Part shown: positions 1-64,000 of the stretch, in pieces
How positions within the stretch are numbered: position 1 is the stretch's first letter
Layout: each line of letters opens with the position of its first letter
Source of the DNA: Methanobacteriales archaeon HGW-Methanobacteriales-1
GTDB taxonomy: Archaea; Methanobacteriota; Methanobacteria; Methanobacteriales; Methanobacteriaceae
NCBI GenBank assembly: GCA_002839705.1
Contig: PGYO01000010.1
Coordinates: 1 to 64,000 of the forward strand
Reading direction: 5' to 3'
Length of the DNA: 64,000 bases
Position numbers and translations under genes: made by a program
Notes under the pieces: generated by a model
Told to the model about the DNA's origin: nothing
Databases searched by the model: none
What the model saw: the letters and a program-made list of their open reading frames with translations, nothing else

Positions 1-69
1 ATAACCGGAATACTCACCTACCTACACCACAAAATGAAAAACTGGACACAAAAACACATAAAAAAATAA
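1..69 (+). CDS. 3' end of an unidentified protein (partial)
   Basis: The first 69 bases are open in frame 1 and end in TAA, giving about 22 residues with a basic, His/Lys-rich tail (HHKMKNWTQKHIKK). The gene begins outside the window. Nothing in this fragment identifies a family; a basic C-terminal tail would fit a transposase or another nucleic-acid-binding protein, but that is a guess. It converges with the HicBA operon. Confidence 0.4.
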   Translation: MTGILTYLHHKMKNWTQKHIKK

Positions 70-146
70 CAACACCCACAAACTTTACAAACCCAATAAT
101 ATGAAATATTTAAATTAAAAGTCAGGAATAAATGGAAAATATATTT

Positions 147-383
147 TTATAATAATTCCAAAAAAGATTCTCTAGTATGTCCGGATTGTTCTATAATTGC
201 ATTTAAAAGATCTCTACCTATATGTTTTGTTTTAGGTACAATTGTTACGTAAGTATGATTATGCTCCTTTTTTACAAATTTTCTGTGGCTTCCTCTTTTT
301 ATAGGTTCTTCTACAAACCCCTCTTTTTTGAGGATTTTAATTAATTTACGCGATGACAGGATTGGAAGTTTCTGAGAAGGCAT
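147..383 (-). CDS. hicA: HicA-family toxin (mRNA interferase)
   Basis: Small basic protein of 78 residues with the HicA/YcfA pattern: a KLPxLSSRKLIKILKKEGF start, a G-S-H-R-K-F segment carrying the catalytic-type histidine, then a TxVPKTKHIGRDLLNAIIEQSG end. HicA toxins have a dsRBD-like fold and cleave mRNA. I chose the inner ATG at 383 because HicA proteins usually begin just before the K-L-P-x-L-S-S segment; an in-frame ATG lies four codons upstream. The gene overlaps the end of hicB, so the two are translationally coupled, antitoxin first. Confidence 0.85.
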   Translation of the reverse strand: MPSQKLPILSSRKLIKILKKEGFVEEPIKRGSHRKFVKKEHNHTYVTIVPKTKHIGRDLLNAIIEQSGHTRESFLELL

Positions 384-669
384 TGAATTCAACATCCAAT
401 TCTACTTGATGTTCCGGATGGTTAAGGTCATCAATGATTTTCCTTTTTTTATCTGTAAAAATAAAAGATACTGCATATTTAAATATTTTATCTATATTTT
501 GTCTTTGGATATCTTTATCTTCCAGATATATTTCTAAAGCTTCTCTGGCATTATCTAAAGCTTCGTTTTCAGTATTTCCTTGGCTACCAACATTAAAAAT
601 AGGGCAAATTGCCATTACTATTTCATCCTCTTGAGTAATTTCGATAGGTAATTCAAGTTTGATTTGCAT
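346..669 (-). CDS. hicB: HicB-family antitoxin
   Basis: 107 residues. The N-terminal half has the HicB partial RNase-H-like fold signature: alternating strands, then CPIFNVGSQGNTENEALDNAREALEIYLED, matching the cPel-sqGdT-eEAl-N-EA pattern of the family. The C-terminal 40 residues are acidic and lack an obvious ribbon-helix-helix or HTH, so autoregulation may work differently from HicB types with a DNA-binding tail. A strong Shine-Dalgarno (AGGAGGT) precedes the ATG. It heads the operon and should bind and neutralise HicA. Confidence 0.85.
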   Translation of the reverse strand: MQIKLELPIEITQEDEIVMAICPIFNVGSQGNTENEALDNAREALEIYLEDKDIQRQNIDKIFKYAVSFIFTDKKRKIIDDLNHPEHQVELDVEFNAFSETSNPVIA

Positions 670-893
670 AAGCTACTACCTCCTAATAGCTTAATATATA
701 TTATAACAATTGATGTATATATATGTTTATAATGATTTATCATTATAATTTTTACATTATTCTTTTATTTTATTTTGAACACATAATATATAACTTTATT
801 TTTATCTAGCATTTGTGAAAAGTTTATATTCTCATACACATTAAGTTAACGTAATATTATTAAACTGAAAAATAAAAATTATTAATTAAAATA

Positions 894-1802
894 TTAATCT
901 AAAGCTTCTGATCCTCTCTCTTCACTACTAATACGTATGGCATCATCAGAGGATGATACTATCACTTCATCACCAATGTCATCATTTTTTAGCTTTTTAA
1001 GCATGTTTACTATGAAATCTACCTCGTTTTTTCTCACTACAATCATTATTTCATGCCATTTTTTGGCCTTCATTTCATAGTTACTGGCCCGATAAATTTC
1101 ATGGGTGTGTTTTTCAGAACCATAGTGTTTGATATCGGTTATAGTAATATTAGAGAATCCCAATTTTTTTAGTGATGATTTAACTGAATCTAGCATAATA
1201 GGATGCAGGGTGAATCTGACCTTTTTTAAGGATTCTTCATGCTGCATTTCATTTTTTTCGTTAAAAGTTCTGATTTCAAACTTTCGTTTCTCAAAATGAG
1301 GATATGCGTTTATTTCTCTATTTAAATCGTTTGATACTTTTTTATCAGATTTTATATCGGATATTCTATTTTCTTCATTAAATTGTTTTTTTATTTCTAC
1401 GTCGGTACTTTCTTTTATTAATGAAGATATTCTATTCAGAGCATTAATAATTGCTTGAAAATGCTGGCCTTCTATTAAGATGAAACAGTTTTTAGAATTT
1501 AGAGTTTTTAATTCATTTTCTGACAATATAACATAGGGTATTTGCTCTTCAATCAATGTTTTTTCAAGGTTTATTATGCAGGGATAATAAGATTTTTCCG
1601 CAAAAATCATTAGTCCATCAATCTGAGATATCTTTTCATTAATCGAATAAAAATTGTCATTAGATGGCTCTTTTAGAAGACAAGTCTTTGTTCCGTCAAT
1701 GCTAATTTGATTATAATTTAAAATTTCCATATCCAGCCAATCATGGCTATCAATTTCAAGACTTCCTTCATTTTTCAATACAAGAATTTTTTTAGGTATC
1801 AT
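894..1802 (-). CDS. Protein with novel N-terminal domain and degenerate PII-like C-terminal domain
   Basis: 302 residues. Residues 194-299 align over their whole length with the neighbouring GlnK: same strand/helix order, EIYRASNY in place of the T-loop ESYRGSDY, and DDIGDEVIVSSSDDAIRI in place of [19 protein letters not shown]. The glycine-lysine of the nucleotide-binding B-loop is lost, so canonical ATP/ADP binding is doubtful. Residues 1-130 look alpha/beta (KKILVLKNE; DGLMIFAEK; PYVILSENE; CFILIEG), perhaps Rossmann or flavodoxin-like, joined by a charged linker (130-190). I do not recognise the N-terminal domain. It is the third gene after amtB1-glnK1, 280 bp downstream of glnK1, so a role in ammonium or PII signalling is an inference from context. 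Confidence 0.7.
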   Translation of the reverse strand: MIPKKILVLKNEGSLEIDSHDWLDMEILNYNQISIDGTKTCLLKEPSNDNFYSINEKISQIDGLMIFAEKSYYPCIINLEKTLIEEQIPYVILSENELKTLNSKNCFILIEGQHFQAIINALNRISSLIKESTDVEIKKQFNEENRISDIKSDKKVSNDLNREINAYPHFEKRKFEIRTFNEKNEMQHEESLKKVRFTLHPIMLDSVKSSLKKLGFSNITITDIKHYGSEKHTHEIYRASNYEMKAKKWHEIMIVVRKNEVDFIVNMLKKLKNDDIGDEVIVSSSDDAIRISSEERGSEALD

Positions 1803-1992
1803 TTTACAACCTACTGCAAATTTCTTAATATTTTCTTTAATATTTCTAAAATCAAAAATAATCCATTAAAATACTTTAATTCAGATTTAGAGAATAAATA
1901 TAAATTGTTTATTATTTTTAGAATAAATGAATAGAATTAATATCTAAAATTACTATTTTAAAACAGATTTATTATAATAAATTTAAAAAAAT

Positions 1993-2006
1993 AGATTCCC
2001 CAATCT
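1993..2006 (-). terminator. Possible terminator after glnK1
   Basis: Read on the minus strand, AGATT-GGGG-AATCT forms a short stem followed by a T-rich run. It lies 80 bp after the glnK1 stop and would separate amtB1-glnK1 from the PII-like fusion gene, at least partly. The stem is only 5 bp, so support is modest. Confidence 0.3.
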
Positions 2007-2082
2007 TTTTAATTTACTTTAAGTTTTTTATAAACAATTTTAAAAAAATAAAATGAATAAGGTCATTAGACCTTATTTCCAA

Positions 2083-2433
<351 letters not shown>

Positions 2434-2436
2434 TTA

Positions 2437-3663
2437 TTAGATTCTGTAACCTGACTCCTCGTGGAGGTTAGTGTCCAGACCTTCGATTTCATCTCTTTCT
2501 TCTACTCGTAGTCCCATAGTGTATTTAATGACTAATCCGATGATTAGAGTTACTACAAATGAGTAAATAATTACTACGACAACTGCTATTAGTTGGATCC
2601 AAAGTTGTTCAGGATTTCCATAGAATAATCCAGTTCCCAGGGAGTTTATAAATGGTGCTGCGAAAAGACCCACAGCTATTGATCCCCATAGACCAGACAT
2701 TCCGTGTATTCCAAATACATCCAGTGCATCGTCGTATCCTAATTTCGGTTTTAGGTAGGATATTGCAGCGTAGGAGATAAATGAGGTGATAAAACCTATT
2801 ATGATGGCGGCTTGTATGGTTACAAATCCGGCTGCCGGAGTAATTGCTACTAAACCAGCAATAGCACCAGATATTGCACCTAGCATGGTTGGTTTTCCTG
2901 TTTTGATGTAGTCAATAATTACCCAAGATATCATACCAGCAGCAGCAGCAGTGTTAGTTGCCAGGAAAGCAGATCCAGCTAATCCACCAGCAGTAAGGGC
3001 AGATCCAGCGTTAAATCCAAACCAACCGAACCATAGAAGGGCTGCTCCTATTACAGAGTATCCCAGGTTATGAGGTAGTAATTTGGTATCTTTTCTTTTA
3101 CCCAGTAGTAGAACTAGGGCTAAGGCAGCTATACCTGAGTTTATGTGTACAACGGTACCACCTGCAAAGTCAAGAGCACCCATGTTGAATAAAATTCCTC
3201 CACCCCATACCATATGGGCAATAGGGACGTATACCAGGGAGACCCAGGCTACAATAAATACCATCCAGGAAGAGAATTTCATTCGATCTACTACTGCTCC
3301 AGAAATCAGGGCCACAGTTATTGCAGCAAAGGTCATCTGGAAGGCAATGTAAACAAATTCAGGTATGGTTGGTGCTAGTGTTGCCAGTTGGTCTACACCA
3401 ATTCCATTCATCATTAAATTAGTCGGATTTCCAATTAATCCCATCAAAGTATCTGCACCAAATGCAAACTGGTACCCATAGAGTACCCAGATTATACTTG
3501 TTATGGCAAATGCGATGAGAGATAAAAACATTGTATTTAATACATTTTCTTTTTTAGTTAGCCCGCCGTAGAATAACGCCACACCAGGGATGGTCATGAG
3601 CATTACCAGGGCTGTGGATATAAGCATCCACGCTGTATCACCAGAGTTAAGAATAGGATCCAT
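2437..3663 (-). CDS. amtB: Ammonium transporter Amt (copy 1)
   Basis: 408 residues from the ATG at 3663, which has GGAGG eight bases upstream; a 16-codon in-frame extension lacks an RBS and is not needed. About 11 transmembrane helices. Family signatures are [13 protein letters not shown] (first pore histidine) and [10 protein letters not shown] (second pore histidine of the twin-His pair), with [11 protein letters not shown] between. It conducts ammonium/ammonia across the membrane and is gated by the GlnK encoded just downstream. An NrpR-type operator lies at the predicted promoter, with a leader of about 250 nt. Confidence 0.96.
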
Positions 3664-3806
3664 AACATTTCCTCCATTTTTTTTATTAAAAAATTTGCAA
3701 ATAAAATGCAAATTTTAATAATCGATTTTATTTAATTTGCTATAAATTAGAATTTAAATGTTTATTTCTATTATTTATTCATATTATCTAATTTATAGGA
3801 CTTATT

Positions 3807-3829
3807 TCAGTGGAATTAATACCCACTGA
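3807..3829 (-). other. Hairpin in the amtB1 leader
   Basis: Perfect 7-bp inverted repeat TCAGTGG / CCACTGA with a 9-nt loop, inside the predicted 5' untranslated region of amtB1. A second hairpin (ATGCC / GGCAT, 3855-3870) lies about 25 nt nearer the start site. They may be mRNA structures or extra operator half sites. Confidence 0.4.
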
Positions 3830-3898
3830 CATTATTTCCGTAATCAGGGTCTTCATGCCCCAGGAGGCATTGAACATTTATGATCATTAATCGGAAAT

Positions 3899-3914
3899 CG
3901 GAATCCATCTTCCG
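3899..3914 (-). promoter_or_regulatory. NrpR-type operator of amtB1-glnK1
   Basis: CGGAATCCATCTTCCG matches the methanogen NrpR operator GGAA-N6-TTCC with an extra matching C/G at each end. It lies about 25 nt downstream of a minus-strand TATA box (TTTATATA, 3940-3947), that is, at or just after the transcription start, where a repressor would block initiation. NrpR represses nitrogen genes when ammonium is plentiful (known from Methanococcus and Methanosarcina); its use here is inferred. Confidence 0.8.
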
Positions 3915-3939
3915 ACATATTAGAAGTAGTGAATATTAG

Positions 3940-3947
3940 TATATAAA
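3940..3947 (-). promoter_or_regulatory. TATA box of amtB1
   Basis: Minus-strand TTTATATA, a perfect archaeal TATA element, 26 nt upstream of the start of the NrpR-type operator. Predicted start of transcription near 3915, which gives an unusually long leader before the amtB1 ATG at 3663. Confidence 0.6.
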
Positions 3948-4216
3948 TGTTTCGAATCTGGGCCTTTTTTGTTCAGAAAAAATAGAAAATATGTTACTTT
4001 ATATGAGAAAAATTACTCCAATAATGAAAAATTAATCATTTTAAATGAAAAAACATGATTAAATATGGTGTTTTAGCATTATTTAAAAAATTATCATTAC
4101 TATAATTATTTATCTTCTATAATTATCATATTATAGTATTTATTTAAAAAAAAATTGGAAAATTAGAATTATATTATTATAAAATATTATTTAAAATAAA
4201 AAATTAGAAGAAACTA

Positions 4217-4564
<348 letters not shown>

Positions 4565-4683
4565 TTATTAGCTGATTTTTGTCCTAATTACTCATAAAAT
4601 TGAATATAATGAATCTATTTTATTAAAAATTTAATTTAAATAGATTATTATTTTTCAATTGTCTGGGGAGCATTTATAAATAT

Positions 4684-5919
4684 CTAGGATAATCTGTAAC
4701 CGGATTCCTCATGCAGATTAACATCAAGTCCATTTACTTCATCTTGAGGGGCAACTCTTAAACCAATAACTTTGTCCAGAACTTTTCCAATTATCCAGGT
4801 CATAATAAATGCATAAGCACCTACAATGATTATGGCAATTGCTTGGGAATATAATAAGCCTAAATTACCAGTTATTAAGCCACCACTGGTTAAAACACTA
4901 TTGATGGCTGGTAATGCGAAAACTCCCACAGCTAAGGAACCTACTATTCCACAAATGCCGTGTATTCCAAATACATCCAGTGCATCGTCGTATCCAAGAC
5001 GTGGTTTAATATGGGATACAGCATAGTATGAAATTATTGAGGCCACAAAACCGATACAAATGGCTGCTGTGACATTTACATAACCTGCAGCAGGTGTGAT
5101 TGAGGCTAAACCAGCAACAGCTCCAGATAATGCTCCTAAAAGAGTAGGTTTTCCAGTGTTGATTTTATCCATTAACATCCAGGTCAATAATCCCACTGCG
5201 GCAGATATATTAGTAACGATCATGGCAGAAACAGCCAAATCACCGGCAGCTAGGGCAGATCCTGCATTGAATCCAAACCATCCAAACCATAATAACCCAG
5301 CACCAATCACGGAGTATCCCAGGTGGTGTGGTAACAATCGCATATCCTTTCTTACTCCTAAAAGCAATACTAAGGCCAGAGCAGCAACACCACTGCTTAA
5401 ATGAACTACTATGCCTCCTGCAAAGTCAAGAGCACCCATTTGGGCCAAAAATCCTCCACCCCACATCCAGTGAGCTATGGGAACATACACTAATACTAAC
5501 CAGACCGGCACAAAGGCCAACCATGCAGAGAATTTCATTCGCTCTACAATGGCACCTGAAATCAGGGCCACGGTTATGGCGGCAAATGTCATTTGGAAAA
5601 TTGCAAATAATCCGGTAGGTATGGTTGGTGCCAGAGTGGCCAATGTTTTTGACTCTAAAACACCATTAAAGAATGGATTTTGAATAGCACCTATCAATCC
5701 CGATATATCATTACCAAATACAAGATCATAACCAAACATGAACCACAATATGCTTACTATGGCAAAAGTTACAAACGATAAAAGCATGGTGTTTAAAACG
5801 TTATGCCTTCTTATTAATCCGGAGTAGAACATTGCCAGTCCGGGTATTGTCATCAATATAACAAGGGCCGTGGCAATTAACATCCACGCTGTGTCCCCTG
5901 AACTAAATACAGCTGTCAT
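4684..5919 (-). CDS. amtB: Ammonium transporter Amt (copy 2)
   Basis: 411 residues and about 11 transmembrane helices, with [13 protein letters not shown] and [10 protein letters not shown] carrying the twin pore histidines. Strong RBS AGGAGG before the ATG. It is clearly homologous to AmtB1 along its length but well diverged, especially in loops and at the N-terminus, so the duplication is not recent. The C-terminal tail [15 protein letters not shown] matches that of AmtB1 and is the GlnK-contacting end in this family. Two NrpR-type operators lie upstream. Confidence 0.96.
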
Positions 5920-6064
5920 TTTTTTCCTCCTAAACCTATATCAACAATTTTTGGACTAAAAAAATATTAAACTAGTCCATAAGTCCAATTATTTAAATAA
6001 GATCTCCATATACAATTATTTTTAAATCAACTTTTAAATTATACTTTTCTTATCACGCGGAAAA

Positions 6065-6080
6065 CGGAAACATACTTCCG
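6065..6080 (-). promoter_or_regulatory. Second NrpR-type operator upstream of amtB2
   Basis: CGGAAACATACTTCCG fits GGAA-N6-TTCC with flanking C/G. It lies 56 bp downstream of the first operator (6122-6135), inside the predicted leader. Tandem operators of this kind allow cooperative or graded repression in known NrpR systems. Confidence 0.7.
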
Positions 6081-6121
6081 ATAGTTCGTCTATGTTCCTA
6101 TTTTCATCTAAGTAGGATATA

Positions 6122-6135
6122 GGAAACCTATTTCC
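6122..6135 (-). promoter_or_regulatory. NrpR-type operator at the amtB2 start site
   Basis: GGAAACCTATTTCC, a match to GGAA-N6-TTCC, placed about 23 nt downstream of a minus-strand TATA-like element (TTATATAG, 6158-6165). The same operator-to-TATA geometry is seen at amtB1, which supports both assignments. Confidence 0.7.
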
Positions 6136-6446
6136 GATAAAAAATTTCATTTAGCTACTATATAATACTTACGGACAATAAATGTGATTAAAAAATTAAT
6201 AATAATTTTGGAAAATTATTTTATAATTCTAGTATTAGTTATTTGATTTAAAAAGTTAGAATTAATTCTTTAATTCATGAATGAAAATATATTTTTCTTT
6301 TTAAGGAAAAAATGAACATTAAATTTAATATTCATGAAAAATAAGGTTAATATATAAAATAGGGTATTAAATATTATAATAATTAAATACAATTTAACAA
6401 AATTTAAATATTCTTTGTTAAATTAAATCAGCTTAAGAGGGATAAA

Positions 6447-6737
6447 TTGAATTCAAAAAAGCGCGGTAAGCTATTTGCAGTTTTAATGGTTTGTTTCATT
6501 GCTTATGGGCTTGGCTCTTCAGCGAGTCTTCTGATATCAGATACAATTTCTCTGGAAATTCCATCAGTCCTGGCAGCAGACCAGCAACAAATAAGCACCA
6601 TTGGTAATCCTAATTTTGAACCAGTATGGTTAAAACAGCAAGTAATTAAAAATATCACTAACGATACTAATACAACAGTACCTAATAATACAAGTACAAA
6701 TAATACTACATTTAGAAGGACTAATAGTTCCAACTAA
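6447..6737 (+). CDS. Small secreted, Asn-X-Thr-rich protein
   Basis: 96 residues from a TTG start preceded by AAGAGGGAT. A basic N-terminus (MNSKKRGK) is followed by a hydrophobic stretch (residues 8-32) ending near VLAADQQ, a plausible signal peptidase site. The C-terminal third is rich in Asn-X-Thr/Ser sequons (NITND, NTTVPNNTSTNNTTF), suggesting archaeal N-glycosylation on the cell surface. No family recognised. It stands alone between amtB2 and the HTH-cupin gene. Confidence 0.55.
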   Translation: MNSKKRGKLFAVLMVCFIAYGLGSSASLLISDTISLEIPSVLAADQQQISTIGNPNFEPVWLKQQVIKNITNDTNTTVPNNTSTNNTTFRRTNSSN

Positions 6738-7002
6738 ATTATTTAATTAATTCTTAATTATCTATTTTATTAGCTATTATTATCATTATTATTAGAATAA
6801 GCTATTTATTTTAGATTTTTTTTTGTTTGCTTATAATAATATTTACTTAAAAAGTTCATTTCATGTTATATTAAGTTTTGAAACTTTGAATATAGCATCT
6901 AAATAATTTTAATTATATATGGTATCATTCACAAACAAGATATGGAATTAACAATTAATTAAAATCATTTTAGAAAATAGAAAATAAATTAAAGGTGATC
7001 AT

Positions 7003-7581
7003 GTGTCGGATAAGAACTTAATTGGGGCAAAAATTCGCCAACTAAGAGAAAACAGAGAAATGACCCAGCAACAACTGGCCAATGCAAGTGAAAACAGCGT
7101 AGAACTATTAGAACATATTGAAAATGGAGATGTGGTTCCCTCCCTAACACCTTTAATTAAGATTGCAAAGGCCCTTGATGTTAGAATTGGAACATTTATG
7201 GATGATGTCCAACAAAGAGGCCCGGTTATTGTTGAACAAGGCCAAACAGAAAAAGTAATTTATTTCTCTGGCCAAAAAGACCAAACCAAAGAAAGTGCCT
7301 TGGAATTTTATTCACTGGCATCTGGTAAATGTGATCGTCATATGGAACCTTTTTTAATTGATGTTGATATTCATGACGATGCAGAATTCAAACCAGAATC
7401 TCACGAAGGGGAAGAATTCATCTATGTTATTGAAGGTGAAATTGAGATTGTTTATGGAAGTGAAAAATATACGGTATCTAAAGGAGATACTATTTATTAT
7501 GATTCAGTAGTTCCTCACCACCTTCATGCTTACGGGGAAAAACCAGCCCAGATTTTGGCTGTAATTTATGCTCCATTTTAA
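7003..7581 (+). CDS. XRE-type HTH regulator with C-terminal cupin sensor domain
   Basis: 192 residues. Residues 5-60 are a classical XRE helix-turn-helix ([48 protein letters not shown]). Residues 115-190 are a cupin_2 barrel ([19 protein letters not shown] and [18 protein letters not shown] with metal/ligand histidines). The start is GTG at 7003 with AGGTGATC upstream; the ATG at 7001 is in another frame and closes at once. Such proteins sense a small molecule through the cupin. It precedes a thioesterase and an acyl-CoA ligase on the same strand, so it may control them. Confidence 0.85.
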
Positions 7582-7681
7582 TAATTTCATTTGAACTAAA
7601 AAACAAATCAACAAAATATATTAAATCTTTTTATTAATTTTGAAATTAATAAATCAAATTTACTTAAATGAGGAATATTGA

Positions 7682-8101
7682 ATGTTTAAAATAAATGTTA
7701 TACCTCGATTCGGGGATATAGATGGATTGAAGCACGTAAATAATACAGTTTTAGCTATATGGTTTGAAAAAGGAAGAAATCCTATATTCAGAATGTTTAC
7801 TCCGGATCTGGATTTGAGTTACGAAAAATGGAAATTAATTTTAGTAAGAACTGAATTCGACTTCATAGGTCAGATGTACTATGGGGGAGATGTGGAAATT
7901 CGAAGTTACATTACTCATATTGGTAATTCGTCATTTACTATTGGACATGAGGCCTGGCAGGATGAAGAATTAAAAGCAAAAGGAAAAGCTGTTCTAGTCC
8001 ATTATGATTTTATCAACCAGGTTCCATTAGTTATTCCTGATGAAACAAGGGCTGAATTAGAAGCTAATTTTGTAAAAGAAGAAGATATTGGTAAAAAATA
8101 A
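7682..8101 (+). CDS. Hotdog-fold acyl-CoA thioesterase (4-hydroxybenzoyl-CoA thioesterase/YbgC type)
   Basis: 139 residues. The start RFGDIDGLKHVNNTVLAIWFEKGR matches the hotdog thioesterase motif (R-x-x-D-x-D-x-x-x-H-V-N-N) with its active-site Asp, and the family core follows (YGGDVEIRSYITHIGNSSFTIGHEAWQDEELKAKGKAVLVHYD). It should hydrolyse an acyl-CoA thioester in the cytoplasm. It lies 100 bp after the HTH-cupin gene and before an acyl-CoA ligase, opposite reactions in a shared fatty or aromatic acyl-CoA context. Confidence 0.8.
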   Translation: MFKINVIPRFGDIDGLKHVNNTVLAIWFEKGRNPIFRMFTPDLDLSYEKWKLILVRTEFDFIGQMYYGGDVEIRSYITHIGNSSFTIGHEAWQDEELKAKGKAVLVHYDFINQVPLVIPDETRAELEANFVKEEDIGKK

Positions 8102-8122
8102 TTAAAAATTCAATTATTAAAT

Positions 8123-8251
8123 TTAATTAAACTAATTAAAAATGTTAATTAAAGTTTAGTTAAAGAACGTTAATTAAACTAATTAAACGCATGAGATTTA
8201 ATTAAAGAATTAATTAAACTAATTAAAAACGTTAATTAAAGTTTAGTTAAA
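8123..8251 (+). repeat. Near-perfect 42-bp direct repeats ahead of the acyl-CoA ligase
   Basis: 8123-8164 and 8210-8251 are 42-bp direct repeats with one mismatch; a partial third copy (TTAATTAAACTAATTAAAC) begins at 8170. The unit is built from the palindrome TTAATTAA and the inverted words ACTAATTAA / GTTTAGTTAA. It fills most of the 190-bp gap before the acyl-CoA ligase start and could be an operator array, perhaps for the HTH-cupin protein. Confidence 0.7.
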
Positions 8252-8294
8252 TAATGTTATTAAATTAAACAATTTGAAATATAATGGTGATTTT

Positions 8295-9956
8295 ATGGTC
8301 TTTACAGAAGACACCATAGGGGAATTTTTTGAAAAACAGGTTAATAAATATCCTGATAACGAATTCATGGTTTATCCAGACCGTGATCTGAGATTCACAT
8401 ACCGTGAATTTAATGATAGAGTGGACATGCTAGCCAAGGGCCTATTATCCATTGGAATTACTAAAGGCGATCACGTGGGCATATGGGCCAATAACGTACC
8501 TGACTGGTTAACATTCATGTTTGCCACGGCTAAAATAGGAGTAGTACTGGTAACAGTTAATACGGCCTACAAAAGCCATGAACTGGATTATGTATTGAAA
8601 CAATCGGACATGAAAGTTTTAGCAATCATTGATGGGTTTAGAGATGTGGATTATGTCCAGACAGTTTATGATCTGGTACCGGAATTAAAGACGCATGCTA
8701 GAAGTAATCTGGATAGTGAAGAATTCCCTCACCTTAAAAGTGTTATTTACATTGGCCCGGAAAAGCACCGGGGAATGTATAATACCAATGAAATAATGCT
8801 TTTAGGAAAACATACAGAAGATAGTGTTCTGGAAGATGCTAAAAGAGGTCTCTCCTGTGACGATGTGATTAACATGCAGTACACCTCAGGAACTACTGGT
8901 TTTCCTAAAGGGGTCATGTTAACTCATAAAAATATTTTAAATAATGGTTATTATATTGGTGAGCGACAAAAATTCACTGAAAAAGATAGATTATGTTTAA
9001 CTGTACCTCTTTTCCACTGTTTTGGTATAGTGCTGGGAGTTATGGCTATTTTAACTCATGCTGGAACTTTTGTAATTGTGGAATTATTTGACCCCTTACT
9101 GGTTCTGGCGGCGATTCAAAAAGAGCGCTGCACAGCTCTATATGGAGTTCCGACCATGTTCATTGCAGAGTACAGCCACCCTATGTTTGAAATGTTTGAT
9201 CTATCCAGCCTGCGTACGGGAATCATGGCTGGTTCCACTCCACCTATCGAAGTCATGAAAAAAGTGGTTAAAGACATGAACATGAGTGAAATAACCAGCG
9301 TATATGGACTAACCGAAGGATCGCCTGGATTCACTCAGACCAGTGTAAATGATCCACTGGAAAAAAGAGTGGAAACAGTTGGTAAAACACTGCCGGCATG
9401 TGAGGTTAAAATTGTAGACCCGGAATCTGGTGAAACCCTGGGACCTGACCAACCTGGTGAGATATGTTGTAAAGGTTACAATGTAATGAAAGGTTATTAT
9501 AAGATGCCTGAAAAGACCAGAGAAGTAATTGACGAGGACGGATGGCTGCACAGTGGGGACCTGGCCACCGTGGACGAAGAAGGCTATTACTCGATTGTGG
9601 GACGTATCAAAGACATGATTATCCGGGGTGGAGAGAACATTTATCCTCGTGAGATCGAAGAATTCCTTTACACCATGCCGGGAATAAAGGACGTGCAAGT
9701 AGTAGGAATTCCTGATGAAAAGTACGGTGAAATAGTTGGAGCATTTATTATTAAGGATGAAGATGCTGACATCAAAGAAGAAGATGTTCGAGATTATTCT
9801 ATTTCTCAAATAGCTCGCTATAAAGTGCCTAAACACGTATTTTTCATTGATGAATTACCTTTAACGGCTAGTGGGAAGGTACAAAAATTTATACTGCGAG
9901 ATATGGCAGTTGAATGCTTGGCTAAAAATCTATCTCAAGAAGAAAAAATAGATTAA
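8295..9956 (+). CDS. Acyl-CoA ligase (AMP-forming, FadD-like)
   Basis: 553 residues from the ATG at 8295, preceded at short spacing by GGTGAT; an in-frame TTG seven codons upstream has no RBS. ANL-superfamily motifs are present: [20 protein letters not shown] (P-loop), [73 protein letters not shown], and the C-terminal lysine in [11 protein letters not shown]. It activates a carboxylic acid to its CoA thioester through an acyl-adenylate. The medium/long-chain fatty acid type is the nearest match; the true substrate in a methanogen is uncertain. Confidence 0.88.
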
Positions 9957-10128
9957 ATATCACTTGATGGGTCTATTTGTATTTCTTCTTTTTTCATTAT
10001 TTTTTTTTAAGAGATGGTTTATTTAAAAAAATTTAATTTATAACTTAATTTTAATAATTTAGCAAAAATTTTAAATATAAATTTAGTATGGATCTTTATT
10101 AAACTAAATAACTAAAATAACGAGCCAA

Positions 10129-12636
10129 ATGATTATTTTAAAAAAGAAAAAGAAAATTCTGGAAGTATTTCCAATTGGAAGTCCTAGAGGGGCCTTAAAT
10201 TCCCGAAGGAAACCAGAATTTCAGGGTTATATTAAATTCAAGAAAACGCCTAATGGTCCTAAAATCCATAAATTCGTGATAAAAAAGGATAAAGAAGAGT
10301 TGTTACCTCCTGCTGAGGCAGTGAAACTCTTTAGAAAACAGGCCGTGTTTTTAATTGATAGAGATCCTGAAGTGGAAGAATTTTTGGATTCACTGAATAT
10401 AAAGTACAGAAGAACCATTATATGCAACCATTGTACCATGGAAGGATACATTACTATTATTAATTCCAAATCATCTTTTAATTATCATGAACAGAAAATT
10501 TGCCGACTCTGTGCCGAAGAAGTAATTAAAAGAGAATTAAATTACCGGGGCATAGATAAAAAGACTTTTAAAAATTTTAAAAGAATTTTAGATAAAACGG
10601 GAGACCTTGATCAGGTTTTAAAAGTTCTTGATCCTAGTTTTGATCCTCTTAAAAATTCCAATCTCACTCTTTTTGATAGAATTTCTTCCTCTAAAGATAA
10701 TGATATTCCTAAATTAAGTGTGGACCAGCTGGACATCCCTCAAAAGTTTAAAACTATTCTAAAATCTCATGGAAGTAAAAATCTGCTTCCGGTGCAGTAT
10801 AAGGCTCTGGAAAATGGGGTTTTAGATGGAAAAAGCTTGATGGTGGTATCGGCCACTGCCAGTGGAAAAACTCTTATTGGGGAGTTGGCAGGCATACCAC
10901 GGGCCATGCAGGGCCAAAAATTCATTTTTTTAACACCACTGGTGGCACTGGCCAACCAGAAGTATCGGGACTTTAAAAAGAGGTATTCTAAATTAGGCCT
11001 TAAAACTTCTATTAAAGTGGGAATGAGTAGAATAAGGGCTAGAGAAGAAATTAAACTTCCGGACGATGATATTAAACAGGCAGATATTATAGTGGCCACC
11101 TATGAAGGTATAGACTTCATGTTAAGGTCAGGCAAAGCCCACCTCCTGGATGGTTTAGGAACTGTGGTTATTGATGAAATTCACACCCTGGACGATGAAG
11201 AACGTGGCCCTAGATTGAATGGTCTTATTAAACGACTTAAAAATATTTATCCTGATTTACAGCTTATTGGTTTATCGGCAACAGTTCAGAATCCTCAAGA
11301 AATAGCAGGATCATTTGGATTAAAATTGGTGGAATACGATCGACGCCCAGTACCTCTGGAAAGGCATCTGGTGTTCACTCGCAGTGAAGAGGAAAAAAGG
11401 AGTTTAATTGCTAGATTTTCTCGCAGAGAATTTAAAAATAAGTCTGAAAAAGGTTTCCATGGCCAGACCATAGTTTTCACAAATTCTCGTAGAAAAACAC
11501 ATTTAATTGCAGATTACCTGACTCGGCACCAGGTTAAATCTTCGCCATATCACGCCGGACTTTCTTATGCTCAAAAAGAAAGAATAGAAAAGGCATTTAT
11601 CAAACAGGAACTTTCAGCTGTGGTTACCACTGCGGCCCTAGCTGCAGGGGTGGATTTTCCAGCATCTCAGGTTATTTTTGAAACTCTGACCATGGGAAAT
11701 AAATGGATCAACCCCAATGAATTTTCTCAGATGTTAGGCCGGGCAGGAAGGCCTTCCTATCACGACCGAGGAATTGTTTATCTTTTACCAGAGATTGGTT
11801 TGAGTTATGATGATGAGAGTGAAGAGTTGATGGCCCTGGAACTTTTGGAAAGTGATGTAGATCCAGTCCACGTCAATTACTCTGAGGAAGATACTTTAGA
11901 ACAAATTTTAGCAGACATATGTTCGGGATCAGTTTCAACCAATGCCGCACTTTCTAAAATGTATAATGGAATGAATATTCCAGTGGATGCTCTTAATGGC
12001 CTCAGCACCATAGAATCTTATGGATTCGTTCAAGAAGATCATGGAAATATACGACCTACCGATTATGGGAAAGCAGTTTCCATGTCTTTCTTGCAGTCAG
12101 AAGAAGCAGAATACATTAAAAAACATTTAAAGAAAAAATCTAAAAAAGACCCCTTACAAATTGCTCTTTCATTGGAACCTTTTGAGAGTGTATATTTATC
12201 AAGCAGGCTTCATAAACAACTAAGCAGGGCCTTAAAAGCCAATTTTTCCACCAGACTATTTGCTGATTCTACGCTGGATATTATTTCCACTGGAGAAAAC
12301 TTAGTTAAACTGGATCCTAATTTTCAACAGGCTGTTTTAAATATTCAGGTGGACTTTTTATCATGCAAATGCAAGGATCGACCGTTTTGCTACTGCTTAC
12401 AACGGGAATTATCATCTTATATTGTAAAGCAGCGTTTAAAAAAGCAAGATCCAGTGGACATCACTAAGAAACTTCTCAAAAAATACCAGATACATGCCTA
12501 TCCTGGAGATATATTTTCCTGGTTGGATGCTCTAGTAAGGATGCTGGAGGCCACTAAAAGAATTGCTATGGCTCTACATTATCATAAAAAGGCCAAAGAA
12601 TGTGTTAGAATTATTAGGGCCATTGAAAAGGGATAA
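10129..12636 (+). CDS. Archaeal Ski2-like DEAD/DEAH helicase with N-terminal zinc-binding region
   Basis: 835 residues. The N-terminal 190 residues are family-specific, with paired CxxC motifs (C99/C102 and C125/C128) likely to bind zinc. Helicase motifs: I ATASGKT (242-248), II DEIH (349-352), III LSAT, then TTAALAAGVDFPASQVI and VI QMLGRAGRPSYHDRG. The C-terminus carries a cysteine cluster (CKCKDRPFCYC, about residue 750) and a helical domain. It resembles Hel308/Ski2 superfamily 2 enzymes but is a distinct archaeal family. Expected to unwind DNA or RNA using ATP. It stands alone and converges on arfB. Confidence 0.85.
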   Translation: MIILKKKKKILEVFPIGSPRGALNSRRKPEFQGYIKFKKTPNGPKIHKFVIKKDKEELLPPAEAVKLFRKQAVFLIDRDPEVEEFLDSLNIKYRRTIICNHCTMEGYITIINSKSSFNYHEQKICRLCAEEVIKRELNYRGIDKKTFKNFKRILDKTGDLDQVLKVLDPSFDPLKNSNLTLFDRISSSKDNDIPKLSVDQLDIPQKFKTILKSHGSKNLLPVQYKALENGVLDGKSLMVVSATASGKTLIGELAGIPRAMQGQKFIFLTPLVALANQKYRDFKKRYSKLGLKTSIKVGMSRIRAREEIKLPDDDIKQADIIVATYEGIDFMLRSGKAHLLDGLGTVVIDEIHTLDDEERGPRLNGLIKRLKNIYPDLQLIGLSATVQNPQEIAGSFGLKLVEYDRRPVPLERHLVFTRSEEEKRSLIARFSRREFKNKSEKGFHGQTIVFTNSRRKTHLIADYLTRHQVKSSPYHAGLSYAQKERIEKAFIKQELSAVVTTAALAAGVDFPASQVIFETLTMGNKWINPNEFSQMLGRAGRPSYHDRGIVYLLPEIGLSYDDESEELMALELLESDVDPVHVNYSEEDTLEQILADICSGSVSTNAALSKMYNGMNIPVDALNGLSTIESYGFVQEDHGNIRPTDYGKAVSMSFLQSEEAEYIKKHLKKKSKKDPLQIALSLEPFESVYLSSRLHKQLSRALKANFSTRLFADSTLDIISTGENLVKLDPNFQQAVLNIQVDFLSCKCKDRPFCYCLQRELSSYIVKQRLKKQDPVDITKKLLKKYQIHAYPGDIFSWLDALVRMLEATKRIAMALHYHKKAKECVRIIRAIEKG

Positions 12637-12832
12637 ATTCTTGTTGATTTAAGTATTATGTATTAATGGTTATTTTAATAAATAATTAATTTTAATTTCT
12701 TTATTTTATTCATTTGTTTACTATTTTAGGAATATATTAGAATTATATTAAAAATAATAATATGATATTAAATATTTACTAATTCTGTTCAATTTTTAGG
12801 TCATATTTATAAGCTTAATAATTAAATTAATT

Positions 12833-12920
12833 AATGGGATTTATTTCCCACTCAAGATTAGTAGCAGGTTTTAATCGGTATCCAATTTTATCACCCGTTA
12901 CTATTCTTGGGCTTAATTTT
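12833..12920. ncRNA. Candidate structured RNA between convergent genes
   Basis: Within a 430-bp AT-rich gap a less AT-rich stretch can fold: a small hairpin TGGGA / TCCCA (12835-12850 region), then a long stem whose arms (12850-12869 and 12893-12912) pair at 17 of 20 positions including two G:U wobbles, with a 23-nt loop. A TATA-like element lies about 25 nt upstream on each strand (TTTATAA near 12807 on plus; ATATATTA near 12940 on minus), so the direction is unclear. It could also be a bidirectional terminator. The rest of 12637-13066 shows nothing else. Confidence 0.4.
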
Positions 12921-13066
12921 ATGATAAACAAATAATATATTATTAAATTTTTAGTAAACATTTTAAAGTAAAGCTGGTTTTATTTAAAATAATTAAATTA
13001 ATTAAAATTCTATTTAATTTAAAAAAAGTAAAAAATAAACTATTAAATGGAATATTAGTCTTTAAA

Positions 13067-13780
13067 TTAATAATAATCTTCTTCATCAGACTCTATTAAT
13101 TTCTTAACGTCTTTTTCAATACTGGTCAGGGCCTTATCAATTAAGCTCTGGCCTAAAACAGGATCTAAACATATTCCCTCTTTTTCTAAAAGTTGAGCAC
13201 CTTTTTCAATACCTTCATCTTTGGCTCGGGCCTCAGTAAATCCTACCATACCCACTTCGCTGTATTCATTAATATTGCAATGCTCTTTTAGTTTTCTCTC
13301 ATCAACCAGGCCTAAAATCATTCCCATGGAAAGTTCACCTGAACCGGCATGAGGCCCTTCAATTTCCACGATTTTGTTATTAAAAACTATTTTAAGATCC
13401 AGTTCTTCTTCTAAATCTTTTAAATAATCTTTAACTGGAACATTTCCACCGTGTCCATTTACAATAACTATTTTTTCTAGTTGTAAGCATTTTTTAGCAG
13501 ATTTAAGGGTAGGTTTTAATCTTTGTTCTACCAATTCCTCTACTGAAATGTGTATGCCGTGTTTTATATAAGGAAATTCGGTGGCCGCATATAAAACACC
13601 TAAAAACTTGGCACCTGTTTGAAATGAGGCCTCTAGTGCCATATATGATGCAATTTTAGCATCAGTATCAATAGGTAGGGCGGCCCCATGATTTTCCAGA
13701 TGTGAACCAAGGGCCAATATCCCAATTTGATGCACTTCTGGTGAAATTACATTTCCAGATTCATAACGAAGTTGTACCAT
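13067..13780 (-). CDS. arfB: FAPy deformylase ArfB (creatininase family)
   Basis: 237 residues of the creatininase fold with metal ligands in [29 protein letters not shown] and [12 protein letters not shown]. The detailed pattern ([23 protein letters not shown] and GMVGFTEAR) matches the archaeal enzyme that deformylates 2-amino-5-formylamino-6-ribosylaminopyrimidin-4(3H)-one 5'-phosphate, the second step after GTP in riboflavin and F420 synthesis. GGTGTTTTA precedes the ATG. It may be co-transcribed with the upstream PUA gene, 80 bp away on the same strand. Confidence 0.85.
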
Positions 13781-13860
13781 TAAAACACCATTAAATTATG
13801 TTTATTTTTGATTTATATGGTTTAAATACAAATATATCCCATATTCATTTATATCATATA

Positions 13861-14337
13861 TTAAATTTCTAAATCCCAGATGGGATCCCCAATAAAATGT
13901 ATGGTGGTCACGGCTTTTCCTTTATTATTTTCCACCATTTCGGAACCACTTATTAATGATATGCCCACTGCCAGTGGTTTTCGATGAGTTTCATCAATCA
14001 CTACTACCACATCGCCTTCTACCAGGTCGGGATCTGCATCAACTATACCGGGACTCATTACATCCGCGCCATTGGCCATGAACCTTACGGCCCCCATATC
14101 TACCACGACGTATTTTGATTTCAGGTCCATGGTAAGTGCGGCCTTTAATGTGGGAAATGGCTTATTATCCACTAACATAACTTGTGGCTGACCATCAACC
14201 AAAACAATAGGGTATGGTTCTGCTTCTAACATTTCTATTTTAGCTTTTGAAGGGATAAGGAATGAGTAATCTCCTAATTCTTCGGTTATCTTTTTCAATT
14301 TCTTTTTCTGAAGATGGTATCTTTTTCTAATCTTCAA
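13861..14337 (-). CDS. PUA-domain RNA-binding protein (archaeal MCT-1-like)
   Basis: 158 residues from a TTG start with AGGTGT upstream. The N-terminal half ([41 protein letters not shown]) is the pre-PUA region typical of archaeal MCT-1-type proteins. Residues 80-155 are a PUA domain ([51 protein letters not shown]). PUA domains bind structured RNA such as tRNA or rRNA; a role in translation or RNA modification is likely but not specific. An AT-rich 386-bp gap, sharing divergent promoters with the PAS gene, lies upstream. Confidence 0.85.
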
Positions 14338-14723
14338 TTAAAACACCTGATAAAATATATTTAAATTTCAATGGATTACTATGAACTGATTTTGTTCATT
14401 TTACTTATAATTTGTTTAAAACTCTAAAATTATATACTATTTTGTTTTTTCTTGTTTATTAATCATTTCTTAAAATATAATTAGATTTTGCAAGGTTAAA
14501 ATTCAAAATATTAGGTGGAATTTGGATTAAATCAATTTGATTAAATTACCTTATTTTTTTTATTAGATACTATGATTATGAGATAACTTTATGTTTGGAA
14601 GATTATAATTTATTTAATACAATAACTGAAATTAATCTATTAATTATAATGGGATTGTCAAAAAATATAACTATATTTAATGCTATAACTGAATTAAGCT
14701 AATCATATTCGCCATATTTATAA

Positions 14724-16205
14724 TTGAGTAGTATCCATGGGGGAATTAAATTAAAAAGCAACCAAGACTTTAAAGAAGAAATATTCTACAAATCTCCTAT
14801 GGGGATTCTTTTTTATGATACTGATGGTAAATTAACTGAGGTTAATCAATCTGCTCTGGAAATTGTGGGAGTTTCATCATTAGATATTTCTAAAGAGCTT
14901 AATTTATTTGATAATCCATTTATTGCTTCCCATAAAGAAAAATTTCTTAAAGAGGAGATTATTAAATTTCAAACTCCTCTAGATTCCAGTAATCATGAAA
15001 AAATAGGCTGGTTCACCCCTACATTTCAGGGAAATGTTTTTGTGGATTGGACTATTTCCTGCATTGATTCTGGATTTTTAGCACAAATTCAAGATATAAC
15101 TGAACGTAAAAAAGTTGAAGAATCCATTAAAAATAGTGAAGAGAAATATCGCAGTTTGTTTGACGATGACTTAACTGGAGACTTTATTGCCACACCAGAA
15201 GGTAAAATACTTGAATGTAATCCGGCTTTTGTAGACATATATGGCTTTTATACCCATGATAATGCTCTCCAATCACACATCTCAAAATTTAACTCAAATG
15301 ACTGGATTAATATTATCCATAGATTAAAAATTGAGGGTAAAATTAAGGGTTATCAGAGTTGGCAAAAAAGACCGGATGGCCAGGAAATTCATGTTATGGC
15401 TAACGTGGTTGGCATTTTTAATGAATCTGACGAGCTTATTCAGGTTAAAGGCTATATATTCGATGATACTGAGCGTAAAAAAACAGAAGAGTCCCTTAAA
15501 AAAAGTGAAGAAAAATATCACCGTCTTTTTGATGAAGATTTAACTGGAGACTTTATTGCCACCTTGAAAGGTGAAATTATTGAATGTAACCCGGCATTTG
15601 CAGAGATATATGGGGTTAATAATTTTGAAAGTTCACTTAATTTAAATATTTCTCAATTTAACTCATTTGACTGGCCATATATAATTACTCGTTTGAAGAA
15701 GGAACGTAAAATTAAGGGTTATCAGAGTTGGCAAAGACGGGCTGATGGTCGCAGAATCCATGTTATGGCTAATGTGGTTGGCATTTTTAATGACGTTAAT
15801 GAACTTATACAGATTAAAGGCTATGTTTTTGATGATACTGATCGGAAAAATGCTGAGGAAGAACTTATTTTAAGTAAAAGTCAAATGAAAGATATTTTAG
15901 ATAGTATTCAAGATGGTTTTTCGGTTTTGAGTAGATTATGGATATTCACCTATGTAAATGCAAATGCTGGGGAATATTTTGGTATGGAACCTGATGAACT
16001 AATGGGCCAAAATATTTGGGAAATATTTCCCGAGCTTTTAGGCACATCTTATGAAAAAGCATTCCGCGCGGCCATGGAAACTAAGAAGACAAAACACTTT
16101 GAAGTTCTAGGTATTACCTATTCAAATCGTTGGTTTGAGTTCACGGTTTATCCATCAGCAGATGGTATTTCTCTTTACTGGAGAGATATCACTACACGCA
16201 AATAA
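14724..16205 (+). CDS. Multi-PAS sensor protein without an output domain
   Basis: 493 residues containing four PAS domains (about 15-130, 140-255, 265-380, 385-493). The second and third are an internal duplication: both hold DLTGDFIAT, KGYQSW and HVMANVVGIFN followed by a DDTERK/DDTDRK linker. The protein stops right after the last PAS (WRDITTRK) with no histidine kinase, GGDEF or HTH, so any signal must pass to another protein. No transmembrane segment. The TTG start is uncertain: it has no good RBS. The gene stands alone, and 16206-16481 is AT-rich with no gene. Confidence 0.75.
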   Translation: MSSIHGGIKLKSNQDFKEEIFYKSPMGILFYDTDGKLTEVNQSALEIVGVSSLDISKELNLFDNPFIASHKEKFLKEEIIKFQTPLDSSNHEKIGWFTPTFQGNVFVDWTISCIDSGFLAQIQDITERKKVEESIKNSEEKYRSLFDDDLTGDFIATPEGKILECNPAFVDIYGFYTHDNALQSHISKFNSNDWINIIHRLKIEGKIKGYQSWQKRPDGQEIHVMANVVGIFNESDELIQVKGYIFDDTERKKTEESLKKSEEKYHRLFDEDLTGDFIATLKGEIIECNPAFAEIYGVNNFESSLNLNISQFNSFDWPYIITRLKKERKIKGYQSWQRRADGRRIHVMANVVGIFNDVNELIQIKGYVFDDTDRKNAEEELILSKSQMKDILDSIQDGFSVLSRLWIFTYVNANAGEYFGMEPDELMGQNIWEIFPELLGTSYEKAFRAAMETKKTKHFEVLGITYSNRWFEFTVYPSADGISLYWRDITTRK

Positions 16206-16481
16206 AATAAGAGTTATGGCTTAGTATAAGTGATTAATATATTTTTAAGTGGTGGAATTGGCTAAAATTTATAATTATTTAGAATAAAACATTTAATAAA
16301 CCATATTTAAATAAAATCATTTTATGGATTCAATTAATAAAATTAATATGTATATCAAAATGGGTTTTAATGCTGATTTAGGATTTTAAATAATTCAATA
16401 ACTCGTAGGTGTATTGAAATTTGTCTTCTGGGCATTTAGAACATTAGTTAGAATATTTAGTAGGATAATATTTAGGATTAG

Positions 16482-17132
16482 TTAGGAAGTGAACATTTCT
16501 TCAACTTTTTTTATAGCCTTTGTTTTTACCAGAATCGATATTTTACAACCCTCTTTTAAAATGGTATTTTCATCAGGAATTATAATATCATTCTTTTCAT
16601 GTAAGGCACTTATAATAAAATTTTTTGTAGGACTTACATCGCTGACTTTTTTATTAAACATTTTTTTATTAGTAACCGTAATATCTAATAATTCTGCGTT
16701 TCCCTTACCAATAATCACTAAGTCTGCTATTTTAGGCCTAATTATAAGTCTTTCGAGATAACTCGCTGCAGTAAGCTCGGGATTAACTACAAAATCAATA
16801 CCTACCTTTTGGAAAGCATCTTTGTGGCTGGGTTCACTTACTCGAGCAATAACCTTGGGAACATTATAATTCTTAACCAGTATACATGCCAGGAGGTTGG
16901 CTTCATCGTTTCCAGTAGCAGCAACAAAAACATCAGCATTTTTTATATTTACTTCTTCAAGAATTTTAGTTTCGGTCCCATTTCCACAAATAACCAGTGC
17001 ATCTAATTTATTCACTGCACTATGGGATAAGCTTTCATCTTTTTCAATAATAGTTACATCCTGATCATCATTAATTAAAAATGAAGCAAGACTCAAACCT
17101 ACTCTTCCTGCGCCCATTATCACGACATGCAT
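16482..17132 (-). CDS. trkA: TrkA-type NAD-binding potassium uptake regulator
   Basis: 216 residues. Residues 1-130 are a Rossmann/RCK N domain ([19 protein letters not shown], then VTIIEKDE and [38 protein letters not shown]). Residues 140-213 are a TrkA-C domain ending [19 protein letters not shown]. It gates a Trk/Ktr potassium channel in response to nucleotide, and no channel subunit lies nearby. AGGAG precedes the ATG. Its promoter region carries a perfect 37-bp tandem direct repeat. Confidence 0.88.
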
Positions 17133-17138
17133 GAGAAC

Positions 17139-17227
17139 TCCTGGTTATTGATCTAAAATTTATCTAAACATTTTAATTATATAGCTAAAATCCTGGTTAT
17201 TGATCTAAAATTTATCTAAACATTTTA
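17139..17227. repeat. Perfect 37-bp direct repeat upstream of trkA
   Basis: 17139-17175 and 17191-17227 are identical over 37 bp (beginning TCCTGGTTATTGATCTAAAA), a 52-bp period. The repeat starts just before the trkA ATG and includes its Shine-Dalgarno (CCAGGA on the minus strand). It looks like a recent tandem duplication of the trkA leader. Confidence 0.85.
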
Positions 17228-17258
17228 GTATATTAAAAATGTAATGAATTAATCTAAT

Positions 17259-17705
17259 TTAAGATATGATATTAATTGGAACTTTTACTCCACGTACTAC
17301 TCTTTCTGTAGTACTTCCTAATAAAAACTTTTCCAGGCCATGCTTTCCAGATTTTCCCATTATTATTTGATCAACTTCTAATTCGTCCGCTGTTTTTAGT
17401 ATAACATCATCTGGTTTACCTTCTTTTATTAAGGTTATCAATTTAACGTTTTTACAGCTACCAGCACATTTTTCATCTTCTATTTTCTTTTTAAATTTTT
17501 CAACTGCTTCTGTTCCTTCTGCTCTAAGCTGTTTATCTAAGGATTCCCTTAAATCTGGTTGTGGTAGGGAACTCAAATAATGGGTGTCAATTACATTTAA
17601 AACAATAATTTCGGCCCCCGCTATGTTTGCAGTAGAAATAGCATATTCTCCAGCTTTTTGGGATTGTTCTGAGTTGTCAATGGGTAATAATATTTTTTCA
17701 TACAT
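17259..17705 (-). CDS. Universal stress protein UspA family
   Basis: 148 residues with the Usp fold and ATP-binding signature: MYEKILLPIDNSEQSQKAGEYAI at the start and VDQIIMGKSGKHGLEKFLLGSTTERVVRGVKVPINII at the end, matching the G-x2-G-x9-G-S/T pattern. A cytoplasmic nucleotide-binding stress protein. It sits 117 bp downstream of a DASS-type transporter on the same strand; Usp proteins are often encoded with transporters and may modulate them. Confidence 0.9.
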   Translation of the reverse strand: MYEKILLPIDNSEQSQKAGEYAISTANIAGAEIIVLNVIDTHYLSSLPQPDLRESLDKQLRAEGTEAVEKFKKKIEDEKCAGSCKNVKLITLIKEGKPDDVILKTADELEVDQIIMGKSGKHGLEKFLLGSTTERVVRGVKVPINIIS

Positions 17706-17821
17706 GTTTTAACCCCTTTAATTTCTATATTTATGTAAATTCATCATTTTATAATATTTAAAAAAATAAAAAATTAAATTGGTTCTTATTTTTTGACCAA
17801 TTTATTATATTTGATGATGTT

Positions 17822-19135
17822 TTAGAGGAATCTTGGTGCCCAGAAGATCATTACTAATATAGTTAGTATGATTCCTATGACTACCAGGGGTATTCCTGCT
17901 TTTAATATCTCTTTGATGTTCACATATTTGGTTCCATAGGCCATGGCGACGGTGGGATCGGCCATGGGGAACATGAAAGATAGGGAACATGCAATGGCTA
18001 CTGGTACGGCGTATGTTCCGAGAGCTAGTCCTTGTGCACTGGCTAATGTTACTGATAGTGGTATTAGTATTGCGGATAGTGCAATGTTAGACATAACCTG
18101 CGTAATTAGGGTGGCTACGACCATTAACAGTATCATTATGAGTATGGTTGATGGATGGCTTCCGAGCATGGCAAGTATGTTTTGTATCATCCAGTTGGCG
18201 GCTCCCGTGTTTAGTAATGCTGCTCCTAGTGATAGTGCTCCTCCAAAGAATACTATGAGTCCCCAATCCACATTTTTCTGTGCATCTTCCCACTCAATTA
18301 TATTGAATGCAAAGAAGAGGAAAGCACCCATTAATGCAATAGCATAACTGCTCAAACCAGTATAACCCGTAGTTAACCATAACCCAATAGTTAATAACAA
18401 AATAATTCCAGATAATTTTTCATTCCGAGAAATTGGGCCTAAATCATCTAATTTAGATTTAACTAAATCTTTTCCGCCAGAAATTCCTTTAACCTCGAAT
18501 GGGAATATTTTTCCCAGTAATTTCCAGATTACGAATAGCATGGCTATGGCTAGTGGGAATCCAAAGGCCATCCAGTTTGCAAATGGTATGTGTAAATAGG
18601 CATAGGCCATTAAGTTAGGTGCAGTTCCAATGGGTGTGCTGAATCCTCCAGCCAGTGACCCATATGATGCTCCCAGCACCATGGCTTTGGCAAAGTTACT
18701 TTTTCCTTTTTCTGGATCCTCAGCACCCATCATAGGAATGACTTCTTTAATGATGGGCAGTAACATGGCAAAAGCTACCACATTCTCAATCCACGCAGAT
18801 AACAAACCTGTAGCGAATACACTTACAAATAGTCCACGATCAGGGCTGGTTCCTACTTTTCCTAACATCCAAAAAGTCATACGCTGTGCAAGTCCACTTT
18901 TTCTTATTGCTTCTGCTATGATAAATCCACCAATCATTAAGAAGATGATAGGGCTGGCAAAACCCAAAATAGCCTTATCAAATGTGGCAACTCCAATAAT
19001 AGGTTGTAAAAACAAGATAACTATGGAAGTAACAGCTAAATGATAAGCCTCACTGGCCCATAAAATTACAGCAAAAACTAATAAAGCAATAGCGGCATGA
19101 CCGGGATAACTAAGGCCCTGCATAGGGACTAACAT
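17822..19135 (-). CDS. DASS/SLC13-family sodium-coupled anion transporter, 5' end frameshifted
   Basis: About 11 transmembrane helices, with the family motifs [32 protein letters not shown] and [13 protein letters not shown]. It would import di- or tricarboxylates, sulfate or similar anions with Na+. The intact frame begins at an ATG (19135) in the middle of the first membrane helix and has no RBS. The frame stays open upstream to 19195 and encodes the missing helix ([15 protein letters not shown]); the only well-placed ATG, at 19199 with GGAGGGATT, is in another frame. One base removed from ATGAACG would restore it. So either the gene is frameshifted or the base is an error. Confidence 0.8.
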
Positions 19136-19458
19136 TACTAAAATAAACGCAACAATTCCAATAGGTAATCCTAAAGTCTTTAATGATAATTTCGTTCATA
19201 ATCCCTCCTTTTTTTAACAGATAATCTACTAATAATATCATATATAAAGATATTTTATAATGATTAATCATCTTCAAAAACTTTAATATATCATAATAAA
19301 TTTCTAAATTCCTTTTTGAAAATTGTGGTAACCATAACTTCAAAATAATTAAAAATTAATAAAAATAAGATAGAATAAATAAATAAATCAAATTAAAAAA
19401 TTGATACCTTTTTTCAGGGATATTATACTTTTCAATTTAAGAGTTAGAGGTGGGTATA

Positions 19459-20709
19459 ATGGAAAGTTACATTCAAAACTTATTTGCAGAAAGAATCGGT
19501 GGAAAGGACTTTGGTAAAGATAATGTCCTTTATAAATTTGAAAAAATAAAAAGGGCAAAAAAAGCAGCTAAAATGAAATTTCCAGATATAGAACTAATAG
19601 ACCTGGGTGTAGGAGAGCCAGATGAAATGGCTGATGATTTTGCGCTGGAAGTGCTTTCAAAAGAGGTTTATAAACATGAAAATAGAGGATACTCTGATAA
19701 TGGTATTCAAAGTCTCAAAGATGAGATTCCAAAGTATATGGATAAGGTATTTGGAGTGAAAAATCTGGACCCCTTAACTGAAGTAATACATTCTATGGGA
19801 TCCAAACCTGCTCTGGCCTATATTGCATCAGTATTTATCAATCCGGGTGATATTACTCTAATGACTACGCCAGGTTATCCGGTTACAGCAACCCATACGC
19901 AATGGTATGGGGGTAAGGTAGAAAACCTCCCATTATTAGAAGAAAATAATTTCTTACCTGATTTAAGCAAAATACCTCTGGAAGTGGCAAACAAGGCCAA
20001 GGTTCTTTACTTAAATTATCCTAACAACCCTACCGGTGCCCAGGCCACTAAAAAATTCTATCGGGAAGTTGTTGATTTCGCTTTTGATTATGAGATAGCT
20101 GTGATTCAAGATGCGGCCTATGCTGCATTAACTTATGGAGATAAACCATTATCTTTCCTTAGTATTAAAGGTTCCAAGGAAGTAGGTATTGAAATTCATA
20201 GTTTTTCCAAAGCATTTAACATGACTGGGTGGAGGCTGGCTTTTATAGCTGGTAATGAATTAATAGTAAGTGGATTTGCAGCAGTGAAGGATAATTTTGA
20301 TAGCGGGCAGTTCATTCCTATTCAAAAAGCTGGAATGCACTGTTTAAAAAATCCAGAAATCACCGAAAAAATAAGGATTAAATATGAGCGAAGGCTTTCT
20401 AAAATGGTTGATATATTAAATAGCATTGGTTTTAATGTCAGAATGCCTGGCGGGACTTTTTATCTTTACATAAAAATACCAAAAGGTACCAAAGATGGTC
20501 TAATCTTCACCAGTGCTGAGGAATTCTCACAGTACCTTATAAAAGAAAAATTAATCTCCACGGTTCCCTGGGAGGATGCTGGTAATTATATTCGAATGGC
20601 TGCATGTTTTGAAGCATTCAAAGACGGTAAAATTTCTCTTGAAGAGGAGAATAGGATTTTGGGTGAGCTTAAAAATAGGCTGGAAGATGTGGAATTTGTA
20701 TTTGAATAA
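19459..20709 (+). CDS. dapL: LL-diaminopimelate aminotransferase (class I/II PLP aminotransferase)
   Basis: 416 residues from the ATG at 19459, with GAGGTGGG upstream; a GTG three codons earlier overlaps that RBS. PLP aminotransferase fold I motifs: IDLGVGEPDE, YPNNPTGAQ, DAAYAAL, and SFSKAFNMTGWRLAFIAG with the PLP lysine. Closest to the methanogen DapL2-type enzyme that converts tetrahydrodipicolinate directly to LL-diaminopimelate for lysine. Assignment to this activity rather than another aminotransferase is by overall pattern. Confidence 0.75.
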   Translation: MESYIQNLFAERIGGKDFGKDNVLYKFEKIKRAKKAAKMKFPDIELIDLGVGEPDEMADDFALEVLSKEVYKHENRGYSDNGIQSLKDEIPKYMDKVFGVKNLDPLTEVIHSMGSKPALAYIASVFINPGDITLMTTPGYPVTATHTQWYGGKVENLPLLEENNFLPDLSKIPLEVANKAKVLYLNYPNNPTGAQATKKFYREVVDFAFDYEIAVIQDAAYAALTYGDKPLSFLSIKGSKEVGIEIHSFSKAFNMTGWRLAFIAGNELIVSGFAAVKDNFDSGQFIPIQKAGMHCLKNPEITEKIRIKYERRLSKMVDILNSIGFNVRMPGGTFYLYIKIPKGTKDGLIFTSAEEFSQYLIKEKLISTVPWEDAGNYIRMAACFEAFKDGKISLEEENRILGELKNRLEDVEFVFE

Positions 20710-21414
<705 letters not shown>

Positions 21415-21641
21415 ACTCCCTTTTGGTTTATATTCGTTCAATTAAATAATAAAATAATTACATTGCATTAAATCGGTTTTTTAACCAATATTTAAATATT
21501 TTATTTGATATTATAATGCTTTTGATTAATATTGATTGTATAAAGTCTTTTTATAATATTAAATTGACTTTTAAGCAATCTCATTTTATTTAAGTTTATA
21601 TTCCATCAGGATATCACGTCTTATTTTAGGAGGACTTAACA

Positions 21642-21827
21642 ATGAAAGGTACACCATCATTTGGTAAAAGGAATAAGAAGACTCACATCCGATGTAGAAG
21701 ATGTGGACGAAATGCTTATCATGCTCGCCAAAAAGTATGTGCTTCCTGCGGCTTTGGTAAAACCAAACGTATTAGAAGATACAGCTGGCAGAACAAGAAA
21801 GTAACTACCGGTATAAGGTTGAAATAG
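21642..21827 (+). CDS. rpl37e: Large ribosomal subunit protein eL37 (L37e)
   Basis: 61 residues, highly basic, with the zinc ribbon [22 protein letters not shown] and the family start [21 protein letters not shown]. The length is normal for the archaeal protein. TTAGGAGG precedes the ATG. Its stop is immediately followed by the ATG of the TOPRIM gene, so the two are co-transcribed. Confidence 0.97.
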
Positions 21828-22811
21828 ATGGATAATACTAGTCCTATTGATGTTCGAATAATCGTAGAAGGCGCTTCTGATGTGGAAAGTGTTTCTAAGG
21901 CCATGCAAGGTGTGGCTTTAGGCGCTGAATACCATATCACTATCTCTTCTATAATACCTACCACTAGCCTTGAAATTGCTCAAAGGGCGGTTCAAGGGGC
22001 AGACGTGGTTTTAATAGCCACTGATGTGGATGCTCCTGGAAGAGAATTGGCTGAAAAATATCAGGAAGCATTAAAAGATCAGGTAGGCCATTTAGAACGC
22101 ATGAAATTTCCTTATGGGCACGATGTGGAATACATTGACCCGATTTTAATAAGGGATGAAATTAAAAATGCAATCATTAGGGCGGGACTATCATCTATAA
22201 GTTACATTAAATATTTTAGAGAACTGGAAACTGAACTGGACGCTTCAACTGATAAACTAAGAGAAATTTCAGTGGAAAATCAAGAACTTCGCAGCGATAA
22301 TCACGATACACAAGAAAAGCTGGAAGAAACTATCCAGATCAATCAGCAACTTCAGGAAGACTTACAAGCCCTTCACGATGATTCACATCAAGTGAAAAAG
22401 GAATATGCTCAGCTGAAGAATAGATGTTCACGTCTCCAGGAAAAAAATTTATTAGAAGTTTTTTCTATTAAAAAGCTTTGGAATGAAGCTTTTGATCAAA
22501 TATTAAAAGAAGAAGATCAAATTATTTTTGCTACTAATCAATTTAAACCAGATAATATTGTGGTTGGTCAGGGCTGGATTAGTGCCCGATCCCGCGATGA
22601 AGCCATGGAATGGCTGAAAGTTATTAAAACTGCTTTAATTTTTATAGATCCTAATACTACTGAAACTGATTCTTCAATATCTGAAAAAATGAGTGAATTT
22701 TCAAATTCACACGTAGATTCGGATATTCTGAATAAAAAATTTAAAAATTCTGAAGATTCAAATGAAGAAGAAGATAGGTTGGACAAGAGATTTAAAAACA
22801 TATTTGATTAG
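21828..22811 (+). CDS. TOPRIM-domain protein with coiled coil
   Basis: 327 residues. Residues 5-110 are a TOPRIM domain with the catalytic-type Glu in [13 protein letters not shown] and the metal DxD in [14 protein letters not shown]. Residues 120-205 form a long coiled coil ([26 protein letters not shown] onward). A C-terminal domain contains [16 protein letters not shown], and the tail is acidic. TOPRIM domains occur in topoisomerases, primases and nucleases; this lone-domain archaeal family has no function I can name. It abuts the L37e stop codon and precedes purF by 50 bp. Confidence 0.8.
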
Positions 22812-22861
22812 TTTTTTATCATTTTCACACCCTTATAACACTGGGAAACGGAGAATCCAAA

Positions 22862-24262
22862 TTGCGAGATAAATGTGGTATTGTTGGTATATATTCCTCT
22901 GATAAATCTAGAGACGTCGCAACCCCTATTTACTATGGTCTTTTTGCTCTGCAACACCGTGGTCAAGAGGCCGCAGGCATATCTGCCCATAATGGTGAAG
23001 AAATTAGCACATACAAGGGAATGGGATTGGTTTGCGATGTATTTAACAATGGAGAGATTGAGGGATTAGAAGGAAACGTAGGCATTGGCCACGTAAGATA
23101 TTCGACTACTGGAAAATCAAAATTAAAAAATACACAGCCATTTACCAGTGAATTCCAGGACGGTCGTATTGCCATTGCTCATAATGGAGATATAATCAAT
23201 TCTATGGAACTTCGCCAAGAATTGGTAGATAAAGGCCATGAGTTCAAATCGACCACGGATTCTGAGGTTATCAGTCATATGCTGAGCAGTGAGTATGCTA
23301 AAAGCATGAACATGGTAAAATCCATTGAAAATGTGGCTGAAAAACTTATAGGGTCGTATTCATTAGTTGTTCTTTTAAATCATGAATTATATGTTGTCAG
23401 AGATCCAGTAGGAATAAAACCACTGGCTCTTGGTGAAAAGAATGGCTTGAAGATGGTGGCATCTGAATCGGTTGCTTTTGATGTGGTTGGTGCAGATTAT
23501 ATTCGGGATGTGGAACCTGGAGAAATATTACTTTTAAATGAAAAAATTTACTCTCACAAAATGAAAATTGCAGAAAGCACGCCTCGTGCACATTGCATGT
23601 TTGAATACGTTTATTTTGCCAGACCAGACAGTATTCTGGATGGAAAGAATGTTTATAATGTCCGCTTAAATATTGGCCGAGAACTTCATAGGGAGTTCCC
23701 AGTTGATGCAGATGTTGTTATGCCTGTTCCAGATTCTGCAATAACGGCAGCTATTGGCTATTCCAGGGCATCAGGACTACCTTATGGTGAAGGTCTAATT
23801 AAAAATCGTTATGTAGGTCGTACATTTATCATGCCCACTCAAGAAGAGCGTGAAATGTCTGTAAAACTCAAAATGAATCCTATCAAGTCAGAACTGGAAG
23901 GTAAAAGCATTGTTCTGGTTGATGATAGTATTGTTAGGGGAACTACTTCCAAGGCTATTATTGATGTTTTGAAAGAAGCTGGAGTAAAAGAAGTTCACTT
24001 AAGAGTAGGTTGCCCACCTATTATTTCCCCATGTTATTATGGTATTGCTATGGCCTCTAAAAAAGAGCTTGTAGCAGCTAATAATTCTGTTGAGGAAATT
24101 AGAAAGTCACTGGGTGTTGCCTCACTGGGTTACCTCTCCATTGACTCGCTTAAAAAGTGTATTGGTCTTGATGAGGAAAAACTTTGTATGGGATGTTTGA
24201 ATGGAAAGTACCCAACAGAACTACCTAAAAATCTTAAAGAATATGAATCATGTCGTTGTTAA
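22862..24262 (+). CDS. purF: Amidophosphoribosyltransferase PurF
   Basis: 466 residues from a TTG start with CGGAGA upstream. The N-terminal Ntn glutaminase is released at Cys5 ([13 protein letters not shown]), and [11 protein letters not shown] and AHNGDI are glutaminase motifs. The PRPP-binding loop is [16 protein letters not shown]-terminal cysteines (SPCYYGI and [13 protein letters not shown]) fit the 4Fe-4S type of enzyme. It commits PRPP to purine synthesis, giving 5-phosphoribosylamine. Last gene of the Lsm-L37e-TOPRIM run. A perfect 11-bp inverted repeat follows the stop. Confidence 0.96.
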
Positions 24263-24264
24263 TG

Positions 24265-24291
24265 TTTAAATCATTGAAATAATGATTTAAA
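24265..24291 (+). terminator. Inverted repeat after purF
   Basis: TTTAAATCATT - GAAAT - AATGATTTAAA, a perfect 11-bp stem with a 5-nt loop starting two bases after the purF stop. It lacks a strong T-run but is well placed for a 3'-end structure. Confidence 0.45.
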
Positions 24292-24508
24292 TAAATGATT
24301 TAATATCCTTTATTTCATTAATATGGATTTCATTTACAACTATTTTTAATTTTATTTTTATAATAATGAATAAATATTTTAATTAATTATAATGAACCAT
24401 TATAATGAACAAATATTACTACAAATTTTAAAACTTTGATTTGGATAAAATTAATAATATTTATTAAAAATTCATTAAATTGCATAAAAATTGATAGTAG
24501 ATGAATAT

Positions 24509-25705
24509 ATGGTTGAATTACTCGCTCCTGCAAAGGATTTCAAGGCTTTAACTGCTGCTCTAAAAAATGGTGCAGATTCTATTTATGTAGGTATTGAAGG
24601 ATGTAATATGCGGGCCAATGTTTCTAATTTCACTCTTGAAACACTTAAAAGTGCCGTGAAACAATGCCATGATTCAGATAATAAAATATATGTCTGTACC
24701 AATACCATAATGAAAAATAAGGATATTAATTACTTTAAAAATATTTTACCAGTAATCCATTCTTATGAGGTGGATGCCTTAATTATTTCTGATTTAGGGG
24801 CTCTTAAACTTGCAAGAGAAGAGGGCATTGAAACTCATATGAGTATTCAGGCCAATATTTCTAATTTTGAATCTTTAAATTTATTGGAAGAGCTGGGAGT
24901 TAAACGGGTTGTTCTCTCCCGAGAATTATCACTTCCAGAGATAAAGGAAATTAAAGAAAACACTAATCTGGAAATTGAAACCTTCGTACATGGGGCCATG
25001 TGTGTGGCCGTATCCGGTAGATGTTTTTTAAGTTCTCATCTTTACCATAAAAGTGCTAACTGTGGAGACTGTTTACAGCCCTGCCGTAAAGAGTGGAAAC
25101 TCGTGTCTGAAGATGATGATTCATTTGATTTAGTTCAAACTGAAAATGAAAGCCATATCCTGAGTCCTAAAGACATTTGTATGATAAAACACATTCCCGA
25201 ACTCATGGATGCCGGAATTGATGCCTTTAAACTTGAAGGAAGGGCCAGGCCAGCGGACTATGTGGCCACGGTAACTAAAACTTATCGGGAAGCTATTGAT
25301 AGATATGAGTCGGGTAACTGGGAATTCCAGGAAAGATGGGCAGATGAACTTAAAAAAGTTTTTAATAGAGGATTTGATACTGGTTTTTACTTTAAAAATC
25401 CCTATAAAACCAGTATAGATAATGAATCTAATTATATTAAAAAAGACACGGGTTTAGTAGTTAATTATTATAAAAATGTTTCCGCAGCAGAAATAAGACT
25501 TTTTGACGACCTGAAAATTGGTGATGAAATCATCATTCAGGGAAATAAGACGGGATCTATTACGCAAATGGTTGAATCAATGCAAATTGATGGTAAAAAT
25601 ATTAAAGAAGCTAAAAAAGGCCAAAATGTGGGACTAATGATTAAATATCAAGTAAGGCCTAATGATATTGTTTATAAAAGGATTTTAAGAAATAATAAAC
25701 TATAA
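24509..25705 (+). CDS. Peptidase U32 family protein
   Basis: 398 residues from the ATG at 24509 ([28 protein letters not shown]), the usual U32 start; an upstream in-frame TTG has no RBS. The U32 signature [20 protein letters not shown] is present, followed by the cysteine set [12 protein letters not shown]. Bacterial members in this family include collagenase-like proteases and the RlhA/UbiU-type hydroxylation proteins that bind Fe-S clusters; which activity applies here cannot be told. It converges on the MFS gene. Confidence 0.85.
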
Positions 25706-25763
25706 TATCAACTATATTTCAAATAATCTTTCTAATTGTTCTAAAAATAAAATAAAAATAAAT

Positions 25764-25787
25764 CCCGAACACAAAAATGTGTCCCGG
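25764..25787. terminator. Hairpin between convergent U32 and MFS genes
   Basis: An imperfect stem around ACAC-AAAAAT-GTGT flanked by CCCGA and CCCGG lies midway between two convergent stop codons. It is a reasonable bidirectional terminator, though the outer stem has mismatches. Confidence 0.35.
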
Positions 25788-25829
25788 CCAAATTCATGGA
25801 ATTTTATAAATTATTTATTTAATTATTCA

Positions 25830-27299
25830 TTATACGTTTTCTAAAAATTCTTCTGACATCTCATCTTCAACAGTTTCTTTAGGGTCACTTAAACTTGCTT
25901 CTTTAAGGAAAAATGCAATAATTAAACCAGCAAAGGCCAATATTATAGATACCATGAAGATGTTTTGAATGGATAAAGTTAAAATTTCTTTTTGACTTAA
26001 ATTAACTGCTGCTGAACTGTTCATGGAATAGTTCATTATAAATCCAAATATGGGGATGGCCACGGTGGCCCCTACATTTCTGAAAAACTGCATAGCAGCT
26101 GTAGTAATCCCTATTTCTCTACGCGAAAAAGCATCCTGCACACTTATGGTAAATACAGTGTACATTATTCCAGATCCTAAACCAAGAATGGTTGAATAGG
26201 CCAGTAGTTCATAAGGGGAGGTATTCACATTCATGGTTGCCAACAGGATAACTCCCACTCCTGTAATTAAAAATTCTGCTATAGCCAGCTTTTTATATTT
26301 TCCAGTTCTGGAAATAATCTGTCCTGCAATGTTAGCTGATATGGTGAGACTTATGAGCATAGGAATCATTAATAATCCTGAATTAGTGGCACTCATTCCT
26401 AAAACGCCTTGAGCAAATAAGGGGACATAAATTATCCCACAAAATATCAATGCACTTGCTAAAAAGTTTTCTATAGATGAAATAGTAAATGTTGAATTTT
26501 TAAATAGATACATGGGTAAAATCGGTTCTATAGCTTTTTTTTCAGCCCAGATAAACAATACAAACATCATCGCTGAAAACATAAACAATCCTATTATTTC
26601 AACTAAAGGATAAGCATTTAAATCTTGGGCCAGTGTTAATCCTAAAAAAAGCCCACTTAAAGCTAAGGTAAAGGTTATAATACCGGAATAATCAATAACT
26701 TTTTTTACACCATCTAATTTTAAATCAGGGAGTGAATTCATCAGCATTCCTATAGCTACAATTCCTATGGGGACATTAACGAAAAATATCCATCTCCAGC
26801 CCACAGTGTCTGTAATTACTCCACCTAATATAGGGCCTAAAACACTGGAAACACCAAAAACAGAGGCCAGTATTCCCATATATTTACTTCGCTCTCGAGG
26901 AGAGAAAATTTCTCCCACTACAATAAATGGCAGGGCTATTAAAATACCACCCCCAATACCCTGAATTCCTCTAAATATAATTAATTCCATCATATTGGTT
27001 GAAAAACCACACATAATTGAAGCTATTACAAATATGGCTATTCCCAGGATTAAAATATTTTTTCTACCATAAATATCAGATAATTTTCCAAATAATATGA
27101 TTGCAATGGTTGAAGATAGCATGTAGGACGTAAATGGCCATACATAGTATTCCATACCTTGCAGGTTACTGATAATTTGGGGCATGGCCGTACCAATTAT
27201 GGAATTATCCAGTGCCGCCACCAGGAGTCCCAACATTAATCCGGCCATGATAAAGACCAGATTCTTGTCTTGTTTGGTAGTAGTTGATTCAGTATTCAT
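25830..27299 (-). CDS. MFS drug/H+ antiporter, 14-TM DHA2 (EmrB/QacA) family
   Basis: 489 residues from the ATG at 27299; a GTG three codons upstream overlaps the MarR stop. About 14 transmembrane helices. Family motifs: ALDNSIIGTAMPQI (motif D1), GKLSDIYGRKNILILG (motif A) and GVSSVLGPILGGVITDTVGWRWIFFVNVPIG (motif C, antiporter). It should export toxic compounds using the proton gradient. It is coupled to the upstream MarR regulator, whose stop lies six bases before this ATG, so it is likely controlled by it. Confidence 0.9.
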   Translation of the reverse strand: MNTESTTTKQDKNLVFIMAGLMLGLLVAALDNSIIGTAMPQIISNLQGMEYYVWPFTSYMLSSTIAIILFGKLSDIYGRKNILILGIAIFVIASIMCGFSTNMMELIIFRGIQGIGGGILIALPFIVVGEIFSPRERSKYMGILASVFGVSSVLGPILGGVITDTVGWRWIFFVNVPIGIVAIGMLMNSLPDLKLDGVKKVIDYSGIITFTLALSGLFLGLTLAQDLNAYPLVEIIGLFMFSAMMFVLFIWAEKKAIEPILPMYLFKNSTFTISSIENFLASALIFCGIIYVPLFAQGVLGMSATNSGLLMIPMLISLTISANIAGQIISRTGKYKKLAIAEFLITGVGVILLATMNVNTSPYELLAYSTILGLGSGIMYTVFTISVQDAFSRREIGITTAAMQFFRNVGATVAIPIFGFIMNYSMNSSAAVNLSQKEILTLSIQNIFMVSIILAFAGLIIAFFLKEASLSDPKETVEDEMSEEFLENV

Positions 27300-27304
27300 G
27301 ATAT

Positions 27305-27772
27305 TCACTCGCAGTTTATTTTAAAAACCAGGTTTTTTATGGTTTCTAAGGAGTCATTCAATGCTTTATATTCGTCTTGATTGAGATGGGAAATATTATT
27401 TCTAATAATTTTTTCTACTATTTCCCGGGATTCCACTAAAAACTGGATGCCCTCAGGGGTTATGTCAATATTGGTAATTCTTCGATCTGTCTCATGTGGT
27501 GAACGGATAACATGACCTTCTTTAACCAGATTATCAATATAAATTGTCATATTAGGCTTAGATATAAATAAAATTCTTCCAATTGTAGATATGGACATGG
27601 TTCCATGGACTTTCAATGTTCCCAGTATCTGATAGTATCCTGCTGATTTGGATTTTTGATTTTCATGATCCACTGACATTTTCAGCTTTCTATAAAATAG
27701 GGGATAATAAATTAATAGATTATCAACCATATTTTGAAATTCTGGTTTTTTAATATTCTTATTTTCTTCCAT
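27305..27772 (-). CDS. MarR-family transcriptional regulator
   Basis: 155 residues with a winged helix: AGYYQILGTLKVHGTMSISTIGRILFISKPNMTIYIDNLVKEGHVIRSPHETDRRITNIDITPEGIQFL, the MarR recognition helix and DxRR wing. GGTGGGATA precedes the ATG. It is the first gene of a two-gene operon with the MFS exporter, the usual repressor-pump pairing. Inverted repeats near its promoter (27867-27875 and 27918-27938) are candidate operators. Confidence 0.9.
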   Translation of the reverse strand: MEENKNIKKPEFQNMVDNLLIYYPLFYRKLKMSVDHENQKSKSAGYYQILGTLKVHGTMSISTIGRILFISKPNMTIYIDNLVKEGHVIRSPHETDRRITNIDITPEGIQFLVESREIVEKIIRNNISHLNQDEYKALNDSLETIKNLVFKINCE

Positions 27773-27866
27773 TATCCCACCATATTTATTTTATAATGAA
27801 TTAACTGAATAATAATGACTTTAAATTCATTTTTTATTTTTTTTTTATTTTTTTATGATTAACTAA

Positions 27867-27938
27867 TTGGACCAAATTAATTATATAAAACTTTAATATA
27901 ATTAGTTATGTACTTTAATAGTTACTAACTTTAACTAT
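27867..27938 (-). promoter_or_regulatory. Candidate MarR operators and marR promoter
   Basis: A minus-strand TATA-like TTTTATATAA lies at 27881-27890. The palindrome TTGGACCAA (27867-27875) sits between it and the expected start site, and a second perfect inverted repeat, ATAGTTA-N7-TAACTAT (27918-27938), lies just upstream. Both are placed where a MarR dimer could autoregulate. The remainder of the 316-bp divergent gap is T-rich. Confidence 0.45.
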
Positions 27939-28088
27939 TTTTTTTAATTATTTTCTATTTAAAGTTTTTGACCACTATTTTTAAATTACACCAAAAGAAT
28001 TACTATAAAAAGGAATATAACATTATTATTCTAAGTATAATTATAAAATGATAATTTTAGTATTAATCAGTTAATAGGAGTTGAAATT

Positions 28089-28571
28089 ATGATTAGTGTT
28101 CAAGAAGCCATGCAAAAAGAGGTCATTACTTTAAGGAAAGTAGAAAAAATCGAAGAAGCGGCTAGAATTTTAAGGGAGAAAAAAATCAGCGGAGCACCCG
28201 TAGTGGATGAAGATAATAAAATGATTGGTATTGTCAGTGAAGGCGATATCATGAGACTTCTGGAATTCCATTCCCCTAATTTAAACCTTATTTTACCTTC
28301 TCCTCTTGATTTAATAGAATTACCAATAAGGATGAAATCGGAATATGATGAGATTTCAGCCGGCCTAAAAAAAGCATCTCTGGTGATGGTACATGAAATA
28401 ATGACCAAAAAATTGATTACTATCTCTCCAGAAAAGTCCATTTCAGATGCTGCAGAACAAATGGACATGCACAAAGTAAAAAGATTACCTGTTTTAGATG
28501 AAAAAGGTGATCTAATTGGTATCATTACCAGAGGAGATATCATCGGTGCACTGGTGAAATCCAATGAGTAA
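28089..28571 (+). CDS. Two-CBS-domain protein
   Basis: 160 residues made of two CBS domains: VQEAMQKEVITLRKVEKIEEAARILREKKISGAPVVDEDNKMIGIVSEGDIM and HEIMTKKLITISPEKSISDAAEQMDMHKVKRLPVLDEKGDLIGIITRGDII. CBS pairs bind adenine nucleotides and act as energy sensors. GGAGTTGAAATT precedes the ATG. Its last codons overlap the start of cfbC by 8 bp, so the two are translated together; a regulatory link to F430 synthesis is an inference from that coupling. Confidence 0.88.
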   Translation: MISVQEAMQKEVITLRKVEKIEEAARILREKKISGAPVVDEDNKMIGIVSEGDIMRLLEFHSPNLNLILPSPLDLIELPIRMKSEYDEISAGLKKASLVMVHEIMTKKLITISPEKSISDAAEQMDMHKVKRLPVLDEKGDLIGIITRGDIIGALVKSNE

Positions 28572-29433
28572 AAATAAGTGTATGGTTACTCCCCTGAATA
28601 AACAAATTACTGAGCCGATAGATAAGGCCATAAATAAATCCATTACTAAGCGTATAGCCATTTATGGTAAGGGTGGAATTGGAAAATCAACTATTGTCTC
28701 CAATATAGCTGCAGCCTATTCTGAAAACCACAAGGTGCTGGTCATAGGATGCGATCCTAAAGCAGACACTACTCGTACACTCTATGGAAACCGGCTTCCT
28801 ACGGTACTGGATGTTTTGAAAACCAAAAGGCAGGCCCAGGTTGAAGATGTTATCTTCGAGGGATTCAACCAGGTAATGTGTGTGGAAAGCGGAGGGCCAG
28901 AACCCGGAGTGGGGTGTGCTGGTCGTGGTGTTATTGTGGCCATGAATCTCCTGGAAAAGCTTCAGGTATTCAGTGAAGACTTGGATGTAGTTATTTATGA
29001 TGTCCTGGGGGATGTAGTCTGTGGAGGCTTTGCAGTCCCTCTACGGGAGAATTTTGCCGACGAGGTCTACATCGTCACTTCTGGAGAATACATGGCCCTT
29101 TATGCGGCCAATAATATTTCAAAAGGAATCAAGAAGCTTAAAGGGAACCTGGGCGGAATTATATGTAACTGCAAGGGCATAGAAAATGAGGAAGAAATTG
29201 TAGCCCAATTCGCCCAAGAAATAGGATCTAGAGTTATTAATATAATTCCTCGCAGTGAACTGGTCCAAAAAAGTGAAATTGAGGCTAAAACAGTTTTGGA
29301 GAAGTATCCTGAATCAGAACAATCTGACTTGTACCGTAAATTGTCTGAGGATATTTACCACAACACAGAATTTACAGTTCCTCGCCCCATGGAAATTGAA
29401 GAATTTGAGGAGTTTTTTAGAAGATTCCATTGA
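28564..29433 (+). CDS. cfbC: Ni-sirohydrochlorin a,c-diamide reductive cyclase, ATPase subunit CfbC
   Basis: 289 residues of the NifH/BchL superfamily. P-loop IYGKGGIGKSTIVSN, and the two 4Fe-4S cysteines in GPEPGVGCAGRG and YDVLGDVVCGGFAVPL. The divergent 'class IV' pattern (IGCDPKADTTRTLYGNRLPTVLDVLK) marks the methanogen protein that works with CfbD to reduce and cyclise the F430 precursor. An extra N-terminal 30 residues precede the P-loop domain. No cfbD is seen nearby. It overlaps the CBS gene by 8 bp. Confidence 0.9.
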   Translation: MSKNKCMVTPLNKQITEPIDKAINKSITKRIAIYGKGGIGKSTIVSNIAAAYSENHKVLVIGCDPKADTTRTLYGNRLPTVLDVLKTKRQAQVEDVIFEGFNQVMCVESGGPEPGVGCAGRGVIVAMNLLEKLQVFSEDLDVVIYDVLGDVVCGGFAVPLRENFADEVYIVTSGEYMALYAANNISKGIKKLKGNLGGIICNCKGIENEEEIVAQFAQEIGSRVINIIPRSELVQKSEIEAKTVLEKYPESEQSDLYRKLSEDIYHNTEFTVPRPMEIEEFEEFFRRFH

Positions 29434-29467
29434 TAATGGGATTAATTCAATTTCTTTAATTCCACAA

Positions 29468-29932
29468 TTATTTTTTATTTTTATTTTTACTATTTTTATT
29501 TTTATTAAAATCATCTAAATTATTAAATGATAATTCTAACTTTTCAAATGCACTTAAAACCCATTTCAACGCATTATCATAGTCTTCAAAGTAAAAGAGA
29601 TGTGACCCACAACTACAATCAGAACAACCAAATCGGATTATAGGGGATGATTTATCTGAAATTAAAGAGGCCAGGGAACACTCTATTTTTTCTTCTCCAA
29701 TGGAATAAATCACTTCTTTTATATTAGAACTGGAATCCATCAGTAAATAATCAACGTGCCAGTGTAATTTCTTATCTGAAGATAAATGTCTCATCACCCG
29801 ACTTTCCAGGGAATTAAGGGCTGATCCCACGTAAATGTAAAACCCTCTTTTAAACTGCAGTTGCTCAAGTCTACCCACTGATATTTTAGAATCTTTTTCC
29901 ACTTCAATGATTAAACAGTAAGTTCCTTTCAT
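29468..29932 (-). CDS. DUF123 GIY-YIG-like protein
   Basis: 154 residues. Residues 1-110 are the DUF123 version of the GIY-YIG nuclease fold (GTYCLIIEVEKDSKISVGRLEQLQFKRGFYIYVGSALNSLESRVMRHL, then LHWHVDYLL), followed by CSDCSCGSHLFYFED with a likely metal-binding cysteine set. The GIY-YIG core is recognisable as GFYIYVGSA; nuclease activity is plausible but untested. AGGTG precedes the ATG. It converges with cfbC. Confidence 0.85.
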   Translation of the reverse strand: MKGTYCLIIEVEKDSKISVGRLEQLQFKRGFYIYVGSALNSLESRVMRHLSSDKKLHWHVDYLLMDSSSNIKEVIYSIGEEKIECSLASLISDKSSPIIRFGCSDCSCGSHLFYFEDYDNALKWVLSAFEKLELSFNNLDDFNKNKNSKNKNKK

Positions 29933-30114
29933 AAATTACACACCTGAGGATTATCTTATCTTTTACATGGATATAATTCGATTTAAAATCAATAATTCTG
30001 AAATTAATAATTAGCTATTTTATAAATACATTTATCTAATTAATAATACGCTATCAATTATAATAATATTCATATATTTCGAATCTAGACTACAGTTATA
30101 TTAATCAACCATAA

Positions 30115-30287
30115 ATTAATATAAGTTTTTGTGGGCATCATATCGCTTGGGGAGTTATAATCCGGGCAGTTGCAAAATGCTTCATATTATCCATATATTC
30201 TTGATTTTAATGGTTATTATGCTTACTTAGGAGTCCCCTATCCATAATCAAAGCTATTATTACTAAATAACAACTTGAAGTGATTTA
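30115..30287 (+). promoter_or_regulatory. Promoter and long, possibly structured leader of the DUF371 gene
   Basis: TTAATATAAG (30115-30123) is a TATA candidate that would start transcription near 30145, leaving a leader of about 145 nt. The leader is richer in G+C than its surroundings. GGGGA near 30150 can pair with TCCCC near 30235, with local hairpins between (for example GGA-GTTATAA-TCC). The 29933-30114 stretch before it is featureless AT-rich DNA. Confidence 0.35.
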
Positions 30288-30707
30288 ATGAAACTCACCC
30301 TTAAAACACATGGACATACAAATGTAACATCTAAACACAAAACAACTTTTGAAGTAACCACTGATCCTGAAATTTCTATAAAAGCGGATTGTATTGTAGG
30401 TGTTGCCTCAGAAAAATCCATGAAAGACTTCTCTGAAGATTTTAAAAAGGCCATGAGAAAAGAAGATGCAGAAATTAAAGTTATATTAAAGACCAAAAAT
30501 GCTTTTGATGCAATTACTGGTCATGGACACCCAGATTTACCTTTAGATCATCCTACAGATATTGTTTGCAGAAAAAGTGACTATATTTGCGGACGGACTC
30601 TGATGATAAATACTGATAAAGCTGCGTGTGATTTAAATAATGATTTAATCAATGATTTAAAGAATGGGGAAGAAATGCAAGTGGAAATTATAGTAAGTGA
30701 TAAATAA
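30288..30707 (+). CDS. DUF371 protein
   Basis: 139 residues matching the archaeal DUF371 family: THGHTNVTSKHKTTFEVTTDPEISIKADCIVGVASEKS near the start, then DAITGHGHPDLPLDHPTDIVCRKSDYICGRTLMINTDKAA. The family is conserved in methanogens and related archaea without a proven function; paired His and Cys residues could bind a metal. AAGTGATTT precedes the ATG. Confidence 0.8.
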   Translation: MKLTLKTHGHTNVTSKHKTTFEVTTDPEISIKADCIVGVASEKSMKDFSEDFKKAMRKEDAEIKVILKTKNAFDAITGHGHPDLPLDHPTDIVCRKSDYICGRTLMINTDKAACDLNNDLINDLKNGEEMQVEIIVSDK

Positions 30708-30883
30708 TTTAATAATCAATTTTGATTTAAATTAACATATTAAACATATTTACAAATCTATTTTTATTTTAATCCTATTATATCAGATTAAAATTTAAAA
30801 TAAGAAATATTATAATTTAATTTAGCTTTTAAATTCTTATAAATCTTTTAATTATTTTAAAAATAGTATTTGAATTATTATAA

Positions 30884-30970
<87 letters not shown>

Positions 30971-31166
30971 ATTCTTGAAAAACAGTTCTAAATGCAAGTA
31001 CATCATCATCTCTCTTTTTCAGTATTTATACTTTCCCATTGTGGGGCCATGAATTAAATATTTATCATTAAAATAATTTAATATATTATAAAAAGAATTT
31101 ATTTAATGGTTGATTTTCATATTAGTTGTATCGATTTTGCATGTTTAATTTTATTAGGGAAATAAA

Positions 31167-31451
31167 ATGAAAGCTATAAAAGAAATTGAAGGTGGAATTT
31201 TACTGGATATTGAGGTTTCACCTAATGCATCTAAATTTGAAATTTCTGGTTATAATTCTTGGCGAGAAAGATTAGAAATAAGAATAAAGGCCATACCTCA
31301 AAAAGGGAAGGCCAATAAAGAAATTATTAAAGAAATGTCCAAATTGACTAAAATGGATGTAGAGATAATATCTGGACTAAAAAGTCACCAAAAAACATTA
31401 TTGATAAATAAAATATCTCGAGACGACTTTTTAAATATTATTAGGGTATAA
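31167..31451 (+). CDS. DUF167 / UPF0235 (YggU-like) protein
   Basis: 94 residues with the family pattern GGILLDIEVSPNASKFEISGYNSWRERLEIRIKAIPQKGKANKEIIKEMSKL. Small alpha/beta cytoplasmic protein of unknown function found in all domains. The length is typical. The 268 bp after it hold only short AT repeats (ATATATAAAGATTAAT occurs twice, around 31556 and 31586), probably the promoter region of the next gene. Confidence 0.85.
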   Translation: MKAIKEIEGGILLDIEVSPNASKFEISGYNSWRERLEIRIKAIPQKGKANKEIIKEMSKLTKMDVEIISGLKSHQKTLLINKISRDDFLNIIRV

Positions 31452-31719
31452 AATGGTTATTGAAATATTAATTTTTTAATTAAAATTTGCTAATTTTATT
31501 TCTAATTGATATAGTGGTTGAATTTAAATGATAGTATCCATATAATATGTTTATAATATATAAAGATTAATATTAATTTATTAGGATATATAAAGATTAA
31601 TCATTAATTAGAATTATGGTTAAAATCAAAAGATTTATATCTAACACTTTTTATAGAATATATTATATTAATTAACGTTAATTAATATTGAATATTTATA
31701 TGAATTGACGGGGGAAAAT

Positions 31720-31956
31720 ATGATATCGACTGTAACTACAACAACAACTGCTGTTACCTTGGGCCAAGTAATGACTTACAGTATAATAGCTGTAATCGCG
31801 CTAATATTGTTTCTGGCCTTAAAGGAAATTTTAAGCTCGGAAGTAAATTATAGCAATCGAATAAGCTCGTTTATAAAAGGGTCTAATATCGCGATTATGC
31901 CTCTTTTGCTTGTTTTCGCTGCTGTTGTTACTTACAAGATAGCAACCATTTTGTAG
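31720..31956 (+). CDS. Small two-TM membrane protein
   Basis: 78 residues from the ATG at 31720, with ACGGGGG upstream; a TTG five codons earlier is less likely. A Thr-rich N-terminus is followed by two hydrophobic helices (MTYSIIAVIALILFLAL and NIAIMPLLLVFAAVVTYKIATI). No family recognised. It is eight bases from the next gene, so it probably forms an operon with the secreted protein at 31965. Confidence 0.6.
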   Translation: MISTVTTTTTAVTLGQVMTYSIIAVIALILFLALKEILSSEVNYSNRISSFIKGSNIAIMPLLLVFAAVVTYKIATIL

Positions 31957-31964
31957 GTGAAACA

Positions 31965-32720
31965 ATGAACAAAAATATACTTTTTATAGCTTTAATAGTG
32001 ATTTTAGTTGCTATTATTGGTGTTGCAGCATATATGATGATGACACCTAGTGCTGATTCCCAAGTGGGTGATCAAGGAACTAAGTTTGCTATTGAAAATA
32101 ATGGTACTACTTGGGCACATGTGGACATGATTATAGAAAATGCAACTCTGAAAAATGGGACTGTACAAAATTTCTATATTGAAACTTGGATGAAACCGTA
32201 TAACGGAACTGTAAATCAAACTTCCCAAGAACTGCAAGTGATTGGAACCGGTGGAAAACCTGTAAGTACTCAATCATCAGTGTTTGTTCAAAATGTTAAT
32301 GGAACTGTTGTCATAGATTTAAGTAAATTATTAGGATATGGCAATGAAAAACTCCCTGCTGGAACAAGCATTCGAGTTATTGGATGGAAAGGACTCTATA
32401 ATAGTACCACCCCTATACCTACCCAAAATTTGAATATTTCCATGTCTGGATGGTCTAATACTTTAAATCCACCATCTAACAATACTAAGTATGATGTTTT
32501 TGTTGGTAACTTAACTGTTGGTCAACTACCAGCTAATATTACAAACAATACGGTATTTTTAGGTGAAAATCTAGCAAATGTTGAGAACTTAAATGGTTTA
32601 AGACATTTCAATGAGTTAGTATATGAGGAAGAAGTGTTTACTGTTAATGCAGATGGATCTGTTTCCATTGTATTTACTAAAACACCAGCGCTATGTGAAT
32701 TAGTGGCTAAAATCCCTTAA
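31965..32720 (+). CDS. Membrane-anchored extracellular protein with many N-glycosylation sequons
   Basis: 251 residues. One N-terminal hydrophobic helix (residues 5-28) acts as signal or anchor, and the rest is extracellular and beta-rich. At least nine Asn-X-Ser/Thr sequons are visible (NGTTW, NATLKNGT, NGTVNQTS, NSTT, NISMS, NITNNT). AGGTGA precedes the ATG. No known domain recognised. Together with the small two-TM gene before it and the secreted protein after it, it forms a surface-protein group upstream of galU. Confidence 0.65.
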   Translation: MNKNILFIALIVILVAIIGVAAYMMMTPSADSQVGDQGTKFAIENNGTTWAHVDMIIENATLKNGTVQNFYIETWMKPYNGTVNQTSQELQVIGTGGKPVSTQSSVFVQNVNGTVVIDLSKLLGYGNEKLPAGTSIRVIGWKGLYNSTTPIPTQNLNISMSGWSNTLNPPSNNTKYDVFVGNLTVGQLPANITNNTVFLGENLANVENLNGLRHFNELVYEEEVFTVNADGSVSIVFTKTPALCELVAKIP

Positions 32721-32771
32721 TCCATTAATTCCATTTTTTTATTTTTTTATTTTTATTTTATAGTGATTGTA

Positions 32772-33407
32772 ATGTCTCGAAAATACTTAATTATAATAGT
32801 TATTATTCTAATAGGTCTATGTGGTATTTTTATATTAGATTATTCCACTGGTGCTGTTCAAGGTGTTATTTTTGATCAAATACCTTATAATTACACATCT
32901 GATGTGTGGTTACCTCCTACTTCTCCAGAATCTGGTTCTATAGCCGGATATTATTCTATTTATGGTCAAGGAAAAAACTTTAACTTTAAAGTTAACCTGC
33001 CTGGAGCCCAATTTTTTGATTTGCATGAAATTAATGGAACTCAAATATGTTATGATGAAAAAGGGTTATCTGGACAGGGACATCTTAATTTTATAAAAAT
33101 TAATTATAATACTGTCTCTGCATTGTTATCTAATGATCTTAAGAGGGCTATGTTCAGTACGGAATTTTCTGGAAACTATACAATGAAATGTGCAGCATGG
33201 AATGGTAATGGTAATTTCTCCAATAATGGTCAAAATTTCTCTGGAACATTTATTATCATTGGACCAGCCACAGATTGGGTGGGAAATTTTACATTAGCTG
33301 AAGAAAACAATAGAATTAAAATAATTTCAAGTTATATTTATTATCCACATGCTCAAAAAACTTCAGGAAATATTAGAAAAGTTAACAATAATATATTTTA
33401 CATGTGA
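32772..33407 (+). CDS. Membrane-anchored extracellular protein
   Basis: 211 residues from the ATG at 32772 (GTGATTGTA upstream overlaps an alternative GTG). An N-terminal helix (KYLIIIVIILIGLCGIFIL) anchors it; the remainder is extracellular, aromatic and glycine-rich (NYTSDVWLPPTSPESGSIAGYYSIYGQGKNF) with several sequons. No family recognised. It ends 12 bases before the galU ATG, so it is probably co-transcribed with it. Confidence 0.6.
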   Translation: MSRKYLIIIVIILIGLCGIFILDYSTGAVQGVIFDQIPYNYTSDVWLPPTSPESGSIAGYYSIYGQGKNFNFKVNLPGAQFFDLHEINGTQICYDEKGLSGQGHLNFIKINYNTVSALLSNDLKRAMFSTEFSGNYTMKCAAWNGNGNFSNNGQNFSGTFIIIGPATDWVGNFTLAEENNRIKIISSYIYYPHAQKTSGNIRKVNNNIFYM

Positions 33408-33419
33408 TGAGTGACTACA

Positions 33420-34271
33420 ATGAAAGCAGTTATACCAGCAGCAGGCTTAGGTACTCGATTTTTACCTGCTACCAAAGCCCAGCCTAAAGAAATGTTACCT
33501 GTATTTGACAAACCAACTATTCAGTACGTTGTGGAAGAGGCTGTGGCCTCCGGAATAGATGATATACTGATTGTAACTGGTAAAGGAAAAAGATCTATTG
33601 AGGATCATTTTGACCGCTCATTTGAACTGGAATATATTTTAAAAGAAAATGCTAAAGATGAATACTTGAGGGAAGTTGAGGCCATCTCTGAACTGGCTGA
33701 TATTTATTATGTCCGCCAAAAAGAACAGAAAGGTTTAGGAGATGCTATTTATTGTGCTCGTAAGCATATAGATGGGGAGCCTTTTGCTGTTTTATTAGGG
33801 GATACTATAACTCGATCTGATGTTCCATGTACTAAACAACTCATGGATGTCCATGATAAATATGGTTCTTCAGCCATTGCCGTGGAAGAAGTTCCAGTAG
33901 ATAAAGTAGAAAGATATGGGATTATTAAAGGTCAGGAAAAGGGTGAAAATCTTTACTTGATTGAAGACATGGTTGAAAAACCATCTGTTGATGAAGCACC
34001 TTCTAATCTAGCCATCATGGGTAGATATGTGCTTGATAGCAAGATATTTGATCATATTGATGATGTACCTCCTGGTTTTGGAGGGGAAATTCAATTAACA
34101 GATGCTATGAGACTTCTGGATGATATTTATGGCTATGTTTTTCAGGGAAAGACTTATGATATTGGTAATAAAGTTGAATGGTTAAAAACATCTTTAGAAT
34201 TCGCTTTTGAACAACCAGAAGCAAAAAAAGAATTAACTGAATATTTAAATGATTTATTGGATTGTAATTAA
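33420..34271 (+). CDS. galU: UTP-glucose-1-phosphate uridylyltransferase
   Basis: 283 residues from the ATG at 33420. Nucleotidyltransferase signature MKAVIPAAGLGTRFLPATKAQPKEMLPVFDKPTIQYVVEEAVASGI, then GLGDAIYCARKHI, FAVLLGDT, EKP and FGGEIQLTDAM. It makes UDP-glucose from UTP and glucose-1-phosphate for surface glycans. With galE about 1.6 kb downstream on the other strand it forms a UDP-hexose supply pair. Confidence 0.93.
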   Translation: MKAVIPAAGLGTRFLPATKAQPKEMLPVFDKPTIQYVVEEAVASGIDDILIVTGKGKRSIEDHFDRSFELEYILKENAKDEYLREVEAISELADIYYVRQKEQKGLGDAIYCARKHIDGEPFAVLLGDTITRSDVPCTKQLMDVHDKYGSSAIAVEEVPVDKVERYGIIKGQEKGENLYLIEDMVEKPSVDEAPSNLAIMGRYVLDSKIFDHIDDVPPGFGGEIQLTDAMRLLDDIYGYVFQGKTYDIGNKVEWLKTSLEFAFEQPEAKKELTEYLNDLLDCN

Positions 34272-34418
34272 TCTAAAAAAGTAAATAATTTTTTATTTTT
34301 CAATTATTTTTTTAAAAGTAGTATTAGAATTTCAATTATTTAAGAATCTTTTTTTATTATTTTTTCTATACTTATTATGAAATTCTTATTCCGGATTAAA
34401 TATTTAAAATATTTATTT

Positions 34419-35735
34419 TTAGAATATGAAAAAGGGCATTACTAAGAATAAGACGGAATTAGAAAGTCCGTGAGAAATGGTAATCCCCAGTATGCTTCTG
34501 GTTTTTTGGAAGGCATAACCATAGAATATAGCCACACAGAATACAAATATCAAATCCGTAATGTAGATCCAGCCAATGTGGAGACTGGTAAATAGTAATG
34601 ATGTGTATAGTAATCCTATGGCCATTCCTAATACATCTTCGGCATTTTTTTGTACTATCCCTCTGAATAATAGCTCTTCGGCCAGACCAGTGGATATGGT
34701 AAGAATTATAACACCAAATAAGAGATTGGTGGCATCAAAAGTATGGATTAAAGGTAATGGATGCAATATATTGTATTCAATAAACCCTAAAAATGGCCCG
34801 GTTAATGCAATTATAAGTTGAACTTTCAGATTACCTCCTATTAGTCCTACTCTTTTTCTATTTATACCTTGAATTTTCATCAAGGCAATGGAAGATGCAA
34901 ATAAAGGTATAGCAATTATAGGAAATAGGTAAAGAGTAGGTATGTTCATAAGGGGCATGGTAAGCCCAATAATACGTATTATGGGCAGTACCATCATTGA
35001 TCTAAGAAGCGTAGCATAGGTAAAAGATTTAGTTAAAGATGATTGAACTAGTAGGGCAGCTAAAACTGAAAAGTGAATTAGCAATCCGATTTCCATATTA
35101 TAATAGGTTGTAACTAATTCTCCTAGAATTAAAAGTCCCAAGTATCCTATTAAAATTAAAAATTCAGATTTTGTAGGTTTATTTGCTTTTATTTTATTTT
35201 TAAGCTTTAAGATACGCCCATAGTTGTATAGCTCGCTTGCAAGATCTTTTTCTTTTTTATTAATTTCTAATGAACGTTCGTGTTCATAGATGGCGTCATG
35301 GTATGCACCTTGAGCTTCAAGAGTACTGGCTAAGTGTGAAACAACCTTAGCTTCTTTTTCACTGTCACCCGCTTTTTTAAATTTCTTTATGGCCTTGTGA
35401 TATGTATTACGGGATTCATCATACCTATTTCTTTTTTCTAGAATTTCGGCCATACCTACATAAGCATAGCCCTCACCAATAAGATCTTCAGTGTCTTTAT
35501 AAAGTTCTAATGAATTATAGTAACTTTCTTGGGCAAAATCATTTTCTCCCATCTGACAGTATGTTTTACCCATTTCTAACAAGGTGTCTGCAGTTTTCTC
35601 AGCATTTCCTGCATCAGAAAATACTTCCAGTGCATTTTGCATATGTTGAAGGGCATCAAAGAATTTACCTTTATCTTTAAGGTCAATACCTTTTTCCAGT
35701 TCCCTTTGTGCTTTTCGCCTTGCCAAGTTATCCAC
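34419..35735 (-). CDS. TPR-repeat protein fused to a CPBP intramembrane protease
   Basis: 438 residues. Residues 5-175 are four or five tetratricopeptide repeats (for example AEKTADTLLEMGKTYCQMGENDFAQESYYNSLELYK). After a short basic linker, residues 190-438 form about seven or eight membrane helices with the CPBP (CAAX protease/bacteriocin-processing, Abi) motifs EELLFRG, FTSLHIG and ITISHGLSNSV, giving the glutamate and histidine active-site residues. The soluble TPR part lies on the cytoplasmic side and could recruit substrates. The fusion is unusual; most CPBP proteins are only membrane domains. It lies between galU and galE. Confidence 0.85.
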   Translation of the reverse strand: MDNLARRKAQRELEKGIDLKDKGKFFDALQHMQNALEVFSDAGNAEKTADTLLEMGKTYCQMGENDFAQESYYNSLELYKDTEDLIGEGYAYVGMAEILEKRNRYDESRNTYHKAIKKFKKAGDSEKEAKVVSHLASTLEAQGAYHDAIYEHERSLEINKKEKDLASELYNYGRILKLKNKIKANKPTKSEFLILIGYLGLLILGELVTTYYNMEIGLLIHFSVLAALLVQSSLTKSFTYATLLRSMMVLPIIRIIGLTMPLMNIPTLYLFPIIAIPLFASSIALMKIQGINRKRVGLIGGNLKVQLIIALTGPFLGFIEYNILHPLPLIHTFDATNLLFGVIILTISTGLAEELLFRGIVQKNAEDVLGMAIGLLYTSLLFTSLHIGWIYITDLIFVFCVAIFYGYAFQKTRSILGITISHGLSNSVLFLVMPFFIF

Positions 35736-35822
35736 CGTTTAATAAATAATATATAATTAAAATTTTTTTTTATTAAATAATCATCAAAAAAGTGATTTTT
35801 CTGAATTCTATTTTTATTAAAG

Positions 35823-36809
35823 TTAAAGATTGTCATTGTTCATATATAACTTTTGGTACCAGTTCCATGCGGTGGATATAATATCCTGGAGATCTGTCCA
35901 TTGAGGATTCCAGCCTAGTACTTCACGTGCTTTTTTGGAACTTCCCACTAAAATAGGTGGATCACCGGGACGAGGTTCATCTTCTATAACTTTAATCCTA
36001 TTTCCAGTTACTTCCTGACAAGTTTGAATTACTTCTTTAACTGAAAAACCGTTCCCATTACCTAAATTAAATACTTGGCTTTTATTTTTTTCATTCAGGT
36101 ATTTTAGTGCTTTATAGTGGGCCTGGGCTAGATCAAGGACGTGAATATAATCTCTAATACAAGTTCCATCTGGAGTAGGATAATTTGTTCCATAAATGCT
36201 CACTGATTCTCTTCTTTCTGAAGCAGCATCTAGTATTAATGGTATTAGGTGAGTTTCAGGATTGTGCCATTCTCCTATTTCTGATGAGGGGTCAGCTCCT
36301 GCTGCATTGAAATATCTTAAAGAAACATAACTCAAATCATAGGCCTGTGAATAATCTTCCAGGATTTTTTCAACCATTAATTTCGAATTTCCATAGGGGC
36401 TCATTGGATTTAAGGGATGGTCTTCACTTAATGGTAGTTTTTGAGGCTCACCATAAACGGCACAGGTTGATGAAAATATAAATTTATTTACATTAAACTC
36501 CTTCATTACAGCCAATAGGTTGAGGGTGTTTTTAAGATTATTAACATAATATTTTTGGGGGTCTTCTACAGATTCTCCTACATAGGTAAATGCTGCAAAG
36601 TGCATCACGGCATCTATGGTATATTTTTTAAATATATTTGTTAGGAGTTCTGTATTGGATAAGTCACCTTTCACAAATTTTCCCCATTTAACAAACTCTT
36701 CATGGCCATAGCTAAGATTATCCAGTACCAGAGTCTCTTCTCCATTTTCATGAAGTACTTTATTTACATGGGAGCCTATGTAACCTGCTCCACCTACAAT
36801 TAATATCAT
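35823..36809 (-). CDS. galE: UDP-glucose 4-epimerase
   Basis: 328 residues, extended SDR: NAD-binding MILIVGGAGYIGSHVNKVL, catalytic SSTCAVYGEP and SPYGNSKLMVEKIL (YxxxK), LRYFNAAGADPSSEIGEWHNPETHLIPLIL, DGTCIRDYIHVLDLAQAHYKAL, and NLGNGNGFSVKEVI. It interconverts UDP-glucose and UDP-galactose and would provide the UDP-galactopyranose substrate of the Glf enzyme encoded at 59 kb. GGTTATAGT precedes the ATG. Confidence 0.95.
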   Translation of the reverse strand: MILIVGGAGYIGSHVNKVLHENGEETLVLDNLSYGHEEFVKWGKFVKGDLSNTELLTNIFKKYTIDAVMHFAAFTYVGESVEDPQKYYVNNLKNTLNLLAVMKEFNVNKFIFSSTCAVYGEPQKLPLSEDHPLNPMSPYGNSKLMVEKILEDYSQAYDLSYVSLRYFNAAGADPSSEIGEWHNPETHLIPLILDAASERRESVSIYGTNYPTPDGTCIRDYIHVLDLAQAHYKALKYLNEKNKSQVFNLGNGNGFSVKEVIQTCQEVTGNRIKVIEDEPRPGDPPILVGSSKKAREVLGWNPQWTDLQDIISTAWNWYQKLYMNNDNL

Positions 36810-36829
36810 ACTATAACCAATTTGTTTTT

Positions 36830-37080
36830 TTTAATAGTATATTTTTTGGATTTTAGGATTAATTTTGTTTATTTATTTTTAGTTGAGTTTTGGATTAATG
36901 TTTTATTTTTGTGTGGTTTATTTTTGGATTTTAGGATTATTTTATTAATTGAGATTTTTGTAATTTTAGGATTAATATTAATTTCAGATTAGTTTTATAA
37001 TTTTATAGTTTGATTTTATATTATTTTTTAGCTGAGTTTTATTTTTTACTTTTACTTTCAATTTTATAATTTAGTTAAGT
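36830..37080. repeat. Cytosine-depleted, GT-rich tract with short repeats
   Basis: About 250 bp on the plus strand contain almost no C. The words GGATTTTAGGATTA and TTTTAGGATTAAT recur two or three times. No ORF or RNA fold is visible. It separates the divergent galE and arsR genes (586-bp gap), and the part nearest arsR holds its promoter. Confidence 0.6.
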
Positions 37081-37360
37081 GATTTGTTTTGATAAATTTC
37101 AAAATTCAATTAAAAATTTTTAAATATGCACTATTTTTAAGGTTTGTTAGAATCATGTTAACTTAACAATTTTACTTCATGAATTTATTTTCTTAAAGAT
37201 TGGTGTAAATATGGCAGGTAGTATATACTAATTGATTGAAATTGGGCCATTTTAATGAAAATTAAATTTTTTAAATATTTTTATTTATTTATCCGTACTT
37301 TTTCATTAGTTTTTTAAAATAATTTTTCCATTTTAATTACAAAATGTATCTAAAAGCGAA

Positions 37361-37388
37361 AAGTATATAAGCATATACTTATATACTT
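37361..37388 (+). promoter_or_regulatory. ArsR operator overlapping the TATA box
   Basis: Perfect inverted repeat AAGTATATAAG - CATATA - CTTATATACTT (11-bp arms, 6-bp spacer) ending seven bases before the arsR ATG. The repeat contains the TATA-like sequences themselves, so a bound dimer would exclude TBP. Dyads of this size are typical for ArsR/SmtB autoregulation. Confidence 0.7.
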
Positions 37389-37395
37389 ATGATTC

Positions 37396-37749
37396 ATGCT
37401 GAGGATAAATTCTGAATATACTTGTGATATTTCAGAAGAATTAGAAGAACTTTTTAAAGCACTGGGTAACATTAACCGGCTTTTATTGATTTATTCCCTG
37501 GCTTCAGGGGAGATAGAAGCAGTTAATGTGTCTGAAATGGCCCGGATGATGGGGTTAACCCAACCTGCAGCATCGCAGCATCTAAAAGTGCTTAAAACTG
37601 CTAAAATCCTTAATGCTGAAAAACAAGGCAATCAAATTTATTACACATTTAACCAGGATGCACTGATAAAACACAAAATAAAGGTGGATTTCCTTTTTGG
37701 ATGTGTTTTAACCAAGTGTGACTGTTTAGAAAAAAAGAGGAACAAATAA
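37396..37749 (+). CDS. ArsR-family transcriptional regulator
   Basis: 117 residues with a winged helix: [23 protein letters not shown], then [44 protein letters not shown]. It lacks the classical ELCVCDL metal site but carries a C-terminal CVLTKCDC cluster that could bind a metal or sense thiols. The ATG is directly after the palindromic operator, so the leader is very short. It lies 131 bp upstream of lon on the same strand and may control it. Confidence 0.88.
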
Positions 37750-37880
37750 ATTCCACCTGGTGACAAATTTGTGGAATTATTAAAATTATGAATTAAATAT
37801 GGCAATATTTTAAGCCATATAAAATCACAAGCCATTAAATAATGGCAATTAACATTTACTTATACTAACTGAGGGATACT

Positions 37881-40259
37881 ATGAGAGAACTAAACTTAAA
37901 AGATGAATTATCTGTACTCGTTATACCCGACATGGTCTTATTACATGAAACTGATATGAATTTAAAAATTGGAAAACAAATTGGGAGTGAAATTTATAAT
38001 CGGGTCTCCAAAGACGATTTTTATGGAATAGCTTTAGCCGTCAAAGAAGGAATCAATAGAAGCGTATATTCTGAATCTGACTTTTATAGGACTGGTACTT
38101 TAGTTAAAATCTTAAATGCTAAAGAAATGAGAGATTTCTATCATTTGAAAGTTGAAATTATTGAAAGAGTTGAAATTGATGAAATGATGTCTGAGGGAAG
38201 AAATTACCGGGCTAAATATCATTTAAGTCCAGATATAGATGATTTAGATGAAGAAAACAAGAAAGAAACCCTCAAACACATTAGATACATTGTATCTGAG
38301 ATAAGTGAAAATTTCAAAGGATCTCAGGCTTATGTTGAGAAAATTTCTAAGCTGAATGATCTCAATCAGGCACTGGCCTATGTATTCCCTTACCTACATC
38401 TGTCTCTTAAACAAAAACAGGACTTATTGGAAATACGATCTTTAAAAGAGAAGAGTCTAAAATTCCTTGATATCTTGATTGAACAAAAGGAATCTTTAAA
38501 ATATCAAATGGAAATGGCATCTCGAGTAAATGATGAGATGAATAAAAAACACAGGGAAGTAATGCTAAAAGAGCAGCTCAAAGCTATTCAGGACGAACTA
38601 AACGATTCAGATGGTGCAGGAAATAAAAAAGACTACCGTGAACAAATTGAAGCGGCTAATATGCCGGAAGAGGTCAAAGAGGTTGCCTTAGAAGAAGTGG
38701 CCAAATTGGAAAGACAAGGCCCACACAGCTCTGAGGAAAATGTTATCCGTAACTATTTAGACTTACTGGTTGCTCTTCCATGGGGAGATACTGAAATAAA
38801 AGAAATAGACATTGAAGCAGCCCGAAAGATACTTGATGATCAACACTATGGTTTGGATAAAGTTAAAGATCGTATAATTCAGCATTTAACGGTCATGAAA
38901 CTGAAACAGAACAAACAAGGATCCATATTACTTTTAGTTGGACCTCCTGGAACTGGAAAAACAAGCTTAGGTAAAAGTATAGCTGAAGCACTGGAGAGGA
39001 AGTATGTCCGAATCAGTCTGGGTGGAGTTAAAGATGAATCTGAAGTCAGAGGTCACCGAAGAACCTATCTTGGTGCATTACCCGGTAGAATTGTACAAGG
39101 AATGAAACGTGCTGGCGAGCGGAACCCAGTCTTTATTCTGGATGAGGTTGACAAACTAATGCCCTCCTACAGTGGAGACCCGGCCAGTGCCCTTTTAGAA
39201 GTTTTGGATCCTGAACAGAATAATACCTTCTCTGACCACTACTTAGAAGTGCCTTATGATCTATCTGATGTATTCTTCATAGCCACGGCTAACTCCTTAA
39301 GAGATATCCCTGGGCCACTACGTGATAGGATGGAAATAATAGAAATTGGCAGTTATACCAGCCATGAGAAGTTCCATATAGGTAAAAACCATGTTATGGC
39401 GGAAGTCTTAGAAGAACACGGTTTAGATGAGAATCAACTCCAAATTACAGATGAGGCATTAAAAACCATAATCGAGAAATATACTCGTGAAGCAGGTGTA
39501 AGAGGCCTTAAACGTCAGTTATCTGCAGTGGCCCGTGTCGCCTCTGAAAAAGTAGTCTCAGGTAAGGATGAATTACCCTATGTGGTTAATGAAGATATGC
39601 TCTATGATGTATTAGGTCATGAATTGACTCAGTATCATCAAGCTGGTAAAATTAATCCTCCGGGAGTAGTCACTGGTCTGGCCTGGACTCCGGTTGGTGG
39701 GGATATTCTCTTCATTGAAGGGGCATTCATGCCAGGTAAAGGTAAATTAACCCTTACTGGTCAATTAGGTGATGTAATGAAGGAATCTGCAAAGATTTCC
39801 CAGAGTTTAATCCGTTCCCGTCTGGCCATTAATTTGAAGGCGGTTGAATTCGATAAAAAGGATCTTCACATTCACGTTCCATCTGGTGCCATTCCTAAAG
39901 ATGGTCCTTCTGCAGGTGTAGCTTTGCTGACCACTATAGCTTCTTTAGTGACCAACCATGAGGTTGATCCGAAATTGGCCATGACTGGTGAGATCTCTTT
40001 AAGAGGAGCAGTATTACCTGTGGGTGGAATTAAAGAAAAGGTTTTGGCCGCCCATCGTGCAGGAATTAACCGGATAATCCTACCAATTGACAATAAAAAA
40101 GACTTGGATGATGTACCAGATGATGTTAAAGCAGAAATCGAGTTCATACTAGTGGAAACAGTAGAAGATGTTATTCGAGAAACCATTGACATTGAACTAC
40201 CTAAACCTTTAATGCTGGAAATGAACACCGGCTCTATTACTGGTGGGGCTGGGGTTTAA
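37881..40259 (+). CDS. lon: Bacterial-type Lon protease (LonA, endopeptidase La)
   Basis: 792 residues. LAN substrate-binding domain (1-200), coiled region, AAA+ module with Walker [10 protein letters not shown] and Walker [11 protein letters not shown], and C-terminal protease with the Ser677-Lys718 dyad (KDGPSAGVA and [14 protein letters not shown]). There is no transmembrane insertion, so this is the soluble bacterial LonA rather than the membrane-bound archaeal LonB. That implies acquisition from bacteria. It degrades misfolded and regulatory proteins using ATP. The N-domain is rather divergent from textbook LonA. Confidence 0.95.
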
Positions 40260-40289
40260 GTCTTATTTAAAAAAGAAGAATTAGAAAAA

Positions 40290-40325
40290 AGAATTCAAAT
40301 TAATTATTAATGAATTCTTTTTTTT
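40290..40325 (+). terminator. Terminator after lon
   Basis: Perfect 8-bp inverted repeat AGAATTCA / TGAATTCT with a 13-nt loop, followed by a run of eight or more T, 31 bp after the lon stop codon. Confidence 0.6.
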
Positions 40326-40450
40326 ATTTTTTAATTTGGGTTTTATTTTTTTAATTAATTTCCGATTTTTATTTTGAGTTTATTTTTTAATAAAATTTTA
40401 TTTTAATGATTATAATTTTATAAAAAAATAAAATGATTTTACTTCTTTAA

Positions 40451-41167
40451 CTACCTCCCTAGCAATGAATTAAGTCCCATGGATACTGTAAATTTTGTAA
40501 TCAAGCTAGCGGGAACTACTCGAATATTTCCTTTATTATATTGTTCAATTGCAACTCTGGCCAGATTAATATAAGTAGCAGGATTACTTTTAGCAGCTTT
40601 TATAACTGGTTCCATCAGTTCAGATGTAGCATTACCTCTATTTTCCGTACTGGTGTCAGTTTCGGTCATATCTCTGATATAACCCAGAGAATCATTAACA
40701 CTCATTGGGGCACCATTTACTTCTATAGGTCCTACGGCAGTTAAAAGTGCATCTACTGCATCAGGAGTTATCATAACCACTGCATTGGTTTTAAGTCCTT
40801 TATTATATTCCACTATTTCCTGAGCCCTTTCTGCACCGAAGGTGGTATTTACGCCATACAAGGAATCGTGAAGCAATAACATACCAGAACCTAATTGCGA
40901 GGGTTCAGTGTAAGTAGGACTAGTCATTCCACCCGGGTAAATAGGAGTTATATCTTTTACACTACCATTTACTATATTAAGGACATAAGCCATATCACAA
41001 GCTCCCAGACCTTCTGTGCCCTGGTTTTCAGTGGTATCAACAGCTAATAGCAGTATGTTATAATTCCCATTAAACTCTGTAGTTTGATTTAATCCATAAA
41101 ATAAGGCCGTGGCCCCACTAGCCACCACTAACATTAACAATAAAAATACTTTTAAAATTGTTCTCAT
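40451..41167 (-). CDS. Membrane-anchored DUF4012-like protein
   Basis: 238 residues. An N-terminal helix (residues 5-25) anchors an extracellular domain. NGNYNILLLAVDTTENQGTEGLGACDMAYVLNIVNGSVKDITPIYPGG and the later TNAVVMITPDAVDALLTAVGPIEVNG resemble DUF4012 proteins, which are distantly related to LytR-CpsA-Psr surface-glycan enzymes. Family assignment is by pattern and moderate. A role in the pseudomurein or glycan envelope is an inference. The 387 bp upstream (41168-41554) show no gene. Confidence 0.6.
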   Translation of the reverse strand: MRTILKVFLLLMLVVASGATALFYGLNQTTEFNGNYNILLLAVDTTENQGTEGLGACDMAYVLNIVNGSVKDITPIYPGGMTSPTYTEPSQLGSGMLLLHDSLYGVNTTFGAERAQEIVEYNKGLKTNAVVMITPDAVDALLTAVGPIEVNGAPMSVNDSLGYIRDMTETDTSTENRGNATSELMEPVIKAAKSNPATYINLARVAIEQYNKGNIRVVPASLITKFTVSMGLNSLLGR

Positions 41168-41554
41168 AATAATTCATTCCATCATTTCTCTAGCTTTATA
41201 TATTATATATTAAGCCCTAATACTCTTAAACTTTATTATTCTATCGCTTTTGTTTTATTTGATGTTAAAATTTCCTTAGATAATTACAAATAAACTTTAT
41301 ATAATTTTTAATGCTTATTTAAAATTTTCAAATAAACCATATATTTTTTTTAACTTACTTACCTTAAATTAAGGGAATATATTAAAAGTATTTATTCCAC
41401 ATTTACACCCTAATCTTTCCTTAGTCTTACATAAATTAAATCAAAAATGAAGGCCGAATTTATATTATATTTTAAAATTAACCATTTACTTGGAGTTTAA
41501 TCATAAAACATAAAATATAAATCAAAATTAACCATATAAATAAAATGTGTTATT

Positions 41555-41872
41555 ATGAACGTTCCACCCTTAAAGATGATAAAGATTATTTTGATTATAA
41601 CCGCAGTATTTTGTATTTTTGCGGCGATAATTTATGGGATTTATTCTTTCAGTTTATTTTGGCAGACTTTTGCAGCGAGTATCACTATTAGCTTTTTACT
41701 GGTGATTTTAGTTGTGCTTTCTTTAGCGGTACTTTACCTGGGTATTCGCAATTTCTTACTTAAAAAAGAAGTTGATAATTATAAAAATAAATTAAATCAG
41801 CTTAAATTTGAATTAGAGCGATGTAAATCCAAATCAAATTCTGAGAAAGAAAATGAAGACAATAATATATGA
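41555..41872 (+). CDS. Small membrane protein with C-terminal coiled coil
   Basis: 105 residues: two hydrophobic helices (residues 8-30 and 36-62), then a charged helical tail (LLKKEVDNYKNKLNQLKFELERCKSKSNSEKENEDN) likely cytoplasmic and coiled-coil. No family recognised. The ATG lacks a Shine-Dalgarno and may be near-leaderless. Downstream, 41873-42344 is AT-rich intergenic sequence with one inverted repeat. Confidence 0.55.
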   Translation: MNVPPLKMIKIILIITAVFCIFAAIIYGIYSFSLFWQTFAASITISFLLVILVVLSLAVLYLGIRNFLLKKEVDNYKNKLNQLKFELERCKSKSNSEKENEDNNI

Positions 41873-42195
41873 TATTTATAATAGGAATAATTCTATTTTT
41901 TTAAAGGAAATATTAACCAACTTCGTAATATAAACGTTTAACGAACTTCAGCAAAACATCAACTTAAATAAATACATCTAATTTTTAAAACCCAATTCTT
42001 AAAATTTAATCCTTAGCACCCAATTATTAGCATCTAATTAGTTTTTAACTACTTAAAAACCTTATTTTTTCTATTTAAATTCAGATATATTCTATTTTTA
42101 AATTTTGTCAAAGATAGCTCTTTGAACTGCAGAAAAAATTAATTTAATAAATAATCTAATGAAACTAAATTAACCAATTAATTATTAATATTAAT

Positions 42196-42221
42196 AATGC
42201 CATTTTTGAAATAATGGTATT
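42196..42221. other. Inverted repeat upstream of vapBC
   Basis: AATGCCATT - N8 - AATGGTATT, arms complementary except one G:U, followed by seven T. It could be a terminator for the gene at 41555 or, being about 125 bp before vapB, an operator for the toxin-antitoxin pair. Confidence 0.35.
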
Positions 42222-42344
42222 TTTTTAAATTCCCAAAAAATATATATGGTATTTTATTTAAATATACTATTGTAATAAATTGGATGCTATGCCTATCCAA
42301 CCAATGTTGGTATTTTATTGCTTATAGGTATGGAGGAATTCAAA

Positions 42345-42608
42345 ATGGAAGTGAAAAGAGTGAGCAGCCAAGAAACGAAAGAGTTGATAAAACAGGTTGA
42401 TAGTCAAGGACGTATAGTTATTCCCAAAAAATGGAGAAATAAACATTTAAAAAATAATAAGTCAGTTACCTTAACTATGTTGGATGGAGAAATTTTAATT
42501 AAAAGCCATCAACCGGTTGATATCACCAAGCACTTTAACTCTCTCAAAGTTAACCTCAAATCAGATATATCTAAATGGGATGATGTTAAAAGAGAATTAC
42601 TTAAATAA
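42345..42608 (+). CDS. vapB: AbrB/SpoVT-type antitoxin (VapB-like)
   Basis: 87 residues from the ATG at 42345, with GGAGG at good spacing; in-frame ATGs further upstream lack an RBS. A swapped-hairpin AbrB DNA-binding motif is visible (KQVDSQGRIVIPKKWRNKHLKNNKSVTLTMLDGEILIKS), and a charged C-terminal tail likely wraps the toxin. It lies 22 bp before the PIN-domain gene and should neutralise it and repress the operon. Confidence 0.85.
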   Translation: MEVKRVSSQETKELIKQVDSQGRIVIPKKWRNKHLKNNKSVTLTMLDGEILIKSHQPVDITKHFNSLKVNLKSDISKWDDVKRELLK

Positions 42609-42630
42609 GGCCCAATAGGCGGTTAAATAT

Positions 42631-43062
42631 ATGAATAAGTTTGTTGACACCAATGTATTTATTCATGCCATGCTTCCAATGAAAGATGGGATGAATGAAA
42701 AAGAAAAGAGAATAAAGCAAAATTCCATGGAGATCTTGACCAGGATTCAAAATGGCGAAGTAGTTTTTATAACTACACTTCAAATAGCTGAAATTATGAA
42801 TCTTCTAGAACGATGGCAAGGCCATGAAATAGCTAGAGATATATTGAAGTTTTTAGTAGAATCATTTAATGTAAAGATTTTTGAAATTACAAATAGGGAA
42901 CTTATTGATGCACTTGATTTGTTTGAAAAATATAAACATAATAAAATAGGCATTAACGATTTAATTACCTATGTATCTATGAAACGAAATGATATTCAAT
43001 ATATCTATAGTTTTGATAGTCATTTTGATCAATTTCCAGATATTAATCGTCTGGATGAATAA
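42631..43062 (+). CDS. vapC: PIN-domain toxin (VapC-like ribonuclease)
   Basis: 143 residues. PIN-domain acidic residues appear in MNKFVDTNVFIHAM (first Asp), the ITTLQIAEIMNLLE helix (Glu), GINDLITYVSM (Asp) and YSFDSHFDQFPDI (last Asp). VapC toxins cleave tRNA or rRNA. AGGCGGT precedes the ATG. It forms a complete vapBC module with the antitoxin gene just upstream. Confidence 0.88.
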   Translation: MNKFVDTNVFIHAMLPMKDGMNEKEKRIKQNSMEILTRIQNGEVVFITTLQIAEIMNLLERWQGHEIARDILKFLVESFNVKIFEITNRELIDALDLFEKYKHNKIGINDLITYVSMKRNDIQYIYSFDSHFDQFPDINRLDE

Positions 43063-43130
43063 ATTATAGTGCTTATTTGCATTTATTCAAAAATTAATGT
43101 CTATTAAAAAAATGACTTGTTTTAATGTTT

Positions 43131-43556
43131 TCACTTATTTTTATAGACAATCAAACTGTCTGGACTCTTGCCCCGAACTTTATCCAGAACCTTCTGCTCT
43201 TCTAAATCTTTAATAACCACTTCGCGGAATTTTAAATCATCACGGGCCTCATCAAGCAGCTTCTTGGTCACATGAATTCGGTGCTGGATCTTATTATTTT
43301 CATCTTCAATTTTTCGCATATCTAAGAGTTTTAAATCCATTTTCATAAGTTCTAATTCTCTCATGCGGCTGTTAAGATCTTCTTTTTCTTCTCTAATTTC
43401 GGATAATCTGCCCTGACACATATGTAACTCTTTAAGTGTTTTATCTAATTGTGATTTAGTTTTTGTTAGTTCAGATTCCAGTTCCTGGATTTTAAGTTCC
43501 AAATTCTCTGTTTTCACTGGTTTATCATCAGAATTTTTATTATTTTCAATAGCCAT
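43131..43556 (-). CDS. Coiled-coil protein of unknown function
   Basis: 141 residues, almost entirely helical with heptad patterns (residues 15-115; for example ENLELKIQELESELTKTKSQLDKTLKELHM), ending in a short basic VRGKSPDSLIVYKNK tail. No catalytic motif. AGGAGAAGGAG precedes the ATG. It lies downstream of the MgtE-type gene on the same strand with a 72-bp gap and could share its transcript. Confidence 0.7.
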   Translation of the reverse strand: MAIENNKNSDDKPVKTENLELKIQELESELTKTKSQLDKTLKELHMCQGRLSEIREEKEDLNSRMRELELMKMDLKLLDMRKIEDENNKIQHRIHVTKKLLDEARDDLKFREVVIKDLEEQKVLDKVRGKSPDSLIVYKNK

Positions 43557-43628
43557 GCTCCTTCTCCTATTAATTCTTAAATAATAGTATTTTAAATTGA
43601 TTGCCTTTTTGTTTAATAATTTTTTAAA

Positions 43629-44615
43629 TCAAGTTAAACCAATAAGTAACAAGGCCACTCCTAAATAGATGGCCAGGGTGATTATATCACTTACAATTGT
43701 GGCCAGAGGCCCGGTGGCAACTGCTGGATCGAAATTTAGTTTTTTAAAGATTAGGGGCGATATGGTGGCTATAATAACTGATGCTATTATACTAAAAAAC
43801 ATGGAAAGGAATATTATGGCCCCTAATAAAGGATTAGATCGGGTTATAAAGGCCATTAGTCCGGCTAAAAGTCCAGATACCAGAGCTATAACTGCGGCCA
43901 CTTTTATTTCTCGAATAATATAAAACCTCATGTTTAGGTGGGTATCCAGGGCCATGCTCCGAATAATTAAGGCTTCTGATTGAGTACCTGCAGCGTCACT
44001 CATATAGACCATGATGGGAATGAATGCCGCCAGTGCAATAAAGCTGGATAGGAGACTTTCAAAACGAGCAATAAGTGAAGCAGCAGCAATACCACCCATA
44101 ACTCCAATTATGAGCCATGGAAGTCGGGAACGGATCATGTGTGCTGTGCTGGATTGAATAGATGTATATTCCTCCCCTACCTTGTGAAAAATACCTCCAA
44201 ATTTGAATATATCTTCCTGAACTTCTTTATTAAAAATGCGCAGGATGTCATAGTGGGTAATTATTCCTAAAAAATCATTTCCATTTTCAATTACGGGAAT
44301 CGACTTTAATCCGTGTGAAAGGGCCAGATAAACCACTTCTTCTGGTTCGGTATTTTTAGTAATGGATATGGGGTCCGGGTGCATCACGGCACTGGCCTTA
44401 AGAGGATGGTCAGAACTCAATAATTTTTTTATGGAAATAACTCCTTGCAGTGAATTGGAGTCATCCAGAACGTAAATATAATCAATATTATCAAATTCAA
44501 TACTATTAATTTCCAAATATTCCTCCAATTCTCCTATGGTCTGATTTAGAAGGCAAGTGGGAACTTTAGAGGTGATTAAATTTTCTATTTGATTAGTGGA
44601 GATTTCAGATTTCAT
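43629..44615 (-). CDS. MgtE-type magnesium/divalent cation channel with CBS domains
   Basis: 328 residues. N-terminal CBS pair (about 15-135, for example [33 protein letters not shown]), then five membrane helices with the MgtE signatures [25 protein letters not shown] and [27 protein letters not shown]. The MgtE N domain that senses magnesium in bacterial enzymes is absent. It imports Mg2+ down the membrane potential. GGTGAATA precedes the ATG. Confidence 0.87.
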
Positions 44616-44754
44616 TATTCACCATTATAATTGTTAAATGATTATTTTATTTTATGAACTAATTGTTCAGATTATAATTGTTAAATGATTATTTTATTTA
44701 TTTAAAACATTAAAATTCTTTTAATGGATATAATAATAGTTAAATTAATAAATT

Positions 44755-45741
44755 TTACTTTTTTATTCCTTTTATTAGTTCCTGAACATCTCCCACGAAT
44801 TCCAGGCCAGAGTTTCTTCCGGTGCCTTCAAAAATTAATTTATTTTTCTTATTATTATCGTAAAGTTTTAAGTTTATTTTAGAATTTAAAGATTCATTAA
44901 CTTTAGAAGTCATCTCGCCCTGGGATGGAGCAGGTAAATCCACGCCTTTAGTTCGCTCAGCATCTATGTGGAGCCTATGATGTTTATTAGAAACCTCAAT
45001 TATTATTCTATTATGATCTACTTTTAATTTCTTTATGTGGGATCGGTTATAGGTGCTAAACTTAAAAAGTTGACCATTTAATAGAAATCCGAAAATGAAT
45101 CCTGTAAAATAATTTTTCAGCCAGGGTATCTTAGCAATAGAACCAAAAAGTGATGCATTTTCCTCTTCAAAATGGTTACTCTGCATCCATACCCAGGAAG
45201 AAGGCATGGAAGTTCCCCAATCTTTTTCTAAATAACCTTTTCCCTTATTAAAATCCTTTTTTTGATTATTTATTTCAATATATCCATTTACTTGATGGTT
45301 GAAACTTAAAACTCCGTGATAGCATTCCATGAATGGAACAAAGGAGTACCAACCCATAACTCCTGGTGAAAATACACTAACGGGCCAGGGTATAATGTTT
45401 TTAAATTCAAGACGGGCCTTTATTTGAAGAGAATCTTTATTTAAATTTAAATGGAGTTGCTGGTGTGAGAAAAAATTATCCGCAATTTTCAGCTTAAATT
45501 CACTTTTTGAGGCTTCAAATTCGTCAATATCAAATTTAAAGTAGTTCATTTCATGATTTCTTGCATCAAAAACCATTATAAATGCATGGGATTTCTCTTT
45601 TTCTTTAGGAAGGGAAATACCAGCTATTATGGCAAAGGCCAGCTCTTCACTGGCATCTACTAATTTGTAGTACCAACCTTCGAAATACCCTTTCTTAGTT
45701 TTACTTCCCTGAAACTGAGAGGGATTGTATTTTTTAAACAT
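44755..45741 (-). CDS. Tocopherol-cyclase-like protein
   Basis: 328 residues resembling the tocopherol cyclase family: near the start KKGYFEGWYYKLVD, then ECYHGVLSFNHQVNGYIEINN, GKGYLEKDWGTSMPSSWVWMQSNHF and RLHIDAERTKGVDLPAPSQGEM. These match the beta-barrel family's FEGWYYK and EKDWG signatures. Methanogens do not make tocopherol, so the substrate is unknown; a role with isoprenoid lipids is conceivable. Stand-alone gene. Confidence 0.75.
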   Translation of the reverse strand: MFKKYNPSQFQGSKTKKGYFEGWYYKLVDASEELAFAIIAGISLPKEKEKSHAFIMVFDARNHEMNYFKFDIDEFEASKSEFKLKIADNFFSHQQLHLNLNKDSLQIKARLEFKNIIPWPVSVFSPGVMGWYSFVPFMECYHGVLSFNHQVNGYIEINNQKKDFNKGKGYLEKDWGTSMPSSWVWMQSNHFEEENASLFGSIAKIPWLKNYFTGFIFGFLLNGQLFKFSTYNRSHIKKLKVDHNRIIIEVSNKHHRLHIDAERTKGVDLPAPSQGEMTSKVNESLNSKINLKLYDNNKKNKLIFEGTGRNSGLEFVGDVQELIKGIKK

Positions 45742-45831
45742 TTAATAGGTATATGTATATTCAATTTTAAGGCTTTTTTGTTTTAGGTGATTGGTGATTT
45801 GGTGATTTGCTCATATTTGTTTTAGGGTGGT

Positions 45832-45880
45832 TGATGGTAGGTGAATTGATTAATTTTTTAGTGTGATGGTAGGTGAATTG
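45832..45880. repeat. Short direct repeat upstream of the response regulator
   Basis: TGATGGTAGGTGAATTG occurs at 45832-45848 and 45864-45880 in a G/T-rich stretch with further GTGATT words. It lies between divergent genes and has no evident function. Confidence 0.5.
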
Positions 45881-46009
45881 TTATTTTTTTTAAATTATTA
45901 AATATTTTCATATCTTGATTTTTCAACTGAATATTGATACTCCTTAACAATATGGCCTTTTAAAGAACACACTATATTTATTAATTACCGATTACAAACT
46001 TTGAGGTGC

Positions 46010-46768
46010 ATGAGTTTAGCTAGAATTTTAATTGTTGAAGATGAGGCAATTACTGCCCTGGAACTTACTCGAAGACTGGAAAGATGGGGGTTTGAAGTCG
46101 TAGGGGATGTAGCCAGCGGACAAAGTGCTCTGGAAATGGCGGAAAAGCTTAAACCAGATTTAATTATAATGGATATTAATTTAAAAGGAAAACTAGATGG
46201 TGTAGATACTGCCAAGGCCATAGCTCAAATTTATGACGTTCCCATTATATTTTTAACTGCACATGGTAATGAAAATATTATACGCAAGGCCCGAACTGTT
46301 AAACCAGCACATTATATAATTAAACCTTACCGGGAGAATGAATTAAAATTCGCAGTGGAGAGTGGAATCGAAAACCACAAAATATTCATGGAACTTAAAA
46401 AGAACGAACTGTCTTATCGGTCCATGGCCAAAAACATCCCGGGTATCGTTTATAGGACTTATCTGGATGAAGAACCACACGTTGAATTTTTAAATGATTA
46501 TTTAAAGGATATTACTGGTTATTCTCCCGAGGGTGTTGAAAAAATTGATTTAGCCGTCCTGGGATCTCTAATTATTGAAGAAGATTTAGACCAAGTATTA
46601 GATGTTATTAATGAATCTATTAAAACTGGGCTTCCTTACGAGGTTTCTTATAATATTAAGGATCGTGAGGGCAATATTAAATTAATGGAAGAAAAGGGAA
46701 GACCAACTTTAAATGCTCAAAAAAATGTAACCTCTTTGGAGGGAGTTATTTTCCATGCTCTTCACTAG
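46010..46768 (+). CDS. Response regulator with receiver and PAS domains
   Basis: 252 residues from the ATG at 46010. Residues 1-120 are a receiver domain: RILIVEDEAIT (acidic pocket), LIIMDINL (phospho-acceptor Asp), IIFLTAHGN (Thr) and YIIKPYRENEL (Lys). Residues 135-250 are a PAS domain (SYRSMAKNIPGIVYRTYLDEEPHVEFLNDYLKDITGYSPEG). No DNA-binding or enzymatic output. Archaeal receiver-PAS proteins act in phosphorelays; no histidine kinase is in the window. A TATA-like ACTATATTTA about 35 bp upstream suggests a very short leader. Confidence 0.88.
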   Translation: MSLARILIVEDEAITALELTRRLERWGFEVVGDVASGQSALEMAEKLKPDLIIMDINLKGKLDGVDTAKAIAQIYDVPIIFLTAHGNENIIRKARTVKPAHYIIKPYRENELKFAVESGIENHKIFMELKKNELSYRSMAKNIPGIVYRTYLDEEPHVEFLNDYLKDITGYSPEGVEKIDLAVLGSLIIEEDLDQVLDVINESIKTGLPYEVSYNIKDREGNIKLMEEKGRPTLNAQKNVTSLEGVIFHALH

Positions 46769-46876
46769 ATTATAGGTATTTAAATCTTCACTAGATTATT
46801 TAGCATTTAAATAAATTTAAATAAAAAAATTAGAAATAATTTACTTTTTTTAGTGTTTATTGATTTAGATTAATTA

Positions 46877-47176
46877 TTATCTATCTTTAAATTCCAGGAG
46901 TATTTTACAATTTTGGCCTACATAGTCTTTTAAGGGCTTTAAAAGTTTTTTATATCCATCAAAACTTGCTGGTTCAAAGTCTTGTTGTTTGAAAAAATAC
47001 ATAGGGCTCTTTAAAGATGGTGTGGTTAGAACTTGTAATCGTATTATTGGCCCATAAATATTTATTTCGTCTTCTACGATGTTCATTATTGGTTTGGGAT
47101 TGTGATCTATGAAAACAGAATTTTTTTTATTTTCATAGGGTGCTTTTTTTACTATTCCTTCATAATGCTTAATCAT
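46877..47176 (-). CDS. Hypothetical protein
   Basis: 99 residues from the ATG at 47176 (GGGG upstream); an in-frame ATG four codons earlier is possible. Predicted beta-rich start (KHYEGIVKKAPYENKKNSVFIDHN) and a mixed C-terminus ending LKDYVGQNCKILLEFKDR. No signal peptide or membrane helix and no family recognised. It converges with the receiver-PAS gene. Confidence 0.5.
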   Translation of the reverse strand: MIKHYEGIVKKAPYENKKNSVFIDHNPKPIMNIVEDEINIYGPIIRLQVLTTPSLKSPMYFFKQQDFEPASFDGYKKLLKPLKDYVGQNCKILLEFKDR

Positions 47177-47435
47177 GGTATGCCCCATTTCGAGCTAATT
47201 AATTTAATTATGTATTAATTGCTTACTTATATTATAATATATTTTATTATTTTAAGTAATATTAATATGTTATTATTGTTTTGTATAATTTAGTTATTTT
47301 TAATTATTTTATTAATATTTTATTATTCTTTTGTATAACTTAGTTAATAGTATTTTTATGGGTGTGACTTTGATTTAAGTTAATAAATTAAATTCATAGC
47401 GTTAACTTTAATCTTAATTTTAACCAACTAGTATT

Positions 47436-47813
47436 ATGAGTAAAAATTATCTTCCAGAGGAAATGGAATTTTGTTATTTCAAAATAGATTCTGGATTCAC
47501 CTGCGTAAAATTAGATGGAAGTAAATTGATAGTCACCGGCCCTGAAGATGATATAGTGAAACCTTCCCCCGAGAAATGGATAGCCTTCTGGGAAACCTTA
47601 GAAGAAATTGGCCTGTGGACTTGGGAAGCTGACTATGACCGATGTTGTTTGGCCGATGGTTATAGTTGGGAACTAAAAATAGTATATGATGACTATTCTA
47701 TTGATTCTACGGGAATGAATCATGGCCCTACCCGAGTGGTTGGTGGAGAACTGGTTTCTTCTATGGAAGAATTTTTAGTGGCCCTGGAGGAGCTGAGTGG
47801 TGTTGAATTTTAG
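47436..47813 (+). CDS. Hypothetical acidic cytoplasmic protein
   Basis: 125 residues, strongly acidic and tryptophan-rich (EKWIAFWETLEEIGLWTWEADYDRCCLADGYSWELKIVYDDYSIDS), with the end SSMEEFLVALEELSGVEF. The pattern resembles small uncharacterised bacterial proteins with a W-x-W-E core, but I cannot name a family. No signal peptide. The 247-bp gap before it is AT-rich. Confidence 0.6.
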   Translation: MSKNYLPEEMEFCYFKIDSGFTCVKLDGSKLIVTGPEDDIVKPSPEKWIAFWETLEEIGLWTWEADYDRCCLADGYSWELKIVYDDYSIDSTGMNHGPTRVVGGELVSSMEEFLVALEELSGVEF

Positions 47814-47919
47814 GGTTAAAACTGTTTTATTTGTTGTTTAATGATCAGTCTATATCTAAAACTTATAAAAAAAATTAAAAATAATAATAAATAGATGAGA
47901 ATTCTAATTTTATTCTCAA

Positions 47920-48816
47920 CTATTTTTTCTTCTCTATTTTAATGCTAATAGGCGGTTTAATATCTTTCTTCCGAATAACCCATATGGCCACTACCAGAAC
48001 AATTAAAACAATTAACCAGACTGGAAACACAAAAATTTGGCTGTGAGTGGTTATGGTTTTGTTGGGAGTGTATCTTCCATAGTTAATGGTTGTTTTTGCG
48101 TCATATAATCCCACATCAAAAATTCCAGGACTCCATGAAGTTTTAAGATAGTACTGATCATCAGGATAAACTCCACCATGCATGGTAATGTTGTGGGAGT
48201 TGAACCATCCTTTAAGTTCTATATTACCGGTCATATTAGCGTAAACTGTTCCTGTATTCTTTACCTGATATGAGAATGTTCCATTCATGAAATTTAGTAG
48301 AAAAGATGGGGTACTTGTATTTTGCAGCTGTAAAGACTCAGTAATTTTCCCGGGAAGGCCCACCGTTATAGGTATTACTAGTTCTGGGACTTGTTGAACC
48401 TGTAGGCTGGATATGGTTTTATTGTTTAGAGAGTATCCCCTTACCACCAGAGCACCCATAGCATCAAAGTAATTTACATTATCTGGCACATTCACCGTGA
48501 AATGGACCTGCTTCTTTTCCGATGGTTTGAGCAGGAAATTAGTTTCATTAACCGAGATCCATTTAGCTATTCCCTCATCAGAAAATAAAAGGTTCACATT
48601 ATCCATTTGCAACCTTTTATTATCAACGGTGACATTGATAATGTTTTGACCTATATTCTCCACGGTCAATGTCCCTTGATATGTTTGAGGGCCCGTCATT
48701 TTTAAATGAAATCCACCTGGAGATGCTAAAAGTCCGGTGGCCGATACTGATCCGATACTAACTAATAAAAGTAAAATTAATGATATTAAGCTGAATTTTT
48801 TAATCTTGGAATCCAT
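47920..48816 (-). CDS. Cell-surface protein resembling WxL-interacting proteins (DUF916-like)
   Basis: 298 residues: signal peptide (1-26, LLVSIGSVSATG), two Ig-like beta domains (about 30-135 and 140-262), one C-terminal helix (VFPVWLIVLIVLVVAIWVI) and a short basic cytoplasmic tail. The first domain has the COG-like pattern of DUF916 (TVENIGQNIINVTVDNK, then LKPSEKKQVHFTVNVPDN and MGALVVRG). This matches the architecture of bacterial WxL-interacting proteins. GGAGGAAG precedes the ATG. The two genes upstream on the same strand encode related secreted proteins that may be its partners. Confidence 0.6.
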   Translation of the reverse strand: MDSKIKKFSLISLILLLLVSIGSVSATGLLASPGGFHLKMTGPQTYQGTLTVENIGQNIINVTVDNKRLQMDNVNLLFSDEGIAKWISVNETNFLLKPSEKKQVHFTVNVPDNVNYFDAMGALVVRGYSLNNKTISSLQVQQVPELVIPITVGLPGKITESLQLQNTSTPSFLLNFMNGTFSYQVKNTGTVYANMTGNIELKGWFNSHNITMHGGVYPDDQYYLKTSWSPGIFDVGLYDAKTTINYGRYTPNKTITTHSQIFVFPVWLIVLIVLVVAIWVIRKKDIKPPISIKIEKKK

Positions 48817-49026
48817 CTACTTCCTCCAGAATGAAAGTAATTTTAGTTAATATTATATTGTGATATTATTTAAAAAGTAGTGAAATTTTTTAATAATTTA
48901 TAAAAATAATCTTTAAATTTATTCTATATGTTATTTAATTTTTATTAGAGTATATTGAAATAAACTTCAATTTATAAAAAAATCTAGATCATCAGGACTT
49001 TTAAAAATAAAAATAAAAAAAATTAA

Positions 49027-49575
49027 TTAAGGTGTAGTTGGTGCAGAAGCATTTGCAGTAACTGCAGAGAAGTACACGGTTGTAGAGTAGTCACCTGGAG
49101 TGGTTCCAAAAGGAACTTTTAAGTACAGGTTTATTGGTGCTACATTGTAGCTTCCAATAGGTGCTTTGGCCCAATTAGAGTACATTTTGAAGTAACTAGT
49201 AGTAAATGCGGTTGCGGATCCAACAGAACCTCCAGAGTATTGGAAGTTACTTAATGCTATGCTGTTGGTACCGTCAGAGAAATCTCCACTTGCTTTAGTG
49301 TAAACATCAATAGGGACATTTGAGTAAGTAAATAATTCTTCTCCACTTGATCCACCAGTAAAGGTAGTAGTTAAATCATCAGCATCAAGTGAACCGAGGG
49401 TAATGGTTGAGTTGTTTCCTCCACCATTCCATCTAGCAGCAATAGAGATGGTGGGATTAACTGTAACCTGTACTGTCTGGGTGGATGATGCAGATGAAGC
49501 TGCAAAAGCAGGGAAGGCTCCTACAATCATAATTAACGTAAGCATAATTATGCCCAGTATTTTTTTATCCATCAT
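49027..49575 (-). CDS. Secreted beta-sandwich protein, WxL-like
   Basis: 182 residues with a clear signal peptide (1-25, AFPAFAASSA). The mature part is Ser/Thr/Gly-rich, beta-strand and has few charged residues. NVPIDVYTKASGDFSDGTNSIALSNFQYSGG and INLYLKVPFGTTPGDYSTTVYFSAV are shared in pattern with the protein at 50200-50784, so the two are paralogues. Secreted without an anchor, it must attach to another surface component. AGGAG precedes the ATG. Confidence 0.65.
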   Translation of the reverse strand: MMDKKILGIIMLTLIMIVGAFPAFAASSASSTQTVQVTVNPTISIAARWNGGGNNSTITLGSLDADDLTTTFTGGSSGEELFTYSNVPIDVYTKASGDFSDGTNSIALSNFQYSGGSVGSATAFTTSYFKMYSNWAKAPIGSYNVAPINLYLKVPFGTTPGDYSTTVYFSAVTANASAPTTP

Positions 49576-50199
49576 TTTTTTAAATCTCCTAAAAATATTG
49601 TTATCACGACAAAAATTAAATTAAATTTTTGTGATTTGATTTATTTATTTAGGATTTTTTAACATATATATTTTGCGTCTTGATGTTTTTGAAATTGATG
49701 CTGATAATTGTTAATATCTATTTAAAAATAAAATACGTTCTTATTATCATTTTTTTAAATTAACTATTCTAAACAATTTTGAGCTGAAAATCACATATCT
49801 TTGAAAAATTAATTTGGTGAGTAATATCACATAAGCAAAAAAAGGCCAAAAAATTGTATAAAATAAGAGTTTTTAGTTGTTTATATTATAAAAAAAGATT
49901 AAAATTTTGTCACCATAGCTTTTCAGTAACATTAAAAGGCCTATATTAAAAAAAATTTAATTTAATTTGTTTATTTATAGGGCAGCATACTTTTTATATT
50001 ATTTACTCATATCGGTACTGATTTTACAAAATGACAGTTTGTTGATGATTAGGCATAATGTGTCCTAGCAATAATCCTTTAATTTTAGTAAATACTGGGA
50101 TTAATGGTTAGAATAGGTAACAACTCTTAAGAAAAAATATATGATTTTATTTAATTTTTATTTTAGTAGATGGTATTGTTTTTACTATGGCTTGGTAGT
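49576..50199. other. Long AT-rich gap between paralogous secreted genes
   Basis: 624 bp with no ORF over about 30 codons in a plausible frame. It contains TATA-like stretches that could be the promoter of the gene at 49027-49575, but no strong inverted repeat or RNA fold was seen. Confidence 0.4.
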
Positions 50200-50784
50200 T
50201 TATTCCAGTATGGCCGTATAATAAACCGTGGTGGTATAAGTTCCACCGGTGGTTCCCATGGGTACTGTTAGATAATAATTACCATAAACGGTGTCATCTA
50301 CGGATCCTATGAATCCGCTCCCCATAGGCCAGGATTTAACCCGGGTATTGGTGGTGGTAAAAGAAGTTTTAGCTAGAGCGGAGTTGGAAAATCCATTGTA
50401 TTTAAAATTACTCAAAGGAATATTATTAGCTCCACTAATAAAATTACCACTGGCTCTTACATATAAATTTAAATCGTCCCCACCAGGGAAAAGTTCCCAG
50501 GCACTTACATCTACTCGTGAGACTGATGGATAAGATGATTCCAATCCATCTGGAAGTTTAACACCTAAATTAACATTAGAAGTTACGGTAAGGGATACGG
50601 AAGGCAATATTCCACTGGCCATGGGTGTAACTCCAGAAGTGGTGTTATTGGTCTTGTTGGAAGAATTATTAGTAAGATTAGTATCATTGGCCGAATTAGA
50701 AGTGGTTAGGGATCCAAAAAATAGGCCAGATCCTATTATTACTACTATGAATAAAATAAAAAATGTATTTTGAAATTCTCCCAA
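50200..50784 (-). CDS. Secreted or membrane-anchored beta-sandwich protein, WxL-like paralogue
   Basis: 194 residues from a TTG start with GGAGGGAT upstream. An N-terminal helix (residues 8-27) is followed by an Asn/Thr-rich glycosylatable linker (NDTNLTNNSSNKTNNTT) and a beta domain with DLNLYVRASGNFISGANNIPLSNFKYNG and YYLTVPMGTTGGTYTTTVYYTA, closely parallel to the protein at 49027-49575. The longer linker suggests display away from the membrane. It is first of the three-gene surface cluster on the minus strand. Confidence 0.6.
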   Translation of the reverse strand: MGEFQNTFFILFIVVIIGSGLFFGSLTTSNSANDTNLTNNSSNKTNNTTSGVTPMASGILPSVSLTVTSNVNLGVKLPDGLESSYPSVSRVDVSAWELFPGGDDLNLYVRASGNFISGANNIPLSNFKYNGFSNSALAKTSFTTTNTRVKSWPMGSGFIGSVDDTVYGNYYLTVPMGTTGGTYTTTVYYTAILE

Positions 50785-50978
50785 AAATTATCCCTCCAAT
50801 ATAACTAAAATTTCATTGTATGGAACTATTAATTATCTTTTGTGGTTTGGTGAAATAACACATAACCTATAATTTGTATTTTATAATAGATAATTTAATC
50901 CTAGTAAGTAATTCATAATCAAGTAAAAGGATTAGAATAAATAATTGCATATTGTAATTTTAATGGGAGGAATTATTA

Positions 50979-51212
50979 GTGGAAATTGGAAAACTAAATG
51001 CCTATTACTTGAAATCGGAATTAAAAGTAGGGAAAACAAATACTGAAATAGCTCAGGCCCTGCTTTGCAGTGCCACCGAGGAAAAACTACAGGATGTGGT
51101 TGATGAATATTTATTTAACCATGAAGATCCAAAACTTCCAGAGCTGGTTATGTTTTTAAAAAATAAGGGCCATTATGCCACATTTTTAGATAGGGAAGTT
51201 TTCGTTCCTTAA
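50979..51212 (+). CDS. Small hypothetical protein
   Basis: 77 residues from a GTG with a strong GGGAGG RBS eight bases upstream. Mostly helical and soluble (LKVGKTNTEIAQALLCSATEEKLQDVVDEYLFNH), with no signal peptide and no family recognised. It is divergent from the secreted cluster and followed by a decayed stretch. Confidence 0.55.
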   Translation: MEIGKLNAYYLKSELKVGKTNTEIAQALLCSATEEKLQDVVDEYLFNHEDPKLPELVMFLKNKGHYATFLDREVFVP

Positions 51213-51629
51213 TCTTTTTTAATATATTATGAGGTTGTCTCATAAATTTGTTATTAAAATCCAATTTAAACTATTTTTTTTAGCTCTTAATTTTTTCCCC
51301 GGCTGATGAAAGGTGAGAATAACTTTTTGAAAAAAGGGAAATCATAATCACTGATATCACCTTCAAAAAAGAAAATATGATTGTTAAAATAAATTATAAT
51401 GGTATTTTTGCAGTTAATGTCCCGGATGGGCCCAAATAAGAGGATAAAGTAGAATAAACAGCAAATCGGTTTTTCAGTTAAAAGAGTAGATAAGTTCTAT
51501 TAAGGATATAAATTGATTCCTTCTTTGCAGGTAATAAATATTAAAGTCTAAAATCAGTTAGGAGGAAATATTATATATTTCTAATTAAATAAAAAAAAAT
51601 AGTTAAAATTTTTAAGGGGTTGGAAAAAA
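51213..51629. other. Intergenic stretch with traces of decayed coding sequence
   Basis: 417 bp. A short open frame (about 51325-51439) ends NYNGIFAVNVPDGPK and has no start or RBS, and a perfect Shine-Dalgarno (TTAGGAGG near 51558) is followed at once by stops. GAGGTTGTCTCATAAA near 51232 resembles insertion-sequence ends but has no partner. The picture is of degraded genes in front of the CPBP gene. Confidence 0.35.
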
Positions 51630-52571
51630 GTGGAATTAGAAGGTGAAATGAAATTAAAACAGAAAAGCATTAAAAAAGGATGGATGAACTATCTTTTAAC
51701 TGGAGGAGGGAAAATTAACGAAGATAAACTATCAAGTCCAGCCACTGATCCAAAAAAGACAGTAATCACATTTATAGTGCTGACCTTTGCTTTATCCTCC
51801 ATTTTCTGGTACCTTATATCTAAGACGCCTTTAGTTGCGGATAATGCCACTATTATACTTCTCTATACTGTTGGTTCTATGTGGTGTCCTGCCCTTGCTG
51901 CGGTTATTACACGTTTATACTACCAGCGGAATTTGAAGGGGTTTGGAGTTGGTATGGGAAAACCGATCTGGCTGCTTGTTGGTATCCTGCTCCCGATTGC
52001 TGCCGGGCTCCTCATGTTTGGTGTAGCATGGATCTCCGGCGTAGCGCCTTTTAACCCCGCTGGGGCTGCAAATATCCTTACAATTAGTTTCATACCTTCT
52101 TTATTGCTGGCAATTCTTTATAACTGTTTTTTTGCTGCTGGTGAAGAGTTTGGTTGGCGTGGATTTTTGGTACCAGAACTGGCCCGATTCCAGACATTCA
52201 CTTCAGTTGCCCTTTTATCCGCTGCCATATGGACTATCTGGCATTTCCCCCTAATCCTCTTTGGTTCTTATCATGGGACCGGATCACTCATATTCTCCCT
52301 GGCCGTTTTTATTCCCTCGGTGATGGGTGCTGGTTTAATCCTAGCCTGGCTTCGTATCAAATCTGGAAGTGTCTGGGTGGCAGTGCTTTTCCATGGATTC
52401 TGGAATTACTTCATCCAGCAGTTCTATCCGGTACTCACCAAGACCACCGCTGCTGGAGAGATGATGCTGGGTGAGTTTGGATGGTTTGTGGCACTCATGT
52501 ATGTGATTCTTGCTCTCATATTTTGGCATTATAGAAATAAACTGCCCCAGCTACCGGCAGAAGGAGTATAA
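51630..52571 (+). CDS. CPBP-family intramembrane metalloprotease
   Basis: 313 residues from a GTG; an in-frame ATG six codons later is an alternative. About eight membrane helices with the CPBP motifs AGEEFGWRGFLVPEL (EExxxR), IWTIWHFPLILFGSYHG (FxxxH type) and LFHGFWNYF. The family includes prenyl-protein CAAX proteases and bacteriocin-immunity proteins. Base composition is clearly richer in G+C than its neighbours, especially from 51880 to 52560, which suggests horizontal transfer. A good terminator follows. Confidence 0.88.
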   Translation: MELEGEMKLKQKSIKKGWMNYLLTGGGKINEDKLSSPATDPKKTVITFIVLTFALSSIFWYLISKTPLVADNATIILLYTVGSMWCPALAAVITRLYYQRNLKGFGVGMGKPIWLLVGILLPIAAGLLMFGVAWISGVAPFNPAGAANILTISFIPSLLLAILYNCFFAAGEEFGWRGFLVPELARFQTFTSVALLSAAIWTIWHFPLILFGSYHGTGSLIFSLAVFIPSVMGAGLILAWLRIKSGSVWVAVLFHGFWNYFIQQFYPVLTKTTAAGEMMLGEFGWFVALMYVILALIFWHYRNKLPQLPAEGV

Positions 52572-52588
52572 AGAAAAAAAATTTAAAA

Positions 52589-52618
52589 CCCCCTCCCAAG
52601 GGGAACTATCTCTTTTTT
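52589..52618 (+). terminator. Terminator after the CPBP gene
   Basis: CCCC-TCCCAA-GGGG type hairpin followed by TTTTTT, 18 bp past the stop codon. Its GC-rich bacterial look is consistent with the gene having been transferred together with its terminator. Confidence 0.6.
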
Positions 52619-52764
52619 AAGTTTTTACTTTTTTTAGATGGCTAATAAAACAAGAGCATCTCTAAAATAAAGTCACAAAAACAGTCTTCAAAATATCTTC
52701 AAAATCTAAATTAAAAAAAGAAATATAGAATATTTAAATGATTAAAAGAAGTAAGTTATTGATT

Positions 52765-53994
52765 TTACTGCCTATTTTCTTTCTTAATGAAGTAATTCAA
52801 TTGATCATTAATAACATCACTAAGACTGTACTCTATTTTACAACCTAATTTTTCTATTTTACTGGTATCGGCCAGGAGAATAGGTACTTCAGCTGGTCTA
52901 AATCGTTCTGAGTCAAACTGAATCTTAATATCTTCTTTATCAGTTTCTACAATTATTCCTTTATCACTTAGACTGTATTCTAATTGATCTTCTAACATCA
53001 ATTGATCGACCTTGGTTTTATCAAAATTAATGCCGAATATTTCCGAGTTATTGATTTCGGTGGGGTTTTCAATGATCTTCTCATTATTCATGGTTTTTAT
53101 TCTCTTAACTTCCCATCCGGCCTGTTCCAGGCCTAATAAAATGTAACTCAAAACAGAATTGGTTCGCATGGATCCTTGATTATATACTTCACCAGAGACT
53201 CCTTTCTCAGCCAGTAACAGGTAACCCTTTACTATATCCTTTACATGGGACCAGTCACGGAAAGCATTAATATTTCCAATACTGATGTGATCTATTTCAT
53301 TGAACTTTAATTTCATAATCTGGTTAGTGATAACCGAGGTAACAAACATTAATCCTCGGCCTGCACCTTCGTGATTGAAAGCTCTCGATACTACAGTATT
53401 TAATCCATAGGAGTGATAATAGTTTCTCATTAAGAAGTCACCATATACTTTGGATACGGCATAGGGAGACATGGGCCTTAGAGGGTTGGTTTCTTTAATG
53501 GGAACTTCAGGTACGTTTTCTACATCCGGGAATATGGTACCGTACTCTTTCTGGGCCTCTTCATAATGTTTTTGAGAAGATATTACCAGTCCGTACTCTT
53601 CGCTGGATCCGGCAAATATTATTTTAGCATGATTATTTTTTATTCGCACCGCTTCTAAGAGGTTAGAAGTACCCATACAATTTATTTGCTGAGTTTCCAT
53701 TGAATTTTCAAATGATCTCGCCACAAATGATTGGGCCGCTAAGTGGAATATGTAATCTGGATTAGATTGATCAATGGCCTGAGCAATAGATGATATATCG
53801 GTTAAATCTCCCTCAATTAAGGTCAGAGATTCGTCTATGCAATGGTCACAGAGGTTTTTTGATTTCGTACCATCCGCCCTTCTGCGTATAAGGCCGTAAA
53901 CATTTGCTTTCTGGTCTATAAGTTCTCTGGCCAAGTAGGAACCTACAAATCCTGTGGCCCCGGTGATGAGTATATTTTTATTGGTGAAGTTCAT
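52765..53994 (-). CDS. gmd: GDP-mannose 4,6-dehydratase-like SDR
   Basis: 409 residues, extended SDR: NAD(P)-binding ILITGATGFVGSYLARELIDQ, IFHLAAQSFVARSFENSMETQQINCMGTSNLLEA, SSEEYG, and catalytic MSPYAVSKVYGDFLMRNYYHSYGL, then SRAFNHEGAGRGLMFVTSVI and NAFRDWSHVKDIVKGYLLL. These are typical of GDP-mannose 4,6-dehydratase, which makes GDP-4-keto-6-deoxymannose for surface sugars. Longer than the usual 340-370 residues because of an insert near 285-340. AAGTGATTTC precedes the ATG. A decayed second copy lies at 62568-62790. Confidence 0.85.
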   Translation of the reverse strand: MNFTNKNILITGATGFVGSYLARELIDQKANVYGLIRRRADGTKSKNLCDHCIDESLTLIEGDLTDISSIAQAIDQSNPDYIFHLAAQSFVARSFENSMETQQINCMGTSNLLEAVRIKNNHAKIIFAGSSEEYGLVISSQKHYEEAQKEYGTIFPDVENVPEVPIKETNPLRPMSPYAVSKVYGDFLMRNYYHSYGLNTVVSRAFNHEGAGRGLMFVTSVITNQIMKLKFNEIDHISIGNINAFRDWSHVKDIVKGYLLLAEKGVSGEVYNQGSMRTNSVLSYILLGLEQAGWEVKRIKTMNNEKIIENPTEINNSEIFGINFDKTKVDQLMLEDQLEYSLSDKGIIVETDKEDIKIQFDSERFRPAEVPILLADTSKIEKLGCKIEYSLSDVINDQLNYFIKKENRQ

Positions 53995-54120
53995 GAAATC
54001 ACTTGATAATGGTTAAAAAGTATAATTATATTATTCTACTTTTGTTATATTATTTAAATATTATTTGTTGATATTTAGTTTCTTTTTAGTAAATTTTATT
54101 TTTTTATATGGATAGAAATT

Positions 54121-54196
54121 ATGGTACTATAATTAGAACAAATTATTTATATTATAATTTCTATAATTAGAATCTATGGTACTAAATTTAGAACAA
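54121..54196 (+). repeat. Duplicated 5' end of the nucleotidyltransferase gene
   Basis: 54121-54141 and 54176-54196 are the same 21-bp start-of-gene sequence (beginning ATGGTACTA, ending AGAACAA) with two or three changes. The first copy runs into TAA after three codons; the second is the functional start. It is a 55-bp tandem duplication or a pair of operator sites. Confidence 0.6.
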
Positions 54197-55012
54197 TTTA
54201 ATCTGGAGGATTTATCTGCCAGGAATACTACTAAAATTCTTCGCTATATGATACTACACCCTTATCTGACCTGGGGATTAAGTGAACTATCCTCTGAAAT
54301 CAAGGTATCTAAATCAAATGTTTTCAGGATATTAAAGGTTTTATTAGAAAATAACTTGATTATAGAATATAAATCTGGGAGAAAAAAACTTTTCAGAATA
54401 AATAGTGAACTTGATCTGGTCCAAGAGCTGTGGAAACTGTACATGATTGAGAAAAAATACAATCTACCTCTCCAGTTTAAGAATGCCATTGATTTATTTT
54501 ATAATCAATTCAAAGACGAAATAGATGTCTTCATACTTTCTGGGAGTCTTTCTAATGAAAAAAGTGATATAGATATATGCATAGTATCCTCAGAGGATTT
54601 GCATATTAATAGATTCGATTTTTTACCATATCGTGTGGAGATTCATCAGTATACCTGGAGTGACTTAGAAAATTTCACAGATTTTGTAGTACTAGATGCT
54701 ATGATGAATGGTATAGTCTATAAAGGTGATATCTTTAATTTAATTTCGAATATGAGATCATTTTCTAAGGATTACTTAGTATATCGACTTGAAAAGGCCA
54801 AAGAATTTAATTTAAAATCCAAATCTTATAATTCTGAGGCCCAGGAGCAATTTAAACAATTAGCTGAAATCACCATTGGTGAGCTTAAATCCATAATTGG
54901 CAAAGGCACCACCACTCCTAAGAAACTGATTGAAATGGAGGACATTGATTTGGAAATTGAAAATCTAGAGAATAAACTTTCCACAGAAGGTGAGAAAATA
55001 TGGCTGATTTAG
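54176..55012 (+). CDS. Nucleotidyltransferase with N-terminal HTH domain
   Basis: 278 residues. Residues 15-80 are a winged helix (LRYMILHPYLTWGLSELSSEIKVSKSNVFRILKVLLENNLIIEY). Residues 105-180 are a minimal DNA polymerase-beta-type nucleotidyltransferase with FILSGSLSNEKSDIDICIVSS (GSx-DxD). The C-terminal 80 residues are helical. Such archaeal HTH-NT proteins resemble MNT components of HEPN/MNT toxin-antitoxin modules, where the NT AMPylates the HEPN toxin. Here no HEPN gene follows; only a 30-codon remnant overlaps its 3' end. Confidence 0.75.
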   Translation: MVLNLEQFNLEDLSARNTTKILRYMILHPYLTWGLSELSSEIKVSKSNVFRILKVLLENNLIIEYKSGRKKLFRINSELDLVQELWKLYMIEKKYNLPLQFKNAIDLFYNQFKDEIDVFILSGSLSNEKSDIDICIVSSEDLHINRFDFLPYRVEIHQYTWSDLENFTDFVVLDAMMNGIVYKGDIFNLISNMRSFSKDYLVYRLEKAKEFNLKSKSYNSEAQEQFKQLAEITIGELKSIIGKGTTTPKKLIEMEDIDLEIENLENKLSTEGEKIWLI

Positions 55013-55092
55013 ACGCAGTAAACAATACGTTTTCGGAAGTTATGGTATCTGAAGGTCATTCCCGTAACTTAAGTTCATTACTTTTTATATAA
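55000..55092 (+). pseudogene. Truncated ORF overlapping the nucleotidyltransferase 3' end
   Basis: An ATG at 55000 with AGGTGAG upstream opens a second frame that overlaps the end of the nucleotidyltransferase gene and reads MADLDAVNNTFSEVMVSEGH before stopping after 30 codons. The good RBS and tight overlap suggest this was the start of a real partner gene whose body has been lost. The family cannot be told from this piece. Confidence 0.4.
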
Positions 55093-55159
55093 ACGAACAA
55101 TGCTATGGGCCAGGTTGAAGACGGTTGGTAATTTTTAATTAAAATAGTAGTTGATATTT

Positions 55160-55984
55160 ATGAGTGTTAAAAATGCAATAAAATTATTTGAAAGTAGAGA
55201 AATTCGTACACTTTGGAATGATGAGGAAGAAGAATGGTACTTTTCAGTTATAGATGTTATTGGTGTACTATCTGATAGTAAAAATCCTCCAGCTTATTGG
55301 AGGAAATTAAAACAACGTTTAACAGAAGAAGGTAATGAAACCGTGACAAATTGTCACAGGTTGAAGATGCTGGCTGCTGATGGTAAAATGCGTTTAACTG
55401 ATGTAGCAAGTACTAAACAATTATTAAGATTAATTCAATCTATCCCGTCCCCTAATGCCGAACCTTTTAAAATGTGGCTTGCTGAAGTTGGTAAAGAAAG
55501 ACTTGATGAAATAGCAGATCCTGAATTAGCCATTGATAGAGCGGTAAACACATATAAATCTAAAGGTTATTCTGATGCATGGATTACTCAAAGGTTAAAA
55601 TCTATTGAGATGCGTAAAGAATTAACTAATGAGTGGAAACGAACCGGGATTGAAGGAGTAGAATATGCTATTTTGACTGATGAAATAACCAAGGCCTGGG
55701 CAGAAATGGATACTAAAGAATATAAAAAACTGAAAGGTTTGAAAAAAGAAAGCCTCAGAGATAATATGAGTAATCTTGAACTTGTTTTGAATATGTTAGC
55801 AGAAGCATCAACCACTGAAATATCTAAAAATATTAATCCAGAAGGTTTTGAAGAGAGTAAGGATGTTGCTCAAAGAGGTGGGAAAATTGCTGGTGATGCT
55901 CGCAAAGATATAGAAAAACAATCCGGTAAATCAGTTATAACCTCTCGTAATGCTAAATCTCCTGAACTTTTAGATGATAAATAA
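55160..55984 (+). CDS. BRO-family (Bro-N) protein
   Basis: 274 residues from the ATG at 55160. The N-terminal 110 residues are a Bro-N domain (IKLFESREIRTLWNDEEEEWYFSVIDVIGVLSDSKNPPAYWRKLKQRL, later DVASTKQLLRLIQSIPSPNAEPFKMWLAEVGKERLDEI), a DNA-binding module of phage antirepressors and baculovirus BRO proteins. The rest is helical and ends with a basic KIAGDARKDIEKQSGKSVITSRNAK segment. It is common in mobile and variable regions of methanogen genomes. Possible decayed relatives flank it. Confidence 0.85.
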   Translation: MSVKNAIKLFESREIRTLWNDEEEEWYFSVIDVIGVLSDSKNPPAYWRKLKQRLTEEGNETVTNCHRLKMLAADGKMRLTDVASTKQLLRLIQSIPSPNAEPFKMWLAEVGKERLDEIADPELAIDRAVNTYKSKGYSDAWITQRLKSIEMRKELTNEWKRTGIEGVEYAILTDEITKAWAEMDTKEYKKLKGLKKESLRDNMSNLELVLNMLAEASTTEISKNINPEGFEESKDVAQRGGKIAGDARKDIEKQSGKSVITSRNAKSPELLDDK

Positions 55985-56039
55985 AATATCTTTTTTTAGT
56001 AAGGTAATTGGTATTCAACTTTTATTTTTGAATAACAAT

Positions 56040-56090
56040 AGAACTTATGGTACCGTTACAAATTGTAACAGGTTGAACGCTTGATTATAA
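56040..56090 (+). pseudogene. Remnant of a second BRO-like gene
   Basis: The sequence reads GTVTNCNRLNA then stop, matching the ETVTNCHRLK segment of the BRO protein just upstream, including the same odd-length palindrome (GTTACAAATTGTAAC here, GTGACAAATTGTCAC at 55342). No start or remaining domain is present, so it looks like a decayed tandem copy. Confidence 0.35.
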
Positions 56091-56130
56091 TGGATAATAT
56101 TTAAATATAAAAATAATCATAATTATTTAT

Positions 56131-56739
56131 ATGAATTTAATACAAATTGAAGCTCATATAAATCAAGGCCAGAACCTGTTATTCTATAAAAATGATGTTC
56201 ATGATATTTATAAACAAATAAATTCAAATTTTCTGTGTGTATTCTTTAATGAGCCTACTCCTATTAAACATAGGTTGATTGAATGTATTGAAACTGTGGT
56301 TAATCAAACAGAGCCTTCATTAAGTCGTTTAACTTTACCAGAGTTGATTAAAATTCTTATGGTGAAGTTGAATTCCAAGAAATTAATAATACTTTTTAAT
56401 AATTTTCATATATTAACTCGTAGATTGGTGGCCACCCTACAGGAGTTGAATAGGTATAAAAATATTATTTTTATATGTAGCTTTGATAAGGACTTTAAGA
56501 GTGAGGTCTATGGTTTTTTCACCACATTTCATATTATGAACGTGGATCAGTATAAACTAGAAACCGGAAAAGATGAAATTAATATATCTTATGCCGTGTA
56601 CTTCTGCCTGGGCCTTATTTGTTTTTTCATTTATCTTAAAACTGCATCCTCTGCATATATAGGTGCCATGTTAATTGGTGGTGCCTGGTTTGGCCTGGTC
56701 ATATTTAGAACATTCGTCTACACCGGAGGTAGGGTATGA
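56131..56739 (+). CDS. ATPase-like protein lacking a P-loop, with C-terminal membrane hairpin
   Basis: 202 residues. The N-terminal 145 residues resemble the second half of a STAND/AAA ATPase: FLCVFFNEPT, then KKLIILFNNFHILTRRLVATLQELNRYKNIIFICSFDKDF, a hydrophobic Walker-B-like strand with Asn where Asp is expected. No GxxxxGK[ST] Walker A is present. Two membrane helices follow (residues 152-195). It overlaps the next gene by four bases (ATGA), so the two are translationally coupled. I do not recognise the family. Confidence 0.55.
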   Translation: MNLIQIEAHINQGQNLLFYKNDVHDIYKQINSNFLCVFFNEPTPIKHRLIECIETVVNQTEPSLSRLTLPELIKILMVKLNSKKLIILFNNFHILTRRLVATLQELNRYKNIIFICSFDKDFKSEVYGFFTTFHIMNVDQYKLETGKDEINISYAVYFCLGLICFFIYLKTASSAYIGAMLIGGAWFGLVIFRTFVYTGGRV

Positions 56740-57356
56740 GAAATTATACTCATATAATAGGCGCTGTATTCTTTTTCCTTATACTGGCCTATCTACTGAA
56801 TATTACTAATCCCTTTTTAGGATTGTTCTGTGCGGGGTGGATATCGGTATTTCCGAATATTATGGATAAACTAACTGGTAAGCATCGGGGATGGGGTCAC
56901 TCATTCTTATGGTTGATTCCTATGGCCCTGGTGGTACTTTACAGTCCAATAATTGCATTGGCCTTAATGGTGGGTTTTTTATCCCATCTATTACTGGATA
57001 GTTTCACGGTTTATGGTGCTCCGGTTTTATATCCCTTTAAAAAATCGGGTTTTGTTTGTTTAAATAAAAAAAGAAGATTTAAAACTGGTTCTAATTCTGA
57101 TAAAGCTGTGTTTATTTTTCTTTTATTTTTAGTGGTTCCCATTATATTGTTCACCACCGGCTTAGGGAATGTGTTACTGGTGGATGTGGCCTTTGCCGTC
57201 GGTAATCAAACCAGTAACAATACCAGTACTCCACAGAACAGTAATATTTATTTGAGCTTTAAACTGGATGAGGCCTGTAATAAGAACATTACCTTGGAGA
57301 AGATCAATGAGAATAAGACTAGTATTGTGGTTCAGGATATTAATAATACTTCATGA
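56736..57356 (+). CDS. DUF457/YdjM-type membrane-bound metal-dependent hydrolase
   Basis: 206 residues. Four or five membrane helices with FPNIMDKLTGKHRGWGHSFLWL and FLSHLLLDSFTVYGAPVLYPF, the conserved Asp/His pattern of the LexA-binding, inner-membrane-bound hydrolase family (DUF457). An extracellular C-terminal tail is sequon-rich (NQTSNNTSTPQNSN, NKTSIVVQDINNTS). Coupled to the ATPase-like gene by a 4-bp overlap. Its last 45 bp are duplicated at about 60421-60468, as part of the large repeat. Confidence 0.65.
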   Translation: MRNYTHIIGAVFFFLILAYLLNITNPFLGLFCAGWISVFPNIMDKLTGKHRGWGHSFLWLIPMALVVLYSPIIALALMVGFLSHLLLDSFTVYGAPVLYPFKKSGFVCLNKKRRFKTGSNSDKAVFIFLLFLVVPIILFTTGLGNVLLVDVAFAVGNQTSNNTSTPQNSNIYLSFKLDEACNKNITLEKINENKTSIVVQDINNTS

Positions 57357-57377
57357 AAATAAAAAAATATTTATTTT

Positions 57378-57788
57378 TCATATGAATCTTTTTTGTAGTT
57401 CATGGGAGGCTAGTTCGTTTATATTCACTCCTTTTTGAATAGCGGTGTGGTAATCTATGGATAGTTTTTGATTGTCTTTGCTTATTTGCATGGCATTGGG
57501 TCTGATGAATATCCATGATGTTTGGTTTATGAATTTTATGGCCACCCAGGGTTCTGCTTTGAATTTCCAGGCAAACCTTATGAGATTTTTTATTTGGGCG
57601 GTTCTGATTATTATTCTATTGTTGGTGGTTATTTTTACTTCTATGACAAATACTGACTCTCCATCTCCAGCCAGTAGGTCTGGATTTCTTACGGAAGATC
57701 CGGGTAATCTGCAGGCTTCATAATCTGCTTTTTTTAGTTCTCCTACCAGTTCATATTCGTGTTTTATTCCAAAGTCTTTGATTCTCAT
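57378..57788 (-). CDS. hjc: Holliday junction resolvase Hjc-like (copy 1)
   Basis: 136 residues from the ATG at 57788; an ATG two codons upstream is possible. Hjc/RecB-type nuclease core: GIKHEYELVGELKKADYEACRLPGSSVRNPDLLAGDGESVFVIEVKIT, with Glu, Asp and the ExK catalytic triad. Archaeal Hjc cuts four-way junctions. About 96% identical to the copy at 60486-60896 (five differences in 136). It is divergent from a remnant of a secreted-protein gene, sharing one palindromic TATA region (57835-57850). Confidence 0.88.
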   Translation of the reverse strand: MRIKDFGIKHEYELVGELKKADYEACRLPGSSVRNPDLLAGDGESVFVIEVKITTNNRIIIRTAQIKNLIRFAWKFKAEPWVAIKFINQTSWIFIRPNAMQISKDNQKLSIDYHTAIQKGVNINELASHELQKRFI

Positions 57789-57882
57789 TTTCATCTTTTT
57801 CCTGAATTTTATTACTAATAGTAGTGTGTAGTAACACTTATATATGTATTACCATTATAGTAAATAGTATAACTTATGGGAG

Positions 57883-57975
57883 GTGGAAAATCTTAGTGCT
57901 ATAACAGCTAAAAATGGTTCTTACACTTATGTGTAAAAAATGCGACAAAAACAAGACGTTATATTGCAGGTTTAA
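57883..57975 (+). pseudogene. Internally deleted copy of the secreted beta-propeller-like gene
   Basis: It starts with the same GGGAGGTG/GTG context as the intact gene at 60994. Four codons (MENL) are joined in frame to SAITAKNGSYTYV, the counterpart of GAIKAKNGSYYLML near the intact protein's C-terminus, then a stop. About 460 bp are missing, and the rest before the terminator is out of frame. Confidence 0.75.
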
Positions 57976-58009
57976 TTGATACTTCCCCTTATCAATTAAA
58001 CTTTTTTTT
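57970..58009 (+). terminator. Terminator of the deleted secreted gene
   Basis: GTTTAATTGATA / TATCAATTAAAC, a perfect 12-bp stem with an 8-nt loop, followed by eight T. The ancestral stop codon lies inside the stem. The same structure ends the intact copy. Confidence 0.75.
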
Positions 58010-58149
58010 AAACTATTAAATTGCTAGGTGAGAAAAAATTAAAGTATGCTTGAAATATGATGCTAAAACTTATAATAATCTCCTTTTAGCTAGTAGAAAT
58101 ATAGACCGGTTTAATATAAAAAATAAGGAAGGAAAGTTCCCCAAACAAC

Positions 58150-58267
58150 AAATTCCAAATTCCTCAAATCACTTAGGGGTTATATATATCTGCATTATTA
58201 TGGCCTGAGAGTTCCCACTAGGATGTGTACAAATGGGCCCCTATACATTCTGAGGAATTTGGAATTT
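58150..58267. mobile_element. Small inverted-repeat (MITE-like) element
   Basis: Perfect 17-bp terminal inverted repeats (58150-58166, AAATTCCAAATTCCTCA; 58251-58267) enclose 84 bp, and a second matched pair TAGGGG/CCCCTA lies exactly seven bases inside each arm. There is no coding capacity. A third copy of the 30-bp arm occurs alone at 59061-59090. It may be a non-autonomous transposon or a strong RNA hairpin. The surrounding 57976-59215 stretch has no other convincing gene. Confidence 0.5.
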
Positions 58268-58490
58268 ACATAATAAAAGAAAATAAACAATTCAAAATCA
58301 TAAATAACCATAGGGAAAATCAACTAGAAAAAAAGAGATTTTCAAATAGCTCTAAAACCATGGCAAAGTAAGGAAATTCAATATAGAAGTCTAAGTCAAA
58401 ATATCGATCCTGGCTGAGCTGGTGAAAAAACATACTATGAAATTAATTAAAGATCTAAAAGTCAGTGAAATGGATCTATTTCAATCCTTA

Positions 58491-58868
58491 AAAAAAGAGT
58501 ATATAATGATTTTTAATAATTATTATATAATTCCACGTGAGTATCTTGAAAAGGAGGATTATATAGTATATACCTATATAGTATATAATAATGATTTTGT
58601 AATACTTTTTTTACAGTATATAAAAAATCTTTAAATAACCTATATATAATAATATATAATAATAAAATAATAAAAATATATTATTAATTTTACTATATAA
58701 TAAAAAACAAAAAATCCTATATAAAACCTGAAAAAGAAACTGATCAGTTTATATGGTGTTTAGCATGGTTTTTCATCTCTGTTGATTTTTCAAAACATCG
58801 GTATGAACTTCTCTGGCCATGGGTTTGTAAATGATTTTTTTTAACATTCCTTTATATTATTTGAAGCT
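58491..58868. repeat. Duplicated tail, left copy
   Basis: About 380 bp clearly homologous to 62126-62502, with small indels. The best-kept parts are the block rich in TATATAG/TATATACC words and the stretch around 58752-58850. It includes a small ORF (58506-58634, 42 codons, MIFNNYYIIPREYLEKEDYI) whose counterpart in the other copy is also open. Confidence 0.8.
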
Positions 58869-59060
58869 TGAATCTCCTTGAATTGTTTTCAAAATGAATT
58901 ATTAATTTTTTAATGGCCATATTTGAATTTTGTATTTTATGTTATATTGCCTTAAATTCGGAATTTAGATGATTGGAATAATATAAAAATCTGCTTTTAC
59001 TCATCGCAATTACGGTGATGGTTTTTAATGCTTAAAATGATTCAGAGTTCTTCTGGAAAC

Positions 59061-59090
59061 AAATTCTAAATTCCTCAGAATACATAGGGG
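59061..59090 (+). repeat. Third copy of the 30-bp inverted-repeat arm
   Basis: AAATTCTAAATTCCTCA, seven bases, TAGGGG: one mismatch to the arms of the element at 58150-58267 and identical spacing. It stands 125 bp before the glf start and has no inverted partner nearby. Confidence 0.65.
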
Positions 59091-59215
59091 ATATGTAATG
59101 CAACCTTAACTTTTTTAAATTCATAAGTAATATGTTTTAATTAAATTATATGAATCACTGATGACCATGTTTATTTATCTTTCAAAAAAGGAATAAATTA
59201 CTGGAGATAAAAAAA

Positions 59216-60373
59216 ATGTTTGATTATATAATTGTTGGAGCGGGACTTGCGGGATCAGTGATAGCAGAGAGAATATCTAATGAGTTAGATAAGAAAGTTT
59301 TATTAATTGAAAAAAGGAACCATATTGGGGGTAATTGTTACGATTATACGGATTCAAATGGTATTCAGGTACATAAGTATGGCCCCCATGTTTTCAGGAC
59401 TGATTTAGAACAGGTATATGAATACTTATCTCAATTCACTGATTGGAATATATATCAGTACGAGGTTTTAGGGTCAATTGATGGTAATAAAGTGCCTATT
59501 CCTTTTAATTTAAATACATTGTATGAATTATTACCTGAAAATCTTGCTGAAAAATTAGAAAAAAAATTAATTACACATTTTGGTTATGATGTAAAAGTTC
59601 CTATTTTAGAACTTAGAAAAAAAGAGGATAAGGATCTTAAATTTTTAGCTGATTTTATTTATGAAAAGGTATTTTTAAATTATACCATAAAACAATGGGG
59701 ATTTAAGCCAGAGGATCTAGATCCATCTGTAACTGGAAGAGTACCAGTATTTATATCCCGAGATAATAGATATTTCCAAGAAAAGTACCAAGGAATACCT
59801 AAAAATGGTTATACCAAACTTTTTGAAAGAATGTTGTATAATCCAAATATCAAATTAATGTTAAATACGGATTATAATGAAATTATTGACATTAATCAAG
59901 ATGGGATTTATGCTTTTGATAATAAATATGATGGGAAAATTATTTTTACTGGTGAAATAGATGAATTTTTCAAGTATAGTCATGGAAAATTACCTTACAG
60001 AACTCTTAATTTTAAGTTTGAAACCATGGAACAAGAATATTTCCAGGAAGTGGCCACGGTAAATTATCCTAATAATCATAATTTCACAAGAATCACTGAA
60101 TTTAAACATTTTAATCCTATAAAAAGTAGTAAAACGACTATTGCTAAGGAATATTCTTACTTATGTAATAAGAAAATTAAAGGAAAAGATACACCTTATT
60201 ACCCTATTCCTCGTGACGAAAATCAGGAACTTTATGAAAAATATAAAAATGAAGCTAAATTACTGGATAATGTTATATTCGTGGGAAGACTTGCAGAATA
60301 TAAATATTATAATATGGATAATGTGATAGAAAGTGCTTTAAATGTATTTAAGGAGAAAATTATTAAGGAATAA
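59216..60373 (+). CDS. glf: UDP-galactopyranose mutase
   Basis: 385 residues. FAD-binding start MFDYIIVGAGLAGSVIAERISNELDKKVLLIEKRNHIGGNCYDY, then HKYGPHVFRTD, NYTIKQWG, VPVFISRDNRYFQEKYQGIPKNGYTKLFE, and the C-terminal VIFVGRLAEYKYYNMDNVIESAL. It converts UDP-galactopyranose to UDP-galactofuranose for surface glycans, downstream of GalE. It is bracketed by the two copies of the hjc duplication. Confidence 0.95.
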   Translation: MFDYIIVGAGLAGSVIAERISNELDKKVLLIEKRNHIGGNCYDYTDSNGIQVHKYGPHVFRTDLEQVYEYLSQFTDWNIYQYEVLGSIDGNKVPIPFNLNTLYELLPENLAEKLEKKLITHFGYDVKVPILELRKKEDKDLKFLADFIYEKVFLNYTIKQWGFKPEDLDPSVTGRVPVFISRDNRYFQEKYQGIPKNGYTKLFERMLYNPNIKLMLNTDYNEIIDINQDGIYAFDNKYDGKIIFTGEIDEFFKYSHGKLPYRTLNFKFETMEQEYFQEVATVNYPNNHNFTRITEFKHFNPIKSSKTTIAKEYSYLCNKKIKGKDTPYYPIPRDENQELYEKYKNEAKLLDNVIFVGRLAEYKYYNMDNVIESALNVFKEKIIKE

Positions 60374-60401
60374 ATAATATTCTCTTTTTAAATGGATTAT
60401 A

Positions 60402-60468
60402 GATGTTAATAGTACTTCAGGAGAATAAGACTAGTATTGTGGTAATGGATGTTAATAGTACTTCCTGA
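60402..60468 (+). pseudogene. Duplicated 3' fragment of the DUF457 gene
   Basis: Reads ENKTSIVVMDVNSTS then stop, matching the last residues of the protein at 56736-57356 (ENKTSIVVQDINNTS). Within it a 17-bp word, GATGTTAATAGTACTTC, occurs twice (60402 and 60448). It marks the left boundary of the right-hand duplication and shows that the duplicated block began inside the DUF457 gene. Confidence 0.75.
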
Positions 60469-60485
60469 AAAAAAATATTAATTTT

Positions 60486-60896
60486 TCATATGAATCTTTT
60501 TTGTAGTTGGTTGGAGACTAGTTCGTTTATATTCACTCCTTTTTGAATAGCGGTGTTATAATCTATGGATAGCTTTTGATTGTCTTTACTTATTTGCATG
60601 GCATTGGGCCTGATAAATATCCATGATGTTTGGTTTATGAATTTTAGGGCCACCCATGGTTCTGCTTTGAATTTCCAGGCAAACCTTATGAGATTTTTTA
60701 TTTGGGCGGTTCTGATTATTATTCTATTATTAGTGGTTATTTTTACTTCTATGACAAATACTGACTCTCCATCTCCAGCCAGTAGGTCTGGATTTCTTAC
60801 TGAAGATCCAGGTAATCTACAGGCTTCATAATCTGCTTTTTTTAGTTCTCCTACCAGTTCATATTCGTGTTTTATTCCAAAATCTTTGATTCTCAT
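60486..60896 (-). CDS. hjc: Holliday junction resolvase Hjc-like (copy 2)
   Basis: 136 residues, differing from copy 1 at five positions (for example Ala to Leu-neighbour WVALKF, IDYNTAI, NELVSNQLQ). All catalytic residues are kept, so both copies should be active. GGAGAAT precedes the ATG. It is divergent from the intact secreted gene at 60994 across a palindromic TATA region (60945-60960) that may serve both. Confidence 0.88.
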   Translation of the reverse strand: MRIKDFGIKHEYELVGELKKADYEACRLPGSSVRNPDLLAGDGESVFVIEVKITTNNRIIIRTAQIKNLIRFAWKFKAEPWVALKFINQTSWIFIRPNAMQISKDNQKLSIDYNTAIQKGVNINELVSNQLQKRFI

Positions 60897-60993
60897 TTTC
60901 TTTCAGATTCTCCTAAGTTTATTACTTACTACTGTATTAGTAGTAACACTTATATATGTATTACTATTATAATAAATAGTATCACTCAGGGAG

Positions 60994-61533
60994 GTGAAAA
61001 ATCTGAACAAGACAAAAGTATTAGGACTGTTTATCATCATTTTATGTCTAATATGCGTTACGGCTCAGCCAATAAGCGCTGCCAAGACATACAATGATTA
61101 TTACTGGAAAGGCAGTTACTTAAGTGCTGATGATAATGGTATTTCTTATCATTACCTCAAAAATGGTGCAGCAGTCACCAGATGGACCAGAGACATACCA
61201 GCCACAACCGTATCCATTGACCACAAATTAATTTATGTCCTGGATAACCATAACGTACTGATAGCACTTAATAAAACCAATGGAAAAGATATTTGGACTT
61301 TAGATCTCTTTGAATCGTATAGTAAGTCCCAATTTGCTACCAAGAACTATTTGCTTCTCTCCAGTCCTGAAAATGCGGCCATGATTAAATTAACTCCTAC
61401 CCACTTAGTCTGGACCAAGAGTTACAATATGGCTAATCTAGTGTTTTATGGTGCCATAAAAGCAAAAAATGGTTCTTACTACTTGATGTTAAAGAGTGCA
61501 AGTAAAACGAGATTCTATAAATTGCAAGTTTAA
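60994..61533 (+). CDS. Secreted beta-propeller-like (PQQ-type repeat) protein
   Basis: 179 residues with a signal peptide (residues 8-29, FIIILCLICVTAQPISA). Mature repeats such as HKLIYVLDNHNVLIALNKTNGKDIWTLDL resemble PQQ/YncE-type propeller blades, but only about three blades are present, so it is short for the family. The GTG start abuts GGGAGG, leaving no spacing; a CTG three codons on would be better spaced, though the deleted paralogue keeps the same GTG frame. The stop codon lies in the terminator stem. Confidence 0.65.
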   Translation: MKNLNKTKVLGLFIIILCLICVTAQPISAAKTYNDYYWKGSYLSADDNGISYHYLKNGAAVTRWTRDIPATTVSIDHKLIYVLDNHNVLIALNKTNGKDIWTLDLFESYSKSQFATKNYLLLSSPENAAMIKLTPTHLVWTKSYNMANLVFYGAIKAKNGSYYLMLKSASKTRFYKLQV

Positions 61534-61568
61534 TTGATACCACCCCTTATCAATTAAACTTATTTTTT
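61527..61568 (+). terminator. Terminator overlapping the stop codon of the secreted gene
   Basis: AGTTTAATTGATA / TATCAATTAAACT, perfect 13-bp stem, 8-nt loop, followed by TATTTTTTTA. The stop codon TAA (61531-61533) is inside the 5' arm. The same structure occurs in the left duplicate. Confidence 0.8.
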
Positions 61569-61667
61569 TAACAAATGGGGTTTCATGAGTTGTGGGGGTA
61601 TTCCGGGGTTTATTTTAGTTAGGGAATAAATAAATTTATCTTGATTTTAATAGGGAGGTTATTATTC

Positions 61668-62141
61668 ATGCGGAAACCTAAAAAGGAGCTTATTTCAGCA
61701 GTTTGTCATCCAAGGTCTAAGCGTATTATTCGAAAAAGTAAATATACTTATGGTGATGCTTTGGATTTTTTTGCCAGAGTCTTAACCAATAGATCTACGG
61801 GTTTGAAATCAATTATTGATGTGACTGAGGTTGAAATTCGTGAGTTGAAGTTACACATTGAAAAACTTCAAGCAGATTTATATCATAAAGAAAGTTATCG
61901 TGAGAAATTGTTAGAAGAAATTAAATCTAATAATAATTATCCAGATCTGGATATTGAAAAAGCTATTGATGATTCGGTTAATTCCATAATTAAAATTGCA
62001 AATAGATTTGATTGTAATCCATTAGATGTAAACGATTTCACAGGTTCAGATACTATAAATTTCCATGCAAAAAAGTGTAATATTCCAGTCATTGAATTAG
62101 AACAACGACTAGAACAAGAAAATTCAAAAGAGGGTATATAA
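61668..62141 (+). CDS. Coiled-coil protein of unknown function
   Basis: 157 residues from the ATG at 61668 (GGGAGGTTATTATTC upstream). A basic N-terminus (MRKPKKELISAVCHPRSKRIIRKSKYTYGDALDFFARVL) is followed by a coiled coil (residues 55-95) and a mixed C-terminus. A phage or plasmid-like DNA-associated protein is possible, but no family is recognised. Absent from the left duplicate. Its stop overlaps the ATG of the small ORF at 62141. Confidence 0.55.
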   Translation: MRKPKKELISAVCHPRSKRIIRKSKYTYGDALDFFARVLTNRSTGLKSIIDVTEVEIRELKLHIEKLQADLYHKESYREKLLEEIKSNNNYPDLDIEKAIDDSVNSIIKIANRFDCNPLDVNDFTGSDTINFHAKKCNIPVIELEQRLEQENSKEGI

Positions 62142-62502
62142 TGATTTCCAATAATTATTATATACTCCCCCGAAAGTATCCTGGAAAACAAAGTTATATA
62201 GTATATACCTATATAATATATAAAGATTTTTTAGTAATACTTATTTTACAGTATATAAAAAATCTTAAAATAACCTATATTTAATAATAAAATAATAAAT
62301 ATATATTATTAATTTACTATATAATAAAATAGAAAAAATCATATATAAAACATGAAAAAAGATACGGATCAGTTTATATGGTGTTTATCATTGTTTTTCA
62401 TCTCTGTTGATTTTTCAGACATCGGTATGAACTTCTCTGGCCATGGTTTTGTAAATGATTTTTTTAACATTCCTTTTTTTTATTTCTATAATTTGAAGTA
62501 GA
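62126..62502. repeat. Duplicated tail, right copy
   Basis: Counterpart of 58491-58868. Stretches of more than 30 identical bases occur around 62362-62440. It follows the intact coiled-coil gene here, while in the left copy it follows the MITE-like element. Confidence 0.8.
62141..62284 (+). CDS. Small conserved ORF in the duplicated tail (uncertain)
   Basis: 47 codons starting at a TAATG overlap with the preceding gene: MISNNYYILPRKYPGKQSYI, then hydrophobic LVILILQYIKNL. The left duplicate has the same frame open (58506-58634) with conservative differences, which weakly supports a real small peptide. The sequence is very AT-rich, so chance conservation of recently duplicated DNA is the main alternative. 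Confidence 0.3.
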   Translation: MISNNYYILPRKYPGKQSYIVYTYIIYKDFLVILILQYIKNLKITYI

Positions 62503-62567
62503 AAGTATTAGAATTATTTTATCCATAAATATTATTTTATTATATAATTAAATTACTTTAATCAATC

Positions 62568-62790
62568 TGGCCACAAATTTTGTCCTAAGTTAATATGTAA
62601 TTTGGATTGATCAATAGTATGAGCAATAGATGAAATGTCGCTAAATCTCCTTATCAATGTCATAGTTTCATCTATGCAGGTCAAAGAAGTTTGATGTAGT
62701 TCAGTTAGCACTTCATATTATAAAATTAAACATTTGCTTTTGGCATAATAGTTCTTTATCGTATAATTATATTATTGAACTTTTATTGTG
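62568..62790 (-). pseudogene. Decayed fragment of a second gmd gene
   Basis: Matches gmd over the region 53722-53925 (ATTGATCAAT, GAGCAATAGATGA, TTCATCTATGCA, AAACATTTGCTTT in the same order), then skips the first 50 or so coding bases and continues into homology with the gmd promoter (GTATAATTATATTATT). Stops and indels make it non-functional. The rest of 62503-63007 holds AT-rich sequence only. Confidence 0.75.
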
Positions 62791-63007
62791 AATATTTTAA
62801 TTTCATTTAATTATCCTATTTTTCTAAATACATCAACTATAATTTTTTTTTATTTATTTTAATTATCATTAAATTACTATTGTGTCTGTTTTTCTATTAT
62901 GATATTTTGAAATAGACGGGGGTTATATTATATATGTTAGTATCTTGAATATTTAAAAATAAATATAATTGGTATTTATTGGCTTATACATACTGAAGAT
63001 GATGATT

Positions 63008-64000
63008 ATGAATGAAAATAAATATTACTATCAACTGGATATTTTAAAGGGACTTGCTATTATCTCAGTAATTATATTGCATACAATACCCATCTATTTA
63101 ATTAAAACACCTATAATCGTATTTAGTATTTTAACTGCAGTACCAGTTTTCTTTTTTATTATGGGTTTAAACTCTTCAATGTCATTTAGAAGGAAAAACT
63201 ACTTTGAATTGGATCAATTATATTCAAAAAGTTACTTTAAGGGACGCTTTAAAAGATTAATTGTTCCGTTTATAATTATTTTTTTTATATCTTTAATTTT
63301 AGGAATTTTGCTTAAAAAGACCATTTATTTAGGTCTAATGATTTTTATTGGATATTTACCTTTATCTGGACCGGGAAATTATTTTATTTCTATAGTTTTC
63401 CAGTTTGTTATAATATTTCCATTAATATATTACATTTATCAAAAAAATCCTAAATTAATATTAGCTTTAAGTTTTATTTTAAGCCTATTATTTGAATTAT
63501 TTGCTAATAATATTTCTATTCTGATGAACAATTCATTTTTATATGCTTCTTCCATTTTAAGATATCTTTTTATTATTGTATTGGGAATTTGGGCATCAGA
63601 AAACTTCCGAATTGATAATTTTAGTTCTTTAATTAGAAAGAATTTTGTTATTCTAGGGCTTTTCATGAGCATTACATACCTAATAATCGTTTCAATTTTT
63701 AAATATAAGTTAATAATTTTTCAACAGGCTTGGCAGCCTCAAATTGTTCTTTCATTTTTTTATCCTTTTATTTTATGCACTTTTGCATTAAGTTACTTAC
63801 CTTCTAATTCTTTAAATAAAGTATCGCAAATTATAGGATCTTTAGGTAGAGCTTCTTATCATATATTTCTAGTTCAAATTCTATTTTTCGGATCAGGAAT
63901 ATCATTGTATAAGTTTTTTATATATTTAGGGTTATTAAATAGTCTTAACTGGTATCTAATTGCCATTATAATTCTAATTATAAATATAATAATCTCTACA
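63008..64000 (+). CDS. Acyltransferase 3 family membrane protein (partial, runs off the window)
   Basis: 331 codons open to the last base. Start MNENKYYYQLDILKGLAIISVIILHTIPIY has the family's N-terminal D-x-L-K-G-x-A-I and the histidine of the first helix. Further features are YFKGRFKRLIVPFIIIFF and SYHIFLVQILFF, with about ten membrane helices. Such enzymes O-acylate surface glycans (OatA and NodX types). In-frame ATGs at 62999 and 63002 are alternatives. It fits the surface-polysaccharide theme of this end of the window. Confidence 0.8.
   Translation, partial: MNENKYYYQLDILKGLAIISVIILHTIPIYLIKTPIIVFSILTAVPVFFFIMGLNSSMSFRRKNYFELDQLYSKSYFKGRFKRLIVPFIIIFFISLILGILLKKTIYLGLMIFIGYLPLSGPGNYFISIVFQFVIIFPLIYYIYQKNPKLILALSFILSLLFELFANNISILMNNSFLYASSILRYLFIIVLGIWASENFRIDNFSSLIRKNFVILGLFMSITYLIIVSIFKYKLIIFQQAWQPQIVLSFFYPFILCTFALSYLPSNSLNKVSQIIGSLGRASYHIFLVQILFFGSGISLYKFFIYLGLLNSLNWYLIAIIILIINIIIST

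Follow-up and report, generated by a model that had tools for sequence, protein, structure and literature searches.

Unequal direct repeats around the glf gene of a Methanobacteriales archaeon share a gene module with plasmids and integrated elements

The window analysed here (the whole 64-kb stretch of DNA) carries the gene for UDP-galactopyranose mutase, glf (59216..60373, + strand; PF03275, E=3e-76), between two repeated blocks, A (56083..58868, +) and B (60399..62485, +). Both blocks are real, with matches far above chance (whole-genome BLAST E = 6e-238 and 1e-120), and, as the first-pass annotation had proposed, they lie in the same orientation and bracket glf as direct repeats. They are larger and more unequal than first described; in particular, block A had been taken to start at 57304, and its true start is 56083. 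The full module is about 3.4 kb long and runs in the order ORF202, YdjM, hjc (reversed), a secreted PQQ-like gene (Sec), ORF166 and an AT-rich tail. Block A is the left part of this module with a degenerate right half and retains ORF202, YdjM and hjc in full; block B is the right part only, from the YdjM tail through hjc, Sec and ORF166 to the AT-rich tail.

In block A, ORF202 (56131..56739, +) is complete, with two C-terminal hydrophobic helices encoded, and overlaps by 4 nt a gene of the YdjM/DUF457 membrane metal-dependent hydrolase family (56736..57356, +; PF04307, E=3e-14). The tail of this gene is indeed common to both blocks, as had been noted, but block A has the complete gene. Next come hjc copy A (57378..57794, - strand; 138 aa, PF01870 E=8e-21) and a divergent promoter-like region (57795..57890) whose 22-bp imperfect palindrome has TATATA at its centre; this TATA-centred palindromic divergent promoter (GTAACACTTATATATGTATTAC) is common to A, B and a third copy of the module (below). 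With hjc copy B (60486..60896, -; 136 aa, PF01870 E=1.3e-20), the YdjM tail, hjc and promoter form arms that are 91–92% identical in nucleotide sequence (57309-57893 versus 60421-61004); the longest perfect shared stretches are 71, 68 and 62 nt. Sec, predicted to be a secreted PQQ-type beta-propeller-like protein with a signal-like N terminus, is intact in B (60994..61533, +; 179 aa) and is followed by a terminator-like hairpin (61518..61567, +) shared with 57960-58009; in A just ~115 bp of its 3' end are left, hairpin included (57896..58009, +; 82% identical to 61451-61567). ORF166 (61641..62141, +; 166 aa) is intact in B and lost from A, and in place of the Sec body and ORF166 stand 478 bp (58010..58487) that have no counterpart in B and are also found in G002, a sister species. 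A mobile local repeat in this segment was rejected, as its AAATTCC...TAGGGG arms occur at 58238 and 59068 and nowhere else genome-wide. The AT-rich tails (58488..58868 in A, 62142..62485 in B) are both rich in inverted repeats and are 86% identical over 376 columns (58488-58862 versus 62123-62485); that of copy B is possibly a plasmid origin or partition-type site. Alignment of A with B thus bears out the shared Hjc, palindromic promoter, secreted gene or remnant, terminator and tail reported earlier. Finally, the YdjM tail carries a 46-bp tandem duplication in B and in G002 but not in A, and the left edge of B (60399) falls within it; since B has this duplication, Sec and ORF166, it is not a plain copy of A.

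The left neighbour of block A is a nucleotide-sugar dehydratase/epimerase-type gene ("GMD", 52765..53994, -; family assigned from its sequence alone), which is 93% identical in nucleotides to its counterpart in G002, where it adjoins the block, and 78% to that in a second genome (G013, locus L062), where it is divergent from glf. The segment between GMD and block A (54108..56082) is missing from G002; it contains an HTH/nucleotidyltransferase-like ORF278 (54176-55012) and a BRO-N/anti-repressor-type ORF (55151-55984; phage family phrog_15286, candidate defence PDC-S13). The glf upstream region (58897..59153) has homologues in G013, between GMD and glf, and in G002, as a relic; the right flank of B (62484..62853) includes what is left of the 5' end of another GMD-like gene.

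Presence of glf differs between species: G002 lacks a close match to glf and has a single block, flanked on the left as A is and on the right as B is. Block A matches this block continuously (90.5%), the first ~125 bp to the right of B are orthologous to the sequence to its right (81% over 129 columns, E = 2e-25), and A's right flank has no match on that side. Recombination of A with B would yield this arrangement, or else it is the state from which the two-block arrangement arose when glf and B entered. The geometrical argument of the first-pass annotation, that recombination would loop out or amplify glf, is therefore partly supported: the direct repeats have long identical stretches and a related species has the one-block state; glf is single in this genome. 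Divergence of the arms by ~8% makes fast switching, and frequent homologous A/B switching in general, unlikely; the repeats have probably permitted gain or loss of the glf stretch by exchange on an evolutionary timescale. We also considered a Campbell-type entry of B, in which a circle carrying tail, hjc, Sec and ORF166, possibly with glf, recombined into the tail of a G002-like single resident block. The left part of the G002 tail (58480-58600) sides with A at 25:3 informative sites, and from ~58640 through the right flank the resemblance is to B (69:4), as expected of such an event or its reverse; however, the middle of that tail resembles neither copy (44–61%), and the glf upstream region is found also elsewhere in G002 and beside GMD in G013, so glf need not have arrived on a circle. 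We regard this route as very improbable.

A complete third copy of the module lies outside the window (G000:C1:557264-560662, = L009 9265-12663). Block A is 84.7% identical in nucleotides to L009 9265-11093, and block B 86.4% to L009 10498-12612 over 2136 columns. This copy adjoins HmaB/HmaC-like (DUF1156/DUF499) defence genes and has no glycan genes beside it; near block A the only candidates for such cargo are the BRO-N/PDC-S13-type and nucleotidyltransferase ORFs. A C-terminal remnant of a tyrosine integrase lies 3 kb downstream of the third copy, and an N-terminal remnant is on contig C18. The corresponding site in G002 has a different restriction-type system and no module. Every module gene is under purifying selection (dN/dS 0.06-0.15 for hjc copy A; 0.18 for Sec of B versus the third copy). 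Synonymous divergence between loci is much lower for hjc-Sec-ORF166 (dS 0.18-0.26) than for ORF202-YdjM (0.63-1.17), already significantly so with hjc alone (Fisher p = 7e-7), which points to exchange of the former genes between loci. Conversion between the two hjc copies alone cannot be told from coding constraint, because the G002 block is about equally close to B.

The two block Hjc proteins (96.3% identical) are PF01870 domains that keep the catalytic-type E, D and E-x-K residues, and so resemble archaeal Hjc Holliday-junction resolvases (PDB 2wcz, 1gef, 1ob8) in fold family and motif. The genome encodes a separate housekeeping Hjc, 36% identical to the block protein, which belongs to a lineage apart, an element-borne branch. 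Searches of viral contigs and of the genome-contig collection with block Hjc gave no match. ORF202, whose homologues on pFV1, pFZ1/pCaT2, pRMAS01 and Methanobacterium congolense plasmid II are ~20-30% identical, gave a modest structural model (mean pLDDT 73, two-row alignment) that matches the ORC2 AAA+ (Orc2 RecA-like) domain; its top 20 PDB fold matches are all Orc2-type chains of ORC complexes (E 4e-6 to 8e-4), and PF04084 is reached at only E~0.1. As a lead from this model, ORF202 may be an ATPase-dead ORC2 domain followed by its two hydrophobic helices. Sec matches PF13360 weakly (E=0.0022; 5.6e-5 for the third copy's Sec). ORF166 possibly has a small DNA-binding head, ribbon-helix-helix-like in sequence pattern, and a long coiled coil; structure prediction gave a low-confidence head, and fold search no useful match. 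Its relatives adjoin the integrase in Methanothermobacter elements and are also found in psiM2-like proviruses; phage and plasmid collections gave no match, and genome contigs matches in two MAGs only (G001 and G013).

Homologous gene sets are present on four circular plasmids (pFV1, pFZ1, pRMAS01 and M. congolense plasmid II), with YdjM and Hjc-like genes near the ORF202 homologue; the module has the same ORF202, YdjM and Hjc-like cluster that marks a pFV1/pFZ1-type plasmid. pFV1 and pFZ1 (NC_001336, NC_001337) are described as modular plasmids with differing restriction-modification (R-M) systems (Noelling et al. 1992, as cited in PMC3757452, ref. 7). Like the module, they carry an ORF202 homologue, then a YdjM homologue, a secreted protein and an Hjc-like gene, and their cargo is R-M; unlike the blocks, which are chromosomal and truncated, they have no ORF166 and their Hjc-like proteins lack the catalytic residues, and pFZ1 has a Cdc6/Orc1 initiator and a DUF11 protein as its secreted gene. 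On M. congolense plasmid II (NZ_LT607757), genes for Hjc, ORF202, YdjM and a secreted PQQ-type protein fall within 4.5 kb, and the plasmid also encodes a restriction endonuclease; its Hjc, the sole plasmid match, is 49% identical to block Hjc with the motif intact, but gene order and orientation differ, a transglutaminase is added and ORF166 has no match. Gene order and strand differ somewhat between plasmids and blocks in general. Three integrated Methanothermobacter elements (L057, L058, L059) have ORF202-YdjM, Hjc-like and ORF166 genes within 4-11 kb; they differ from the blocks in an intact 396-aa tyrosine integrase beside ORF166, an Hjc-like protein with a degenerate catalytic motif and R-M or OLD-type cargo. 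A psiM2-type provirus has a distant ORF166 relative (27-35% identity) toward its integrase end and no other module genes. At A and B we found no replication initiator, integrase (intact or remnant), att sites, terminal repeats or target duplications, and the pFZ1 initiator had no match among the ORFs of window positions 50-64 kb, L009 or L010; we therefore call the blocks derived from a plasmid rather than a plasmid. A transposon or cassette with terminal repeats was rejected on boundary alignments that lack inverted ends and target duplications, integration at tRNA genes on the absence of tRNA from the loci scanned, and an RNA element on the absence of Rfam matches in 50-64 kb.

The first-pass annotation had raised the idea of a self-promoting cassette for surface-sugar variation, in which block Hjc resolves A/B crossovers and drives loss or amplification of glf. 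Intact hjc genes do lie in the direct repeats flanking glf, G002 has the one-block state without glf, and ORF202-YdjM pairs recur beside glf and glycan genes in Methanothermobacter. Against it, those chromosomal pairs are without hjc, the complete third copy sits in a defence locus, and the homologous sets on plasmids and integrated elements carry R-M cargo, with no glycan genes annotated on the plasmids. Nor does "self-promoting" sit well with a separate housekeeping Hjc, with catalytic residues lost from the homologues of pFV1, pFZ1, pRMAS01 and the integrated Methanothermobacter relatives, or with the diverged arms and single glf. Such a cassette is very unlikely, and nothing indicates a dedicated sugar-switching device; the probable role of block Hjc is in plasmid maintenance or replication, under selection for the element and not as a dedicated driver of glf switching.

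A further reading makes ORF202-YdjM an ancestral resident of the glycan island, later joined by hjc-Sec-ORF166, with tandem duplication and decay giving A and B and with plasmids acquiring the genes secondarily. In G015 the pair is found next to glycan genes, with no hjc, and in Methanothermobacter it lies at glycan-island edges, near glf in four of the six loci viewed, so ORF202 and YdjM, at least, may have belonged to such islands for long. That GMD and glf are neighbours in G013 suggests the same of glf. Both trees place block ORF202 and YdjM with G015, though weakly, and neither roots the blocks within the plasmid lineage. This history is nevertheless unlikely in our view, given the full third copy in a defence island and its absence from G002, the association of ORF166 and Hjc-like genes with plasmids and integrases, and the features of B not derived from A.

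With module homologues on circular plasmids and on integrase-bearing elements, the blocks read as chromosomally lodged pieces of a plasmid or integrative-element backbone. We favour, with some confidence, the explanation that they are unequal, partly decayed copies of such a module, now acting as passive direct repeats around glf. The module would derive from the backbone of a Methanobacteriales element family that usually carries defence genes; integration of elements and homologous exchange would have brought copies into the glycan island, where the host's ordinary recombination could then remove, introduce or convert the stretch with glf between them. The flanks and missing glf of G002 would record one such exchange, in either direction. 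A more speculative and rather doubtful extension is that the family uses a membrane-anchored, ATPase-dead ORC2-like ORF202 with YdjM and an element-specific Hjc for its maintenance, copies lodged in glycan and defence islands serving as portable homology on which glf and other cargo could be exchanged between strains.

These findings connect the repeats of a surface-sugar locus with a methanogen plasmid and integrative-element family known mainly from two thermophilic plasmids, and indicate that core genes of the family persist as chromosomal fragments in glycan and defence islands. The ORC2-like reading offers a testable function for the ORF202 family, which has no Pfam annotation. If the fragments act as shared homology, they would help explain the exchange of cell-surface genes among methanogens.

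Genome-wide BLAST and alignment bear out the direct repeats, here called A and B, that the first-pass annotation placed on either side of glf (UDP-galactopyranose mutase), with corrected boundaries. The segments at 57309-57893 and 60421-61004, which take in the end of YdjM, hjc and a divergent promoter whose palindrome is centred on TATA, are 91-92% identical, and the AT-rich tail copies (58488-58862 and 62123-62485) are 86% identical; the longest perfect stretches shared by A and B are 71, 68 and 62 nt. The near-identity first noted for the Hjc pair (96%) also holds, with 96.3% of residues in common. Both blocks are present as described, but A begins at 56083 rather than at the start first proposed, and the blocks are unequal: A has intact ORF202 and YdjM, has lost ORF166 and keeps only the last ~115 bp of Sec (a secreted PQQ-like gene), whereas B starts within the YdjM tail and retains hjc, Sec, ORF166 and the tail. 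Three 30-nt AAATTCC...GGGG arms (58150-58179, 58238-58267 and 59061-59090), inverted and direct, are confined to this region genome-wide and match a stretch upstream of glf almost exactly. Immediately right of B, 62565-62808 is the decayed 5' end and upstream region of a second gene like GMD, the dehydratase/epimerase-type gene left of A (72% to 53715-53926, 81% to 54020-54066). An insertion at 54176-55984, missing from the sister species G002, carries the HTH/nucleotidyltransferase-like ORF278 and a BRO-N protein (phrog_15286, E=1e-135; PDC-S13, E=3e-135), possibly a defence or phage-regulatory pair.

The genome, that of a Methanobacteriales archaeon (2.57 Mb in 27 contigs), has a third copy, on contig C1 (L009 9265-12663), in which the whole module, ORF202-YdjM-hjc-Sec-ORF166-tail, is complete. 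Its neighbours are not glycan genes but a DUF1156 methylase and a DUF499 ATPase (PADLOC HmaB and HmaC matches); with a small protein these form an HmaB/HmaC-like defence locus at L009 2111-8143. A C-terminal tyrosine integrase remnant with an internal stop lies ~3 kb downstream, and an N-terminal remnant of the same family is on contig C18 (L011 1398-1624), ~9.5 kb from a second, intact 411-aa tyrosine recombinase (11124-12200), possibly a split-integrase provirus or element. At the corresponding G002 site (G002:C1 121-133 kb) the flanks are recognisable, if somewhat rearranged, and between them lies no module but a different restriction-type system made up of restriction/helicase-type genes.

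The block Hjc matches PF01870 (8e-21) and solved archaeal Hjc structures (6e-12), and aligns with E, D and E-x-K at the expected positions. Because this motif is kept and hjc of A, B, C1 and G002 is under purifying selection (dN/dS 0.06-0.20), an active role for Hjc in the element is plausible in mesophilic Methanobacterium; a separate, normal housekeeping hjc is on contig C5. The Hjc of M. congolense plasmid II (49% identical to the block Hjc) likewise keeps the motif, whereas that of G013, another compared genome, has A where the second E is expected, and it is gone from the Hjc-like proteins encoded by pFV1, pFZ1 and pRMAS01 and by the integrated Methanothermobacter sets. Predicted nuclease activity is thus not conserved across module Hjc versions.

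A and B are most likely chromosomal fragments of a plasmid or integrative-element backbone. Within the plasmid collection, ORF202 homologues occur only in pFV1, pFZ1 and near-identical relatives, pRMAS01 and M. congolense plasmid II, all with YdjM, Hjc-like and restriction or methylation genes close by. According to PMC3757452, pCaT2 is nearly identical to pFZ1; a passage of that article citing its ref. 7 describes pFV1/pFZ1 as modular plasmids with differing R-M systems. In three putative Methanothermobacter chromosomes the set is integrated as ORF202-YdjM, Hjc-like gene, cargo (methylase and partner, or OLD-type AAA protein) and ORF166, next to which stands an intact 396-aa tyrosine integrase; psiM2-like proviruses have distant ORF166 relatives near their integrase. 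Adjoining the G002 block is a 912-aa DUF11-like surface protein (L060 6568-9306), kin to the DUF11 proteins between YdjM and the Hjc-like gene in pFV1/pFZ1. Three genomes have CRISPR-like repeat arrays close to a copy of the module or integrase (L059 18517-19001, L126 1891-4464, L138 10074-11752). The 20 best PDB matches of the ORF202 model (mean pLDDT 73, built from two sequences) are Orc2-type chains of ORC complexes (E 4e-6 to 8e-4), with Cdc6/Orc1 and other AAA+ proteins ranking below them. PF04084 (RecA-like ORC2) gives weak hits to two family members, and the last 50 residues of ORF202 form two hydrophobic helices. One lead is that ORF202 may be a membrane-anchored, ATPase-dead ORC2-like protein, which would suit a module role in replication or segregation.

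The strongest rival to a plasmid origin is descent of the blocks from a chromosomal ORF202-YdjM pair of the glycan-island edge. Such pairs, without hjc, stand at surface-glycan island edges in Methanothermobacter chromosomes and G015; in L135, L168, L169 and L170 glf is no more than a few kb away, in L171 and L172 there are other glycan genes, and in many Methanobrevibacter-like genomes the pair adjoins sugar-nucleotide genes. Among L168, L169, L170 and L135, some have a ~1560-aa surface protein downstream. ORF202 and YdjM trees do not separate the two descents, and this rival lowers our confidence in a purely plasmid origin.

The window's genome has one glf. A near-identical glf (96% over 162 nt) lies at a G013 contig end, with GMD and glf as divergent neighbours, and a search of G002 gave no close match. 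There GMD is followed by a single block, decayed like A, and B is absent. On its left this block has a flank orthologous to that of A; on its right the orthologue is the flank of B (81% over 129 columns, E = 2e-25), and the sequence right of A gives no match there. Its tail follows A as far as about 58600 and B once past about 58640, with a middle stretch unlike either. This arrangement is the product expected of an A x B crossover, or the state before insertion of glf and B; the direction could be either. For ORF202-YdjM, dS between A and the third copy is 0.63-1.17, against values between loci of 0.18-0.26 for hjc, Sec and ORF166 (Fisher, p = 7e-7 for hjc alone and 2e-15 for all three). Since synonymous divergence is so much lower in these three genes, exchange between loci has probably affected the module's right half.

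The G002 junctions and this dS contrast together make recombination on module sequences likely over species time, while the ~8% divergence between A and B would disfavour fast switching at present. The first-pass interpretation is partly supported, though not its idea of a self-promoting cassette for surface-sugar variation. Most likely, backbone pieces of plasmids or integrative elements have lodged in the chromosome, where two of them now serve as passive direct repeats flanking glf.
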